A stretch of 64,000 nt of DNA from Burkholderiales bacterium PBB6 (lineage in GTDB: Bacteria; Pseudomonadota; Gammaproteobacteria; Burkholderiales; Burkholderiaceae_C), in the NCBI GenBank assembly GCA_002255925.1, contig NKIH01000007.1, positions 1 through 64,000 of the forward strand, in the 5' to 3' direction. A program made the position numbers and the translations under genes. Every line of letters begins with the position of its first letter. Position 1 is the stretch's first letter. Of this stretch, positions 1-64,000 are shown piece after piece. Below the pieces are notes generated by a model. It searched no databases and had not been told where the DNA came from. It was given only the letters and a program-made list of their open reading frames with translations.

Positions 1-2083
<2,083 letters not shown>

Positions 2084-2311
2084 CTATAACTTTGACGTCC
2101 AATGCTTTAGACGCCGGTCAAGGACTGGTTACCAATCACCCACGCTAGAGTGATCAGTATTTTTGAGTATTCACGTTATGCCGTTCTTCATACCTCTTCT
2201 TTAAAGAGTTGAAGTTTGGTGACGCAATCATAGGTTGCCGACGGCACGGTGCACTGCAAGCCCTAGAGCCCACAATACTTTCCGCCGACAACACTGATTC
2301 GACTCTTTGAA

Positions 2312-2324
2312 TTGTTAAAGAACA
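2312..2324 (-). promoter_or_regulatory. boxA antitermination element in the rRNA spacer
   Basis: On the minus strand this reads GTTCTTTAACAAT, matching the core of the rRNA boxA (GCTCTTTAACA). BoxA in leader and spacer recruits the NusB/NusE antitermination complex, which keeps rRNA transcription processive. Its place between tRNA-Ala and 23S is the usual one. Confidence 0.7.
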
Positions 2325-2342
2325 ACAGCCTTCTATCGAAGA

Positions 2343-2380
2343 CAAACCCAAGATCCTGCTCTCGCAGAAGCTTGGGTTTG
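2343..2380 (-). other. Compound hairpin in the rRNA spacer (possible processing stem)
   Basis: Positions 2343-2352 (CAAACCCAAG) and 2371-2380 (CTTGGGTTTG) form a perfect 10 bp stem. Inside it, 2356-2359 and 2364-2367 form a 4 bp stem that gives a GAGA tetraloop on the transcribed strand. It lies 24 nt downstream of the tRNA-Ala CCA end. It may be a processing or structural element of the pre-rRNA; the role is inferred. Confidence 0.5.
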
Positions 2381-2403
2381 CACCCGACACGATAAGAAGT
2401 TAA

Positions 2404-2479
2404 TGGTGGAGGATGACGGGATCGAACCGACGACCCCCTGCTTGCAAAGCAGGTGCTCTCCCAGCTGAGCTAATCCCCC
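2404..2479 (-). tRNA. tRNA-Ala (anticodon TGC)
   Basis: The reverse complement is a 76 nt tRNA beginning GGGGGATTAGCTCAGCTGGG and ending with an encoded CCA. The anticodon loop reads CTTTGCAAG, giving anticodon TGC (Ala). D arm, anticodon stem and T arm (GGTTCGATCC) are intact. It lies in the 16S-23S spacer, the classical place for this tRNA. Confidence 0.97.
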
Positions 2480-2497
2480 ATTCTTCGCAGAACAAGT

Positions 2498-2574
2498 TGG
2501 TGGGTCTGGTTGGATTCGAACCAACGACCCCCGCCTTATCAAGACGGTGCTCTAACCGACTGAGCTACAGACCC
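2498..2574 (-). tRNA. tRNA-Ile (anticodon GAT)
   Basis: The reverse complement is a 77 nt tRNA starting GGGTCTGTAGCTCAGTCGGT and ending with an encoded CCA. The anticodon loop reads CTTGATAAG, giving anticodon GAT (Ile). Only 18 nt separate it from tRNA-Ala, so the pair is co-transcribed and cut from the rRNA precursor. Confidence 0.97.
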
Positions 2575-2737
2575 ACGCTTTCCTACTCGGGGCGCGTGTG
2601 CCTGGCTACTTTTCTGCGTCAGCCTGACTTGTTAGCGGCCATCTTGACGCTCACCAGGCTCACACTTTCACCAATTAACTACTGTTGTGTTTTTCACAGC
2701 CGATAAGTGTGGGCGCAAGAATTTGAGTGAATTTTCC

Positions 2738-4269
<1,532 letters not shown>

Positions 4270-4392
4270 ATCTTGAATTTCGCTCAAAGAATTGAAGTGA
4301 ACTTCACTTCCATGAGCATTTAAAGTCTTGCGACTCTGACATCTTGCGATGTCTGTCACTCGCCTTCAAACGCCCACGCTTATCGGCTGTTA

Positions 4393-4405
4393 CTTGTTAA
4401 AGAGC
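4393..4405 (-). promoter_or_regulatory. boxA antitermination element in the rRNA leader
   Basis: The minus strand reads AGCTCTTTAACAAGT across this site, an almost exact match to the boxA core GCTCTTTAACA. It lies about 125 nt upstream of the mature 16S 5' end and about 50 nt downstream of the promoter, which is normal for a leader boxA. Confidence 0.75.
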
Positions 4406-4455
4406 TTCGACTTTCGTCGTTTGCTGCAAGCATTTATTTGCAGCGAAGAGGCGAG

Positions 4456-4484
4456 ATTTTGACTGTTTTCTTAAACCGTGTCAA
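4456..4484 (-). promoter_or_regulatory. rRNA operon promoter (sigma70 type)
   Basis: On the minus strand TTGACA (4484-4479) is a perfect -35 element. It is separated by exactly 17 bp from CAAAAT (4461-4456), a 4/6 match to the -10 consensus. The following bases (CTCGCCTC) form the GC-rich discriminator typical of stringently controlled rRNA promoters. Transcription should start near 4448. Confidence 0.8.
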
Positions 4485-4671
4485 GCACTCAGCTTCTTTA
4501 TTTTTCGCAGCTACTTTCGTTTGCTGCGACAGGCTTGGTTTCTGGTTTTGCCACTTGCGGCTATCACCTCGACTTCGCCTGCCGCGCTGAAGACTTGGTT
4601 GTCATCAGCGCAGCCCACGACTATAGCGCGCTTTCAGCCCAGTGCGCAACTTTCTTGTGAAAGTTTTTCAA

Positions 4672-6435
4672 TCAGCGCTGCCGCATCAGGGCTGCGCAGG
4701 CATCTTGGGGCGCGTCCGCCTCCAGCACGGTGGGCAGGTAAGAGCTCAGCGCGCGTGCATCGCAGCGCAATACACGCTGCTTGATCGAGCTGACCTGCGC
4801 GGGATGCATCGACAGGCTGCGCAGGCCCATGGCAAGCAGCAGCTCAGTGAACGCGGGGTCGCCGGCCATTTCACCGCAGACACACACACCCTTGCCCAAT
4901 GCGTTGGCCTGGCTGATCGTCTGGGCGATCAAGTGCAGGACAGCCGGATGCCACGGGTCATACAGATGAGACACGGCCTCATCGGCGCGGTCGATCGCGA
5001 GCGTGTACTGGATCAGGTCATTCGTGCCGATGCTCACGAAGTCGAAATAGCGCAGGAGCGACGGCAACATCAGGGCGGCGGCCGGCACCTCGATCATCGC
5101 GCCCAATTCAACATCGGTGAATGGCACCCCACGCGCACGCAACTCCGCCTGGGCCCGATCAAGCGCCTGCCGGACCCGGTGGACCTCAGACAGATGCGCC
5201 ACCATCGGAATCAGGATGCGCACCTTGCCGAAGGCACTGGCCCGCAGGATGGCCCGCAGCTGCTGGCCGAACATCTCCGGCTCAGACAGGCTCCAGCGGA
5301 TCGCACGCAAGCCCAGCGCCGGGTTGAGCGTGTGTTCGTGCCGAAGTTCGTGCGCCGACATGCGCTCCAGCGGCTTGTCCGCACCAATGTCGACCGTCCG
5401 GATCGTGACCGGCAGCCCCTTCAAGGCTTCGACCACCTCCCGGTAGGCAATGAACTGCTCATCCTCGTCAGGCAGGTTGCCGCCCCGGTTCATGAACAGG
5501 AACTCGCTGCGGAACAGGCCCACCCCGACCGCACCTGCGTCGATGACAGCGCCAGCATCGCGGGGCATCTCGATATTGGCAAGCAACTCCACCGACTGGC
5601 CGTCGAGCGTCACGCTCGGCGTGTGCCGCAGGCGGTTGAGCCTAGCGCGCTCGACCTCGGACTGCCGCTGCCGGAACCGATATTCCTCAAGAATGATGGG
5701 CGAAGGGTTGACGATCAATACCCCCGCGTCGCCGTCGATGACCAGCCAGTCGTCCTGACGAACGATGCGGCTGGCCTCACGCGCACCGACCACCGCAGGA
5801 ATATCCATGCTGCGGGCCACGATGGCGGTGTGCGACGTGCGCCCACCCACGTCCGTCACAAAACCGGTGAAGACGCTGCGCTTGAACTGCAGCATGTCAG
5901 CAGGCGCAATGTCGTTGGCCACCAGGATGAGCGGATCTTCGCCCGCGAAATCACGCGGCACGCCGTGCACACCGGACGAAGCGAGTGGATCTGCCACCCG
6001 GGCCAGGGCCTTGAGGATGCGCTCGGCGACCTGCTCGAGGTCAGCCTTGCGCTCTCGCAGGTAGTCGTCCTCCATCTCGTCGAATTGCCGGGCCAGCACT
6101 TCCAGCTGGGCTGACATCGCCCATTCCGCGTTGTAGTGCCGCTCGATGATCCACTGCTTGGTGGCCTCGGCCAGCATCTCGTCGTGCAGCATCATCAGGT
6201 GCACGTCCAGCAGTGCCGCCAATTCGGCATGGCTCTCTTCAGAGACTTCGGCCTTCAGCGTGGTCAGCTCCGCAGCCACTTCGTCACGGGCATCACGCAG
6301 TCGCAGCACCTCGGACTCGACCTCGGAGGCGTCGACGAAATAGTGCGCCACGTCGACCCGGCTCGACGCCACGAGCACGGCGCGCCCGATGGCGACACCG
6401 CGAGACACCGGCAGACCAAAAACCTGAATGCTCAT
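4672..6435 (-). CDS. ptsI: Phosphoenolpyruvate-protein phosphotransferase (PTS enzyme I)
   Basis: Enzyme I takes phosphate from phosphoenolpyruvate onto a histidine and passes it to HPr in the cytoplasm. The 587 residues have the family's normal length. The N-terminal half carries GGRTSHTAIVARS with phosphorylatable His202. The C-terminal TIM-barrel half carries the active-site cysteine loop VCVCGEMAGD near 512. ATG 6435 is the start. HPr and an EIIA lie on the same strand upstream, but a plus-strand acyltransferase gene sits between ptsH and ptsI, so ptsI probably has its own promoter in the 129 bp gap shared with that gene. No sugar permease is visible, which fits the regulatory PTS common in betaproteobacteria. 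Confidence 0.96.
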   Translation of the reverse strand: MSIQVFGLPVSRGVAIGRAVLVASSRVDVAHYFVDASEVESEVLRLRDARDEVAAELTTLKAEVSEESHAELAALLDVHLMMLHDEMLAEATKQWIIERHYNAEWAMSAQLEVLARQFDEMEDDYLRERKADLEQVAERILKALARVADPLASSGVHGVPRDFAGEDPLILVANDIAPADMLQFKRSVFTGFVTDVGGRTSHTAIVARSMDIPAVVGAREASRIVRQDDWLVIDGDAGVLIVNPSPIILEEYRFRQRQSEVERARLNRLRHTPSVTLDGQSVELLANIEMPRDAGAVIDAGAVGVGLFRSEFLFMNRGGNLPDEDEQFIAYREVVEALKGLPVTIRTVDIGADKPLERMSAHELRHEHTLNPALGLRAIRWSLSEPEMFGQQLRAILRASAFGKVRILIPMVAHLSEVHRVRQALDRAQAELRARGVPFTDVELGAMIEVPAAALMLPSLLRYFDFVSIGTNDLIQYTLAIDRADEAVSHLYDPWHPAVLHLIAQTISQANALGKGVCVCGEMAGDPAFTELLLAMGLRSLSMHPAQVSSIKQRVLRCDARALSSYLPTVLEADAPQDACAALMRQR

Positions 6436-6564
6436 GCAAGGAATGTAGCAGCCCGCTGCGCGCGCCAGACCGGTGGAAACGCGCCATCACAAAAGGGTCA
6501 CGCAGGCGTCACAGGCCAGTCACCGGCGTGGCCAACCATGGCGTCATTCCGAACAGGAGGTCGC

Positions 6565-7416
6565 ATGAAAGAGCTACCCAATCCCACCCTGCCGCTGATC
6601 GGCATGCTGGATTTCCGCGCAGCCCGCCCCGCACTGGCGCCCCAGGCGGCGCCGGTGGCGAAGGCCGCTGCGGCCAACACCGACGGATTCGAAATCGTCT
6701 GGGCGCGTCACCTGGATGAAGTGCGCCAGGCGCAGCGCCTGCGCTACCAGGTCTTCGCTGAGGAAATGGGCGCCAGCCTGCCCAGCCTGCCGGGTGCGCC
6801 TGCCGGGCATGACGTGGACGTGTTCGACAACTTCTGCGAGCACCTGCTGGTGCGCACCCTGGCCACTGATGATGCGCCGGCTGCCGTGATCGGCACTTAC
6901 CGCGTCCTGACGCCGGGCGCCGCACGCCGGGCAGGCGGTTATTACAGCGACACCGAGTTCGACCTGACCCGCCTGCGCCCGCTGCGCGAGAGCATGGCCG
7001 AGCTGGGCCGCTCATGCGTGCATCCGGATCACCGCTCAGGCGGTGTGATCCTGTCGCTGTGGGGCGCGCTGGCCGGCTTCATGGCCGCCAACGGCCTGAA
7101 CAACATGATTGGTTGCGCCAGCGTGAGCATGCGCGACGGTGGCCACGTGGCCGCCAGCCTGTGGGAGCAGCTCCGGAACAGCCACATGGCCAGCCCGGAG
7201 CACCATGTGCGCCCGCGCCTGCCGCTGCCGGTGGAAGAGCTCAACCACGGCCTGCAGGTCGAAGCGCCTCCATTGATCAAGGGCTACCTGCGCTGCGGCG
7301 CCAAGGTGCTTGGCGCGCCAGCCTGGGATCCTGATTTCAATACGGCCGACCTGCCGATGCTGATGCGTCTGGCCGATCTGCCTGCCCGCTATCGCCGACA
7401 CTTCCTCGGGCACTGA
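6565..7416 (+). CDS. OlsB-like N-acyltransferase (acyl-ACP dependent, GNAT fold)
   Basis: The 283-residue protein resembles ornithine N-acyltransferase OlsB and related hemolysin-like acyltransferases, which attach a 3-hydroxy fatty acid from acyl-ACP to an amino acid to give the lyso form of ornithine lipids. Supporting stretches are RLRYQVFAEEMG near 58, the VIGTYRVLTP strand near 112, the AELGRSCVHPDHR loop near 148 and PPLIKGYLRCGAKVLG near 234. ATG 6565 is chosen because AGGAGG lies at 6555-6560; an upstream extension in the same frame would be antisense to ptsI. No olsA partner is adjacent, so the amino-acid substrate is inferred. It diverges from ptsI and converges on ptsH. Confidence 0.75.
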   Translation: MKELPNPTLPLIGMLDFRAARPALAPQAAPVAKAAAANTDGFEIVWARHLDEVRQAQRLRYQVFAEEMGASLPSLPGAPAGHDVDVFDNFCEHLLVRTLATDDAPAAVIGTYRVLTPGAARRAGGYYSDTEFDLTRLRPLRESMAELGRSCVHPDHRSGGVILSLWGALAGFMAANGLNNMIGCASVSMRDGGHVAASLWEQLRNSHMASPEHHVRPRLPLPVEELNHGLQVEAPPLIKGYLRCGAKVLGAPAWDPDFNTADLPMLMRLADLPARYRRHFLGH

Positions 7417-7428
7417 TCAGCGCCCGGG

Positions 7429-7461
7429 GTTCGGCGAGGGGTTCACTGCCCTTCGCCGAAC
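7429..7461. terminator. Hairpin at the convergent ends of the acyltransferase gene and ptsH
   Basis: GTTCGGCGA (7429-7437) pairs perfectly with TCGCCGAAC (7453-7461), extended by further G-C and G-U pairs around a short loop. The ptsH stop codon (7443-7445) lies in the loop, so the last ptsH codons form one arm. It could stop transcription from both sides, but there is no U tract on either strand. Confidence 0.4.
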
Positions 7462-7712
7462 TTGTCGTTGACGAGCGCCGTGATCTGCGCCTGGGCCGCG
7501 TCCTCATCGGGGCCGTCGGTCTCCAGTTCGACTTCGGCGCCCAGGCCGGCCGCCAGCATCATGACGCCCATGATGCTCTTGGCATTCACGCGGCGGCCGC
7601 TGCGGCTCATGAAGACCTCGCACTTGAAACTGCCAGCCAGCTTGGTCAGCTTGGCGGATGCACGGGCATGCAGCCCAAGCTTATTGCTGATGGTGAGCGT
7701 GGTCTTGATCAT
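7443..7712 (-). CDS. ptsH: Phosphocarrier protein HPr
   Basis: HPr accepts phosphate from enzyme I on a histidine and donates it to EIIA proteins. The 89-residue sequence has His15 in KLGLHARASAKL and the regulatory serine at position 46 in NAKSIMGVMML, both at canonical positions. ATG 7712 lies inside the 3' end of the EIIA gene (32 bp overlap). Bases upstream of this start are pyrimidine-rich with no Shine-Dalgarno, so translation is probably coupled to the upstream gene. Ser46 suggests possible control by an HPr kinase, which is not visible here. Confidence 0.96.
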   Translation of the reverse strand: MIKTTLTISNKLGLHARASAKLTKLAGSFKCEVFMSRSGRRVNAKSIMGVMMLAAGLGAEVELETDGPDEDAAQAQITALVNDKFGEGQ

Positions 7713-8130
7713 GGGCAGAGGAAGAAAGCTTTTGATTTTGTGGCCGCTGGGCGGCCCCTTGCATCACTCCCTGTGATCCGCCAGCCACCGCGCGGGCGAC
7801 CAAAGACTCCAAGGGTTCGTGAACATAGGCGAGTGCTCGCCAGAGCATCGGGACATTGACGCCAGCCACCAGGCGCACGTCCTGACCGTCCACCAGCCGT
7901 TGCGCCACATTGCAGGGCGTTGCACCGAACACATCACAAAGCACCAGCGCTTGCGGGTCTTTGACCGTGGCCAGCAGGGCACGCCCCTGGCGCTCGACCT
8001 CTTCAGGCGCGGCATCTGCCGGCACATCCAGCGCGGCCACGCGGCCGATGGCGTCCGGGAAGACATGCGCAGCCACGTCGCGCAGCGCGGAGGCCAGCGG
8101 GGCATGGGCAATGATGAGCAAACCAGGCAT
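7681..8130 (-). CDS. PTS EIIA component, mannose/fructose (EIIA-Man) family
   Basis: The 149-residue protein has the EIIA-Man fold: an N-terminal strand followed by the phosphorylatable histidine (GLLIIAHAPLASAL, His9) and a second conserved segment LVLCDVFGATPCNVA near 80. It should receive phosphate from HPr. With no EIIB, EIIC or EIID gene nearby it is likely a regulatory output of the PTS. The C-terminal tail of about 20 residues is His/Gln-rich and is encoded partly within the ptsH start. It is the first gene of the EIIA-ptsH unit; ATG 8130. Confidence 0.88.
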   Translation of the reverse strand: MPGLLIIAHAPLASALRDVAAHVFPDAIGRVAALDVPADAAPEEVERQGRALLATVKDPQALVLCDVFGATPCNVAQRLVDGQDVRLVAGVNVPMLWRALAYVHEPLESLVARAVAGGSQGVMQGAAQRPQNQKLSSSAHDQDHAHHQQ

Positions 8131-8216
8131 GAACTATGGGGAGCAGACTGCAAACGCTCCAAACCAGCGGAGAGCCATTATCAGCCCGCGTACGCTGGCG
8201 CGGGCACGCAGGCCCT

Positions 8217-8756
8217 TCACGGTTGAAAACGCAACGCTTCCTCGAAAGGCGCCCAGGCGCTGGCGGTGTTCTCACCCTCCGGACCAAGCACCATGGCCTG
8301 CACCACCCAGGTGCCGCGGGCGGCCAGCCGAAGCAAGACCTGCTTGCGCTGTCCATCGGGCCACGGTCCTGTCCAGGTCCAGCGCCCGGCCCCGGGCTGG
8401 GGTGTCATGCCCGGCCATGCCGGCGCGTTCGTGTCGGCAACCGGCTCACCGCGCAACTTGCCCAAGGCACTGTCGCGCAGGTCATGCAGGGCTGCGTCCA
8501 CCTTGGCAGGGTCCTTCATGTCGGCGGCGCTCACGGCAAACAAGGTGCCGTTCACCTCGCAGACATGCAACTCCATCGCGACCGTAGAACCCGCTACCTG
8601 GAGTGAGCGCTCATGGTGATCAGGGCGGCACGGCATGCCAAATCGCAAACCCGGGCCCGAAAGCGTCAACTCCCGCCAGTTCAGGTTGGGCGCGCACGCC
8701 GCCAGGCCGGTGACAAGCAGGAAACAAGACCAGAGGGTCAGCAGATGTGCGCGCAT
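8217..8756 (-). CDS. Putative lipoprotein of unknown function
   Basis: The 179-residue product starts with a lipoprotein signal (LLTLWSCFLLVTGLAAC) in which the lipobox LAAC places the lipid-modified cysteine near 21. The mature part has conserved-looking segments GMPCRPDHHERSL and ELHVCEVNGTLFAVSAADM, with two further cysteines that could form a disulfide. I do not recognise a functional family. It reads away from the divergent pseudo-kinase gene at 8934; the 177 bp between them must hold both promoters. Confidence 0.7.
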   Translation of the reverse strand: MRAHLLTLWSCFLLVTGLAACAPNLNWRELTLSGPGLRFGMPCRPDHHERSLQVAGSTVAMELHVCEVNGTLFAVSAADMKDPAKVDAALHDLRDSALGKLRGEPVADTNAPAWPGMTPQPGAGRWTWTGPWPDGQRKQVLLRLAARGTWVVQAMVLGPEGENTASAWAPFEEALRFQP

Positions 8757-8933
8757 GGCCCATTATCAGGGCCTCATTCAGGGGATTCACGCGCGCACGG
8801 TTCACACCGAACATGGCTCCCTTTTTGCTTGCCCGCCGTGCATGCATGCGCTCTGCTGCACCGGCTTTTTGCCGCCCCGCCGTTTGTGACAACATCAATG
8901 TGTCGCGAACGGGACAGCTGCCCGCGCATTGTC

Positions 8934-10079
8934 ATGAACGCCCCCGACCGGTTTACCTCGCCCATGCAGTCACCCTCCTCCGCCCCGTCCACCGCCAATG
9001 ACGACCATTGGCGCGAGTTGATCAGCCAGATCGGCAGTGACGTCGGTATTGCGCTGTCGAGCGCCATGGAGCGCGTCACGGTGCTGGCCACCACGGGCAA
9101 GATCGACCGCGTCGGCTTGCGCGCACTGCGCGACGAAATCGAACACGCCCGCCGCGTCGGCATGATCGGCCAGCAGCTGGCGCGCTTCGCCTCGGGCCGC
9201 ATCCGCCAGTCGCCCGAGCAGGTCAATCTCACGCAGATGACGCGCGATGTGCTGGTGCAGCGCGGGCGCGAGGCCACGGCCAAGGGCCTGGAATTGCGCC
9301 AATCGATGCGCCCGGCCGACGTGATCGTGGATGCAACGCTGCTGCATGCGCTGCTGCAAGCCGTGGTGGACTGGGTGCTGGAACATGCCCGCGGCACCAT
9401 CGAGTTCCGCCTGGACATCCGCCCCTGGCCGCCGCATGCGCGGCTGACCTGCCAGTTTGGCCATCAGCCGCCCGATGCGGCCATTCCGGATGTGGTGGCG
9501 GCCAGCGACAAGGTGCCGTCGCTGGACTCGATGTCCTGGCGGCTGGTGCAGCAGATTGCCTGGACGCTGCAGCTGGTGATCGAGCGCCAGGACAGCGCCA
9601 ACGCCAGCACGCTGTCGCTGGAATTCCCGCGCACGGTCAGCGAACAGATTGAAGGCGTCACGGCCGTTGAAATCGACCAGGGGTTCGGCGTGTCCGACAA
9701 CTCCAAGCCGTTGGCGGGCAGCCATGTGCTGGTGGTGGCTTCGCGCCGCGACACCCGCAACGAGATCCGGGAAGCAACCCGCCACATGGGTTTGCTGGTC
9801 GACTTCGTCAGCTCGGTGGAAGAAGCCGAAGAGTTCTGCCGCGACGCCCTGCCACACGCCATCGTGTACGAATCAGGCCTGAGCGGCGACCGTTTCGAGA
9901 AGCTGCGCACGGGCATCCGCGCTGAAATGCCGACCTTCGTGTTCATCGAGATCACGGAAGAGGGCAAGCAGTTCGAGTTGTCGGACGAGGGCGAGCAACG
10001 TCAGGCCGTGGTGGGCCGCGAAGCCGTGATGGTCTCGCTGCCCTCGGCGCTGATCTTCGAGCTGTCGCGCACCTTGTAA
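8934..10079 (+). CDS. Degenerate histidine kinase-like protein with pseudo-receiver domain
   Basis: The 381-residue protein has a helical DHp-like segment (about 30-95), a HATPase-like segment (about 105-215) and a receiver-like domain (about 255-381). Catalytic features are missing. The helical part has no phospho-accepting H-box. The N-box region reads LLHALLQAVVDWVLEHA, without the Mg-binding asparagine, and the glycine boxes are replaced (SMSWRLVQQIA). In the receiver, the usual acidic pair after the first strand is AS (HVLVVASRRD), and the phospho-accepting Asp is Glu in HAIVYESGLSG. It is probably a binding or scaffold protein. ATG 8934 is chosen because upstream sequence in this frame is antisense to the lipoprotein gene. 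Confidence 0.7.
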   Translation: MNAPDRFTSPMQSPSSAPSTANDDHWRELISQIGSDVGIALSSAMERVTVLATTGKIDRVGLRALRDEIEHARRVGMIGQQLARFASGRIRQSPEQVNLTQMTRDVLVQRGREATAKGLELRQSMRPADVIVDATLLHALLQAVVDWVLEHARGTIEFRLDIRPWPPHARLTCQFGHQPPDAAIPDVVAASDKVPSLDSMSWRLVQQIAWTLQLVIERQDSANASTLSLEFPRTVSEQIEGVTAVEIDQGFGVSDNSKPLAGSHVLVVASRRDTRNEIREATRHMGLLVDFVSSVEEAEEFCRDALPHAIVYESGLSGDRFEKLRTGIRAEMPTFVFIEITEEGKQFELSDEGEQRQAVVGREAVMVSLPSALIFELSRTL

Positions 10080-10094
10080 CGAAGCGAGGGGCAC

Positions 10095-10113
10095 GGGCCG
10101 CATCACGCGGCCC
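10095..10113. terminator. Hairpin between convergent genes (possible bidirectional terminator)
   Basis: GGGCCGC (10095-10101) and GCGGCCC (10107-10113) form a perfect 7 bp GC stem with loop ATCAC in the 46 bp gap between two convergent stop codons. There is no T run, so intrinsic termination would be weak; the position is the main argument. Confidence 0.45.
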
Positions 10114-10125
10114 GCCCTGTCGCGG

Positions 10126-10809
10126 TCAGCGGCCAAACACCTTCTTGAGGATGTCGCTGCCGGTGCCCACCGGGTCCTGGCGAATCTTCTTCTCTTCCTC
10201 GCCAATCATCAGGTAGAGCCCGTCCAGCGCCTTCCGGGTGACATACGCCTGGATGTTGCTGTCTTCCTGCTTGACCAGCCCCATGCCGGCGGCCTTGCCA
10301 GCCAGGGCGTTGTACTTGTCGGCGAGTGACACCTGCTCCGTTGCCCGGGTGACGATGGGCAGGAACTTGGTGCCCAGCGGCGCGCGGGTCTTGCCGGCAA
10401 AGAAGTCGGTGACCGAGGTCTCGCCGCCCTGCACCACCTTCACGGCGTCCTGCACCGACATGCCCTTCACGGCGGCCACCAGCAGCGAGCGCGCTTCCGG
10501 CACGGCCGCCTCTGCGGCGCGGTTCATGGCCGTCACCAGCTCGTCGACCTTCTTCTGCTGCCCGGTGAACTTGGCCAGCTTGGCGGCCTCATTCAAGAAA
10601 CCGGGCAAGGGGATGCGAACTTTTGGATTGCCGAGGAATCCATCGCTCTGGCCAAGCAAACTCACGGCCGCCTCTGCGCCGCGCTCCAGCGCCGTCTTCA
10701 CGCCCAGCGAGGCGTCAGACTGGCTGAGCAAGCCGGCCTGGGCCTGTGAATGCCAAGCCCCGAGCACCAGCATGCCCGGCACCATCGTCGTAAACTGTCT
10801 TCGCAACAT
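10126..10809 (-). CDS. DUF4197 family exported protein
   Basis: The 227-residue product has an N-terminal export signal (MLRRQFTTMVPGMLVLGAWHSQAQA) followed by the pattern of DUF4197 proteins: QSDASLGVKTALERGAEAAV, FLGNPKVRIPLPGFL, and a C-terminal ALDGLYLMIGEEEKKIRQDP segment ending in ILKKVFGR. The function of the family is not known to me; members are periplasmic in many proteobacteria. The start at 10809 is supported by AGGA in the preceding bases. It diverges from the thioredoxin-like lipoprotein gene with only 13 bp between the two start codons. Confidence 0.85.
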   Translation of the reverse strand: MLRRQFTTMVPGMLVLGAWHSQAQAGLLSQSDASLGVKTALERGAEAAVSLLGQSDGFLGNPKVRIPLPGFLNEAAKLAKFTGQQKKVDELVTAMNRAAEAAVPEARSLLVAAVKGMSVQDAVKVVQGGETSVTDFFAGKTRAPLGTKFLPIVTRATEQVSLADKYNALAGKAAGMGLVKQEDSNIQAYVTRKALDGLYLMIGEEEKKIRQDPVGTGSDILKKVFGR

Positions 10810-10822
10810 TTCTGAATCCTCC

Positions 10823-11332
10823 ATGCAACGTCGCCGCCATCTTGCTCTGAGCGCCAGCCTGCTGGCAACCGCCACCTTGGGGCCGCTGCTGCTCTCAGGC
10901 TGCGCCAAACGCGAAAGCGCGCCAGATGTCGCCTGGACGTTGCTCGACGGCAGCAAGGGACAGATGTCCGCGCAGCGCGGCAAGGTGATGCTGGTGAACT
11001 TCTGGGCCACCAGCTGCACGACCTGCGTGAAGGAGATGCCGGAGATCATGGCCACGCACCAGAAATTCAAGGCGCAAGGCTTTGACACGCTGGCCGTGGC
11101 GATGAGCTACGACCCACCGGCCTATGTCGACAATTTCGCCAAGTCGCGCCAGCTGCCCTTCGGTGTGGCCATCGACAACACGGGTGTCATCGCCAAGGCT
11201 TTTGGCGACATCCGCCTGACGCCGACCACCTTCCTGGTGGACAAGCGCGGCAAGATCGTCAAGAAGTTCGTTGGTGAGCCCGACTTCGCCGACCTGCACA
11301 CGCTGATCGGCGAGTTGCTCACAGAGGCCTGA
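10823..11332 (+). CDS. TlpA-like thioredoxin-fold lipoprotein (thiol-disulfide oxidoreductase)
   Basis: The 169-residue product carries a lipoprotein signal (LLATATLGPLLLSGC) with the lipid cysteine near 27, then a TlpA/ResA-type thioredoxin domain. The active site is WATSCTTCVKEMP with CxxC near 67-70. The cis-proline region is RLTPTTFLVDKRG near 133. Such proteins reduce disulfides in the periplasm, often for cytochrome c maturation or copper-site assembly; the substrate here is unknown. ATG 10823 has no clear Shine-Dalgarno, since the preceding bases are the complement of the divergent gene's ribosome site. Confidence 0.88.
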   Translation: MQRRRHLALSASLLATATLGPLLLSGCAKRESAPDVAWTLLDGSKGQMSAQRGKVMLVNFWATSCTTCVKEMPEIMATHQKFKAQGFDTLAVAMSYDPPAYVDNFAKSRQLPFGVAIDNTGVIAKAFGDIRLTPTTFLVDKRGKIVKKFVGEPDFADLHTLIGELLTEA

Positions 11333-11345
11333 CTCCCGTCAGGCC
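11326..11345. terminator. Hairpin at the convergent ends of the TlpA-like gene and lipA
   Basis: GGCCTGAC (11326-11333) and GTCAGGCC (11338-11345) form a perfect 8 bp stem with a 4-base loop TCCC. It includes the TGA stop of the plus-strand gene and lies 11 bp from the lipA stop. It is a good shape for a bidirectional terminator but lacks a U tract. Confidence 0.5.
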
Positions 11346-11355
11346 CCTCGGCCGG

Positions 11356-12339
11356 TCAGACCACCCCGGCGCCGGCGGCCTGCTTGTCGGCGTGATAGCT
11401 GGAGCGCACCATGGCGCCGACAGCCGCGTGGGTGAAGCCCATCTCGTAGGCCTTTTCCTCGAACATCTTGAAGGTGTCCGGGTGCACATAGCGGCGCACC
11501 GGCAGGTGGTGACCCGACGGCGCCAGGTACTGGCCAATCGTCAGCATGTCGATGTTGTGGGCGCGCATGTCGCGCATCACCTCGATGATTTCCTCGTCGG
11601 TCTCGCCCAGGCCCACCATGATGCCGCTCTTGGTCGGCACGCCCGGCACTTCTTCCTTGAAGCGCTTGAGCAGGGTCAGGCTGAACTGGTAGTCAGAACC
11701 CGGACGCGCTTCCTTGTACAGGCGCGGCGCGGTTTCCAGGTTGTGGTTCATCACGTCCGGCGGCGCGGTCTTGAGGATTTCCAGCGCGCGGTCCATGCGG
11801 CCGCGGAAGTCCGGCACCAGCACTTCGATGCGGGTCTCGGGTGACAACTCGCGGACCTGGCGGATGCATTCCACGAAATGCCCGGCGCCACCGTCACGCA
11901 GGTCGTCGCGGTCGACGCTGGTGATGACCACGTAGCTCAACTTGAGCGCCGCGATGGTCTTGGCCAGGTTGGCGGGCTCGTCCACATCCAGCGGGTCAGG
12001 ACGGCCGTGGCCCACGTCGCAGAACGGGCAACGGCGGGTGCACTTGTCACCCATGATCATGAACGTGGCCGTGCCCTTGCCGAAGCACTCGCCGATGTTC
12101 GGGCAGGAGGCTTCCTCGCACACCGTGTGCAGCTTGTGCTCGCGCAGGATGTTCTTGATTTCGTAGAAGCGGGTGCTGGGTGAGCCGGCCTTGACGCGGA
12201 TCCAGTCGGGCTTCTTCAGCGTCTCGGCGGGCACCACCTTGATGGGGATGCGGGCCGTCTTGGCCTGGGCCTTCTGCTTGGCAGTGGCGTCGTAGTCTTC
12301 AGCAGACTTGGCTTCGTGGGTGATGTTCTGGGTGGCCAT
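11356..12339 (-). CDS. lipA: Lipoyl synthase (radical SAM)
   Basis: LipA inserts two sulfurs into protein-bound octanoyl groups to make lipoate for pyruvate and 2-oxoglutarate dehydrogenases and the glycine cleavage system. The 327-residue sequence has both iron-sulfur cluster motifs: the auxiliary cluster [12 protein letters not shown] near 80-91 and the radical-SAM CTRRCPFCD near 106-113. The C-terminal auxiliary-cluster serine region (MVRSSYHAD) is present. The gene follows lipB by 28 bp in the same direction, giving the usual two-step pathway. Confidence 0.97.
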
Positions 12340-12367
12340 GGCAATGCAGCAGCAGAAGAAAAGGCGG

Positions 12368-13051
12368 TCAGGGCGCCAGATGGCGGGCGAGGCGCTGGGT
12401 CAGCACCTCGGCCACGGCAGCAGCCGACACGCGGACGCCCAGTGTAGCGAGGTCGACTGTCTGCAGCCCCGCGTAGCCGCAAGGGTTGATGCGGCTGAAG
12501 GGTTCCAGATCCATGTCGACGTTCAGTGACACGCCGTGATAGGTGCGATGCTGGCTGACCTTGATGCCCAGCGCGGCCACCTTGCCGAGACCGGCAAACG
12601 GGTCGAGCCGCGGGCCGGCCGGCAAGCCGGCATTGAGCGGATCAGCGAGGTTCACGTAGATACCCGGCGCGCCCTCGACCCGGAAGCCGACCACACCAAA
12701 GTGCTCCAGCGTCTGGATGACGGCCGCCTCGATCCGGAACACGTATTCCTTGACATAGATGCCCAGGCGGCGCAGGTCGATCAGCGGGTAGATCACCACC
12801 TGACCCGGTCCGTGGAAGGTGACTTGCCCGCCCCGGTTGCTCTGCACCACCGGGATGTCGCCGGCGCCCAGCACATGCTCGGGCTTGCCGGCCACGCCCT
12901 GGGTGAACACGGGCGGGTGCTCGACCCGCCAGAGCTCGTCGGGCGTCTCGGGCCCGCGCGATTCGGTGAACGCCCGCATGGCGTCGAAGGTCTGCGCGTA
13001 GGGCACGCTGCCCCAATCGCGCAGCAGCAGGCCGGGGTGAGCGGGCGCCAT
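12368..13051 (-). CDS. lipB: Octanoyl-[ACP]:protein N-octanoyltransferase
   Basis: LipB moves octanoate from acyl carrier protein to the lipoyl domains, the step before LipA. The 227-residue protein carries the family segments [21 protein letters not shown] near 78 and [14 protein letters not shown] near 154, followed by [11 protein letters not shown], which holds the catalytic cysteine. ATG 13051 is 11 bp from the ybeD stop, and the run ybeD-lipB-lipA is the common arrangement in proteobacteria. Confidence 0.95.
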
Positions 13052-13062
13052 GCCGGGAATCG

Positions 13063-13338
13063 TCAGAGGACGATCTTGACCATCGGGTGCGTGGTCAGCG
13101 TGCGGTAGAGCTCGTCGAGTTGCTCGCGGCTGGTGGCGGTCACCGTGATCGTCACGCCCAGGTAGTTGCCGGCCTTGCTCGGGCGTGTTTCCACCGTCGC
13201 GGGGTCGAAGCCGGGGTCGAAATTCAGGGCCACGGCGACCACGGCGTCAACAAAACCGTCGACATGGGCGCCCATCACCTTGATGGGAAAGGCGCTGGGG
13301 TACTCGATCAGCGACTGCTCGGGAGGAATGTAGGACAT
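13063..13338 (-). CDS. ybeD: DUF493 family protein YbeD
   Basis: The 91-residue protein matches the small DUF493/YbeD family in length and pattern: [21 protein letters not shown] near 13 and [24 protein letters not shown] near 57, ending HPMVKIVL. The fold is ferredoxin-like and resembles ligand-binding regulatory domains, but no firm function is known. It sits between the carboxypeptidase gene and lipB, as in many genomes where ybeD, lipB and dac genes are adjacent. Confidence 0.92.
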
Positions 13339-13389
13339 GGCTGAACTGTGGGGTCAGGGTGAAAACAATTCAAGGGTGCGCCCGGGCGC

Positions 13390-14550
13390 TCACTTGATCC
13401 ACAGGCGCAGGGCGTCCCAGGCGCGGCCCAGCAGACCGGCTTGCGGCACATCGTCCATCGCCACCAGTGGCACCGACGCCACCGGCGTACCGGCGGCCGT
13501 CGTCACCTTCAGGGTGCCGACGCGCTGGCCCTTGGTCAGCGGCGCCACCAGCGGGTCGTTGCGCTCCACGGCGGTGCGGATGCGGTCGCCCTCGCCCTTG
13601 GGCACGGCCACGTACAGCGCGCCAGAGCCGCCCAGACGCGCCTCGTTGCTCTTGCCCTTCCAGACCGGCGCCACCGTCACGGGCTTGTCGGCCTCGAACA
13701 GGCGCACCGCATCAAACGCGGTGTAGCCCCAGTTCAGCAGCTTCTGGCTTTCGTTGGCGCGGCCCTGCATCGACTCGGCGCCCATCACCACCGACAGCAG
13801 GCGGCGCTTGCCGTTCGGGAAGTCACGCTGGGCGGACGAGATCAGGCAGTAGCCCGCGGCGTCGGTGTAGCCGGTCTTCATGCCGTCCACCGTCGGGTCG
13901 CGGCGCAGCAGCAAGTTGCGGTTGTCCTGGCGGATGTTGTTGAAGCTGTATTCCTTGATCGCGTAGTAGGCGTAGCGATCGGGGAAGTCGCGGATGATGC
14001 GCTGGGCGATCTCGGCCAGTTCGCGCGCAGTGCTGCGGTGGCCGGCTTCGGTCAGGCCAGTCACGTTCTTGAAGCTGGTGTTCTTCAGGCCCCAGGCCTG
14101 GGCCTGGCGGTTCATCTGCGCAACGAACGCGTCCACCGAGCCGGCAGCGCCTTCCGCCAGCGCCACCGCGGCGTCATTGCCCGACTGCACGATCATGCCC
14201 TTCAGCAGCTCGTCCACCGTCGGCGTCATCTTCGGGTCGATGAACATGAGCGAGCCGCCACCCTTGCGCTCCGACCAGGCCCGCTCGGACACCGGCAGCC
14301 GCTGCTCCAGGGCCAGCTTCTTGTCGCGCAGCGCGCTGAACACCACATAGGCGGTCATCAGCTTGGTCAGCGATGCGGGCTCGGCCGGCGCGTCGGCGTT
14401 GCGCTCGGCCAGCACCTGGTTGGCGGTCAGGTCGACCAGCAGATAGCCGCGGGCGACGATGTCCGGCGCTTGAGGCGCCTGCGCCAAGGCCGGCAGGGAC
14501 GCGCTGAGCGACAGCGCTGCAGCCACGAGAACAAAAGGAATGCGGTTCAT
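13390..14550 (-). CDS. D-alanyl-D-alanine carboxypeptidase (PBP5/6 type)
   Basis: The 386-residue protein is a serine DD-peptidase that trims the terminal D-Ala from peptidoglycan stem peptides in the periplasm. It has a signal peptide (MNRIPFVLVAAALSLSASLPALA) and the three penicillin-binding motifs: SxxK in PASLTKLMTAY near 57, SGN in QSGNDAAVAL near 124, and KTG in DGMKTGYTDAAGY near 226. A C-terminal beta domain is followed by an amphipathic tail (GLLGRAWDALRLWIK) expected to anchor it to the inner membrane. ATG 14550 is chosen because it starts the signal peptide. Confidence 0.94.
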   Translation of the reverse strand: MNRIPFVLVAAALSLSASLPALAQAPQAPDIVARGYLLVDLTANQVLAERNADAPAEPASLTKLMTAYVVFSALRDKKLALEQRLPVSERAWSERKGGGSLMFIDPKMTPTVDELLKGMIVQSGNDAAVALAEGAAGSVDAFVAQMNRQAQAWGLKNTSFKNVTGLTEAGHRSTARELAEIAQRIIRDFPDRYAYYAIKEYSFNNIRQDNRNLLLRRDPTVDGMKTGYTDAAGYCLISSAQRDFPNGKRRLLSVVMGAESMQGRANESQKLLNWGYTAFDAVRLFEADKPVTVAPVWKGKSNEARLGGSGALYVAVPKGEGDRIRTAVERNDPLVAPLTKGQRVGTLKVTTAAGTPVASVPLVAMDDVPQAGLLGRAWDALRLWIK

Positions 14551-14564
14551 GAATAGCCTGTGAA

Positions 14565-15182
14565 TCAACGGTGCCATGCGTCAGTGACGATGGACTTGAG
14601 CAGCGCGAGCTGCCCATGGAAAAAGTGGCCGACGCCCGGCACCACCACCACGGGCAGCACCTGGGGCCGGGCCCAGTCGAGGGCGGCGCTCAAGGGCACC
14701 ACCTCGTCGGCCTCGCCGTGGATGACCAGCGTGTTGGCTGGCACGGCGGCGACCTGGAAATTGACGGCGGCCGGGCCCACCAGCACCAGCCGCTCGGCGG
14801 CTTGATCGGCCGGCAGGCGCGCGGCAGCCTGCGACGTGACATACGCACCAAACGAAAAGCCCGCCAGCGCCAGCGGCAGGTTGGCGTCGCGGTGGGCGGC
14901 GATCACGGCCAGCGCATCGTCCACCTCGCCGCGGCCTTCGTCCCATTGCCCCTCAGACCCACCCACGCCCCGGAAATTGAAGCGCACGGCGCGGTAGCCC
15001 AGTTGCACGAAGGCGCGGGCCAAGGTTTGCGCCACCTTGTTGTCCATCGTGCCGCCATGCAGCGGATGCGGGTGGCACACCACCACCACGCCGCGCGGGG
15101 CTGCGCCCTGCGGCTCGTCAATGGCCACAGCCAAGGCGCCGGCAGGCCCGTTCAGCGTCAGGCGCTGGGTATTTGCATTCAT
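14565..15182 (-). CDS. Alpha/beta hydrolase (dienelactone hydrolase-like, YqiA/Abhydrolase type)
   Basis: The 205-residue protein has the alpha/beta hydrolase fold: the oxyanion segment VVVCHPHPLHGGTMDNKV near 34, AVRFNFRGVGGSEG near 65, the nucleophile elbow AGFSFGAYV (GxSxG) with Ser near 105, an Asp in HGEADEVVP near 165 and the final His in PGVGHFFHG near 186. All three catalytic residues are present. The substrate is not predictable. It lies 22 bp after the ferredoxin gene and 14 bp before the carboxypeptidase gene, suggesting co-transcription. Confidence 0.88.
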   Translation of the reverse strand: MNANTQRLTLNGPAGALAVAIDEPQGAAPRGVVVVCHPHPLHGGTMDNKVAQTLARAFVQLGYRAVRFNFRGVGGSEGQWDEGRGEVDDALAVIAAHRDANLPLALAGFSFGAYVTSQAAARLPADQAAERLVLVGPAAVNFQVAAVPANTLVIHGEADEVVPLSAALDWARPQVLPVVVVPGVGHFFHGQLALLKSIVTDAWHR

Positions 15183-15204
15183 GTCGGAAACTCAGTGGCC
15201 CGGG

Positions 15205-15531
15205 TCAGCGGCCAACCTCAGGCGCCAGCATCAGGCGTTCAACGGGCTTGCCGTTTTTCAGGTGCGATTCGACGATCTCGTCGATGTCGTGCTGATCGAC
15301 GAAGGTGTACCAGACGCCTTCCGGATACACCACCGCCACCGGCGCGCCGGCGCAGCGGTCCAGGCAGCCTGCCTTGTTCACCCGCACACCGCCCACACCG
15401 GCCAGACCGGCTTCGCGCACGATCTGCTTGCAGTGATCAAAACCGGCCTGTGCGCCTTGCTGCGCGCAGCAGGCCTGGCCGTTGTCGCGCTGGTTCAGGC
15501 AGAAGAAGACGTGGTGCTTGTAATAGCTCAT
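15205..15531 (-). CDS. Thioredoxin-like [2Fe-2S] ferredoxin
   Basis: The 108-residue protein resembles the thioredoxin-fold [2Fe-2S] ferredoxins and the NuoE C-terminal domain. It starts MSYYKHHVFFCLNQRDNGQ, with cysteines at 10, 21 and 22, and has a second cluster-binding pair in NKAGCLDRCAGAP near 56-60. It is probably a small electron carrier; partners are not evident. The start at 15531 is chosen because the conserved family sequence begins there, while the frame remains open further upstream. Confidence 0.88.
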   Translation of the reverse strand: MSYYKHHVFFCLNQRDNGQACCAQQGAQAGFDHCKQIVREAGLAGVGGVRVNKAGCLDRCAGAPVAVVYPEGVWYTFVDQHDIDEIVESHLKNGKPVERLMLAPEVGR

Positions 15532-15575
15532 GGCCGGATTGTAGGCAGTGGGGGCGTTGTGCGGCCCCAGCCCGG

Positions 15576-16706
15576 TCAATCCCAGCGCGACGCGATGCGC
15601 CCGAACAGCGACACCAGCGCCAGGTACGGCCACAGCCAGCCCACCCACTGCGCCAGCCCGTGGAAGCGGATGAACCGCCCCTGCTCCCAGGCCTGCAGCG
15701 TCAAGGCGAAGAAGGGATCAGCGGGCGCCTGGGCCACCAGCATCACCTGCGCACACACCACCGCGATGCCCAGCGCCGCCACAAGCCGGAAACCGGCGCC
15801 CATGCACATCAGCGCCAGCACCAAGCCCACCGCCAGGCCCGGCAGCAAGACCGGGCTCATCCACGACAAGGCATGCGCCGGCCCAAAACTCAGCGTGGCC
15901 GACAAGGTGCTGGCCGCCAGCCCCAGCACCGCGGCCGAGAGGGCCAAGGCCACGCGGCGCCAGCCCGGCAAGGTCACCGAAAAGGCCAGCAGGCACGGCC
16001 CGAGGAAACCCAGCGTGATGCCCAGGCCTTCCAGCATGGCCGGGTAGCGATCGCCCGACACGGGCACGTCGTTGAGCAGCTCCAGCAGGTCCTGCGCGCG
16101 CGGCACATCCAGCAGCAACTCGTTCAGGCCGGCCAGCACGCGCTCCCAACCCAGGCCCAGGCCGAAGGTGAACGGCGTCGGGAACAGCAAGCCGAACGGC
16201 CACACGGCCATCAGCACCAGCGTGTTGGCACTGCGCCGCACAAACCAGCGGTCACGCACCCGCTGCCAGAGCGCAAGCACCGACATGCGATGCGCCAGAA
16301 CCGCCAGCAACGCCCCCAGCACGCCACCCGCCGCATTGAGCATCAGGTCGAGCTGCGACGGCACGCGCACCGGCAGGAACTGCTGGGTGACTTCCATCGT
16401 GTACGACACCAGCGCTGGCAGCGTCACCGCCAGCCACCAGGCCGGCCAGGACCGCACCTCGCTGCGCACGCACGCCAGGAACACCAGCGCGCCCATCGGC
16501 ATGTAGCCGATCAGGTTCGACCAGACGTCGAACCTGAGGCGCCGCTCGGGCATGGGCAGCGCCAGCAGCTCCGTGAAGCTCGCGCCCGCCGGCCACCGCC
16601 AGTCGGTGAACGGATACAGGCTGGCATACATCACCAGCCCGATGAACAGCGCCGCCAGCGGCACGGCCGAGCTGAGATGCCGGGTGCCCGCGCTGGAAGC
16701 ACTCAT
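15576..16706 (-). CDS. VanZ-like family membrane protein
   Basis: The roughly 376-residue protein is strongly hydrophobic with about nine to ten membrane segments. Its N-terminal half has the VanZ-like pattern (LYPFTDWRWP, FDVWSNLIGYMPMGALVFL, YTMEVTQQFLPVRVPSQLDLMLNAAGGVLGALLAVL). VanZ-like proteins are of unsettled function; the name comes from a teicoplanin-resistance protein. ATG 16706 follows the hemJ stop by 11 bp; a TTG two codons upstream is also possible and neither has a good ribosome site. It is probably translated from the hemJ transcript. Confidence 0.82.
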   Translation of the reverse strand: MSASSAGTRHLSSAVPLAALFIGLVMYASLYPFTDWRWPAGASFTELLALPMPERRLRFDVWSNLIGYMPMGALVFLACVRSEVRSWPAWWLAVTLPALVSYTMEVTQQFLPVRVPSQLDLMLNAAGGVLGALLAVLAHRMSVLALWQRVRDRWFVRRSANTLVLMAVWPFGLLFPTPFTFGLGLGWERVLAGLNELLLDVPRAQDLLELLNDVPVSGDRYPAMLEGLGITLGFLGPCLLAFSVTLPGWRRVALALSAAVLGLAASTLSATLSFGPAHALSWMSPVLLPGLAVGLVLALMCMGAGFRLVAALGIAVVCAQVMLVAQAPADPFFALTLQAWEQGRFIRFHGLAQWVGWLWPYLALVSLFGRIASRWD

Positions 16707-16717
16707 CGGCAACAGGA

Positions 16718-17158
16718 TCAGAAGGGCTTGACGACCACGAGGATGACCACCGCGGCGAACAACAGCACCGAGACCTCGTTGAACACGCGGTACCAGCGGT
16801 CGCTGCGGCGGTTCGCCATCTGCTCGAAGTCACGCATCAGGCGGCGGCAATAGTGGTGATAGCCGATCGTGGCCACCACCAGCGTCAGCTTGGCATGCAT
16901 CCAGCCGCTGCCCGGGCCGCGGCCCACGCCGTAGCCCAGCCACATCACGGCGCCCAGCACCAGGGCGATCACCATCAGGATGCCGGAGAAGCGGTACAGC
17001 TTGCGCGCCATCAGCAGCAGGCGTTCGCGCTCGGCATGGCTGTCACCGGGCACCATGGCCAGGTTGACGAACAGACGGGGGAGATAAAAGAGACCGGCAA
17101 ACCAGCTCGCCACGAAGACGATGTGCAGGGCCTTGATCCAGAGGTACGGGGTGCTCAT
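16718..17158 (-). CDS. hemJ: Protoporphyrinogen IX oxidase HemJ (CopD/UPF0093 family)
   Basis: HemJ oxidises protoporphyrinogen IX to protoporphyrin IX in the membrane, the step before ferrochelatase. The 146-residue product has four membrane helices and family residues: LWIKALHIVFVASWFAGLFYLPRLFV with the conserved His near 11, GSGWMHAKL near 86, and YHHYCRRLM near 101. It diverges from hemB, another haem gene, which supports the HemJ assignment over a generic copper-resistance CopD protein. ATG 17158 begins the conserved family sequence. Confidence 0.85.
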   Translation of the reverse strand: MSTPYLWIKALHIVFVASWFAGLFYLPRLFVNLAMVPGDSHAERERLLLMARKLYRFSGILMVIALVLGAVMWLGYGVGRGPGSGWMHAKLTLVVATIGYHHYCRRLMRDFEQMANRRSDRWYRVFNEVSVLLFAAVVILVVVKPF

Positions 17159-17379
17159 GCGGCGATTATCGCGGCGCAAAAACGAAGCCCGCAAAAGAAA
17201 GAGCCCCGGCACGAGGCCGAGGCTGAAAAGCCTTTGACGCTGTCATCACGTAAAGGCACCTGCTCAGGGAGGAAAAGCAGGGAGATTCACCCTTTCGGGT
17301 GTCCCTCAGACCCAAATGTATCACCGCGTCGCATACCGGTACCATAGCCACCATGTAATTGCCCCGCGGGAATCGTTGA

Positions 17380-18426
<1,047 letters not shown>

Positions 18427-18451
18427 GCCCTTGCCTGCCGACACCGGGGCC

Positions 18452-19561
18452 ATGCGCATCTTCCACATCCACGCCGACCGCTTCGAAGCGCTCGACCGCC
18501 TGCCCGACACCCTGCCCGAACAGGGCTTCCTGTGGGTGGGCAGCGGCCGGCGGGAGTTCGAGGTACACCGCGCCGATCTGCAAGCCGGGCTGCAGCGCTG
18601 GACCGGCACGCCGGGCCTGGTCGACCTGCATGTCAGCGACCTGCTGAACCCCCAATTGCCATCGCATTTCGAGGACACCTCCTGGTACGACCTGCTGGTG
18701 TTCCGCCGGCTGGCCGCGGGCGCCGGCAGCCAAACCCTGTTCGTCGGTGAAGAAAACGGCACGGCCAGCACGGCCCGTCAGGCGCTGGCTGCCATCGACA
18801 CCAGCCCCGTGGGTTTCGCCGTGTTCGACCGGGTGCTGGTGACGGTGCATCCGGCCGACTGCCTGGTGCGCGACTATTTCGCCCACCGGCTGACGCAGCA
18901 CTCGATGGAGTCCGATCCGCGCGGCACCACCCGGCTGCCCGCCAGCCCGGCGGACCTGATGCTGCGGATGGTCAACCACATGGTCGACAGCTACCTGGAG
19001 CTGCGCCGGCTGCTGACCCGCCAGCTGACCACGCTGCAAGGCGAGCTGCTGGGCAACAACAGCCGCTTCCATGATTGGCAGGTGCTGCTGCAATCGCGCG
19101 AAACGCTGCACATGCTGGAAGACACCTGCGAGGACCAGCGCAGCGCGGTGCAGGAATGGATCGACGCACTCGATGAATGGCCGGCCGAAACCGACCTGCT
19201 CGCGCAGCGTGAACGCGAGCTGCTGCGGGTGCGCTCACGCGATGTGCTGGAGCATATCGAACGCGTGCTGAGCCATGTGCGCCGGCTGGAGCAAAGCGCC
19301 GAAGCGGCCGTGCAGATGCACTTCTCGGCGCTGGGCCACCGCACCAACGACATCATGCGCACGCTGACCGTGCTGACCGCCATCTTCCTGCCGCTGAACC
19401 TCATCACCGGCATCTTCGGGATGAACTTCGACTGGATTCCGCTGCTGCATCAGCGCGACGGCTTCTGGTTCGCGGTGGGCTTGATGGTCTGCATCGGCCT
19501 CGGGCTGGGCGGGTTCTTCTGGCGCAAGCGTTACCTGGGCACGCACCAGCGGCCGCGCTGA
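18452..19561 (+). CDS. CorA-like magnesium/divalent cation transporter
   Basis: The 369-residue protein has a long acidic, helical cytoplasmic N-terminal region and two C-terminal membrane helices. The first ends with the selectivity signature GMN (TGIFGMNFDWIPLLHQRDGFW, about 321), which defines CorA-type pentameric channels. ATG 18452 is chosen; the frame is open back to a GTG overlapping the end of hemB, but the family sequence starts MRIFHIHADRF. It follows hemB by 25 bp and may be co-transcribed. It could equally be a ZntB-like member with zinc or other divalent specificity. Confidence 0.88.
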   Translation: MRIFHIHADRFEALDRLPDTLPEQGFLWVGSGRREFEVHRADLQAGLQRWTGTPGLVDLHVSDLLNPQLPSHFEDTSWYDLLVFRRLAAGAGSQTLFVGEENGTASTARQALAAIDTSPVGFAVFDRVLVTVHPADCLVRDYFAHRLTQHSMESDPRGTTRLPASPADLMLRMVNHMVDSYLELRRLLTRQLTTLQGELLGNNSRFHDWQVLLQSRETLHMLEDTCEDQRSAVQEWIDALDEWPAETDLLAQRERELLRVRSRDVLEHIERVLSHVRRLEQSAEAAVQMHFSALGHRTNDIMRTLTVLTAIFLPLNLITGIFGMNFDWIPLLHQRDGFWFAVGLMVCIGLGLGGFFWRKRYLGTHQRPR

Positions 19562-19592
19562 AGCAGGCCGCTCCAGCCCGCTGCGGCCCGCG

Positions 19593-20060
19593 TCAGCCGC
19601 GCTCGCGCCCGGCGTAGGGGTCGGCCAGGCCCAGGCCCAGCAGGATGGCCGTTTCCCGGGCTTCCATGGCCTCGGCTTCCTCGCCGTCGTCTTCATGGTC
19701 GTAGCCCTGCGCATGCAGGGTGCCGTGCACCAGCAGGTGCGCGTAATGGTCGGCCACGGAGATACCCAGCTCGGCCGCCTCGCGCTCAACCACCGGCGCA
19801 CAAAGAATCAGGTCGGCCTGCACCACCGGCGCATGCTCGTAGTCGAAGGTCAGCACGTTGGTGGCGTAATCCTTCTGGCGGTACTCGCGGTTCAGCGTCT
19901 GGCCTTCCTCGGCCCCGACGATGCGCACCGCGATCTCGCCGGGGTTCTCCAGCGCCGCGCGCATCCAGCGGATCACCTTGTGGCGCGGCAGCAATGCGCG
20001 GTGCGTCGGATCAGCGAACTGCAGCGACAGCGTCAACTCAGGCAGGGCGGCTTTGCTCAT
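19593..20060 (-). CDS. ybeY: Endoribonuclease YbeY (16S rRNA maturation)
   Basis: YbeY is a zinc metalloprotein needed for 16S rRNA 3' end maturation and ribosome quality control. The 155-residue sequence carries the zinc signature [16 protein letters not shown] with three histidines near 122-132, and [19 protein letters not shown] near 56. Its start overlaps the end of the phoH-like gene by 4 bp (ATGA), so the two are translationally coupled, as in most proteobacteria. Confidence 0.95.
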
Positions 20061-21040
20061 CGGCTCTGGGCCTCACGTTGGCGGCTCTGGGCGTCATAGG
20101 CATCCACGATGCGGGCCACCAGCGGGTGGCGCACCACGTCAGCCGAGGTGAAGTGCGTCATCGCGATGCCCTTGACCTTCTTCAGCACCTGCGCCGCATC
20201 CACCAGGCCGCTCGGGCTGCCCTTGGGCAAGTCAATCTGGCTGACGTCGCCCGTGATCACCGCCTTGGCACCAAAGCCGATGCGGGTCAGGAACATCTTC
20301 ATCTGCTCGGGCGTGGTGTTCTGCGCCTCGTCGAGGATGATGAAGCTGTGGTTCAGCGTGCGGCCACGCATGAAGGCCAGCGGCGCGATTTCCAGCGTGC
20401 CCTTCTCGAAGGCCTTGGTCACGCGATCGAACCCCATCAGGTCATACAGCGCGTCGTACAAGGGGCGCAGGTAGGGGTCGACCTTTTGCGTCAGGTCACC
20501 CGGCAAAAATCCGAGGCGCTCACCGGCTTCCACCGCCGGGCGGGTCAGGATGATGCGTTGCACGGCGCTGCGCTCCAGCGCATCCACCGCACAGGCCACG
20601 GCCAGGAAGGTCTTGCCGGTGCCGGCCGGGCCGATGCCGAAGCTGATGTCGTGGCCCTGGATCTTGCGCAGGTAGTCCATCTGGTTGGGCGTGCGGCCGG
20701 TCAGATCAGCGCGGCGGGTGTGCAGCACGATCTCGCCCTCGGCCACCGCAGCCACCGAGCGGGGCTTGGCCTCGCCGCGGCGCAAGTCGTCGATCGCCAG
20801 TTGCAGCACGTCGGCCGGCAGCGGCTTGCGTGCCAGCTCATACAGGGTTTCAAGCAGCGCCAGCGTGCGTTCGGCGTCGCGCTTGCTGCCCTCGATGCGG
20901 AAGGCGCCCTGGCGACGGCTGATCGTCACCGGCAGCGCGGCCTCGATGGTCCGCAGGTGTTCATCAAGTGCACCGCAGAGGTGGCCCAGCCGGGTGTTGT
21001 CCAGCGGCGAGAAAGTGTGTCGCAACATCATCAGCCGCAT
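20057..21040 (-). CDS. ybeZ: PhoH-like ATPase YbeZ
   Basis: The 327-residue protein is a PhoH-family P-loop ATPase with an N-terminal KH-like segment. Walker A is [13 protein letters not shown] near 139 and the Walker B region is [15 protein letters not shown] near 231, followed by the sensor segment [12 protein letters not shown]. PhoH-like proteins work with YbeY in RNA metabolism. ATG 21040 is the first start; a second ATG lies three codons later. It faces ruvA across only 26 bp, so their promoters must overlap. Confidence 0.93.
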
Positions 21041-21066
21041 TGTCCGGCAAAGGATAATCCCGCGTC

Positions 21067-21639
21067 ATGATCGGTCGACTCACTGGCGTTCTCGCGGAAA
21101 AATCGCCCCCGCAGGTGGTGCTGGATGTGCACGGTGTCGGCTACGAAGTCGATGTGCCCATGAGCACCTTCTACAACCTGCCCGGCCTGGGCGAGAAGGT
21201 CACGCTGCTGACCCACTTCGTGGTGCGTGAAGACGCCCAGCTGCTCTACGGCTTTCTCACCGGCGAAGAACGCGCCACCTTCCGCGAGGTGGTGAAGATT
21301 TCCGGCATCGGCCCGCGCACGGCGCTGTCCATCCTGTCGGGCATGTCGGTGAGTGACCTGGCCGGCGCGGTGTCTCGCCAGGAAGGCGCGCGCCTGCAGA
21401 AGGTGCCGGGCATCGGCAAGAAGACCGCCGAGCGGTTGCTGCTGGAGCTCAAGGGCAAGCTCGGGGCCGACCTGGGCGCGGTGCCGGCCGGCGTGAACAG
21501 CGAGGCGCAGGCCGACATCGTGCAGGCGCTGATGGCCCTGGGCTACAGCGAGAAGGACGCAGCCGCTGCGCTGAAGAGATTGCCGCCGGACGTGGGTGTC
21601 AGCGACGGCATCAAGCAGGCGCTCAAGTTGATGGGCTGA
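21067..21639 (+). CDS. ruvA: Holliday junction branch migration protein RuvA
   Basis: RuvA binds Holliday junctions as a tetramer and loads the RuvB motor. The 190-residue protein has the N-terminal OB domain ([31 protein letters not shown]), two helix-hairpin-helix motifs ([17 protein letters not shown] near 77 and [19 protein letters not shown] near 112) and the C-terminal domain III ([21 protein letters not shown] near 143). It lies about 6 kb from ruvB on the same strand, with opposite-strand copper genes between, instead of in a ruvAB operon. Confidence 0.96.
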
Positions 21640-21671
21640 GCGCCCGCGGTTTCAGTACGGCGCCTCAGCCC
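21633..21671. terminator. Strong hairpin between convergent ruvA and the PCuAC gene
   Basis: GGGCTGAG (21633-21640) pairs with CTCAGCCC (21664-21671), and the stem extends with CGCC/GGCG after a one-base bulge. It includes the ruvA stop codon and ends 12 bp before the convergent stop. There is no U tract. It is likely a shared terminator or a transcript-end stabiliser. Confidence 0.5.
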
Positions 21672-21682
21672 GTCACCAGGGC

Positions 21683-22171
21683 TCAGTGCTTCATGCTGCC
21701 GTGGTCGTGGCCGGCATGGGGGTCGGCCGGCTTGGCGCCCAGGGCCTGCACGGGCACCGTCAGCGCCAGCGTTTCCAGCTTGCCGTCCTTGCCCTGCACG
21801 TTCAGCGTCAGGGGCACGGTGTCGCCGGCGGCCAGCGGCTTTTTCAGGCCCATCAGCATGACGTGATAGCCACCCGGCTTGAGCTCCACCGCCTTGCCGG
21901 CCGGGAGCTCGACGCCCTTGACGGCGCCCATCTTCATCACGTCGCCCACCATCTTCATCTCGTGGATCTCGACCACGTCGGCCGCCGGTGACGCCACCGA
22001 CACCAGCGTGCCGCCCTGCGCCGAGGTGATGCTGAAAAACGCGCCGGTGGCTTTCTGCTGAGCCACGGTGCCGCGCACCCAGGCCTTGTCGACGGTGGTC
22101 TGGGCCAGCGCGGCGCTGGTGGTCAGGGTGAGTGCGGCCACCAGGGCCAAGGTCTTGAATGGGGTCGTCAT
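21683..22171 (-). CDS. Periplasmic copper chaperone PCuAC
   Basis: PCuAC proteins bind Cu(I) in the periplasm and help load the CuA and CuB sites of cytochrome oxidases. The 162-residue product has a signal peptide (TLALVAALTLTTSAALA) and the family copper motif: His and Met in VEIHEMKMVGDVM near 68 and HVMLMGL about 30 residues later. The C-terminal tail is His/Met-rich (DPHAGHDHGSMKH) and could bind extra copper. It follows the FNR-type regulator by 19 bp with a strong AGGAGA ribosome site, so the two form one unit. Confidence 0.93.
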   Translation of the reverse strand: MTTPFKTLALVAALTLTTSAALAQTTVDKAWVRGTVAQQKATGAFFSITSAQGGTLVSVASPAADVVEIHEMKMVGDVMKMGAVKGVELPAGKAVELKPGGYHVMLMGLKKPLAAGDTVPLTLNVQGKDGKLETLALTVPVQALGAKPADPHAGHDHGSMKH

Positions 22172-22190
22172 GAGGGTCTCCTGTTGAGGA

Positions 22191-22841
22191 TCATTCCACA
22201 GTCACGCCCGCCAGGCGCTGGGGGCCGTCACTGCGGGTCATGCCGGAGGGCCATTCGGCCTCGCGCAGGCGCGACAGGCTGAAACTGGCGCTCTGGCGCT
22301 GGCGGGTGTCGAGGATCTGGGTACGTTTGAGGTTGGCGAAGATGCGTGACACGGTCTCGGGGGCCGTGTCGATGATCGCCGCCATGTCTTTGATGGTCGG
22401 CAGGGCACACGTGGCGCCCTCGCCGGCCCAAGGGGTGTCGTCCGGGGCCAGCAAGAGCAGCAGGTGCTTGAGGCGGTCCTGGGCGGTGCCGGTGCGCAAA
22501 GCCACCAGGTCTTGCCCGCGGCGCTGCTGCTGCACCAGGCCTTCCATCAGCGCCAGCCGGCGCTCGGCCTCGCCGCTCAGCGGGCGGCGGCGGGCCTCGC
22601 AGGGCACGATGGCGCGCGCCGAATAGGCATACGGATACGCGGCCAGCAACTCCAGGCCCATCAAGTCGCCCGGCAGCACGATCTGCATGAAACGCTGGCC
22701 TTCCCGGTCGTTGCGGTCCAGGCGCAAGGCGCCCTTGACCAGTTGCCATACCGAGCCCATGCCACCCGCCTCGAACAGCCATTCGCCCGAATCGAGGGAC
22801 ACCGGGTCATCCTGAAAAGCAGAACGGGAATCAATGAACAT
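22191..22841 (-). CDS. Crp/Fnr-family transcription regulator (FNR/Dnr-like DNA recognition)
   Basis: The 216-residue protein has a cyclic-nucleotide-binding-like sensor domain (about 10-120), a dimerisation helix and a C-terminal winged helix. The recognition helix reads TAPETVSRIFANLKR; the Glu...Ser-Arg pattern is the one FNR uses to read TTGAT half sites. The N-terminal cysteine cluster of oxygen-sensing FNR is absent; I see only a single cysteine in the sensor domain (IVPCEARR). A haem or other signal, as in Dnr-type regulators, is therefore more likely. ATG 22841 is preferred over an upstream TTG. A near-perfect FNR box lies about 70 bp upstream, suggesting autoregulation and control of the co-transcribed copper chaperone. 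Confidence 0.85.
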   Translation of the reverse strand: MFIDSRSAFQDDPVSLDSGEWLFEAGGMGSVWQLVKGALRLDRNDREGQRFMQIVLPGDLMGLELLAAYPYAYSARAIVPCEARRRPLSGEAERRLALMEGLVQQQRRGQDLVALRTGTAQDRLKHLLLLLAPDDTPWAGEGATCALPTIKDMAAIIDTAPETVSRIFANLKRTQILDTRQRQSASFSLSRLREAEWPSGMTRSDGPQRLAGVTVE

Positions 22842-22909
22842 GGCGACAGATCCGGACAGCAAGGCCGGTTTGGCCGGAAGTTGCGGCCAAACCTAGGGAA
22901 AATACTGAT

Positions 22910-22923
22910 TTGATTGTAATCAG
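22910..22923. promoter_or_regulatory. FNR/Dnr-type operator box
   Basis: The sequence TTGATTGTAATCAG matches the consensus TTGAT-N4-ATCAA in 9 of 10 defined positions. It lies in the intergenic region between the ycnI stop and the regulator start, centred about 75 bp upstream of that start codon. The adjacent regulator has FNR-type recognition residues, so autoregulation is the simplest reading. No convincing -10 element at the class II distance was found. Confidence 0.7.
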
Positions 22924-23012
22924 GCGAAAACCGGGTTTTTACCTAAGAACGGTCACATCAGTCTTGCGCGATATCAAGCCAATGGGGGTGCTAGACACAC
23001 CCCACTCACGGC

Positions 23013-23573
23013 TCAATGGGCATGGCCGGCGTGTGGATCGGCCACCAGGTTCATGGGGGCCGCAGGCGCCTTCAGCCCTTGAGCGGACGCGCCCTCCTTC
23101 GGCACCTCCACCCAGTCCCAGCGGCCTTTTTCGCAGACCTGCTGCACCGGCCACCACAGCGGCCCGGCCTGACCCGGCAGCTGACCCCGCACCACGAACT
23201 CGTCGTACCAGGCGTCTTCGAGCCAGAACTCGCGGGCCGTGGCCTGCCAGGTGATTTCCACCACGTCCTCGGTCACCTTGCGGCCGTGGCTGTCATAGGG
23301 CTCGGCCAGCTTGTCCTTGCGGATGCTGAGCTTCCAGCCCGGCTTGGGCATGGGCTTGGCACCGCGGAAACCAGCCGGGATGCGCACCGTCACCGTGTGG
23401 GTGGCGGTGCCTTCGCAGCCATGGCCGATGCGCACGGCCACCTTGGCCATGCTGCCCGCCGGCGCCTCGGCCGGCTCCACCGACACATGCGCCTGCGCAG
23501 CCGTGGCGAGGAGCAAGGACAGGGCAGCAGCGCCCAGCAGGGAGGTCTTGAAGGAATGGAATGTCATGGTCAT
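23013..23573 (-). CDS. YcnI-like (DUF1775) copper-binding exported protein
   Basis: The 186-residue product has a signal peptide ending TAAQA, so the mature protein begins with HVSVEPAEAPAGS. An N-terminal histidine after cleavage is the copper-site feature of YcnI/DUF1775 proteins. Further family segments are KVAVRIGHGCEGTATHTVTVRIPAGF near 47 and PKPGWKLSIRKDK near 78. The C-terminus is DPHAGHAH, similar to the tail of the copper chaperone. ATG 23573 is chosen with GAGG just upstream; it lies 5 bp after the receptor stop codon. Confidence 0.9.
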   Translation of the reverse strand: MTMTFHSFKTSLLGAAALSLLLATAAQAHVSVEPAEAPAGSMAKVAVRIGHGCEGTATHTVTVRIPAGFRGAKPMPKPGWKLSIRKDKLAEPYDSHGRKVTEDVVEITWQATAREFWLEDAWYDEFVVRGQLPGQAGPLWWPVQQVCEKGRWDWVEVPKEGASAQGLKAPAAPMNLVADPHAGHAH

Positions 23574-23578
23574 GCGCC

Positions 23579-25957
23579 TCACAGGTCGAACTTCAGCTCA
23601 GCCGAATAGCTGCGCTGCGGATAGGGATGGAAATTCCAGTACTGCTGGTTGTTCAGGTTGTCGATGCCGAAGGCCGCGCTCCACTGGCGCGATGCCTGCC
23701 AGCGCACCCGCACATCTCCGGTCAGGTAGCGGCTGGCGCCGGTGTAGGCGAAGGCATTGGTATCGAGGTTGTCCAGCGCGCTGTACTGGCGGCCGCTGTA
23801 ACGCACGCCCAGCGTGGTGGCCAGCGCCGGCGTCATCTGCCAGGTGGCCACCATGGTGGCGCGCCAGCGCGGCACCCGCGGCTGCCACTTGCCGACCGTG
23901 TCGCCCGAGGTGACCTGGTAGCCGTCGTTGGCCACGATGATCGAATCGGCGAAGGTCAGGCTGGCTTTCAGGGTCAGGTCACGCACGAGCTTGTCGCTAC
24001 CGGCCGAGAACTCCAGACCCGTGGTACGCACATGGTTGATGTTCTGCACCGTGTTGGCGTTGGTGGCCGGGTTCAGCTGCGAATACAGCGCATCGCGCGT
24101 GTCTTCATGGAACAGCGTGCTGCGCAGGTTGCCCAGGGCGCCAGTCCATTCTGCGGTCAGCTCGCTCGTCCAGCCGCGCTCGGGGCGCAGGTCCGGGTTG
24201 TTGTTGATGGCCTGGCCCAGCGTGTTCACGCCGCCCTGGTACAACTCGCTCACGGTCGGGAAGCGCACGGCGCGGCCCGTGCTGGCTTTCAGCACCCACT
24301 CATCGCTCAGTGCGCGCGACAGCGCCAGCTTCGGCGAGACGCTGGTCTTGCTGCGCTCAGGGTGGTCGATCTGGCCCGTGGTGGCTTGCGTGACGCCGCC
24401 CCAGGCGCGCCACTGTTCGGCGCGCACGCCGATGACCGCCGCCCAATCCGGCGCAAAGCGCCAGGTGTCTTGCGCCCAGGCGCTGCGGGTGCCGGTGTTG
24501 CCGGCGAAGAGCGATGCGAAAGCCGCTGGGGCGCCTTGGCGCCAGTCAGCGGTGGTATCCACGCGGGTGCGCAGCTGGTAGGTGTCCTGGCCAAAACCGC
24601 CGTCCACCACATGCGCGCCCTGCTCGCCCTCTGGCCGCCAGGTGCCCTTGGCAGACAAGGTGCGCCAGCCGGTACCCGCCTGGTCGGTGATGCGGCCGGC
24701 ATTGGCGGCGGCCTTGCTCGTGGGCGCCAATGCGCGGGCACGGTCGGTGTCGTAGTTGTAGACGCTGGCCGCCACTTCCCAATCAACCACGCCGCGGGTA
24801 CGCGATTTCAGCGACAGCGCATGCATCACATGCGAGAGGTCTTCGTGGGTCTGGCTGAAGTCGGAGGCGGCCAGCGTGTAGCGCTTGCCATTGATGTTCA
24901 CCGCCTGGGTGATGTCGCCGCCATAGGTGTTGTTGACCACGGCCCCGGCGCTGTCACGCAGCCAGCTCTGCGAACTTCCGTCCGACGTGTTCTGCCACAA
25001 GCCCACCAGGTAGTTGGCGCGCAGCGTGGGCGTGATGTCCCAGATGAGCTTGGCCTTGACCTGGTCCTGCACGGTGTCGTACTGGGTGGCTGAGCCGATC
25101 AGCCACCAGTCGGCATTGCGCGGGTTCTGGCCCGCCACGGCGCCGCTCACCACGGTTTCACCGCCCTTGAGCGCCGCGCCGGCGCTCAGCAGCTTGTTCG
25201 AGAACACCAGCGGCTGGCCGACGCTGTCTGTGCGGTTGGCTGAAACAAACCAGCCGAAATCGCCCTCGCGGCCGCCCAGCGAGGCACTGGCCTGACCGGC
25301 GTGATACGTGCGCTTCTGTCCATACAGATCATTCGGCTGGCTGCTGTACGACAGCTTCGCATGCGCCTCGAAGGCCTTCGGGCTGCCGGTGACGTAGTCC
25401 ACTACCGCGCCCACGGCGTTGCCGGGGTAAGCGGCCGAGAACGGGCCGTACAGCACATCGACCCGGTCAATTTCCTCCGGCGTCACCAGGCCCCAGCGGG
25501 GCGTGAATGTGGCGCCGTTGCCCAGCAGGTTCGACAGCAGCACGCCGTCCGCATACACGAGCGAGCGGGCGCTGTTGCCCGTGCCCGAGGCGCGGGTCGA
25601 GAGCACCGCGTGGTTGTAGTCACCCACATAGCGCTTGCGCACCAGCAGGCTGGGCAGGTATTTCAGCGCGTCTTCGGCATCCGTTGCGTTGATGGTCTCG
25701 GCGATCTGCGCCGCGCTCACGCCTTCGATGGTGGTGGGAATGCGCGTGGGCAGCGAGCTGGGCTGGCTGCCGGTGATGACCACCACGCCGGACTGGCGAG
25801 AAGGGGCTGGAGCGTCGAGGGTGGCGGGGGCCTCTTCGGCATGGGCGCGTTGCCAAGGTGCGGCCAGAAGGGCGAGAGCGATGGCCGTCAGCGGAAAGGC
25901 TGATCGGGCGGAAATTGCGGAAACGCGCAAGGAGCGCGAGTGAACAGAAGCGGTCAT
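23579..25957 (-). CDS. TonB-dependent outer-membrane receptor, probably for copper
   Basis: The 792-residue protein has a long signal peptide ending near 40 (LLAAPWQRAHAEEAPA), a TonB box-like segment VVVITGSQ, a plug domain (about 70-190; GLVTPEEIDRVDVLYGPFSAAYPGNAVGAVVDYVTG) and a beta-barrel ending in a terminal aromatic-rich strand (QQYWNFHPYPQRSYSAELKFDL). The cargo is not shown by the receptor itself. The downstream overlapping ycnI, the copper chaperone and the upstream DUF2946 gene make copper or a copper complex the best inference, as for OprC-type receptors. ATG 25957 is chosen because it starts the signal sequence. Confidence 0.87.
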   Translation of the reverse strand: MTASVHSRSLRVSAISARSAFPLTAIALALLAAPWQRAHAEEAPATLDAPAPSRQSGVVVITGSQPSSLPTRIPTTIEGVSAAQIAETINATDAEDALKYLPSLLVRKRYVGDYNHAVLSTRASGTGNSARSLVYADGVLLSNLLGNGATFTPRWGLVTPEEIDRVDVLYGPFSAAYPGNAVGAVVDYVTGSPKAFEAHAKLSYSSQPNDLYGQKRTYHAGQASASLGGREGDFGWFVSANRTDSVGQPLVFSNKLLSAGAALKGGETVVSGAVAGQNPRNADWWLIGSATQYDTVQDQVKAKLIWDITPTLRANYLVGLWQNTSDGSSQSWLRDSAGAVVNNTYGGDITQAVNINGKRYTLAASDFSQTHEDLSHVMHALSLKSRTRGVVDWEVAASVYNYDTDRARALAPTSKAAANAGRITDQAGTGWRTLSAKGTWRPEGEQGAHVVDGGFGQDTYQLRTRVDTTADWRQGAPAAFASLFAGNTGTRSAWAQDTWRFAPDWAAVIGVRAEQWRAWGGVTQATTGQIDHPERSKTSVSPKLALSRALSDEWVLKASTGRAVRFPTVSELYQGGVNTLGQAINNNPDLRPERGWTSELTAEWTGALGNLRSTLFHEDTRDALYSQLNPATNANTVQNINHVRTTGLEFSAGSDKLVRDLTLKASLTFADSIIVANDGYQVTSGDTVGKWQPRVPRWRATMVATWQMTPALATTLGVRYSGRQYSALDNLDTNAFAYTGASRYLTGDVRVRWQASRQWSAAFGIDNLNNQQYWNFHPYPQRSYSAELKFDL

Positions 25958-26125
25958 GAACAGGCTGATCAAGGCGATGCAGGCGGCATCCGGGCCCGAG
26001 GCCAGCACACCTAGCGCTGGCAACTAAAGCAAAAGGACGCTCGACAAGGGCCTGCGCACGCCAGCAGCATGCCGAGAGACCCTCGGCGCAGGCGCACGCA
26101 GCGGGCTCGCCTCAGGGGCGAGCGA

Positions 26126-26533
26126 TCAGCTGTTCAGCGGTGGGGCGCGGGGCTGTGCAGCAGCCCAGGCAAACAGCGGCCGGTGGGCCTGCAGGAACAG
26201 GCGCGGCACGGCATGGCTCAAGGCCGGGGTGGCCAGGGCATCGGTGGGCGGTGCGGACGGCGGCAGCGGGGCCTGCCCGCCGAGGCCGCAAAGCGGGCAG
26301 TGGTCAAAGTGCAGGCCGGCTGCGCCAGACAAGGAAGCCTCCGGGCCGCTCGCCTCAGAGCCATCAGCCAGGGACACCAGCCGTGTGCCTTGCGGCGTGC
26401 AAACCTCGGTGTACAGGGAGTTGCCCGCCGCGGCGGCCATCGCATGCGAGATCGTCGGCGCGAACGCCAACCCGAAGATCGCGAAAAACGCGATCCACGA
26501 CAGGCGTTGAAGACGACGGCGCATGGTGAACAT
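26126..26533 (-). CDS. DUF2946 family protein
   Basis: The 135-residue protein has one N-terminal membrane segment (LSWIAFFAIFGLAFAPTISHAMA) and the DUF2946 pattern, including YTEVCTPQGTRLVSL and a HFDHCPLCGLGG metal-binding-like motif. The family is common beside copper receptors and is of unknown function, possibly a metallochaperone or accessory factor. ATG 26533 is chosen; ATG 26524 is equally possible, and neither has a clear ribosome site. It lies upstream of the receptor gene on the same strand, with 168 bp of hairpin-rich sequence between. Confidence 0.8.
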   Translation of the reverse strand: MFTMRRRLQRLSWIAFFAIFGLAFAPTISHAMAAAAGNSLYTEVCTPQGTRLVSLADGSEASGPEASLSGAAGLHFDHCPLCGLGGQAPLPPSAPPTDALATPALSHAVPRLFLQAHRPLFAWAAAQPRAPPLNS

Positions 26534-26659
26534 GAAGGAAATTCTAGTCGCGACGCGCAAAGCCCTTCATTACCCCCCCTGACAGCCCGATGTATTGCCG
26601 TGGCAGATTTTCTAGACTGCCGTACTCTCTGCCACCCTGCCACCCTGCCGTGAACTGAA

Positions 26660-27586
26660 GTGCCGCCGTACCGCCGTTCCTTGTTGCTGGGCCTGAGTGC
26701 CGGGCTGCTCAGCCCGCAGGCAACGGGCCAGTCTGATCCGCCCGCCAGTACCCCAGCCAAGGCAGCCGCCAACGCAGCCCAGTCGGCCGTGCGCTTCCCG
26801 CTGGCCAGCGATCAGGCCGACCAGCGCTCCGTGTTCACCGCCCAGTTGCTGGCACTGGCCCTGCAACTGGCGGGCTGGCAGCAACCCGTTCGCCACATCG
26901 GAGGCGTGAACCAGGCGCGCGCTTTGGTCGACCTGCAACAGGGGGCGCTGGATGTGGCGGTGGCCTCTGACCAGGAAGCCCTGCCCGACAACCTGCTGCA
27001 AGTGCCCTTTCCCGTGCGCCAAGGCCTGCTGGGCTTTCGCCTGCTGGTCACCACGCCGGAGCGGGTTGCGCGCCTGCAGGAGACAGCCTCCCTGGAGCAG
27101 TTGCGGCGCAATTTCACCCTCGGTTATGGCCAGGACTGGCGCGACCTGCCCCGCCTGCAGCGGCTGGGTTTTCGCATCGTCACGGCCAGCACCTACCGCG
27201 GCATGTTCGCCATGCTGCAGGCCGGCCGATTCGACTATCTGAGCCGGGGTGTCAGTGAAGTGCTGGCTGAACTCAACAACCGCGAGCTGAACCCCCAGGC
27301 CAGACTCGTGTCGGTGCCGGGCCTGGCTTTGCGCTATCCGCTCGACGACTTCTTCGTGGTCAGGCCAGACGGCGCCCACCTGCGACAGGCCATCGTGTCT
27401 GGGCTGCAAACCGCCATCGCCGACGGCAGCTATTGGCGCCTGTTTGATGCGCACTACGCCCAGGCGCTGCGCTTTGCCCGCCTGGAGCGCCGGCGCATGT
27501 GGCACCTGACCGGTTACGGCCACAACCCGATGATCGAGCAGGCGCAGGCCCGGTTGCTCAAGCGCTGGCGCACCATGAAAGGCTGA
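26660..27586 (+). CDS. Periplasmic solute-binding-like protein (type 2 PBP fold)
   Basis: The 308-residue protein begins with an export signal ([20 protein letters not shown]) and then resembles amino-acid type periplasmic binding domains: [15 protein letters not shown], a ligand-loop region, [21 protein letters not shown] near 154 and [15 protein letters not shown] near 192. No permease or ATPase gene is adjacent, so it may be an orphan or a sensory binding protein. The start is GTG 26660. It precedes ruvB by 32 bp on the same strand. Confidence 0.75.
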
Positions 27587-27618
27587 CACGGCCGCGCCCA
27601 CGTGGCGATAATGGCTGT

Positions 27619-28683
27619 ATGTCCATCCAGACCGACGACTTCGGCGAATTTCCGCCCCGTGCTGCCCGCGTGGTGGCTGCTGCGCCCGCCACGCCCCAGG
27701 AGGAAGCGCTTGAGCGCGCCCTGCGGCCCAAGGGGCTCGATGAATACGTCGGCCAGGTGAAGGCCCGCGAACAGCTTGAAATCTTCATCGGCGCGGCGAA
27801 AAAGCGCGAAGAAGCCCTCGACCACGTGCTGCTCTTCGGCCCGCCGGGCCTGGGCAAGACCACGCTGAGCCACATCATCGCCAGCGAGCTGGGTGTGAAC
27901 CTGCGGCAAACCAGCGGCCCGGTGCTGGAGAAGCCGAAGGACCTGGCCGCCATCCTCACCAATCTCGAGAAGAACGATGTGCTGTTCATCGACGAGATCC
28001 ACCGCCTGTCGGCCGTGGTCGAGGAAATCCTGTACCCGGCGCTGGAGGACTACCAGATCGACATCATGATCGGCGAAGGCCCGGCGGCCCGCTCGATCAA
28101 GCTCGATCTGCAGCCCTTCACGCTGGTGGGCGCCACCACCCGTGCCGGCATGCTGACCAACCCGCTGCGCGACCGCTTCGGCATCGTCGCCCGGCTGGAG
28201 TTCTACACCGCCGAAGAGCTGTGCCGCATCGTCACTCGCTCGGCCAAGCTGCTGAACGCGCCGATCGACCCGGCCGGCGCACTGGAGATTGCCCGCCGCT
28301 CACGCGGCACACCCCGCATCGCCAACCGCCTGCTGCGGCGGGTGCGCGACTACGCCGACGTGAAGGGCGATGGCCGCATCACCGCGCCCATCGCAGATGC
28401 CGCGCTCAAGATGCTCGACGTCGACCCGGTCGGCTTCGACCTGATGGACCGCAAGCTGCTCGACGCCATCGTGCACCGGTTTGACGGCGGCCCGGTGGGT
28501 CTCGACAACGTGGCCGCGGCCATCGGTGAAGAGCCCGGCACCATCGAAGATGTGATCGAGCCCTACCTGATCCAGCAAGGCTTTCTGCAACGCACACCGC
28601 GCGGCCGCATCGCCACGCTGATGGCGTACCGCCACCTCGGCCTCACGCCACCACAGCGCGGCACCGACCTGTTTGAGGGTTGA
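27619..28683 (+). CDS. ruvB: Holliday junction branch migration ATPase RuvB
   Basis: RuvB is the hexameric motor that drives Holliday junction migration with RuvA. The 354-residue protein has Walker A ([15 protein letters not shown] near 74), Walker B ([12 protein letters not shown] near 123), the sensor/arginine-finger segment [11 protein letters not shown] near 171, and the C-terminal winged helix ([21 protein letters not shown] near 328). ATG 27619 is the normal start; the frame is open further upstream but that part overlaps the binding-protein gene. The separation from ruvA is unusual. Confidence 0.97.
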
Positions 28684-28706
28684 GGCGGCGGGGCTGGCCC
28701 GCCAAG

Positions 28707-29165
28707 TCACTTCGCCAAATCAGCCGACCGATCGCCCAGCCAGAAGCGCGCACCGGCGCCCAGCCCCGCGGCGGCGTCGCCCGGGTTGTAGAGCTTGCAG
28801 CGCTTGAGCGACAGGCAGCCGCAGCCGATGCAGGCGTCAAGCTGGTCGCGCAATTGCGTCAGCGCCTCGATGCGGGCCTGCAGCACCGGTTGCCACTGAC
28901 GTGACAGCCGCGCCCAGTCGGTCTGCGTGGGCGTGCGGCCGTCAGGCAGGCTGGCCAGTGCGGCGCGAATGTCTTCCAGCGCCAGCCCCACGTTCTGTGC
29001 GGCGCGAATGAAGGCCACGCGACGCAGGGCATCACGCGCAAAGCGCCGCTGGCCGCCGTCCGTGCGGTGCGCATGCAGCAAACCTTCCGCCTCATAGAAA
29101 CGCAAGGCACTGGTGGCCACGCCCGCGCGCTCGGCCAGGGCGCCGATGGTCAAGAGTTCCGCCAT
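28707..29165 (-). CDS. soxR: Redox-sensitive transcriptional activator SoxR
   Basis: SoxR is a MerR-family activator whose [2Fe-2S] cluster is oxidised by redox-cycling compounds. The 152-residue protein has the MerR N-terminal helix-turn-helix (LTIGALAERAGVATSALRFYEAEGLL), a dimerisation helix, and the cluster motif CIGCGCLSLKRC near 116-127, diagnostic for SoxR. ATG 29165 is chosen because the MerR domain begins there. It diverges from a VOC-family gene, and the intergenic region holds an 18 bp SoxR palindrome. Confidence 0.96.
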   Translation of the reverse strand: MAELLTIGALAERAGVATSALRFYEAEGLLHAHRTDGGQRRFARDALRRVAFIRAAQNVGLALEDIRAALASLPDGRTPTQTDWARLSRQWQPVLQARIEALTQLRDQLDACIGCGCLSLKRCKLYNPGDAAAGLGAGARFWLGDRSADLAK

Positions 29166-29209
29166 GTCACGCTGCTCCGGGCTGTTGAAGACCACATTTG
29201 AAAAGCTGC

Positions 29210-29240
29210 TTGACTTCAAGTCAACTTGAAGTTTCAGACT
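29210..29240 (+). promoter_or_regulatory. SoxR-controlled promoter with soxbox operator
   Basis: The 18 bp palindrome CTTCAAGTCAACTTGAAG (29214-29231) closely matches the SoxR operator consensus CCTCAAGTTAACTTGAGG. It lies between a -35 element TTGACT (29210-29215) and a possible -10 element CAGACT (29235-29240), separated by 19 bp. This over-long spacer is the hallmark of promoters activated by MerR-type twisting. The promoter faces the VOC gene on the plus strand. Confidence 0.85.
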
Positions 29241-29271
29241 CTCCCCATCGTCAACCTGAATGGAGAGCGCC

Positions 29272-29703
29272 ATGAGCCGCAGCACTTTTGAGCATGTGAA
29301 CCTGACCGTGACCGACCTGCCCCGCGTCTTGCACTTCGTGCAGACCGCCTTGCCCGATTGGCGGGTGCGCGGCGGTGGCACGATGAACTGGTTCGGCCAG
29401 CCCATCGACTGGTGCCATGTCGGCACCGACGAGGCCTACATCGCGCTGCAAAGCGGCGGCAATACCGAGGCCCTTGACTGGCAAAGCCTGGCCACCGGCG
29501 TCAAGCACATCGGCCTGGTGGTGCCCGATGTGGACGCGGTGGTGCAGCGCCTGACGGACGCCGGTTTTCCGCTCGACCACTGGGGCGACCAGACCGCCGT
29601 GCGGCGCAGCGCTTATGTGGTGGCACCGGGCAGCGTGCAGTTCGAGTTCGTACAGTACAACAGCACCGACCCGGCGCTGCGCAACGATTACTCGACCGTC
29701 TGA
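29272..29703 (+). CDS. VOC superfamily protein (glyoxalase/dioxygenase fold), SoxR target
   Basis: The 143-residue protein has the paired beta-alpha-beta-beta-beta modules of the VOC superfamily (STFEHVNLTVTDLPRVLHF at the start, GVKHIGLVVPDVDAVVQRL near 77, GSVQFEFVQYNS near 125). Possible metal ligands are His8, His79 and Glu127. Its chemistry is not predictable; family members act on glyoxal adducts, aromatics or antibiotics. ATG 29272 is preferred over ATG 29260 because GGAG lies 6 bases before it. The SoxR operator upstream indicates induction by redox-active compounds. Confidence 0.85.
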   Translation: MSRSTFEHVNLTVTDLPRVLHFVQTALPDWRVRGGGTMNWFGQPIDWCHVGTDEAYIALQSGGNTEALDWQSLATGVKHIGLVVPDVDAVVQRLTDAGFPLDHWGDQTAVRRSAYVVAPGSVQFEFVQYNSTDPALRNDYSTV

Positions 29704-29721
29704 TCGGGGAAGACCGCCCGG

Positions 29722-30216
29722 TCAGGGCACGCTGAAGTTCAGCTCGCGGCTGCCCTGCCGCCCGAGGGTGTCGGTGACTTGCACCACCAGGCGGTGGCTG
29801 CCTGACGGGATCGCCGCCTGCTCGACCTTCAGACCGTCCGGGCGCACCACCACGCTCTTGAGCAGGCGCTGCGTCACGTCGATGCGGAAGGCGCCGTACA
29901 GCACCCGGAAGCTGGCCACGTCGATGGCCGCATCGGCCGCCGGCTTGAAGCGCAGCTCGATCGGCACCGGGCTCACCACCTGGGTGCCATTACCTTCCAG
30001 CAAGGGGCGCAGCACCTCGATCGCCGGGGCGCCTGCGGCCCGCGCCACCAGCGTGGCGGGCATGGGCACTGCCGCCGAGCGGGCCACTTCATCGGGCGTC
30101 ACGAGCCAGTCCTGCGCGCGCGCAGGTCCAGTGCCCGTCAACGCCAGCAGCGCCAACCCGGCCATCGCCACCACCCCGCCTCGGCGGCCAAACCCATTCA
30201 TCGACAAACCCGTCAT
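29722..30216 (-). CDS. Exported Ig-like protein, third gene of the caspase operon
   Basis: The 164-residue protein has a signal peptide (GGVVAMAGLALLALTGTGPARAQ) and then an apparent all-beta domain (PVPIELRFKP, FRVLYGAFRIDVTQRLL, SGSHRLVVQVTDTLGRQGSRELNFSV) that looks like an immunoglobulin-type sandwich. I do not recognise the family. ATG 30216 overlaps the stop of the second caspase gene (ATGA) and has GGAGGAA upstream, so it is translationally coupled. Its place suggests a partner or substrate of the exported caspases. Confidence 0.72.
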   Translation of the reverse strand: MTGLSMNGFGRRGGVVAMAGLALLALTGTGPARAQDWLVTPDEVARSAAVPMPATLVARAAGAPAIEVLRPLLEGNGTQVVSPVPIELRFKPAADAAIDVASFRVLYGAFRIDVTQRLLKSVVVRPDGLKVEQAAIPSGSHRLVVQVTDTLGRQGSRELNFSVP

Positions 30217-31811
30217 CGCACTTCCTCCACATCCAGCAGCGCCGACGCAAACGCGTCGCTGCACGCACCTTGCACACACGGGCCGGCCTGCTGCCCCAGC
30301 AGCGCCTGCAACTGAGAGCGCCCGCGCTGGTCCAGCAAAGGCGCCAGAAACGGCCCGGCCCGCTGGCCGCGCAACGCACGCCAGTCACGCGGCCCATCGG
30401 TCACCATCACCAGCAAGCGGTCAAGCCCGGGCGGGCCGCCCGCCACCACACGCCAGGACGGTCGCGGCAGCCACAGCTGCTGGCCTGCAGCAATGCGGTT
30501 GTCGCTGTCCAGCTCATTCGGGAACAGCAGCGTCATCGACACGCCGTCGGTGCCGGCCATGGCCACGTAGACATGACCGGGGCGATCGCTCACCAGCATC
30601 AGGTCCAGCGGGTCGCGGTCGATGCGCAGGCGCTGTGCCGACGCCGTGACCTTCAAGGAGCGCTTGTGATCGCGCTGCGCATGCACCTGGGCGAGGATGT
30701 CGCCCGGTGTGGCCCGAACGGGCGCGGGCGTCGCCACGGGTGCGGGCACCGGCGCTGGCGTGGGTGCAGCAACTGGCGCGGTGACTGGCACAACGACTGG
30801 CGCAACCACAGGTGCCGGCACGGGCGCCACAGGCGGTGCCGCCGCGAACAAGGCCGGCACGAAGCCCCGGTTGCCCGTGACCACCAGGTGCTGCGGCGTG
30901 ATGTCGGTGGCGCCACGCATGGCCTGCTCCACCTGCGCTTGTGCGCAACGCACCAGCTCATCGGCGCTGATGGCGCCGCTGCCGTCCAGGTCGCGCGCCT
31001 CGCCCATCAGGCAGCGGCGCAGGGCCGTGGTGGCCAGGCCGCCGGTCTGCGGATTGTCAAAGCTCAGCTCATCCGGCCGAGACGATGAAATGTGCACCAC
31101 ATCGCCCAGGCCCATGCCCGCCGCCGACAGCGCGGACTCCATGCTGCGGGTGCGCACATTGCTGGGCTGCGCGCAGGCTTCGCTCACACCCGATGTCTTG
31201 GCCTGCAGCATGGCCACACCCAGCGCCCGGCTGGCTGGGCGGGCGGCGGCAACACTGCCGGAATGGCAGGCGTCGTACACCACCATCAGCTTGTCGGCCT
31301 TGTCGCCAAGCGGTCGCAGCATCCGCGCGAATTCGGCGTGGGTGAAGTCTTTCAGGTCCCAGGGGATCAGCGTTTCAACGCAGCCACCCGCTTGCGGGTC
31401 ATGGAAGCGCGAGCCGTGGCCTGTCCAGTACACGAAGACCCGGTCGCCCGCGGCCACGCGCTGCGCCAGGGCCGAAAGCGCAGCCTGCACACCGGCACGG
31501 CTGGCCTGCTCGTCACGCAGCTCGGTGATGTTGGCGTCGGGTACCTGCAGCGCGCGCGCCATCTGGCGGGCGCTGCGCATGTCGTGCGTCACGCCGTCGA
31601 GGGCGCCGACCGGCCGGGCCGGGTCCTGCTGGTAGCGGCCCAGGCCGATGATCAGCGCATGCCGGCTGGCGCGGGGCGTTGCACTCGTTGTTGCCGTTGA
31701 AGCTGCCGCGGGCTCGGCCGCGCCGGCCGACGTCATGGCGCAATCCATCACCACCGCCAGCACCGCAGCGGTGAAGACCCGCGCCAACCCGCACAAGGGA
31801 TCGGTCCTCAT
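30213..31811 (-). CDS. Exported caspase-like (C14) protein with EF-hand loop and DUF4384-like domain
   Basis: The 532-residue product has an export signal (ARVFTAAVLAVVMDCAMTSAGAA), then a caspase p20-type domain (about 50-310) with the complete dyad: His132 in VYWTGHGSRF and Cys182 in VVYDACHSGS. Within it DLDGSGAISADE (about 273) is a full 12-residue EF-hand loop with Asp, Asp, Ser and Glu at the ligand positions. A Pro/Ala/Val-rich linker (about 325-365) leads to a C-terminal domain (about 370-500; VTASAQRLRIDRDPLDLMLVSDRPGHVYVAMAGTDG) resembling DUF4384. It overlaps both neighbours by 4 bp. Substrates are unknown. Confidence 0.87.
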   Translation of the reverse strand: MRTDPLCGLARVFTAAVLAVVMDCAMTSAGAAEPAAASTATTSATPRASRHALIIGLGRYQQDPARPVGALDGVTHDMRSARQMARALQVPDANITELRDEQASRAGVQAALSALAQRVAAGDRVFVYWTGHGSRFHDPQAGGCVETLIPWDLKDFTHAEFARMLRPLGDKADKLMVVYDACHSGSVAAARPASRALGVAMLQAKTSGVSEACAQPSNVRTRSMESALSAAGMGLGDVVHISSSRPDELSFDNPQTGGLATTALRRCLMGEARDLDGSGAISADELVRCAQAQVEQAMRGATDITPQHLVVTGNRGFVPALFAAAPPVAPVPAPVVAPVVVPVTAPVAAPTPAPVPAPVATPAPVRATPGDILAQVHAQRDHKRSLKVTASAQRLRIDRDPLDLMLVSDRPGHVYVAMAGTDGVSMTLLFPNELDSDNRIAAGQQLWLPRPSWRVVAGGPPGLDRLLVMVTDGPRDWRALRGQRAGPFLAPLLDQRGRSQLQALLGQQAGPCVQGACSDAFASALLDVEEVR

Positions 31812-33832
31812 CGCGAAGCCAGCGGACCCTGCCGCTGCTCGTAACCGGTCAACTCCTCGCGCTGGCTGCTCACCAGGGTGTTGCGCTCATCACGCGCCTC
31901 GAACTCCATCGCGACGAAGTTGCGCAGTTCGGGTGAATACCACCACACCGTCGTCCAGCGTTGCCACCAGCGGTTGCCAGCTGCGGAACGGCCCTTGGCT
32001 TCCGACGCGACCTCGATGCGCTGGGCGTCGAACTCACCCGCCGGCACCTTCACCTTTTCAACGGTCTTGAACAACAGCGTCGCCTCGATGTCGATCAGCG
32101 TCACCGAGCCGTCCGCCTGGATGCGGCGCTGCTGGTAGGTCACGTTCTGCTTCTGCCCAGCCTGCATGCCCTCCCACCAGCGCGGCTGGTAGGGCGTGTA
32201 TTCCACCCGTGTGCCATTGGCGTCCTGGGTCACGATCGGGCGCAGCCATTCGTCGTACCGCGTGCCGCCAGCAGTGAACAGGTGGTTGTCATCGCCGACG
32301 CGGGCGATGGCCGTGGTGTAGTTGCGCACCACCTCGCCGCGCCATTTGTCGACGACCTGGTAGCGCCAGCGGTCACCCGAACTGATGCCCCGCGAATTGA
32401 TGGCCACGGGCGCGCGCGCCGGCTTGGCCGGGCCGGCGTCAGGCCGTGATTCAGGCATCAAGCCCACCGACACACGCGGTGCGGTGTCGGGAAAACCGGA
32501 GGGCAATTGCGCCGCGGCAGGCTTGGTGGGTGACGGTGCCGGTGCCGGTGCCGGCACGGGTGCAGGCACTGGCACTGGTGCGGTTGCCTGCTGAGACGCA
32601 GGCCGGAACAACTCGCCCGGCGTCAGCCCGACTGACACGCGCGGCGGTGCATCCGGCATCGCAACCGCCACCGGGGTGGGCTGCGGGCGCGGCGCGGGGG
32701 TGGGCGCGGGTGGTGTTGAAGCCTGTGCTGCGACTTGAATGGCAGGCTGCGGCACCGGCTGGGGAACAGCGGGCGCCGGTGTCGGCTTGGTCAGCAGCGC
32801 CAGCTTTTGCCGGGCCTGCTGGGCATGGGCACCGGCCGGGAATCGCTTCAGGTAGGCCTGTACTTCCACAGCCTGCTGGCTGTCGCGCACCGCGTCCCAC
32901 AGGGCGTTGTCGAGCGCCGTTTCAGCCGACACCACAGGCGCGGCCGGAGGCGGCGGTGGTGGTGGTGGTGGCGGTGGCGGGGGCGGCGGCGCCTGCACCA
33001 CCGGCAAGGGCGGCATGAAGAAGAAATCGCCCTCCAGCGAGGTGCTTTCCCACGGCACCTGCTTGCCTTGAGACTCCTTGCGCACCGAGCGGCGCACCTC
33101 CTTGAACACGTCCTCCACCTTCATGCCCGGCTGGGCCATGGCGCGCAGCAGAAACTGGGTGTAGAGGCCGTTGCTGCCGGCGCCGTCACTGCTGACCGAG
33201 CCCGGTGACGTGGCAAACGCCACCAGCGTGCCCACAGGCGCGTCCATCTGCGCCAGGCCCTGCTGGGCCGAGCGGAAGCTGCGCGCAAACGGGTTGTTGC
33301 GGCAGGCATCCAGGATCATCAGGTTGGTGGCATTGCCGGCCGTTTCCATCTTGTCGAGCACGGCCTGCGCATCGAGCGCCTGGTAGGCCACCTCGTCTTC
33401 GCGCTGGATGTCGGCACCCACCGGAATCAGGTAGTTGCGGCCCTTGATCTGCATACCGTGCCCGGCGAAATAAAACACGCCGGTGCCACCCTCGCGCAGC
33501 CGGGTGCCGAAGTCGCGCACGGCGTTCATCATGTCGCGCAGGCCCACGTCGGTGCGCAAGATCACGGTGAAGCCCGAGCGTTCCAGCGCCTGCGCAATCG
33601 CGCGGGCGTCATTGCCCGGGTTGCCCAGCGGCGCATCACGGTAGGCACCATTGCCGATCACCAGCGCCAGCCGCTGGCTGGTCTGGGTGGCAGCCGCCAC
33701 GGGTTGAACTTTCAGGGTGCGCTCGGGGCCGGCCGCGGGGGCCGCCAGCGCCGCCTGCCCGGCCGGTGACAGGCAGGCCCACAGGCCCACCCACCACCAC
33801 ACCGGCAGGCCCGGGCCTTTGGAATGGATCAT
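31808..33832 (-). CDS. Exported caspase-like (C14) protein with polyproline linker
   Basis: The 674-residue protein starts with a signal peptide (WWWVGLWACLSPAGQAALA). The caspase domain (about 50-275) has His125 in FYFAGHGMQIKGRNYLIP and Cys177 in MILDACRNNPF, so the dyad is intact. A polyproline tract of about 15 residues follows near 285, then a helical repeat common after bacterial caspases (ALWDAVRDSQQAVEVQAYLKRF), a Pro/Ala-rich linker with two copies of PRVSVGL, and a C-terminal beta domain (about 480-674) with VKVPAGEFDAQRIEV, which resembles DUF3108/TapB-like folds. ATG 33832 is chosen; the open frame further upstream is antisense to the divergent gene. Confidence 0.88.
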   Translation of the reverse strand: MIHSKGPGLPVWWWVGLWACLSPAGQAALAAPAAGPERTLKVQPVAAATQTSQRLALVIGNGAYRDAPLGNPGNDARAIAQALERSGFTVILRTDVGLRDMMNAVRDFGTRLREGGTGVFYFAGHGMQIKGRNYLIPVGADIQREDEVAYQALDAQAVLDKMETAGNATNLMILDACRNNPFARSFRSAQQGLAQMDAPVGTLVAFATSPGSVSSDGAGSNGLYTQFLLRAMAQPGMKVEDVFKEVRRSVRKESQGKQVPWESTSLEGDFFFMPPLPVVQAPPPPPPPPPPPPPPPAAPVVSAETALDNALWDAVRDSQQAVEVQAYLKRFPAGAHAQQARQKLALLTKPTPAPAVPQPVPQPAIQVAAQASTPPAPTPAPRPQPTPVAVAMPDAPPRVSVGLTPGELFRPASQQATAPVPVPAPVPAPAPAPSPTKPAAAQLPSGFPDTAPRVSVGLMPESRPDAGPAKPARAPVAINSRGISSGDRWRYQVVDKWRGEVVRNYTTAIARVGDDNHLFTAGGTRYDEWLRPIVTQDANGTRVEYTPYQPRWWEGMQAGQKQNVTYQQRRIQADGSVTLIDIEATLLFKTVEKVKVPAGEFDAQRIEVASEAKGRSAAGNRWWQRWTTVWWYSPELRNFVAMEFEARDERNTLVSSQREELTGYEQRQGPLASR

Positions 33833-33907
33833 CCTGACAGTATCGACTGCCCCCGCACGATGTTGAGCACGGGTTAAGTCAGGCGCCCAAAAGCCGATAA
33901 GACGACC

Positions 33908-35113
33908 ATGAGCAACAGCCTCGCCGAACTGCTGGAGGACGTCGATGCCGGTCTGATCTGGGCCGGTGCGGACGGCGTCGTGCGCCGCATCAACGCGCTC
34001 GGCGCGAAGCTGACCGGCCTGAAAGAAGGCAAGGTCATGTTCGACCCCGACCTGAAAAATGCCGTGGCCACCGTGGTGAAGAACCGCGGCTCGATGGAGT
34101 TGAAGGCCATCGGCGTGCCGTCTGCGCCCGGTCAGAGCCCGACCCGCCTGACCTGCCGCGTGATTCCGGGCCTGGTGAAAGACGACGCCTTCGTGTTCGT
34201 GCGCCAGGCCGACGTGATCGCCCCGGCGTCGGTGGCCGACCACCTGCTGCTGGCCCTGAACGACGATGTGCATGCGCCGCTGAAGGAAACCCTGGGCCGG
34301 CTGAAACACAGCAATGCCCAGTGGCCCCTGATGGTGGAATGCACACGCAAGCTGTTCACCAGCCTCGACCTGCTGGTGGAGCTGGCCACGCTGTGGCAGG
34401 GGCCGGCGCCCAGCGGTGCCGACAACATCACGTTGTGGCCGCTGGTGCAGATGGCCTGGATGATGCAGCAGAACTCGCCGGAAGCGCGGGCCTGCCCGGC
34501 ATCGATGCCACCGCCCAGCTCGGTGGAAGTGGTGACGCTGTACGGCGACACCGACAGCCTGTCGCGGGCGATCCGGCTGTGCATCGATTCGGCGCTGCGC
34601 AACCAGCCCCCCGCCCAGCCCTGGAACATTCACCAGGAAGTGGACGGCCAGCGCGTGCTCATCCATTTCACCGGCGCCCCGATCTTCCCGCGGCCCAAAC
34701 CGGCCCCGGGCGTGAAGCTGACCGAGCCCTCACGCCGCCACGCGCTGGAGTTGTTCGGCCATCAACTGGTCGAGAAAATCGTGCAGGCGCACGGCGGGCA
34801 GTTGCTGGAGGACGAGGCCGAGCAGCGCTTCAGCGTGGCCCTGCCCACCAACCAGCCGCACCGCGCCAGCGGCGGCGTGATGGACATCGCGCAGGCGCAG
34901 CAATACGCCCGTGACCTGGCCGCCTTGATGTCTCGCGCCCGGCTGCATTCGGCCCGTGATGCGGCCGCGAAAGCCGAGGCCAATGCCGCGCAGCAAGCTG
35001 CAGCCGGCGACGCGCAACGCGCGCTGCAGCAGCAGGCCACTGCAGCTGCAGCACCGCAGCTGCCAGACGCCAAACCCATCAACAACAGCGACGACGACGC
35101 CGTGCTGTTCTGA
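33908..35113 (+). CDS. Degenerate histidine kinase-like protein (PAS plus pseudo-HATPase)
   Basis: The 401-residue protein starts with a PAS-like domain (about 1-105; EDVDAGLIWAGADGVVRRINALGAKLTGL), followed by a helical dimerisation-like part and a HATPase-like domain (about 205-320). The N-box is replaced by LSRAIRLCIDSALRNQ, lacking the conserved asparagine, and no phospho-accepting H-box is seen. The end of the HATPase fold is retained (LVEKIVQAHGGQLLEDEAEQRFSVALP). The C-terminus is a low-complexity Ala/Gln helix. It is probably a non-catalytic sensor or scaffold. It diverges from the caspase operon (75 bp gap) and converges on the CheW gene. Confidence 0.7.
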   Translation: MSNSLAELLEDVDAGLIWAGADGVVRRINALGAKLTGLKEGKVMFDPDLKNAVATVVKNRGSMELKAIGVPSAPGQSPTRLTCRVIPGLVKDDAFVFVRQADVIAPASVADHLLLALNDDVHAPLKETLGRLKHSNAQWPLMVECTRKLFTSLDLLVELATLWQGPAPSGADNITLWPLVQMAWMMQQNSPEARACPASMPPPSSVEVVTLYGDTDSLSRAIRLCIDSALRNQPPAQPWNIHQEVDGQRVLIHFTGAPIFPRPKPAPGVKLTEPSRRHALELFGHQLVEKIVQAHGGQLLEDEAEQRFSVALPTNQPHRASGGVMDIAQAQQYARDLAALMSRARLHSARDAAAKAEANAAQQAAAGDAQRALQQQATAAAAPQLPDAKPINNSDDDAVLF

Positions 35114-35114
35114 A

Positions 35115-35134
35115 GAGGCATCCGCCTCAGGCGG
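35115..35134. terminator. Alternative hairpins between convergent genes
   Basis: GAGGC-ATCC-GCCTC (35115-35128) and CCGCC-TCA-GGCGG (35122-35134) are two overlapping 5 bp hairpins just after the plus-strand stop and just before the convergent stop at 35127. They are mutually exclusive and could each serve one strand. The evidence is modest. Confidence 0.3.
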
Positions 35135-36644
35135 CCAGCGGCATCTGCTCGCGCAGGGCGTCGGCTATGCGCCGCAAATCGAGCGTGCGCAACAGGCGTT
35201 GCGCGCCCGGCTGCCCCACCTGGGCGAGCCGACGCGAGCCCAGCTCGCGGGCCAGCGCATCATCCGGCGCGCCGTGCTGCGGCAGCTCGGGCTCCCAGTC
35301 GGCTGGCTCGATGGTGCGCAGCGCAGGCACCGCAAAACCAACCAGCTCCGGCCCGCTTTCCACCACCAGGATGCTGACGGACGGCGACGCGCTGATGGCG
35401 CCGAAGCCCGCCAGCCGGCTCAGGCACATCACGGGAATCGTGCGGCCACGGTTCACCAGCATGCCCAGCAAGGCACCCCGGTTCTGGAAGAGCGAAACAT
35501 CGCAGGTGTAGGGCAGGATCTCGCAGACCTGGTCGATCGGCGTGGCGGTTTCGCCGCCCAGCGCGTAGGTGATCATGGCCCGGCCCAGGCCGGTGGTCAT
35601 CGCGGCATCAAAGCCTTCGGCCGAGCCCTGGTCACCGAGGGCATGGGCGTTGGTCTGGCCCAGGTTAACCAGCACCTCGTTGGTCAGCAGCGCATCCCCG
35701 TCCAGCAGCAAAAACTGCTGCGCCGTCACGCCGGTGCGCACCAGCACGTCAGCGGCCAGCCGGCTGGCCGGCACGGCGCCACGAAACAGCGTCGGGTGGG
35801 GCAGCGCGAAGGTCGGGACGTTGAGCACGTCGGTCTTTTCCACGCTCACCACGTCCATCACCTGCTGCACCAGGCAGGCCACCATGCCGCGCTCCAGGCG
35901 CAGCACAAAGGCCTGCAGCGGCCCGTCGGCGGGCAGGGGCCCCAAGCCGCACAGGGCCATCAAATCAACCGCGGGCAACTTCAGTCCGGCGTAGTCGATC
36001 ACGCCGCGGCAATCGCCCATCGCCAGCGCGGAGCGCTCGATCACCGGTGAAGCCAGCGTGGCGTGCACCGACATCGCGTCCAGGGCCAGTGGCACCACAC
36101 CGCAGCGAATCAGCATCAAGGGCAGGCTGCTCTGCAGCACGCCCACGGCTTCGTGGTCAGCGCTGGTTTGCTGCCGCTCGGGCTCGGGGTCGTCCACCAT
36201 CGGCACCTGGGGCAAGGCCGCCAGTGCTGCCGGGTCGAGCACATTGACCAGGCTTTGATCGTCGTCGCGGAACAGGCTGCCCGCCAGCACGGCGGCCACG
36301 GCGTCGGTCACCCGGGCCGGATGCAGGCGCTGGTCACGCGACCGGAAGATGCCGTTCACGCCGTCCGTCAGCAGGCCGAGGATGCGCCCCTGCTCGATCA
36401 TCACGACCACGCTGGGCGATGCCAACTTCGGCGCCGGCCGCCCCAGCAGCAGGCGCAAATCAAGCACCGGCACCATCACGCCGCGCAGGTCAATGCCGCC
36501 GATCACATGCACCGCCGGGCACGGCATGGGCAACAGCGCCAGCAGCGGCAGCACCTCACGCAGTGAGTCCATCGGCAAGGCCAGGCTCATGCCCCCGAGG
36601 GTGAAGCCGCCATAGCCTGGCAGGTCAACCGGCGTGTCGCTCAT
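35127..36644 (-). CDS. Triple-CheW-domain chemotaxis coupling protein
   Basis: The 505-residue protein contains three tandem CheW-like domains (about 10-150, 165-310 and 335-490). Each has the SH3-like pattern around a GxxxxRG.x.PV.DL core: [21 protein letters not shown] near 48, [20 protein letters not shown] near 212 and [21 protein letters not shown] near 393. CheW domains link chemoreceptors to the CheA kinase; a single protein with three is rare and suggests array scaffolding. It overlaps the chemoreceptor gene by 4 bp (ATGA), so receptor and coupler are produced together. No cheA is in the window. Confidence 0.88.
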
Positions 36645-39600
36645 GGGGCTTTGCCGTTGGCGGTGAGCTCGTCGATCAGCCCGGAGACATGGTTGGCCAG
36701 TTCACGCTGCTGGTTGGTGGCCTCCGCGATCTGCTTGACGCTGCCGCCCGTGCGGCTGACGTTGTGGATGATGCCCTCGAAGCTGCGTGCGGCGTCCTTG
36801 CTCACGTCCGCGCCCTGCCCCACCTGCAGCGTGGAGGCCTCGATCAGCGAAGCGATTTCGCGCGCTGCCACCGAACTGCGCTCGGCCAGCTTGCGCACCT
36901 CGCCGGCCACCACCGAGAAGCCCACGCCGTGCTGGCCGGCCCGGGCCGCCTCGATAGCGGCATTGAAGGCCAGCAGGTTGGTCTGGTTGGCGATTTCACC
37001 GATCACGCCGACGATCTCCGCCACGCGGGTCGAGCTGGTCTGGATCGCGCTGATGGCGGCAATCGCCTTCTGCAGCGACTCAAAACCAGCCTTGGCAGAG
37101 CTCTCAGCGTCGCTGGCCAATTCAGCCGCCACGCCCGAGTTGGCGGCGATGGTGCCGATGCTGCCCACCAGGCTGCGCACGCTGCCAGCCATCTCGGCCG
37201 ACTTAGTGGCGATGCGGCGCTCGAGCATCACTTCCTCGGTCACGTCGTAGGCGTACTTCACCACCTTGTGCACCTTGCCGTTGATGTCGAAGATCGGGTT
37301 GTAGCTGGCCTGGATCCACACCTCGCGGTTGTACTTGCCCACGCGGTGGAAGCGGCCGCTGATGAAGGCACCTTCGCTCAAGCGAATCCAGAAATCGCGG
37401 TACTCGACGCTCTGGGTGTAGTCAGGCGTACAAAACATGCTGTGGTGCTGGCCCTGCAACTCACGCAGCGAATAGCCCATGGCCACCTGGAAGTTGCGGT
37501 TGGCGGTGAGCACCCGACCATCCAGGTCGAATTCGATGACTGCTTGTCCCTTGTCGACGGCATTGACCTTCGACTCGAACTCGGCTGCGCGCAGCTTCTG
37601 GTCGGTCACGTCGGTGGCGAACTTCACCACCTTCACCGGGTTGCCGCGCGGATCAAAGATCGGGTTGTAGGTGGCCTGGATCCACACCTCGCGGCCGTCC
37701 TTGCCCACCCGCTTGTATTCACCCAGCTCGAACTCGCCGCGGCCCAGCCGCTCCCAGAAGGCCTGGTACTCGGCCGATGCCGCATGTTCGCTGTCGACGA
37801 ACATCCGGTGGTGTCGCCCGCGGATGTCTTCCAGCGAGTAACCGGTCAGCTTGAGGAAGTTCTCATTCGCCTTCAGCACGCGGCCCTGCAGGTCGAACTC
37901 GATGACCGCCTGCGCACGTTCGATGGCGCCCAGCTTGCCCTCCGACTCCAGCCGTTCGAGCTTCTGCTCGGTGACGTCCTGCCCCAGCAGCAGCACCTTC
38001 TGCAGCATGCCGTCCAGGCCCATCACCGGGCTCAGCGTGCCCGACAACCAGACCTCGCGCTGGGCAGCCCCCTTGCGGCGGAACTCCGCCATCGACGGCT
38101 TGCCGTCACGCAAGAGACGCCATTGCTCCGCGTGCACGGCACCGCCGTGGTCTTCCTCGAACATCAGGCTGGCTTCGTCCTTGCCGACCAGGTCGCCCTC
38201 ACGCAGGGCCAGGGCACGCTGCATGCGCTCATTGGCGTTCAGTACGCGGCCGTCACGGTCCAGCTCCATCAGGCAGGCGCTGGCGCCCACGGCCGCCATG
38301 CGCGCCGCCACTTCCACACTCTGGATCTTGGCCGGTGTCACATCGATCGCGTATTTGACGATCTTGAAGGGCCGACCTTCCAGGTCGAGGATGGGGTTGT
38401 AGCTGGCCTGGATCCACACACGCTTGGCGTTTTTGCCGAAGCGCTGGAACTCACCGGCCTCGTGGTGCCCCTGCGCCAGCCGCTGCCAGAAGCTGCGGTA
38501 GGCCGGGCCCTGTACCTCGTTGAGGTCGACGAACATGCGGTGGTGCAGGCCCTTCACCTCGTCCAGGGTGTAGCCCATGAGCTCCAGGAAGATCGGGTTG
38601 GCATGCAGGATGTTGCCGTTCAGATCAAACTCGATGACCCCCTGCACGCGGCTGATGGCCGAGAGCTTGCTGGCGTCTTCCAGGGCCTTGAGCTGGCCCT
38701 GAGTGATGTCTTGTGCAAACAGCAGCACCTTCGCCGGTTGCCCGTTTTCAACCGCGATCGGGCTGTAGCTGGCCTGCAGCCACACGGTGCGGTGCTGCTT
38801 GTCGATGCAGGCGTACTCGCCGGTCTGCGGCTTGCCGGCCCGCAAGTTCGCCCAGAAGGCCTTGTAGTCCTCGCCTTCGGTGTCACCGGCTGGCATGAAG
38901 CGGCTGTGGTGCATGCCCACCGCCTCTTCCCGCGTGTAGCCGAGGATGCGCTGGAATTGCTCATTGGCATGCAACACCCGCCCGTCCAGGTCGAACTCGG
39001 CGAGCGCGTGGGTGTGGTCCAGCGTATTGAGCTTGGCCTGGTCTTCCTGAGACTGCTGCACCTGCCGGGTGATGTCGATGCCGTAGCTCACCACCTTCAG
39101 CGGCTGGCCGTTCAGCCCGCACACCAGCGCCACAGTCGAGCGGAACCAGACCCGCTGGCCGGTCTTGCCTACGCGCAGGAAATCGCCGTGCACGCTTTCG
39201 CCGCGGCGCAGGCGCTCCCAGCCTTCCTTGTAGCGCTTGCTCTCCACTGTCGCGGGTTCGCAGAAGTGGGTGTGCGACTTGCCCATCACTTCAGGCAGCG
39301 TGTAGCCCAGGGTGTCGAGGAAGCGCTGGTTGGCACCGATCAGGTTGCCGTTGAGATCAAACTCAACCCGCGCCTGGCTGTTCTCCATGGCCTCGCCCTT
39401 GGCCAGGGCATCGAGCGCCTGCAGGCGGTCCAGGGTGATGTCAGCGGCCACCATCAGGGCGCCGCACAGCGCGTTGTCCGCGTCGTGCAGCGGCGCGTAG
39501 TGCACCTGCAGATACAGCTCGCGGCCATCCGACGTGACGCCGCGGTAATCGCCGCGCACGTCGTGGCCTTCGCGCAATTGCGCCCAGAGCGCGTCGTAGG

Positions 39601-39844
39601 CCGGGCTCTCCACAAAATCTGGCGGGCACAACATGCCGTGGTGCTGGCCCACCAGCTCTTCGCGGTAGTAGCCGAACAAGCTCAGGAAGTTGGCGTTGGT
39701 GTCGTTCACCACCCCGTCAAGCGACACCTCCAGCATCGCCAGGCTTCGCTCGAGCGACTGTTGTCGGCGCGCGAGCGCGGCGGTGTCCACCGCCGGCTCC
39801 CCGCTTTGCAGGGCATCAAATTCTTCTGGGGTCGTGGCACTCAT
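36641..39844 (-). CDS. Soluble chemoreceptor with seven PAS domains
   Basis: The 1,067-residue protein has seven tandem PAS/PAC units of about 122 residues (from about 20 to 875). They share the pattern EFDLxGxVLxANxxFLxxxGY, HHxMF, YxxFWxxLxxG, VWIQAxYNPI and VVKxAxDVT. A short methyl-accepting signalling domain follows (about 880-1067) with the conserved tip [41 protein letters not shown]. There is no membrane segment, so it should sense cytoplasmic signals. PAS units 3, 4, 6 and 7 are very alike, which points to recent duplication. Unit 5 is the most diverged and lacks HHxMF. It is coupled by overlap to the triple CheW gene. Confidence 0.92.
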
Positions 39845-39991
39845 GGGTCAACCTTCTCAAGGGAGCCCCACACGGGGCTCATCAGCCCTTGTCTATCGGC
39901 TGGTGCCCATGCCCTGTTGAGCGCGCAGACTCGCCTTCGCCCCAATCAGACGGCCGTCGACGGCAACTCCCGGCAGGCTGCGTGACCCAAA

Positions 39992-40651
39992 TCACGCGGC
40001 GTGTCCGACGCGGTCAGCGCTCTCGTCGCGGGCCTCGTCGTCCAGGTGCTGTACATCCGCCCAGCCCACCAGCGTGAAGCCTTCGCCCGTCCACAGCAAG
40101 CGGTTGATGCCGGTGTTGGGCAACTCCCAGGTGCGCGGCGCATTCAGGGTGATGCGCGAGGCGGCCCGGTAGAAACAATCGAGCACGCCGCCGTGGGCCA
40201 CCAGCACCAGCGTCTTGCCGGCATGGGCCGTGGCCAGGCGGGTGAGCGTGGCCACGCAGCGGTCAAAGAAGCCCTGCAGGGTTTCGCCCTCGGGCGGGCC
40301 GAAGGCCGGGTCGCGCTTGCGCCACTCGGCGCTGCCTTCGGGGTATTGCTGCTCCACCTCGGCATAGGTGTGGCCCTGCCAGATGCCGAAGTGCCGCTCA
40401 CGCAGGCCGGCATCGGTGATGAGCGGCAGGCCCGTGACGGCGGCCACCGCCTGCGCCGTGGCGTAGGCCCGGGAGAGGTCGCTGCTGATCAGCACCTCGG
40501 GCGCGTCGTCCACCAGTGCCAGTGCGGCGCGGCGCGCCTGCTCCAGGCCGCGCTCATTCAGCGGAATGTCGAGCTGGCCCTGCAGCCGGGTTTCCACGTT
40601 CCAGGCGGTTTCGCCGTGGCGCAGGGCGATGATGCGTGTCACTCCCTGCAT
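39992..40651 (-). CDS. Histidine phosphatase family protein (phosphoglycerate mutase-like)
   Basis: The 219-residue protein has the branch 1 histidine phosphatase signature IIALRHGETAWNVETRLQGQLDIPLNERG, with catalytic RHG near position 12, a second active-site region SSDLSRAYATAQAV near 58, GLRERHFGIWQGHTYAE with the proton-donor Glu near 84 and the late His in LVLVAHGGVLDCFYR near 152. The substrate cannot be told from sequence; related enzymes include CobC and GpmB-type phosphatases. ATG 40651 overlaps the stop of the DUF1840 gene. Confidence 0.9.
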   Translation of the reverse strand: MQGVTRIIALRHGETAWNVETRLQGQLDIPLNERGLEQARRAALALVDDAPEVLISSDLSRAYATAQAVAAVTGLPLITDAGLRERHFGIWQGHTYAEVEQQYPEGSAEWRKRDPAFGPPEGETLQGFFDRCVATLTRLATAHAGKTLVLVAHGGVLDCFYRAASRITLNAPRTWELPNTGINRLLWTGEGFTLVGWADVQHLDDEARDESADRVGHAA

Positions 40652-41007
40652 CAAACACCCCAGACGATGGCCTGCTGCTCGCCGAGCGCACGCTGCATCA
40701 TGTCGATCAGCGGCCAGGCGCGCTGGCGCAGTGACACCACCGGCGCGCGGCTGGCGCCCGTGTCTTCCTTGTCGTCATCCGGGTTGGCCTCGTCGGCATG
40801 CTCGGCGGCACTCTTCAGCATCTCGGCCCGCACGGCTTCGTCGGCGGCAATCGCGGCCTGCAGGGCCTCCAGGGCAGCCGGCATCTGGCTCACTTCGATG
40901 ATGCCCCGGGGGCCGGGCTGCTTGCCGATCAGGCCGAGCACGCGGTCCCCGTTGGGGCCGAGCATGATGACGTCCGCGCACGCCTTGCTCTTGAACTTGT
41001 AGATCAT
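40651..41007 (-). CDS. DUF1840 family protein
   Basis: The 118-residue protein has the DUF1840 pattern of betaproteobacteria: IYKFKSKACADVIMLGPNGDRVLGLIGKQPGPRGIIEVSQMPAALEAL at the N-terminus, an acidic linker DEANPDDDKED and a C-terminal VSLRQRAWPLIDMMQRAL helix. The function is unknown. ATG 41007 is the first codon of the conserved part. It is coupled to the histidine phosphatase gene by overlapping stop and start codons. Confidence 0.85.
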   Translation of the reverse strand: MIYKFKSKACADVIMLGPNGDRVLGLIGKQPGPRGIIEVSQMPAALEALQAAIAADEAVRAEMLKSAAEHADEANPDDDKEDTGASRAPVVSLRQRAWPLIDMMQRALGEQQAIVWGV

Positions 41008-41100
41008 GAACGCCTCGCTGCCCGCCCGACGTGGGCCGGCCACCGGCCACATTGTGCCCGCCGGTCTGGCGGGCGTCGGTGCGGCGCGGGGCGCCCCTGC

Positions 41101-43218
41101 TCAGGCCACGCCGGCTTCGGGCGCGGCTGGCTCATTGGCCGCCGGCGCACGGCCGCGCGGGCGCGCCGCGATCTCGAAGCCGCGCACATCCAGCGCCGGG
41201 GCGCACAGCTGGCCCTGCCAGCCCGCGCAGCCGGCGTCACACAACCAGCGGCGCTGCGCCTCGTTGTCGACGCCCACGGCATAGACGGGCAACTTCAGCG
41301 CCTGGGCAAAGGCCACGATGGCCTGCGCCAGCGCGGTGTCGGGCGTGGCACGCTGCAGGCCGCGCACCAGGCTGCGGTCCAGCTTCACGGCGGCCAGCGG
41401 AAACCGCCGCCACAGGGCCAGCGCGGTGTCGCCGGCGCCGACGTTGTCGAGCACCATGCGCACGCCCAGGCGGTGCAGCGCCTGCAGGTTGAAAAGCGCC
41501 GATTCGGCGTCGGCCTGCAGGGCACATTCCTGCAAGTCCAGCTCCAGCATGTTGGCGGCCCAGCCGGTCGATTCCAGCAGCGCCGCTACCCGGCGGGCAT
41601 AACCGGGCTGGCCGAGGGAGGCCGCGCTCACGTTCACGCACAGGGTCAGCGCCATGCCGGCCTGCCGCCAAGCCACGGCCTGGTGCAGCGCGCGTTCCAG
41701 CGCCCAGTCGTCCAGCGGCACCATCAGGCCCAAGCGCTGCACGTCCCCGAGGAACTGCGCCGGCAGTTGCAGGCCACGCACCGGGTCGTGCCAGCGCAGC
41801 AGGGCCTCGGCCGCCACGACCTGGCCGGTGCGCGCGTCCACGCGGGGCTGCCAGTGCAGGCGGAAGGCGTCATCGGCCCGGCCTTCACGCACGGCGCGCT
41901 CCAGGCGTTCCAGGTGCTGGCGTTCATCGTCGGCCAGGCCGGTGTGCACGGTCCAGCCGCGCGCACCGCCGTCGCGGCCGTTGCGTTGCAGGGCGGCTTC
42001 GGCATGGGCGAGCAGGTCTTCGGCGCAACCACCGCCGCGCGGCGTGGCGGCCAGGCCGATCTGCAGGCGCAAACCTTCGGTGGCCAGCAGGCCGGCAGGC
42101 AGGCGGCGGGCGATGCCCTGCAGGCGCTCGGCCAGCCGCTCGGCGGCCGATTCACCGCCTTGCTGCAGCATCACGGCGAAGCGCGCGCCGCCCAGACGGG
42201 CCACGCGCGCATGGGCCGGCGCGCAGGCGCGCAGGCCCTCCACCAGTTCATCCAGGGCGCGGGCGCGGTTGCGGCCGCTGATGGCGAACAGCGCCTGCGC
42301 ATCGAAACTCAGGCACAGCAAAGCCACCGAGGGCTCGCCCGGGCGCGCCAGCGCTTCGTCCAGCGCCAGCAGCAGGCCGCTGCGGTTGGGCCACAGCGTG
42401 AGGCTGTCGACACCGGTGGTGCCGATCTCGCGCGGGGCGCTGCTCAGCTTGCGGCCACTTTCGCGGAACGACCACACGCGGCCGATGGGACGACCGGCGC
42501 TCCACTGCGGCTGCGTCTGGCGCTCCAGCGTGATGCCGCTGAGCAGGGTGATGTGGTCGGTCGTGCTGAGCATCAGCTGCTGCCCGATCTGGTGCAGCCG
42601 GCGCTGGTAATCGGCGGGCTGCAGCACGGCCAGACGCATCCAGTCGAACACGGCTTCGTCGCTGCGGTCGGCCAGGGCCGCTTCGGGCAGCTCCCACAAA
42701 GTGGCAAAGCGCCGGTTGAAGGCGCAGATGTGGCCCGACAGGTCGGTCACCAGGATGCCGTCAGCGGTGGCCTCCAGCGTGGCCCGAAGTTCAGCGAGCA
42801 GGGTTTCGCGCTCCAGCGCGGCGGCCGCTTCGGCGCTGCGGTCACGCAGGCGCACCAGCAGGCTGTGGGGCTGGGCGCCGCCCATGGGCACCACGCTGCG
42901 GTGCACCAGGGCCAGGCCGCCGTGTTCACGCGGCAATTCCAGGTCAGAGCTCAACCGGCCGACCCGGCCGGCACGCACTTCGGCCCAGTAGGCAGCGTCT
43001 TCCAGCGTGGGCAGCAGTTCATCGGCGGCGGTGCCCGGCCATTGGTGCGCGGGCTGGCCGAGCCAGTCGGCGCCCGCGCGGTTGATGGCGCGCAGGGTGC
43101 AACTGGCCACATCGACCAGCCAGGCCGGCTCGTCGAGCACCTGCAGCCACTCCTGGGCGCCAGCGGCGTCCTCGGTGCCGTCGAGCCAGGCTTGCAGGCC
43201 TGGTTCGCGGGGAATCAT
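41101..43218 (-). CDS. Degenerate GGDEF-EAL protein with PAS domains
   Basis: The 705-residue protein has PAS-like sensing segments (about 20-270), a GGDEF-like domain (about 275-430) and an EAL domain (about 440-690). The GGDEF site is replaced by GARFAVML, so no cyclase activity is expected. In the EAL domain the signature is AEALLRWHDP and the NVS segment LCVNVSA is kept. However, the metal-binding DDFGTG is DNVGAGD and the AEGVE segment is YAVGVDN, losing catalytic acids. It is most likely a non-catalytic c-di-GMP effector or partner. It overlaps the HD-GYP gene by 4 bp. Confidence 0.86.
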   Translation of the reverse strand: MIPREPGLQAWLDGTEDAAGAQEWLQVLDEPAWLVDVASCTLRAINRAGADWLGQPAHQWPGTAADELLPTLEDAAYWAEVRAGRVGRLSSDLELPREHGGLALVHRSVVPMGGAQPHSLLVRLRDRSAEAAAALERETLLAELRATLEATADGILVTDLSGHICAFNRRFATLWELPEAALADRSDEAVFDWMRLAVLQPADYQRRLHQIGQQLMLSTTDHITLLSGITLERQTQPQWSAGRPIGRVWSFRESGRKLSSAPREIGTTGVDSLTLWPNRSGLLLALDEALARPGEPSVALLCLSFDAQALFAISGRNRARALDELVEGLRACAPAHARVARLGGARFAVMLQQGGESAAERLAERLQGIARRLPAGLLATEGLRLQIGLAATPRGGGCAEDLLAHAEAALQRNGRDGGARGWTVHTGLADDERQHLERLERAVREGRADDAFRLHWQPRVDARTGQVVAAEALLRWHDPVRGLQLPAQFLGDVQRLGLMVPLDDWALERALHQAVAWRQAGMALTLCVNVSAASLGQPGYARRVAALLESTGWAANMLELDLQECALQADAESALFNLQALHRLGVRMVLDNVGAGDTALALWRRFPLAAVKLDRSLVRGLQRATPDTALAQAIVAFAQALKLPVYAVGVDNEAQRRWLCDAGCAGWQGQLCAPALDVRGFEIAARPRGRAPAANEPAAPEAGVA

Positions 43219-44564
43219 GCCGCCTCCGGCAAGGGCTGCGGGGCCTCGACGTCAAAGAAGTAGGCCACGCGCTGTCGGGGGCGCAGGTATTCGGCGGCAC
43301 GGGCGGGCAGCTGCGCGGCCTTCAGGCTGCGACGGATGCCGAGGTCGCCTTCGCGGTCGAGGTCAAGGTGCAGCGCCTGGTCGGCCGGCACACCGGCTTC
43401 GTACACCAGCACGCGCGGCTTGAGCGGGCGGGCGGCGTTCACCGTCATCACCATCGCGTAGCGCTCGTCAGACAGCTGCACCACCGAGCCCGGCGGGTAG
43501 ATGCCCATCAGGCGGATGAAGCCGCTGAGCATGTCGGCGTCGAACTTGTTGCGGCTCTGCGCGAACATGCGCGAGAGCGCCTCGTGCGGCGTCAGCGACT
43601 TCGACGGCACCGCCGCGTTGCACAGGTTGTCGTAGGTGTTGACCATCGCCACGATGCGGGCCGCCGGGCTGATCTGGGTCAGGTGCGCGCCACGCGGGTA
43701 GCCGGTGCCGTCCGCCAGTTCGTGGTGCTGCGCCAGCACCAGCAGCGCGCCGTTGCTCAGGCCCATGCGCTGGCCCTGGGCCACGCCCTTGGCCACATGG
43801 TCGCGGTAAAGCGCGGCTTCGGCGTGGGTGAAGTCGTCGTGCAGCAGGCGCACGCGGTCAGGCAGCGCCAGCTTGCCAACGTCGTGCAGCAAGGCGCCCA
43901 CGCCGATGTCCATCAGCACGCTGTCTTCCAGTTCCAGCGCGCGGGCCAGCAGCAGCGAGATCACGGTCACGTTCATCGCATGGGCCGAGTGGCGGTCGCC
44001 GCCGGGCTCACCCAGCACGCGCAGGCACAGCTCGCCGTCCACCAGCATCTTGTCCAGCAGGGCGCGGGTCAGCATGTCGGCGCTTTCGCGTGCCTTCACC
44101 GGGGTGCCCACCACGGCGTCGCTGATGCGGCGCAGGTCACGGCAGGCTTCGCCGTACTGGCGCTCACATTGGCGCAGCGCGGCTTGCTGGGCAGACACGC
44201 GCTCGGCCTGCTCACGCCGGGCCTGCACGGCGGCGGCTTCGGCCGCACGGCGAGCGGCCTGGGCCTGGTCGGCGGCACTGGTGCCACCTGCGCCGGCCTG
44301 CTCATCGTTGGCCGCCGGGGTGACGGCGTCGTCAACGGCAGCCACGCCTTCACCTGCGGGCACCACGGCCACGCCGTGGATGTCCACATCGCTGCGCTCG
44401 GGGCTCCAGCGCACCTGGCGCAGCCCCAGCCCTTGAATGGTCTCGATCTGCTCAGCCGACGCGATCTTGAAGCTCGACAGCGGGAAGGGATGCGCCATCC
44501 AGCCCACGTCCAGATGCACAAACATCCCGACGCGCAACGCTTGAACCGACACCGTATCCGACAT
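43215..44564 (-). CDS. HD-GYP domain c-di-GMP phosphodiesterase with DUF3391
   Basis: The 449-residue protein starts with a DUF3391 domain (VQALRVGMFVHLDVGWMAHPFPLSSFKI), then an Ala/Gln-rich coiled region (about 95-155) and an HD-GYP domain (about 170-390). The metal-binding motif LLHDVGKLALPDRV and the full signature QHHELADGTGYPRG are present, so hydrolysis of cyclic di-GMP is expected. ATG 44564 begins the DUF3391 part. It is the first gene of a two-gene unit with the degenerate EAL protein. Confidence 0.92.
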   Translation of the reverse strand: MSDTVSVQALRVGMFVHLDVGWMAHPFPLSSFKIASAEQIETIQGLGLRQVRWSPERSDVDIHGVAVVPAGEGVAAVDDAVTPAANDEQAGAGGTSAADQAQAARRAAEAAAVQARREQAERVSAQQAALRQCERQYGEACRDLRRISDAVVGTPVKARESADMLTRALLDKMLVDGELCLRVLGEPGGDRHSAHAMNVTVISLLLARALELEDSVLMDIGVGALLHDVGKLALPDRVRLLHDDFTHAEAALYRDHVAKGVAQGQRMGLSNGALLVLAQHHELADGTGYPRGAHLTQISPAARIVAMVNTYDNLCNAAVPSKSLTPHEALSRMFAQSRNKFDADMLSGFIRLMGIYPPGSVVQLSDERYAMVMTVNAARPLKPRVLVYEAGVPADQALHLDLDREGDLGIRRSLKAAQLPARAAEYLRPRQRVAYFFDVEAPQPLPEAA

Positions 44565-44706
44565 GACTATGTTTCCCTGTGCTTGGTCGCCCGGGATCGC
44601 CGGGACGACTTCTCTGCACTGGTCATCGGCCATGCTGGCTGAAAACTTGAGACAGGTTGCAACGCGCTGCAACCGAACGCTCAAGCCAAAGCAGCGCCGG
44701 CCGAAG

Positions 44707-46908
<2,202 letters not shown>

Positions 46909-47102
46909 CACGCGGCTGACACGGGGCCGTCACGCTCCTTGCACATACGCTGACCAGAATTGAAGTGAAAGAGGTCACGGATTGAGGCGCCATTAGTCGC
47001 CTTAGCCCTCGCCTCATCTGCTTTCACGCGTCGCGAACCGCAGCCGCCCGGCCCGCACCGGGGGGCTGCGCTTGTTTGTGGCGCCACACGATCTGGTTCG
47101 CC

Positions 47103-47516
47103 ATGCTGCACTTCGACGAAACACCGCCCCGCAAGGCCCGCATCGAGATCATTCCGATGATCGACGTGATGATGTTCCTGCTGATCTTCTTCGTGCTGAT
47201 CAGCACCAACGTCATCCCCAGCTTCGGCCTGAAGACCGCCCTGCCCGACAGCAGCACCGCGCAACGCATGGTCACCGACCAGCGGCCGGTCATCGTCACG
47301 CTCGGCGCTGACGGCAGCGTCTCGCTCGACGGCCAGGCCGTGCCGGCCGGCACCCTCACCGCCCGGGTGCAGAGCATCCATCAACAAGACTCGCGCAAGC
47401 GCTTTGTCATCAACGCCGACCAGTCGGTGAAGTGGCAATCCGTGGTGGATGTGATGGACGCACTCCGCGCCCAGGGCATCGACGCCATCACCTTCGCCAC
47501 CAAGCGGGTCGGCTGA
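47103..47516 (+). CDS. exbD: ExbD/TolR family protein
   Basis: ExbD works with ExbB in the inner membrane to turn proton flow into movement of TonB. The 137-residue protein has one N-terminal membrane segment with the essential aspartate in IPMIDVMMFLLIFFVL near 21, followed by a periplasmic domain (VIVTLGADGSVSLDG, KRFVINADQSVKWQSVVDVMDALRAQGI). It is the first gene of a five-gene unit; its stop overlaps the tonB start (TGATG). ATG 47103 has no strong ribosome site. Confidence 0.93.
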   Translation: MLHFDETPPRKARIEIIPMIDVMMFLLIFFVLISTNVIPSFGLKTALPDSSTAQRMVTDQRPVIVTLGADGSVSLDGQAVPAGTLTARVQSIHQQDSRKRFVINADQSVKWQSVVDVMDALRAQGIDAITFATKRVG

Positions 47517-48238
47517 TGATCGACTGGCTGAACGACCGCCGCGATCCGGCGGCGCTGGGCACGGCCGTGCTGTTCCTGACCGCCGGCTGGTGGGGCTTGC
47601 AGCATCTGCCGGCAGCGGTGTCCACCGCCCCGGTCAGCAATGAGGTGAAGGTGCAGTGGGAAGACCTGCCCGCCCCCACCCCGGCTGAACCCACGCCGCC
47701 CGCACCGCCGCGCCCTGCGCCAGACGTGCCGCCGACCAGCGCAGGCCAGCCGCCCACACCGGCGCCGGCTGCGCCCGTGTTGTCGCCCAACGCCACGGAA
47801 GTGGCCACCGGGCCGACGAGCACGGCGCCTGCCGCTCCTGCCGCACCGCCTGCGCTGGCCACGCCACCTGCGCCCACCGCCACGGCACCAGCAGCACCCG
47901 CCGCTCCGCCCGCGCCCGCGCCACGCGCCCACGCCTCGGCCGAGCAGGGTTACGCCAGCCAGCTGCGCGGCTACCTGAACAGCATCAAGCGCTACCCCAA
48001 CAGCCGCGAGGCCCGCCAGCTGCGCCCCACCGGCACGGTGCGCGTTTGGCTGGAGCTCTCGCGCAACGGCCAGTTGCAGGGCGCCGGCATCGAGAACAGC
48101 GGCGGCTCGTCGCTGCTGGATGTGGAGGCGCTGCGCACCGTGCGCGGCGGCCGCTACCCCGCCATGCCCGACGACGCCTACCCCGGCCAGGCCAGCAACC
48201 GTTTCGTGATCGCCATCGACTACACGCTCGACGACTGA
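47516..48238 (+). CDS. tonB: TonB family energy transducer
   Basis: The 240-residue protein has an N-terminal membrane anchor (ALGTAVLFLTAGWWGLQHL), a long Pro/Ala-rich linker (about 48-140) that spans the periplasm, and a C-terminal TonB domain (GYASQLRGYLNSIKRYPNSREARQLRPTGTVRVWLELSRNG near 148). TonB links the ExbB-ExbD motor to an outer-membrane receptor. It probably serves the receptor encoded next to it. Start ATG 47516 overlaps the exbD stop. Confidence 0.92.
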   Translation: MIDWLNDRRDPAALGTAVLFLTAGWWGLQHLPAAVSTAPVSNEVKVQWEDLPAPTPAEPTPPAPPRPAPDVPPTSAGQPPTPAPAAPVLSPNATEVATGPTSTAPAAPAAPPALATPPAPTATAPAAPAAPPAPAPRAHASAEQGYASQLRGYLNSIKRYPNSREARQLRPTGTVRVWLELSRNGQLQGAGIENSGGSSLLDVEALRTVRGGRYPAMPDDAYPGQASNRFVIAIDYTLDD

Positions 48239-48290
48239 TCGACCCACCTGTTTTTTCTTGCAGCAACACCCTCCCACAAGGACACCCACC

Positions 48291-50675
48291 ATGCGCCCCT
48301 TCACGCTCAATGCCATCACCCTGGCACTGCTGGCCCTGACCGCCCACGGCCAGGCCCTGGCACAACAAGCCGGCACCGACATCGGCAAGATCACCGTCAC
48401 CGGCGAAGGTGACAAGCTCGGCACCGGCCTGCTGGTCGACGAAGACACGCCCAAGGCCAAGAGCACGGTCACCAAGGCCCAGCTCGACAAGGTGCGCGCC
48501 AGCTCGAACCCGTTCCAGGCCATGTCGCTGATGCCCGGCGTGAACAGCTACAGCTACGACGCCACCGGCCTGTTCGGCGGCAGCCTGCGCGTGCGCGGCT
48601 TCAACAGCGACCAGATGGGCTTCACCATCAACGGCGCACCGGTGAATGACTCGGGCAACTTCGCGGTTTATCCGCAGGAATACACCGACCTGGAAAACAC
48701 CTGCGAAATCTCGCTGACCCAGGGCGCCTCCGACACCGAAGCCCCGCATGTGGGCGCCTCGGGCGGCAATGTCGGCATCAATTCCTGCGGCGCGAATGAC
48801 AAGGCCCGCGTGCGCGCCTCGCTGTCGGCCGGCAGCCTGAGCTATCGCCGCGTCTTCCTGCGCGGTGACACCGGCCAGATCGGTGACTTCAAGGGCTTTG
48901 CCTCGATCAGCAGCAGCCAGGTCGACAAGTGGAAGGGCGAGGGCAAGGCCGACCGCACCCACATCGACGCCGGCGCCGAGTTCAAGCTGGGCGACGTCAA
49001 GCTGAACGCCGGCATCCTCTACAACAAGGCCGTCAACAACAACTTCCGCACGCTGACGCTGGATCAGGTGGGCACGCTGGGCTACACGGCTGATTTCGCC
49101 ACCGTCGTGCCGCAGCACCTGACGCCCGTGGCTGGCACCGCCCAGAACGAAAGCACCATCGCATCGGGCACCGCCTACTACGGCTACGCCCTGAACCCGT
49201 TCGAAAACTACCTGCTGACGGCCGGCGCGCATGTGCAGCTCTCCCCCGTCACCCGCCTCGATGTGGAGCCGTACTTCTGGTACGGCTACGGCACCGGCGG
49301 CGTGCAGCAGACCTCGGTGGCCGAGAGCTCCGGCAGCACCCGCCTGGGCGGCGGCGTGAAGGACATCAACGGTGACGGCGACACGCTCGACACCATCATG
49401 GTCTACCGCGGCAGCCTGACGGAAACCCACCGCCCTGGCGTGACCATCAAGCTCAGCCATTCGATGGACAACCACCAGCTGCTCGGCGGCGTGTGGATGG
49501 AGCGTGCGAACCACCGCCAGACCCAGCCGGCCACCACCGTGGACAACAACGGCGCCATCGCCACCAAGTGGCTCGACAGCGACGGCGCGCTGCTGCGCCG
49601 CGCCGACGGCACGCTCTACCAGGGCCGTGACTGGAAGACGGTGTCGACCGGCCAGAGCGCCTTCCTGCAGGACACGATCGACGTGGACAGCCAGTGGCGC
49701 GTGATCCCGGGCGTGAGCTGGCGCTCGATCAAGCGCGAGTTCACCAACACCGCCAACGACGGCTCCGGCGGCGGTGCCGACTATGTGCTGACGCGTCGCT
49801 ACTCGGAAGTGCTGCCGAGCCTGAACACCAGCTTCCAGTTCACGCCGGAAGTGCAAGCCTTTGCCGGCATCTCGAAGAACCTGCGTGCACCGAGCAACTT
49901 CGAACTCGGCAATGCGGTCACCAGCGTGGTCTACGTGAACGGTGCACCGTCGACCTACGTGGTGCAGGTGCGCAACAGCGTGAAGCAGGAAACCGCCGTC
50001 AACCTCGACATGGGCGCGCGCTTCAAGACGCCGCTGGTCAAGGGCAGCGTCACCGGCTTCTACACCCGCTTCACCGACCGCATCGGCTCAGGCTACGACC
50101 CGGTGCAGGCCGGCAAGTTCGACATCAACGTCGGCGACTCCACCATGAAGGGCCTGGAGGTGGAACTGGGCACCGTGCCTTACATGGGCTTCAGCGCCTA
50201 CGCGTCGGGCACCTACACGGTCAGCACGCTCGACAACGACCTGCTGAACTCGTATGTGGACAGCGTGACGAAGAAGGTCGTGAGCTACACCGCCGCCACC
50301 TCTGGCAAGCAGTTCCCCGACACCCCGAAGGGCATGGCCGCACTGGCCCTGCAATGGTCGGACGGCCCGCTGATGCTGAACCTGTCGGGCAAGTACACCA
50401 GCCGCCGCTACACCACGATGACGAACGATCAGTCGATCGGTGGCTACACCACCATCGACTTCAACGCCGCCTGGCAGCTGCCCGCCACCGACTGGACCCG
50501 CAACACCGTGCTGCGCCTGAACGTGAGCAACCTGACGAACAAGCAGTACCTGCTGGCCAACTCCGGCAGCGGCTCCAGCTTCACCGTCAATGCCACCGGC
50601 GCCGGCTCGTCGCAGCCGTCGCTGTACCAAGGCGCACCGCGCTTCGTGAGCATGTCCCTGCAGACTGACTTCTGA
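48291..50675 (+). CDS. TonB-dependent outer-membrane receptor, cargo possibly nucleotides or phosphate esters
   Basis: The 794-residue protein has a signal peptide (ITLALLALTAHGQALAQ), a plug domain (about 35-190; SSNPFQAMSLMPGVNSYSYDATGLFGGSLRVRGFNSDQMGFTINGAPVND) and a beta-barrel with a final strand GAPRFVSMSLQTDF ending in phenylalanine. It is embedded between tonB and exbB and followed by a secreted 5'-nucleotidase, so the cargo may be a nucleotide, nucleoside or another phosphate ester; this is inference from context. ATG 48291 has AAGGA about 9 bases upstream. Confidence 0.9.
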   Translation: MRPFTLNAITLALLALTAHGQALAQQAGTDIGKITVTGEGDKLGTGLLVDEDTPKAKSTVTKAQLDKVRASSNPFQAMSLMPGVNSYSYDATGLFGGSLRVRGFNSDQMGFTINGAPVNDSGNFAVYPQEYTDLENTCEISLTQGASDTEAPHVGASGGNVGINSCGANDKARVRASLSAGSLSYRRVFLRGDTGQIGDFKGFASISSSQVDKWKGEGKADRTHIDAGAEFKLGDVKLNAGILYNKAVNNNFRTLTLDQVGTLGYTADFATVVPQHLTPVAGTAQNESTIASGTAYYGYALNPFENYLLTAGAHVQLSPVTRLDVEPYFWYGYGTGGVQQTSVAESSGSTRLGGGVKDINGDGDTLDTIMVYRGSLTETHRPGVTIKLSHSMDNHQLLGGVWMERANHRQTQPATTVDNNGAIATKWLDSDGALLRRADGTLYQGRDWKTVSTGQSAFLQDTIDVDSQWRVIPGVSWRSIKREFTNTANDGSGGGADYVLTRRYSEVLPSLNTSFQFTPEVQAFAGISKNLRAPSNFELGNAVTSVVYVNGAPSTYVVQVRNSVKQETAVNLDMGARFKTPLVKGSVTGFYTRFTDRIGSGYDPVQAGKFDINVGDSTMKGLEVELGTVPYMGFSAYASGTYTVSTLDNDLLNSYVDSVTKKVVSYTAATSGKQFPDTPKGMAALALQWSDGPLMLNLSGKYTSRRYTTMTNDQSIGGYTTIDFNAAWQLPATDWTRNTVLRLNVSNLTNKQYLLANSGSGSSFTVNATGAGSSQPSLYQGAPRFVSMSLQTDF

Positions 50676-50677
50676 CC

Positions 50678-51259
50678 ATGAACTTCAATTTCTTCCACGA
50701 CCTCGTGCTGGTGGCCATGGCGGGGCTGATGGCCCTGGCCCTGATCGTCATCGTCGAGCGCCTGATCTACAACACCTTCGTCATCCGGGCGCGCAAGCGC
50801 CTGCTGGCCGCCCTGACCCAGCCGGGTGAGGGCGCCCTGCAAGCCGAGCTGGCCCGTCCCAGCCACGGCCCGCATGCCAACATGGTGGCCGGCGTTCGTT
50901 CGCTGAAGACCAGCGACCCCGAGCGCATGGACCTGAAGGTGCAGGCGCTCTACCTGGAGCAGCAAAGCAGCGTGCGCCGCGGCCTGTGGCTGCTGGACAC
51001 CACCATCACGCTGTCGCCGCTGCTCGGCCTGCTGGGCACCATCCTGGGCATCATCGACACCTTCACCGCACTGGCGGCACAAGGCGTCTCTGATCCGCAG
51101 GCGGTGAGCCGCGGCATCGGCACCGCGCTGATCGCCACGGCGGCGGGCATCGGCATCGCGGTGTTCTGTCTGGTGTTCAACAACTTCTTCACCGAACGCG
51201 TTGAGCGGATCAATGAAGAACTGAAGGTGCTGGCCCTCGGCCAGGCCGGGGAGGCTTGA
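50678..51259 (+). CDS. exbB: ExbB/TolQ family proton channel protein
   Basis: The 193-residue protein has three membrane helices (LVLVAMAGLMALALIVIV at the start, then TTITLSPLLGLLGTILGIIDTF and ALIATAAGIGIAVFCLVF). The family core LSPLLGLLGTILGII is near 109. With ExbD it forms the proton-driven motor for TonB. The gene follows the receptor stop by 2 bp, and its own stop overlaps the nucleotidase start. Having the receptor between tonB/exbD and exbB is an unusual order. Confidence 0.93.
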   Translation: MNFNFFHDLVLVAMAGLMALALIVIVERLIYNTFVIRARKRLLAALTQPGEGALQAELARPSHGPHANMVAGVRSLKTSDPERMDLKVQALYLEQQSSVRRGLWLLDTTITLSPLLGLLGTILGIIDTFTALAAQGVSDPQAVSRGIGTALIATAAGIGIAVFCLVFNNFFTERVERINEELKVLALGQAGEA

Positions 51260-53094
51260 TGGCACAGGCGCAGGTGACGGCGACAGCCGTGTTGACGTTG
51301 AAGACCGCGCTGGCCGGGTTCGCCCTGCTGGGCGGCCTGGGCAGCTTGGGTGCAGGGGCTGCCACCGCCGCCCCGGTGCCGCTGCGGGTGATGGCCTTCA
51401 ACGACTTCCACGGCCACCTCGAAGCCGCCGACCTGCGCCTGGACCTGCCTGACCCGGCCAACCCCGGCCAGTGGCTGCGCGCACCGGCGGGCGGGGCTGC
51501 GGCCCTGGCCGGCCTGGTGCGTGAGCTGCGGGCCGACAGCCCGAACCACCTGCTGCTGTCGGGGGGTGATCTGTTCGGTGGCTCACCGCTGATCTCGTCG
51601 CTGTTCCGCCATGAATCAACCGTGGCGGTGATGAACCGCATCGGCCTGGACGCCAGCGTGGTGGGCAACCATGAATTCGACGCCGGCTGGGCCGAGCTGC
51701 AGCGCCTGATCAATGGTGGCTGCGCCGCCACCCAGGCCGGCAACCCGGCGCGCAGCTGTGCCAATGGCCCCTGGGGCGGTGCCAGGTTCCCGCTGCTGGG
51801 CGGCAACGTGGTGGCGGAGGCCACCGGCCAAATCGTGCTGGCGCCCTCGGTGGTGCGCAACGTGGGCGGCGTGCGGGTGGGCCTGATCGGCGCCGTCACC
51901 CGCACCACACCCGACATCGTGATGCGCTCCGGCATTGCCGGCCTGCGCTTTGACGACGAAGCCGATGCCATCAACCGCAGCGCAGCGCTGCTGAAGGCGG
52001 CCGGTGTGCACACCCTGATCGCGCTGGTGCATGAGGGCGGAGAAATCGGCCAGGCCTCCCAACGCGGCGACTGGAACGACGGCAGCTGCCCGAAGGCCCG
52101 CGGCGCGATCTTCGAGATCAACCGCCGGCTCTCACCAGACATCGACCTGCTGCTGACCGGCCATACCCACCAGGGCTACCGCTGCGAGATGGACGGCCGG
52201 CTGGTGATGCAGGCCACGGCGTACGGCCGCGGCTTGTCGGTGATCGACCTGGTGATCGACAGCGACACCGGCCGCGTGCAACGCAGCCAGACGCGCGGCC
52301 TGAACGTGCCGGTGCTGAACGAGCGCACCGACCCCGCCCTGCGCCGCCAACTGGCTGCCGGCCTGCCAGCCCCGCTGGCACGTGCGCTGCTGAATGCGCA
52401 GCCCGACGCCCAGGTGGCGGCCGAGGTGGCAGCGATGGCGCAGGCCGTAGCCCCGCTGGCGAACCAGCCGGTGGGCCGCATCACGGCGGATTTCAAGCGC
52501 GGTGGCACTGGTAACGGCGGCCCGGTGGACAACGCCGCCGGCCGCCTCGTGGCCGATGCACAGCTGGCCGCCACCCGCAGCCCCGCCACGGGCGGTGCGC
52601 AGCTCGCGCTGATGAACCAGGGTGGTGTGCGCAGTGATCTGGAATGCACGGCGGCTGACAAGGCGAGCGGTGCGCCCTGCACCATCAGCTACGGCCAGGT
52701 CATCACCATGCAGCCGTTTGGCAACGCACTGGTGACGATGACGCTCAGTGGTGCCCAGTTGCAACGGGTGCTCGAGAGCCAGCAGCGCGCCAATCCGCAG
52801 TCGCCGGCCATCCTGCACCCGTCGGCCGGCTTGACCTACGAGTGGCATGCCAGTGCCGAGGCCGGCCAGCATGTGCGCCAGCTGATGTTGAACGGCCAGC
52901 CCGTGCTGCCCGAGCAGCGCCTGCGGGTGACGGTGAACAACTTCATCGCCGATGGCGGCGACGGTTTCACCCTGCTGCGCGAGGGCACGGAGCGCCTCAC
53001 CGGCCCGCTCGACGCCGAAGCGCTGGTGCAGTTTCTGGGGGGCTCGCCGCCCGTGCAGCCTGACACCCAGGCACGGGTGCGCTGGCTGCCCTAA
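51259..53094 (+). CDS. Exported 5'-nucleotidase/2',3'-cyclic phosphodiesterase family protein
   Basis: The 611-residue protein has a signal peptide ([21 protein letters not shown]) and the two-domain 5'-nucleotidase fold. Metal ligands are in FNDFHGHLE near 51, [11 protein letters not shown] near 98, [10 protein letters not shown] near 134 and [11 protein letters not shown] near 300. The C-terminal substrate domain has NQGGVRSDL near 454, [10 protein letters not shown] near 485 and [14 protein letters not shown] near 560. Such enzymes release phosphate from nucleotides in the periplasm or outside the cell. Translation is coupled to exbB (TGATG), tying it to the TonB uptake system. Confidence 0.92.
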
Positions 53095-53140
53095 ACCCCC
53101 GGGGGCGCGGCACACCAGCCGCGTTTCCTACAATGCGGTC

Positions 53141-54214
53141 ATGAACGCCAAGTCTTCCGTCTACACCCGTGGCGCGGCCCTGCCCGCGATCCTGGCCCAA
53201 CGCATCGCCATCATCGATGGGGCCATGGGCACGATGATCCAGCGCTACAAGCTGGGGGAAGCCGATTTCCGCAATGCCGCGCTGCAGGCCCACCCGAAGG
53301 ACCTGAAGGGCAACAACGACCTGCTGGTGCTGACCCGCCCGGACGTCATCAGCGAGATCCACGAGCAGTACCTGGCCGCTGGCGCCGACCTGGTCGAGAC
53401 CAACACGTTCGGCGCCACCAGCGTGGCCCAGGACGACTACGGCCTCGGCCACCTGGCCCGCGAGATGAACGTGGCCGCGGCCCGCCTGGCGCGCGCCGCC
53501 TGCGACAAGTACAGCACGCCCGACAAGCCGCGCTTCGTGGCCGGCGCCCTCGGCCCGACCCCGCGCACCGCCAGCATCAGCCCTGACGTGAACGACCCGG
53601 GCGCGCGCAACGTCACCTTCGACGAACTGCGTGCGGCCTACCGCGAACAGGCCGAAGGGCTGCTGGAAGGCGGCGCGGACCTGTTCCTGGTGGAAACGAT
53701 CTTCGACACGCTGAATGCCAAGGCCGCCATCTTCGCGCTCGACGAGCTGATGGAAGACACGGGCGAGCGGCTGCCGGTGATCATCTCGGGCACCGTCACT
53801 GATGCCTCGGGCCGCATCCTGTCAGGCCAGACCGTGGGGGCGTTCTGGTACTCGGTGCGCCATGCGCGCCCGCTGGCCGTGGGCCTGAACTGCGCGCTGG
53901 GCGCGGCGCTGATGCGCCCGTACATCGAAGAGCTGAGCCGCCTGGCCGGTGACACCTACATCAGCTGCTATCCGAACGCCGGCCTGCCCAACCCGATGAG
54001 CGACACCGGGTTTGATGAGACGCCGGACGTGACGGGCGGCCTGATGGAAGACTTCGCCCGCGCGGGTTTCCTGAACATCGTGGGTGGCTGCTGCGGCACC
54101 ACGCCGGATCACATCGCGGCGATCGCCCAGCGCGTGAGCGCCTACCGCCCGCGCCACCGTCAGGACCCACTGTTCAGCGGGCTGCTGGCGGCAGATGCAG
54201 ACCTGGAAGCCTGA
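53141..54214 (+). CDS. metH: Methionine synthase, homocysteine-binding half (split MetH)
   Basis: The 357-residue protein is the N-terminal homocysteine methyltransferase domain of cobalamin-dependent methionine synthase. Zinc ligands are Cys in VGLNCALGA near 249 and the CC pair in [12 protein letters not shown] near 315. The start region [18 protein letters not shown] is typical. It lacks the folate, cobalamin and reactivation domains, which are encoded separately at 55865-58615. It follows the nucleotidase by 46 bp. The two halves are separated by two minus-strand genes. Confidence 0.95.
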
Positions 54215-54227
54215 GGGGCCGCCGGGT

Positions 54228-54905
54228 TCAGCGCTTGACGTTGCCCGCTGCGGCGGGTGATGTCGACGGCGTGGCTGGTGGCGGTGGCGGCGGCAACTGG
54301 TTGTCGTCCAGCCGCTTCACCGGCCCGCTGCCGGGCATCAGGCGCAACTGCACCGCATCGCCGGTCACGGTTTGCACGGGCGCCAGGCGCCAGGCCGTGA
54401 TGCCCTTGGTGTTCAGGTAGGCGCGCAAGGCGCTGGCGCGGGCATCGGCCTGCGGGCCGGGCGTGGCAATCTGCAAACGCGCCGAGGGCTGCCGCTTCAG
54501 GCTGAGCACCAGCTTGTCGAGCACGCCCTTGATGGCCGGCTTGGCCGTCGCCGTGGCGCCTTCGAAGGAATGCACCAGCGGCACGCTCAGCCGCACCGAG
54601 CCATCGGCTTCTTCCTGCACCCGCACGGGCGTGGGGGTGAACAGCTCTTTCAGCCAGGTGGCCTCGGCCAGCAAAGGCGAAGGCTCAGCCGGCAATGCCA
54701 CGGGGGCGACCGGCGCCGAGGCCGCCGCCACGGGCGCGGCGGGCACCACCACCGGGCGCTGCGGCGCCGGTGTGGCCACGGGCGCCACCGGGGCAGGCCG
54801 CGGTGGTGTGCCGCAGCCGGCCAGGCCGATGGCCAGCGCTGTGGCCATGGCCCCGTTCAGAACCCATCGGTCAGCCCGGTATGGGGCTGGTCGTTGAACA
54901 TGCAT
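54228..54905 (-). CDS. Putative lipoprotein with Pro/Ala-rich linker
   Basis: The 225-residue protein has a lipoprotein signal (LNGAMATALAIGLAGC) with the lipid cysteine near 31, a Pro/Ala/Val-rich linker (about 33-75), and a C-terminal domain that looks OmpA/BON-like (AIKGVLDKLVLSLKRQPSARLQI, DARASALRAYLNTKGITAW), followed by another polyproline tail. The function is unknown. ATG 54905 is chosen with GGGAG upstream. It follows the cyclic-nucleotide-binding gene by 105 bp on the minus strand. Confidence 0.75.
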   Translation of the reverse strand: MHVQRPAPYRADRWVLNGAMATALAIGLAGCGTPPRPAPVAPVATPAPQRPVVVPAAPVAAASAPVAPVALPAEPSPLLAEATWLKELFTPTPVRVQEEADGSVRLSVPLVHSFEGATATAKPAIKGVLDKLVLSLKRQPSARLQIATPGPQADARASALRAYLNTKGITAWRLAPVQTVTGDAVQLRLMPGSGPVKRLDDNQLPPPPPPATPSTSPAAAGNVKR

Positions 54906-55010
54906 CTCGAAAACTCCCTGTGCCCGTGTGTTCACGGTGCGCTTGTCTTGTCTGGTTGGCAGGTCTCTGGCGCGCATGCTGGCCGAGGCTCCGGGCTGCT
55001 TCAAGGCCGC

Positions 55011-55628
55011 TCAAAACTCAGGCTGGCTGCCCGGGCGGCCCTGGCGAACCGCTGCGCCGTCCATCACCTGCTGCAATTGCTGGCCCAGCACGTCGATTTC
55101 CTGCTGCATGGCCCGCACCAGCTGAGCATAGATGCGCTGCTGGCGGGCGGCCTCCCGCAGGCGGGCAGCCATGCGCTGGCCCAGGACATACATCAGCTTG
55201 GCCGCCACGTCCGGCTCTTCGCGCTGCATGCGTTGCAAGGCGCGTCGCGACAACCCGGCGCCGATCACAGCCGTTGAGGCCACGCAACTCGCCACCCGCG
55301 CGCCGCCGTCGAGCAGCGCAATCTCGCCGATCAACTGGCCGGGCTGCAGCACCGAGATCACCACCGGATCGGTGCGACTGGCCACCATCGACTCCACCGT
55401 GGCTTCGCCGTGCAGCATCAGCACCATGTAGCTGGCGTTGACCTGATCGCCCTCCTGCACGATGACCTGACCCGGCCGGAACCGCATCAGGCGGGCATGG
55501 GCCACCACCGCACGGGCTTCTTCCTGGCTGAGACCGTGCAGCGCATCAGCCGAACGCAGCATGCGAACGGCCAACTCGGCGTGATCGGGAAACTGCAGGA
55601 TCGACGGGGCGGCAGGGCTGTTGGGCAT
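55011..55628 (-). CDS. Cyclic nucleotide-binding domain protein without DNA-binding domain
   Basis: The 205-residue protein has a complete cNMP-binding beta-roll (about 25-150) with FRPGQVIVQEGDQVNASYMVLMLHGEATV and the phosphate-binding-cassette-like LQPGQLIGEIALLDGGARVASCVA. The C-terminal part is a helix of about 60 residues with no helix-turn-helix, unlike Crp/Fnr regulators. It may act by protein contact, for example as a dimer through the coiled tail. It lies between the two metH halves on the opposite strand. The start codon is ATG 55628. Confidence 0.85.
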   Translation of the reverse strand: MPNSPAAPSILQFPDHAELAVRMLRSADALHGLSQEEARAVVAHARLMRFRPGQVIVQEGDQVNASYMVLMLHGEATVESMVASRTDPVVISVLQPGQLIGEIALLDGGARVASCVASTAVIGAGLSRRALQRMQREEPDVAAKLMYVLGQRMAARLREAARQQRIYAQLVRAMQQEIDVLGQQLQQVMDGAAVRQGRPGSQPEF

Positions 55629-55730
55629 GGCGGAGTGGCACTAATTGCAACCCTGACGATACCTTGTTGGCATTTGCTTCGCCTGCTTGCCGGGCACGCC
55701 CCCACGGTCGTCCGTTAAAATTCCCACCAC

Positions 55731-55820
55731 CAAGGAGCGTTGCAGCAACGTCGCCCCGTGCGACACAGTCAGGCTTGGTACCGAATCAACGACGCTCACC
55801 CGCCCTGTGGGTGAGCTCCG
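55731..55820 (+). promoter_or_regulatory. S-adenosylhomocysteine (SAH) riboswitch with hairpin expression platform
   Basis: The region has the conserved core of the SAH (ahcY) riboswitch: GGAGCGTTGC (55734-55743), CAGGCTTGG (55770-55778) and CAACGACGCTCACC (55787-55800). P1 can form from GAGCG (55735-55739) and CGCTC (55793-55797). Directly after, GCTCACCC (55794-55801) pairs perfectly with GGGTGAGC (55809-55816), using the same bases as P1, so the two structures exclude each other. SAH binding would favour P1 and allow expression of the downstream metH half, which uses the homocysteine made from SAH. Confidence 0.88.
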
Positions 55821-55864
55821 TCCGTTGTTGTATTTCCCCGCCTGCCACCTGAGTTCTGCACGCC

Positions 55865-58615
<2,751 letters not shown>

Positions 58616-59970
58616 AAGCTGGCGTTGAGCTGGGTCTGCTGCGTCAGGTAGGCGCGGTAGTTCAGGAACAGCTCGCGGTCGACTTCACCGGGCTGCTGCC
58701 AGAAAGTGTGCAGCGGCCCCGGGTGCACCAAGCCCGGAATGGCATACAGGCAATCGCCCAGCGCCAGCACCGGCGTGTTGTGGAACATGGCCTGCAGGCC
58801 GGTGGTGCTGTTCACCGTGACCACGCCCTTGGCGGCGCGCAGCAACGTGGGCAGGTGCTGGTCATGGATGTAGAGCACCCGGCCTTCCAGGCCCAGCGCG
58901 GCCACGCGGCTGCGAATCAGCTCGCGGTAATCACGGTAGGGCTTGTCCAGCGGATGGTGCTTGATGACGAGCAGGTCACCGGCCGACGCGGCCTTGGCGA
59001 ACGAGTCGATCACCTCGTGGATGAACTGCTCGACGCTCTGGTACGGCGAGTGGCAGAGGATCTGCGCGTCGTTGTGCACCTGCAGCGGCACCAGGAAGTA
59101 GCGCTTGTGCTGCTCAGGCGCGGCCAGATAGGCCTGCGCTCGGCGCTCGACCCAGCGGCTTTCATACTTGCGCCCGGCGCCGCGCACCCAGCGCAGGCCC
59201 TCGCGGATCGGATGCAGGCAGCGGTGGTGCTGGTAATGCGGGAAACGCTTGCGGCCCAGCCAGCAGGCCAGCGCGTAGGTCATCGCCAGGTTGGCCACCG
59301 TGCCGAACTGCTGGCCCGTGGGCTCAGGCGGCGGCGCGGGCTGAATGTCCAGGTCACGGTAGAAGGTGGCGTCACGCGGCAGGCTGGAATCAGCGTTCAC
59401 GCCGCCCACCTCCAGCGTCACGTAATCGGGCCGCAGGTAGCCTTCTTCGAACACGAACACCGGCACGCCGGCGGCTCGGGCCACCGCCATGGCCACTCGG
59501 TGCAGAGGCCGGCTCTGGCCAAACAGCACCAGCGCATCGGCACGGTGGCGATCCAGCAGGGCCCGCAGCGCGGTGGGCCATTGGGCGCTGGGCTGGTTGT
59601 AGGCCACCGCCGTGGGCGCCTCACCACCGTGGCCGGTGCAGCCGGGTTCGCTCCAGAACCATTCATCACCGGCGTTAAAATTCACCTTCTGCACCAGGGC
59701 GCCCTGCACGTGCAGCCACGCCGCCAGCCGTGCGAAAAAAGGCCCCATGGGGCCTTGCAGCAGCAGCGGACGGCGACAGGCGCGCAGTCGGTCCAGGGAG
59801 GTAGGTAGCAACATGTGGGTGCGGTTTGACAGCGCAGTGTAGGCCTGCCGTGTAAACGAACAGCCCCCCAAGAACGCCGACGAACACCCCCTAATGCGCC
59901 GCAATGTGACTTGATGCACTGCGGATACCGACCGGTTTCACGCTTTGCACACATCGGTGCCCGGGCCTGC

Positions 59971-62022
59971 TCAGCCGCGCATGGCCACCCAGGCGCGCAG
60001 CACCTGGCGCCACAACTGCGACAACACGCGCCGCGCGGCCGATGCTGCGGCGTCTTCGGCCCGCCAGCGTTGCAACTCCGCCAGCACGTTTTCAGGCGAG
60101 GTGAACTTGCCGGAGCGTGCACTCACATAGCTCGGGTACTTGATCAGTGCGGCAGCCACCAACGCGTCCAGGCTGATGTCAGCGCCCGCCCAGGGCGGCG
60201 GCTGCCGGTCTTGCGTGAGGCCGCGGCCCGCGTAGAACGGCCAGCCCCAGGTCACCACCGGCCGACCACGCAGCAGGGCCTCGAAGCCGGCAAGCGAGGT
60301 CATCACATGCACTTCATCCACGGCCCGCAGCAGGGCGTCCATGGGCACATCGGTCACGGTCTCCTCGCACCACCTCGCGGCATCCTGCTCACCCTGGCCT
60401 TGTGCGCGCAGCCCGGCCACGACGTCGGGGTGGGGCTTCCACACGATGTGCGCGTCGGGCCGCGCCTGGCGCACGGCCTGCAGCAGGCCGATGTTGGTGC
60501 GTACGCCGGGTGCGCCGGCCAGCACGGCGGCATCGGTTTCCACCTGGCCGACCACCAGCACCACGGCCTTGGGCGTGGCCGGACGGCGCCAGACGCCGCC
60601 GCCCACGTTGTATTTGGTCAGGCCCGCCGCGAGGATGGCTTGGCGCAGGTGGGCGGCGCGGGCCAGCAAGGCGGGCTCGAAGGTGTGGGCCCGGGCCAGC
60701 AGCGCCAGCAGGTCGGAGTTGGTGGCAGGGTCGTAGTGCATGCCGCCAGCGTCCACCACCCATGAGAGCGGCCGACGCAGCGCAGCGCCCAAGCCCACCG
60801 AGCGCAGGAAGCCATCTTCCAGGCGCAGCACACCGGCCAGGTGATCAGGCGGCAGACCAGGCGGCACCGGCTGGCGGCCCCACAGCACCAACGTACTGCC
60901 GGCGGGCACCGCATCACCGCGGCCGATGAAGCGCACATGGCTGCCTTGCAGGAACTGCCGCACCAGCGGCCGCTTCCACCAGCTGAAGCCCTGCGCCACC
61001 AACTCAGGCGCAAAGCGCTCACGCTGCTGGCGTTGCAAGGCCATCCAGCTGACCAGCGCCTCCACCTCGCAGCGCTCGCCGGTGTCGGGGTGCACATAGC
61101 GCGGGTAGGCCACCAGGGCTGCGTGCACCAGCGCTTCCAGGCTGGCAGCACCACGCCGGTCGGGCGCGGGCAGCTCGTCCTGCGTCAAACCCCAGCCGGC
61201 GTAAAAAGGCATGCCGAAGCAGCGCACGGGCTTGCCCCAGAGCAGGGCTTCAAAGCCAAGTTGCGAGGTCACCACGTACACCGCGTACACGGCCTCCAGC
61301 AAACCAGCCGGGTGAGCATCGGTGGCCAGCAGCGTGACGCGGGCAGCGTCGGCGTCGCTCAAGGTCGAGCTCAAGCCCGCACGCAAATCGGCCATGTGCA
61401 GCCAGCCATGCTTGCGGCCCGCCACCACGTCGGGGTGCACCTTGAGGATGACCCGGCGCTGCGGATGCTCGGCCAGCGCGGCAGCCAGCATGCGCTGAAA
61501 GCTCGCGGTGTTGGCCTGCCCGTGCAGCACCGACGCATCACCATGGGTTTGATCGACCACCAGCACCGCGCCGGCGGCATGAACTTGCACATCGTCGCGC
61601 GCGGCGTTGTATTTGGAGATGCGGGCGCTGCACCAGGCTTGCTGCAATGCGCGGGCGCGGGCTGCCTGCAAGGGCGTCACGCCCTCGGAAATCAGGCGTT
61701 CGAGCCGAGAGGGTTGCCGGGCGTCGTAATAGATGCCGAGGTCGTCGAGCACCACCGAACACGGCGGGTCGTCTGGCCCCAGGCCCACCGAGCGCAGGAA
61801 GCCATCTTCCAGCCGCAGCAGTGGCAAGCCGTGCGCTTGGGCATAGGCAGCGGCCCGGGCGGCGCTGGGTTTCAGGCCCCAGGCCAACACGGCATCGGCC
61901 GGCGGCTTGCGAAAAGCCGTGCGCCAGCTGGCGCGCACCAGTTGCGCATCATTCAGCAGCGCGGGCAGCGGCGCCAGCCCGGCCAGCCCCGGCCCATGCA
62001 GCAACCAGCGCGGCAGGCTCAC
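59971..62022 (-). CDS. kpsC: KpsC-like dual-module capsule polysaccharide (beta-Kdo) transferase
   Basis: The 683-residue protein consists of two related glycosyltransferase modules, each with RLEDGFLRSVGLG (near 70 and 400), a KVHPDVV/WKPHPDVV segment (near 194 and 530) and GFEALLWGKPV...PFYAGWGLTQD or GFEALLRGRPV...PFYAGRGLTQD (near 256 and 600). This two-module layout is that of KpsC, which alternates linkages in the poly-Kdo linker of capsular polysaccharide. The start is GTG 62022, 6 bp after the cysQ stop. No other capsule export genes are in the window. Confidence 0.92.
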   Translation of the reverse strand: MSLPRWLLHGPGLAGLAPLPALLNDAQLVRASWRTAFRKPPADAVLAWGLKPSAARAAAYAQAHGLPLLRLEDGFLRSVGLGPDDPPCSVVLDDLGIYYDARQPSRLERLISEGVTPLQAARARALQQAWCSARISKYNAARDDVQVHAAGAVLVVDQTHGDASVLHGQANTASFQRMLAAALAEHPQRRVILKVHPDVVAGRKHGWLHMADLRAGLSSTLSDADAARVTLLATDAHPAGLLEAVYAVYVVTSQLGFEALLWGKPVRCFGMPFYAGWGLTQDELPAPDRRGAASLEALVHAALVAYPRYVHPDTGERCEVEALVSWMALQRQQRERFAPELVAQGFSWWKRPLVRQFLQGSHVRFIGRGDAVPAGSTLVLWGRQPVPPGLPPDHLAGVLRLEDGFLRSVGLGAALRRPLSWVVDAGGMHYDPATNSDLLALLARAHTFEPALLARAAHLRQAILAAGLTKYNVGGGVWRRPATPKAVVLVVGQVETDAAVLAGAPGVRTNIGLLQAVRQARPDAHIVWKPHPDVVAGLRAQGQGEQDAARWCEETVTDVPMDALLRAVDEVHVMTSLAGFEALLRGRPVVTWGWPFYAGRGLTQDRQPPPWAGADISLDALVAAALIKYPSYVSARSGKFTSPENVLAELQRWRAEDAAASAARRVLSQLWRQVLRAWVAMRG

Positions 62023-62028
62023 CCCAGC

Positions 62029-62805
62029 TCAGAGGCCGCTGGCCGCGAAGTGGGGGTTGTCGAAACCGGGCTTGCCGTAGCGCAGGTCAGCGCCATCAGA
62101 CACCACGGTCACGCGGCCACCGGCGGCGCGCAGCACGGCGTCGCCGGCGGCAATGTCCCACTCCATCGTGCGGCCCAGGCGCGGGTACAGGTCAGCCTCA
62201 CCGGCCGCCACCAGGCACAACTTCAAAGACGAGCCAGCGTTGGTACGCGAAGCCACCACGCGGCCATTCAGGAAGGCGTCGAGCGCGGTTTCATCACCAT
62301 GTGAGCGGCTGGCCACCACCGTCAGGCCCTCAGCGGGCACGGCGCGGCACGCGATGCTGCGGCGGCCAGCGGCGTCTTCCAGCCAGGCACCATGGCCCAC
62401 GGCACCACCAAACAAGCGGCCAATCGCCGGGGCATACACCAGGCCCAGCACGGGGCGGCCGCCATCGATCAAGGCGATGTTGACGGTGAACTCACCGTTG
62501 CGGCTGATGAACTCCTTGGTGCCGTCCAGCGGGTCGACCAGGAAGAAGCGGCCTGCCACCTCGGGCACGTGCCCGGCCGCCACGGCTTCTTCAGCCACCA
62601 CCGGAATATCAGGGGCGATCTTGGCCAAGCCGGCCAGGATGACGGCTTCGGCTTGCTGGTCGGCCAGCGTCACCGGCGATGCGTCAGATTTGTTCTCCAC
62701 CGAAAAGTCAGTGGCATAGATGCCCATGATGACTTCACCGGCTGCATGCACCAGGGGCGTCAGCTCTTCCAGCAAGCGGGGCAGATCGAGGTTGGCTTGT
62801 GACAT
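62029..62805 (-). CDS. cysQ: 3'(2'),5'-bisphosphate nucleotidase CysQ
   Basis: CysQ hydrolyses 3'-phosphoadenosine 5'-phosphate, a by-product of sulfate assimilation. The 258-residue protein has the inositol-monophosphatase-type metal motifs: PVVAEE near 68, [25 protein letters not shown] near 88 and [16 protein letters not shown] near 214. ATG 62805 is the normal start. It diverges from the transposase-like/cysD frame, and both belong to sulfur assimilation. kpsC follows by 6 bp and is probably co-transcribed. Confidence 0.93.
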
Positions 62806-62891
62806 TGGTGGATTTGCAGCGGTTAGGGGGTGCCCGATTGTGCACGGCACATGCGAAAATCAGCCCCCTAAAACATTTATTGACCAGACTT

Positions 62892-64000
62892 GTGTCGACC
62901 CTGACGCCCGACATCGCTGAACTCAACCAACGCCGCCGGCGTGCGGTGGAGTTGCGCCTGGACGGCCTCACGCTCAACAACATCAAGGAGTCGACCGGCC
63001 TGAGCGTGCCCACCATCATCAGCGCCTGGCAGGCGTTTGTGGCGGGCGGCTGGCAGGCGATTGATGTGGCGGCCCGCGGCAGGCCCCGCGGCGACGGCCG
63101 GGTGCTGAGCGCCGAGCAGGAAGCCGAGTTGCGCCACAGCGCGCTGCACACCCCACCTGAGCAGCACGGCCTGCCGGCTGGCTTGTGGGACGTGGCCGCA
63201 CTGCAAACCCTGGCGCAGCAGCGCTGGGGCGCCGAGTTGAACAACCGCGCGGCCACCCGCCTGCTGGAGCGCTGGCAGCTGGGTGTGCAGGGCCTGCGCG
63301 AAACCGCCGAGCGCCACCCGGCTCATCTCGACTGGCTGGACACCACCTGGCAAAGCCATGTGAAACGCGGCCAGCAGGGTGGTGCGCGCCCGTGGTGGGC
63401 AGGCAGCATCAGCCACCCTGACGTGGCAGCACCCGGCGGCGTGCGTGTGGCCATCACGCCGCGTGGCAGCCTGCACTGGCTGGGCACCCGCCACCTGAGC
63501 AGCGCAGAAGATATCGAATCCTTTCTTGAGCGCTTGCCCGAAGCGCACAGCCAGGGCGCCTGCGTGCATCTGCACGGCGTGGCGTTCGGCGCGTCACCGC
63601 GGCTGCTGGCCTGGCTGGCTGCGCGGCCGCACATCGAGGTGCTGGCTTGCCCGGTGGCACCCAACCGGCCGCAAGCCAAAGCCGCCATCCCTGTTTCAGC
63701 CCCAGCTGCCGTGCCCAAACCGGCAGTTTCCTCACTTTCCATCCCGCCCAGAACGGACCATCCCATGAGCTTGACCCACCTTCAGCGTCTGGAAGCCGAG
63801 AGCATCCACATCATGCGCGAGGTCGTCGCCGAGGCTGACAACCCGGTGATGCTGTACTCCATCGGCAAGGATTCAGCCGTGATGCTGCACCTGGCCCGCA
63901 AGGCGTTTTACCCCGCCCCGCCGCCCTTCCCGCTGCTGCACGTGGACACCACCTGGAAGTTCCGGGCGATGTACGAGATGCGCGATCGCATGGCCAAGGA
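62892..64000 (+). CDS. Dead IS630-like transposase domain joined in frame to CysD (partial at right edge)
   Basis: From GTG 62892 the frame is open, without any stop, through 63765 into CysD and to the window edge. The first 291 codons look like an IS630-type transposase: helix-turn-helix [20 protein letters not shown], winged helix [10 protein letters not shown] with [17 protein letters not shown], and an RNase H-like remainder. The catalytic acids are missing; VHLHGVAF stands where a VLDNA-type motif is expected. A Pro/Ala-rich stretch (about 257-288) then leads into the CysD start. It is either a real fusion with a DNA-binding or structural domain on CysD, or a separate gene whose stop was lost by mutation or sequence error. 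TTG 62880 is an alternative start. Confidence 0.7.
63765..64000 (+). CDS. cysD: Sulfate adenylyltransferase subunit 2 (CysD module, 5' part)
   Basis: CysD, with the GTPase CysN, makes adenosine 5'-phosphosulfate from sulfate and ATP. From ATG 63765 the sequence [20 protein letters not shown] matches the usual CysD N-terminus, followed by the PP-loop [21 protein letters not shown] and [17 protein letters not shown]. 78 codons are visible before the window ends. This ATG is in frame with the upstream transposase-like sequence, so it may be an internal start rather than the true one. The ribosome site is weak. Confidence 0.92.

Follow-up and report, generated by a model that had tools for sequence, protein, structure and literature searches.

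An IS630 transposase-derived domain fused to CysD in Ideonella and other proteobacteria, with a candidate transposon-end-like site upstream of the gene

The cysD gene that runs off the end of the window (the whole 64,000-nucleotide stretch analysed here, bases 1–64000 of the 291 kb contig G000:C32 in a 4.4-Mb genome) is fused in frame to an N-terminal domain that, by profile comparison and structure prediction, derives from an IS630 transposase. The fusion is real and is not chance readthrough. The earlier note on this DNA had suggested looking for the same fusion in related genomes, and it is indeed found there: this form, called type 1, joins CysD in frame in 35 genomes, which belong to 11 genera, and in one of them it consists of the helix-turn-helix (HTH) alone. 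Its hosts are Ideonella, other Burkholderiaceae, two further GTDB families, and one Marinomonas MAG. In part of these genera there is a conserved site upstream of the gene and, going by its sequence, we consider it reasonably probable that the fused HTH module autoregulates the gene at this TIR-like site, probably by repression. The features of the locus in the window are as follows.

62029–62805, minus strand: divergent cysQ (inositol monophosphatase family)
62864–62884, plus strand: candidate operator CCCCCTAAAACATTTATTGAC, a degenerate inverted pair of IS630-terminal-repeat-like half-sites
62892–63764, plus strand: IS630-transposase-derived N-terminal domain and linker, with a GTG start, in frame with CysD
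62907–63047, plus strand: first HTH (residues 6–52), containing the TGLSVPTI that is invariant in a 12-sequence set
63111–63272, plus strand: winged-helix part (residues 74–127), from the Pfam scan and the predicted structure
63387–63647, plus strand: RNase H-like part without the catalytic D1 and D2 (residues 166–252), from the predicted structure and the alignment
63666–63764, plus strand: Pro/Ala-rich linker (residues 259–291), mostly of low confidence in the model and of differing length among species
63755–63757, plus strand: GGA, a weak Shine-Dalgarno-like triplet 7 nt 5' of the internal CysD ATG at 63765
63765–64000 and on to G000:C32 64661, plus strand: CysD (sulfate adenylyltransferase subunit 2), with cysNC next

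The 291 codons of 62892–63764 contain no stop and are in frame with the ATG at 63765, from where the frame continues to the end of CysD past the window; the absence of a stop between GTG 62892 and CysD, reported before from a reading of the codons, is confirmed by translation. The same frame stays open upstream as far as GTG 62799, giving an ORF of 621 aa from that codon and of 590 aa from GTG 62892 (L003:2800–4665), with TTG 62880 as an alternative in-frame start. It ends where a complete CysD ends, directly 5' of its partner cysNC (634 aa). The CysD part carries the Pfam PAPS_reduct domain and matches TIGR02039 over its full length (positions 1–294) with 502.9 bits against a cut-off of 396.6, while the first part of the frame matches HTH_29 and HTH_33, both below their cut-offs. 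The Pro/Ala-rich linker that the earlier note placed between the domain and CysD, and the divergent cysQ that it placed next door, are both real.

The openness of the frame alone is little proof of a fusion, because these genomes are GC-rich and, among the matches listed, 13 other CysDs of the family scoring below the cut-off also lie in open frames of 551–715 aa; none of these 13 coincides with a match to the N-domain profile. Other long frames ahead of CysD (L106, L110–L112, L114–L117, L133, L135, L137, L151) have no related domain by eye and are apparently open by chance. What excludes chance readthrough is that the domain runs into CysD in frame and without a stop in all 14 full-length copies of the genus and in 17 of the 18 loci of the named collection.

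These copies come from several searches. Among 60 relatives there are 17 domain matches, and the full-length domain is present in 14 genomes of the same genus, that of the window and 13 more at 44–53% identity, where every copy is free of stops and runs into CysD through a linker that differs in length. Genus-wide, 15 of 16 genomes have a domain match; the other, G009, has neither a domain match nor a CysD at E≤1e-40. One same-genus MAG (G002) retains only the last part of the domain, which is cut at about residue 208 and preceded by unrelated sequence. According to the named collection the genus is Ideonella (I. oryzae, I. benzenivorans, I. alba, I. aquatica, I. livida, I. paludis, and others); this collection also contributes Scleromatobacter humisilvae, several MAGs, and two Marinomonas, and two of its loci leave their contig inside CysD. 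In Marinomonas pollencensis (L042) the two genes are split, the domain-type gene stopping about 100 bases before a cysD that has its own start, preceded by AAAAGGAACGGAT. The worry that a frameshift had been missed can be discounted, without recourse to raw reads, because the fusion recurs in related genomes.

At the level of the GTDB family the domain profile matches 60 of 399 genomes at E≤1e-12. Some of these matches prove to be real IS630 transposases about 350 aa long, ten of which were read, and reading of the loci finds fusions in eight genera (g1, g163, g131, g77, g84, g143, g19, g121), with G283 left out of the count, its two halves being on different contigs. In the class, CysD was found in 63 of 369 genomes, and a related domain in 7 of those 63 (G000, G589, G792, G783, G688 with the HTH only, G434, and G492), the loci read being all 12 with open frames of at least 411 aa, the window's included, and four shorter ones. 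The type-1 linker stretches are 19 to 106 codons long in 22 of 25 loci (those where the length is not set by default). The N-domain is under purifying selection, with dN/dS values of 0.11–0.62 that are below 1 in all 11 pairs; those of CysD are 0.02–0.26. The shortest form of the fusion, L109 in genome G688, has the first HTH alone on CysD.

Profile comparison firmly supports homology of the N-domain to IS630 transposases: type 1 matches these with an hhalign probability of 100 and E 1.3e-42 over 255 columns, and the NCBIfam IS630 model NF033545 is matched at E 3.1e-14 with 53 bits, under its cut-off of 100. In a plasmid collection there are 28 matching records, of which the annotated ones are named IS630; among the 20 listed, identity is 25–31% and the match reaches residue 254. 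The predicted structure (mean pLDDT 86.5) has an HTH, a winged helix, and an RNase H-like sheet over the residues given above, which bears out the IS630 domain order recognized earlier from the letters. Foldseek against the PDB gives weak whole-model matches only, to DDE/RNase H proteins (TnsB, 7svw, E 9.7e-4; RSV integrase; the SETMAR transposase domain), and a sequence search of the PDB with the domain profile returned nothing relevant. In the predicted full-length I. oryzae fusion the CysD half is poorly modelled (mean pLDDT 56.6).

The fusion shares with IS630 transposases (NF033545; L070–L072) the order of HTH, winged helix, and RNase H-like part, and their inner TIR resembles the site beside the fusion. 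It differs from them in the loss of D1 and D2, in a C-terminal part replaced by the linker, and in being joined to an enzyme. Both acids are present in all 10 IS630 rows of the alignment, whereas in the 33 fused domains D1 is an aspartate once (L091; 2 are gapped) and D2 never. The column of the third acid falls in the linker, where 13 of the 33 have E. Of the proposal that the catalytic acids are absent, then, the part concerning D1 and D2 stands, and the third acid is not judgeable from this column. Judged by the loss of D1 and D2, the fused transposase domain is catalytically dead.

Alignments of the upstream regions of Ideonella and g163 reveal a conserved block ahead of the start. In g163 the block is a perfect palindrome, CACTAAANNNTTTAGTG, which is found upstream of each of the 5 fused copies that 4 genomes carry; allowing one mismatch, these genomes have 1, 1, 2, and 1 sites, only at fusions, G329 having two fused copies. 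It is absent, within one mismatch, from the other six genomes searched, with a single site in G000 for the reversed-pattern control. The Ideonella form CTAAAACATTTANTGNC, again within one mismatch, is at the fusion in 11 of 16 genomes, being found once in 10 and twice in G000 (an extra 1-mismatch site), and not in the remaining 5; G003, G006, and G007 have the full fusion, yet no such site within one mismatch, and the reversed-pattern control gives 3 sites in all. All 4 g77 genomes have a g77 form one time only, at the fusion, and neither of 2 g143 genomes has it. The presence of each of these genus patterns at the fusions is by construction, since they were derived from those sites. Because other sites in the genomes are nearly absent, a single-site circuit is favoured over a regulon. 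The palindrome taken alone is significant (P≤0.05) in 5 of 28 type-1 regions and 0 of 7 type-2 regions, with P 0.26 in the window, and the Ideonella site is no significant palindrome by itself. In the window the candidate operator is 7 bp before GTG 62892 and overlaps the alternative TTG start; a σ70-type promoter was looked for at 62750–63000 and none was found. The two fused copies of G329 (MAG SH_71_45; L033 and L034), both with the palindrome upstream, differ from each other, and may be due to duplication or to a mixed bin.

The nearest IS630 elements (L070–L072) end in TATTGATCCGGCACTAAACATTTGAACT-like repeats. Of 32 type-1 upstream regions, 24 contain the TIR half-site GGCACTAAA as an inverted pair with an offset of 11–12 bp (P≤0.05), as does 1 of 30 controls (22 unfused CysDs, and 8 type 2 with 0/8); the site, the 9-mer, and the offset were picked after inspection, and the rows inside genera are related. 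The pair is present throughout g1 (10/10), g163 (5/5), g131 (2/2), g77 (3/3), and g143 (2/2, where the best pair sits apart from the block seen by eye), in one of two regions each in g121 and g84, and in none of the 6 from g19, f182, f169, and Marinomonas. A TIR-like inverted pair is in this way seen upstream of the gene in part of the genera. With a free offset, GGCACTAAA beats 150 of 150 permutations of its letters, also when g163 and g1, the genera in which the pair was first noticed, are left out; none of 200 random genomic 9-mers of similar A/T content matches its performance.

It is the inner repeat (CACTAAACATTT) that is matched, not the outer TIR: TIR 9-mers just inside GGCACTAAA score equally or better, and those of the outer TIR lower. 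A free search of whole TIRs against the upstream regions (P≤0.05) gives 1 of 30 for type 1, 0 of 8 for type 2, and 1 of 9 for unfused CysDs. The single half-site, with up to 2 mismatches, is in 18 of 32 type-1 regions against 3 of 30 controls, and set against its own shuffles it mostly has P>0.1 outside g163. Among the tests of the site it is the geometry of the paired half-sites, and only that, which is convincing. What is new here is the inverted pair upstream of the start and its apparent resemblance to the inner part of the terminal repeats in the nearest IS630 elements.

In the mechanism proposed, an IS630 transposase gene adjoining cysD would have been domesticated and then fused to it, giving a CysD that bears a catalytically dead transposase domain as a putative DNA-binding module. 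The first HTH and the winged helix would bind the inverted half-sites upstream of their own start codon, probably as a dimer and, because the half-sites resemble the inner terminal repeat, the old transposon end may now be an operator. Binding of the site would control cysDNC, perhaps also the divergent cysQ, and most likely as autorepression, since in the window 7 bases separate the site from the start codon that follows. The DNA binding, the sign of the control, its gating by the state of CysD/CysN, and the two products are what we infer from these comparisons. The suggestion in the earlier note that DNA binding could be coupled to sulfur metabolism gains indirect support from the apparently transposon-end-like site beside the gene. 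More tentatively, a whole transposon may have become the circuit, with the transposase as its DNA-reading half, the end as the single operator, and occupancy by CysN or substrate gating the binding; type 2 would later have lost the first HTH.

Type 2 has the winged helix and the RNase H-like part on CysD without the first HTH, and is present as 8 copies in 7 genomes (G259, G018, G025, G277 with two copies, G256, G434, and G492). Its direct profile match to IS630 is weak (probability 6), and its link to IS630 therefore runs via type 1, whose winged-helix and RNase H-like region it matches at E 4.2e-11. The existence of type 2 would suggest that the domain has been kept for a role at the level of the protein, such as oligomerization, the positioning or stabilizing of CysD-CysNC, or linking to another protein, with DNA binding secondary or lost. 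Indeed, type 2 has no start codon within 12 codons of CysD, it forms a single group (100/99) when CysDs are placed in a tree, and a profile search of 369 class genomes shows no stand-alone relative, its matches being in two genomes that both supplied its rows. Against this, the longest invariant run of type 1 is in the HTH (TGLSVPTI), the L109 fusion retains the HTH alone, and the TIR-like pair is missing from all 8 upstream regions of the HTH-less copies, so a role of the protein only is a rather unlikely account of the family.

In 31 of 33 type-1 rows there is an ATG or GTG no more than 7 codons from the CysD junction, and 28 of those 31 have a GGA/GAG/AGG-type triplet or longer ahead of it (L030, L082, and L085 do not). 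These start codons, and the separate neighbouring genes of M. pollencensis, would fit two proteins mainly, a small regulator and an internally started CysD, with the open frame there for translational coupling or merely tolerated. This is improbable given that type 2, L108, and L109 are without a start codon and ribosome site near CysD (none within 11 codons in L108 and L109), and that no in-frame stop is present in any of the 25 type-1 linkers, which means that translation of the domain runs on into CysD. In L108, L109, and type 2 the lack of a nearby start codon means that CysD is probably made only as the fusion. In the window and in the 31 type-1 rows with a start codon at the junction, that codon could also give free CysD, so that the fusion may be a regulatory minority form.

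That the domain is a functionless remnant of a dead transposon, open in frame by chance, or an assembly error, is very improbable, for although GC-rich genomes do have long domain-free open frames before CysD and the G002 MAG has its domain cut with unrelated sequence upstream, the same domain and frame are in all 35 genomes from independent assemblies, with linkers that vary in frame, and the conservation, including the dN/dS values, already contradicts it.

PutA, BirA, and NadR are enzymes that repress their own genes via a fused DNA-binding domain. The autoregulation proposed here would resemble theirs in combining a metabolic enzyme with a predicted DNA-binding domain and, beside the gene itself, a candidate operator; as in PutA and BirA, the domain and the enzyme are in one polypeptide, which is the case here at the sequence level through the predicted HTH/winged-helix fold. 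It would differ from them in that the module appears to derive from an IS transposase and the candidate operator is transposon-end-like. With the CysD of CysDN (TIGR02039; PDB 1zun chain A) the fusion shares a complete CysD followed by cysNC, and the CysD half of a close relative matches 1zun_A over 296 residues, but it has about 290 extra N-terminal residues outside both model and match. Searches of one open-access library, which covers neither subscription papers nor preprints, turned up no account of a CysD bearing a transposase or HTH domain. Host-transposase fusion genes and transposase-derived regulators, e.g. plant FHY3/FAR1, are reported (PMC13306707, PMC8700633). Such cases share with the fusion a host gene that recruited part of a transposase, whereas here the setting is bacterial, the partner is a central metabolic enzyme, and the transposon end has apparently been reused. 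If the proposed mechanism is true, this would be a bacterial case in which a metabolic enzyme has acquired a transposase by exaptation, along with the transposase's DNA site, and a direct test would become available of how a transposase and transposon end turn into a repressor and operator.

In a family sample CysD is present in 231 of 250 genomes, only 37 of which are above the TIGR02039 cut-off; the fusions read in this sample have the high-scoring kind of CysD, the N-termini read including very few of the low-scoring kind. A tree of 70 CysDs places the 37 fused rows, the Marinomonas split form, and 14 unfused CysDs in one clade (94/97), which is not among the best supported in a tree whose bootstrap had not settled. 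Type 1 changes state 10 times in the tree, at least 5 of these being forced by well supported branches. It is possible that there was one early association of the domain with cysD, with later losses, and the type-1 fusion may have been gained repeatedly. In L091 (G395) the D1 aspartate is kept (WIDD), the domain groups with IS630 (98/95), and an AGGAG precedes the internal GTG start of the CysD; this is possibly a separate, younger domestication. Taken together, the full fusion, the fusions with the HTH only or without it, and the split genes of Marinomonas make a natural series in which each step could be tested.

Besides the window and L042, where cysQ is about 1.9 kb upstream in Marinomonas, flank blast finds cysQ at 8 of 14 type-1, 3 of 7 type-2, and 3 of 5 unfused loci. 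cysNC is downstream in 12 of 14 type-1 loci; L037 ends before it, and the fused L103 (f182) has none within 1.7 kb. The genome of L103, G589, has two CysDs placed close to each other in the tree, the fused one near a KpsC-like gene and the unfused L113 with cysNC, which is a natural comparison within one cell. An E. coli CysB query (E≤1e-40) finds a homologue of the CysB family in all 13 Ideonella genomes tested, in 45 of the 53 genomes tested in total, and in 28 of the 31 among them that have the fusion; it is missing from fused G589, G792, and G434 and from 5 unfused genomes. Replacement of CysB by the fusion was considered and is rejected, since this regulator is also present; the proposed circuit would instead put sulfate activation in Ideonella and other proteobacteria under a second layer of control, additional to that by CysB.

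Beside cysQ-cysDNC (window 58486–62022, minus strand, and L003 8208–11990) are what we take to be KpsC/KpsS-like capsule export or synthesis genes, and presumably also exopolysaccharide genes (a sugar transferase, and one like mannose-1-phosphate guanylyltransferase). PAPS from CysNC might feed polysaccharide sulfation. Just after cysNC, two similar tandem genes (L003 6779–7270 and 7541–8032, minus strand) encode small secreted proteins, at the ends of which are motifs that we take to be PEP-CTERM-like.
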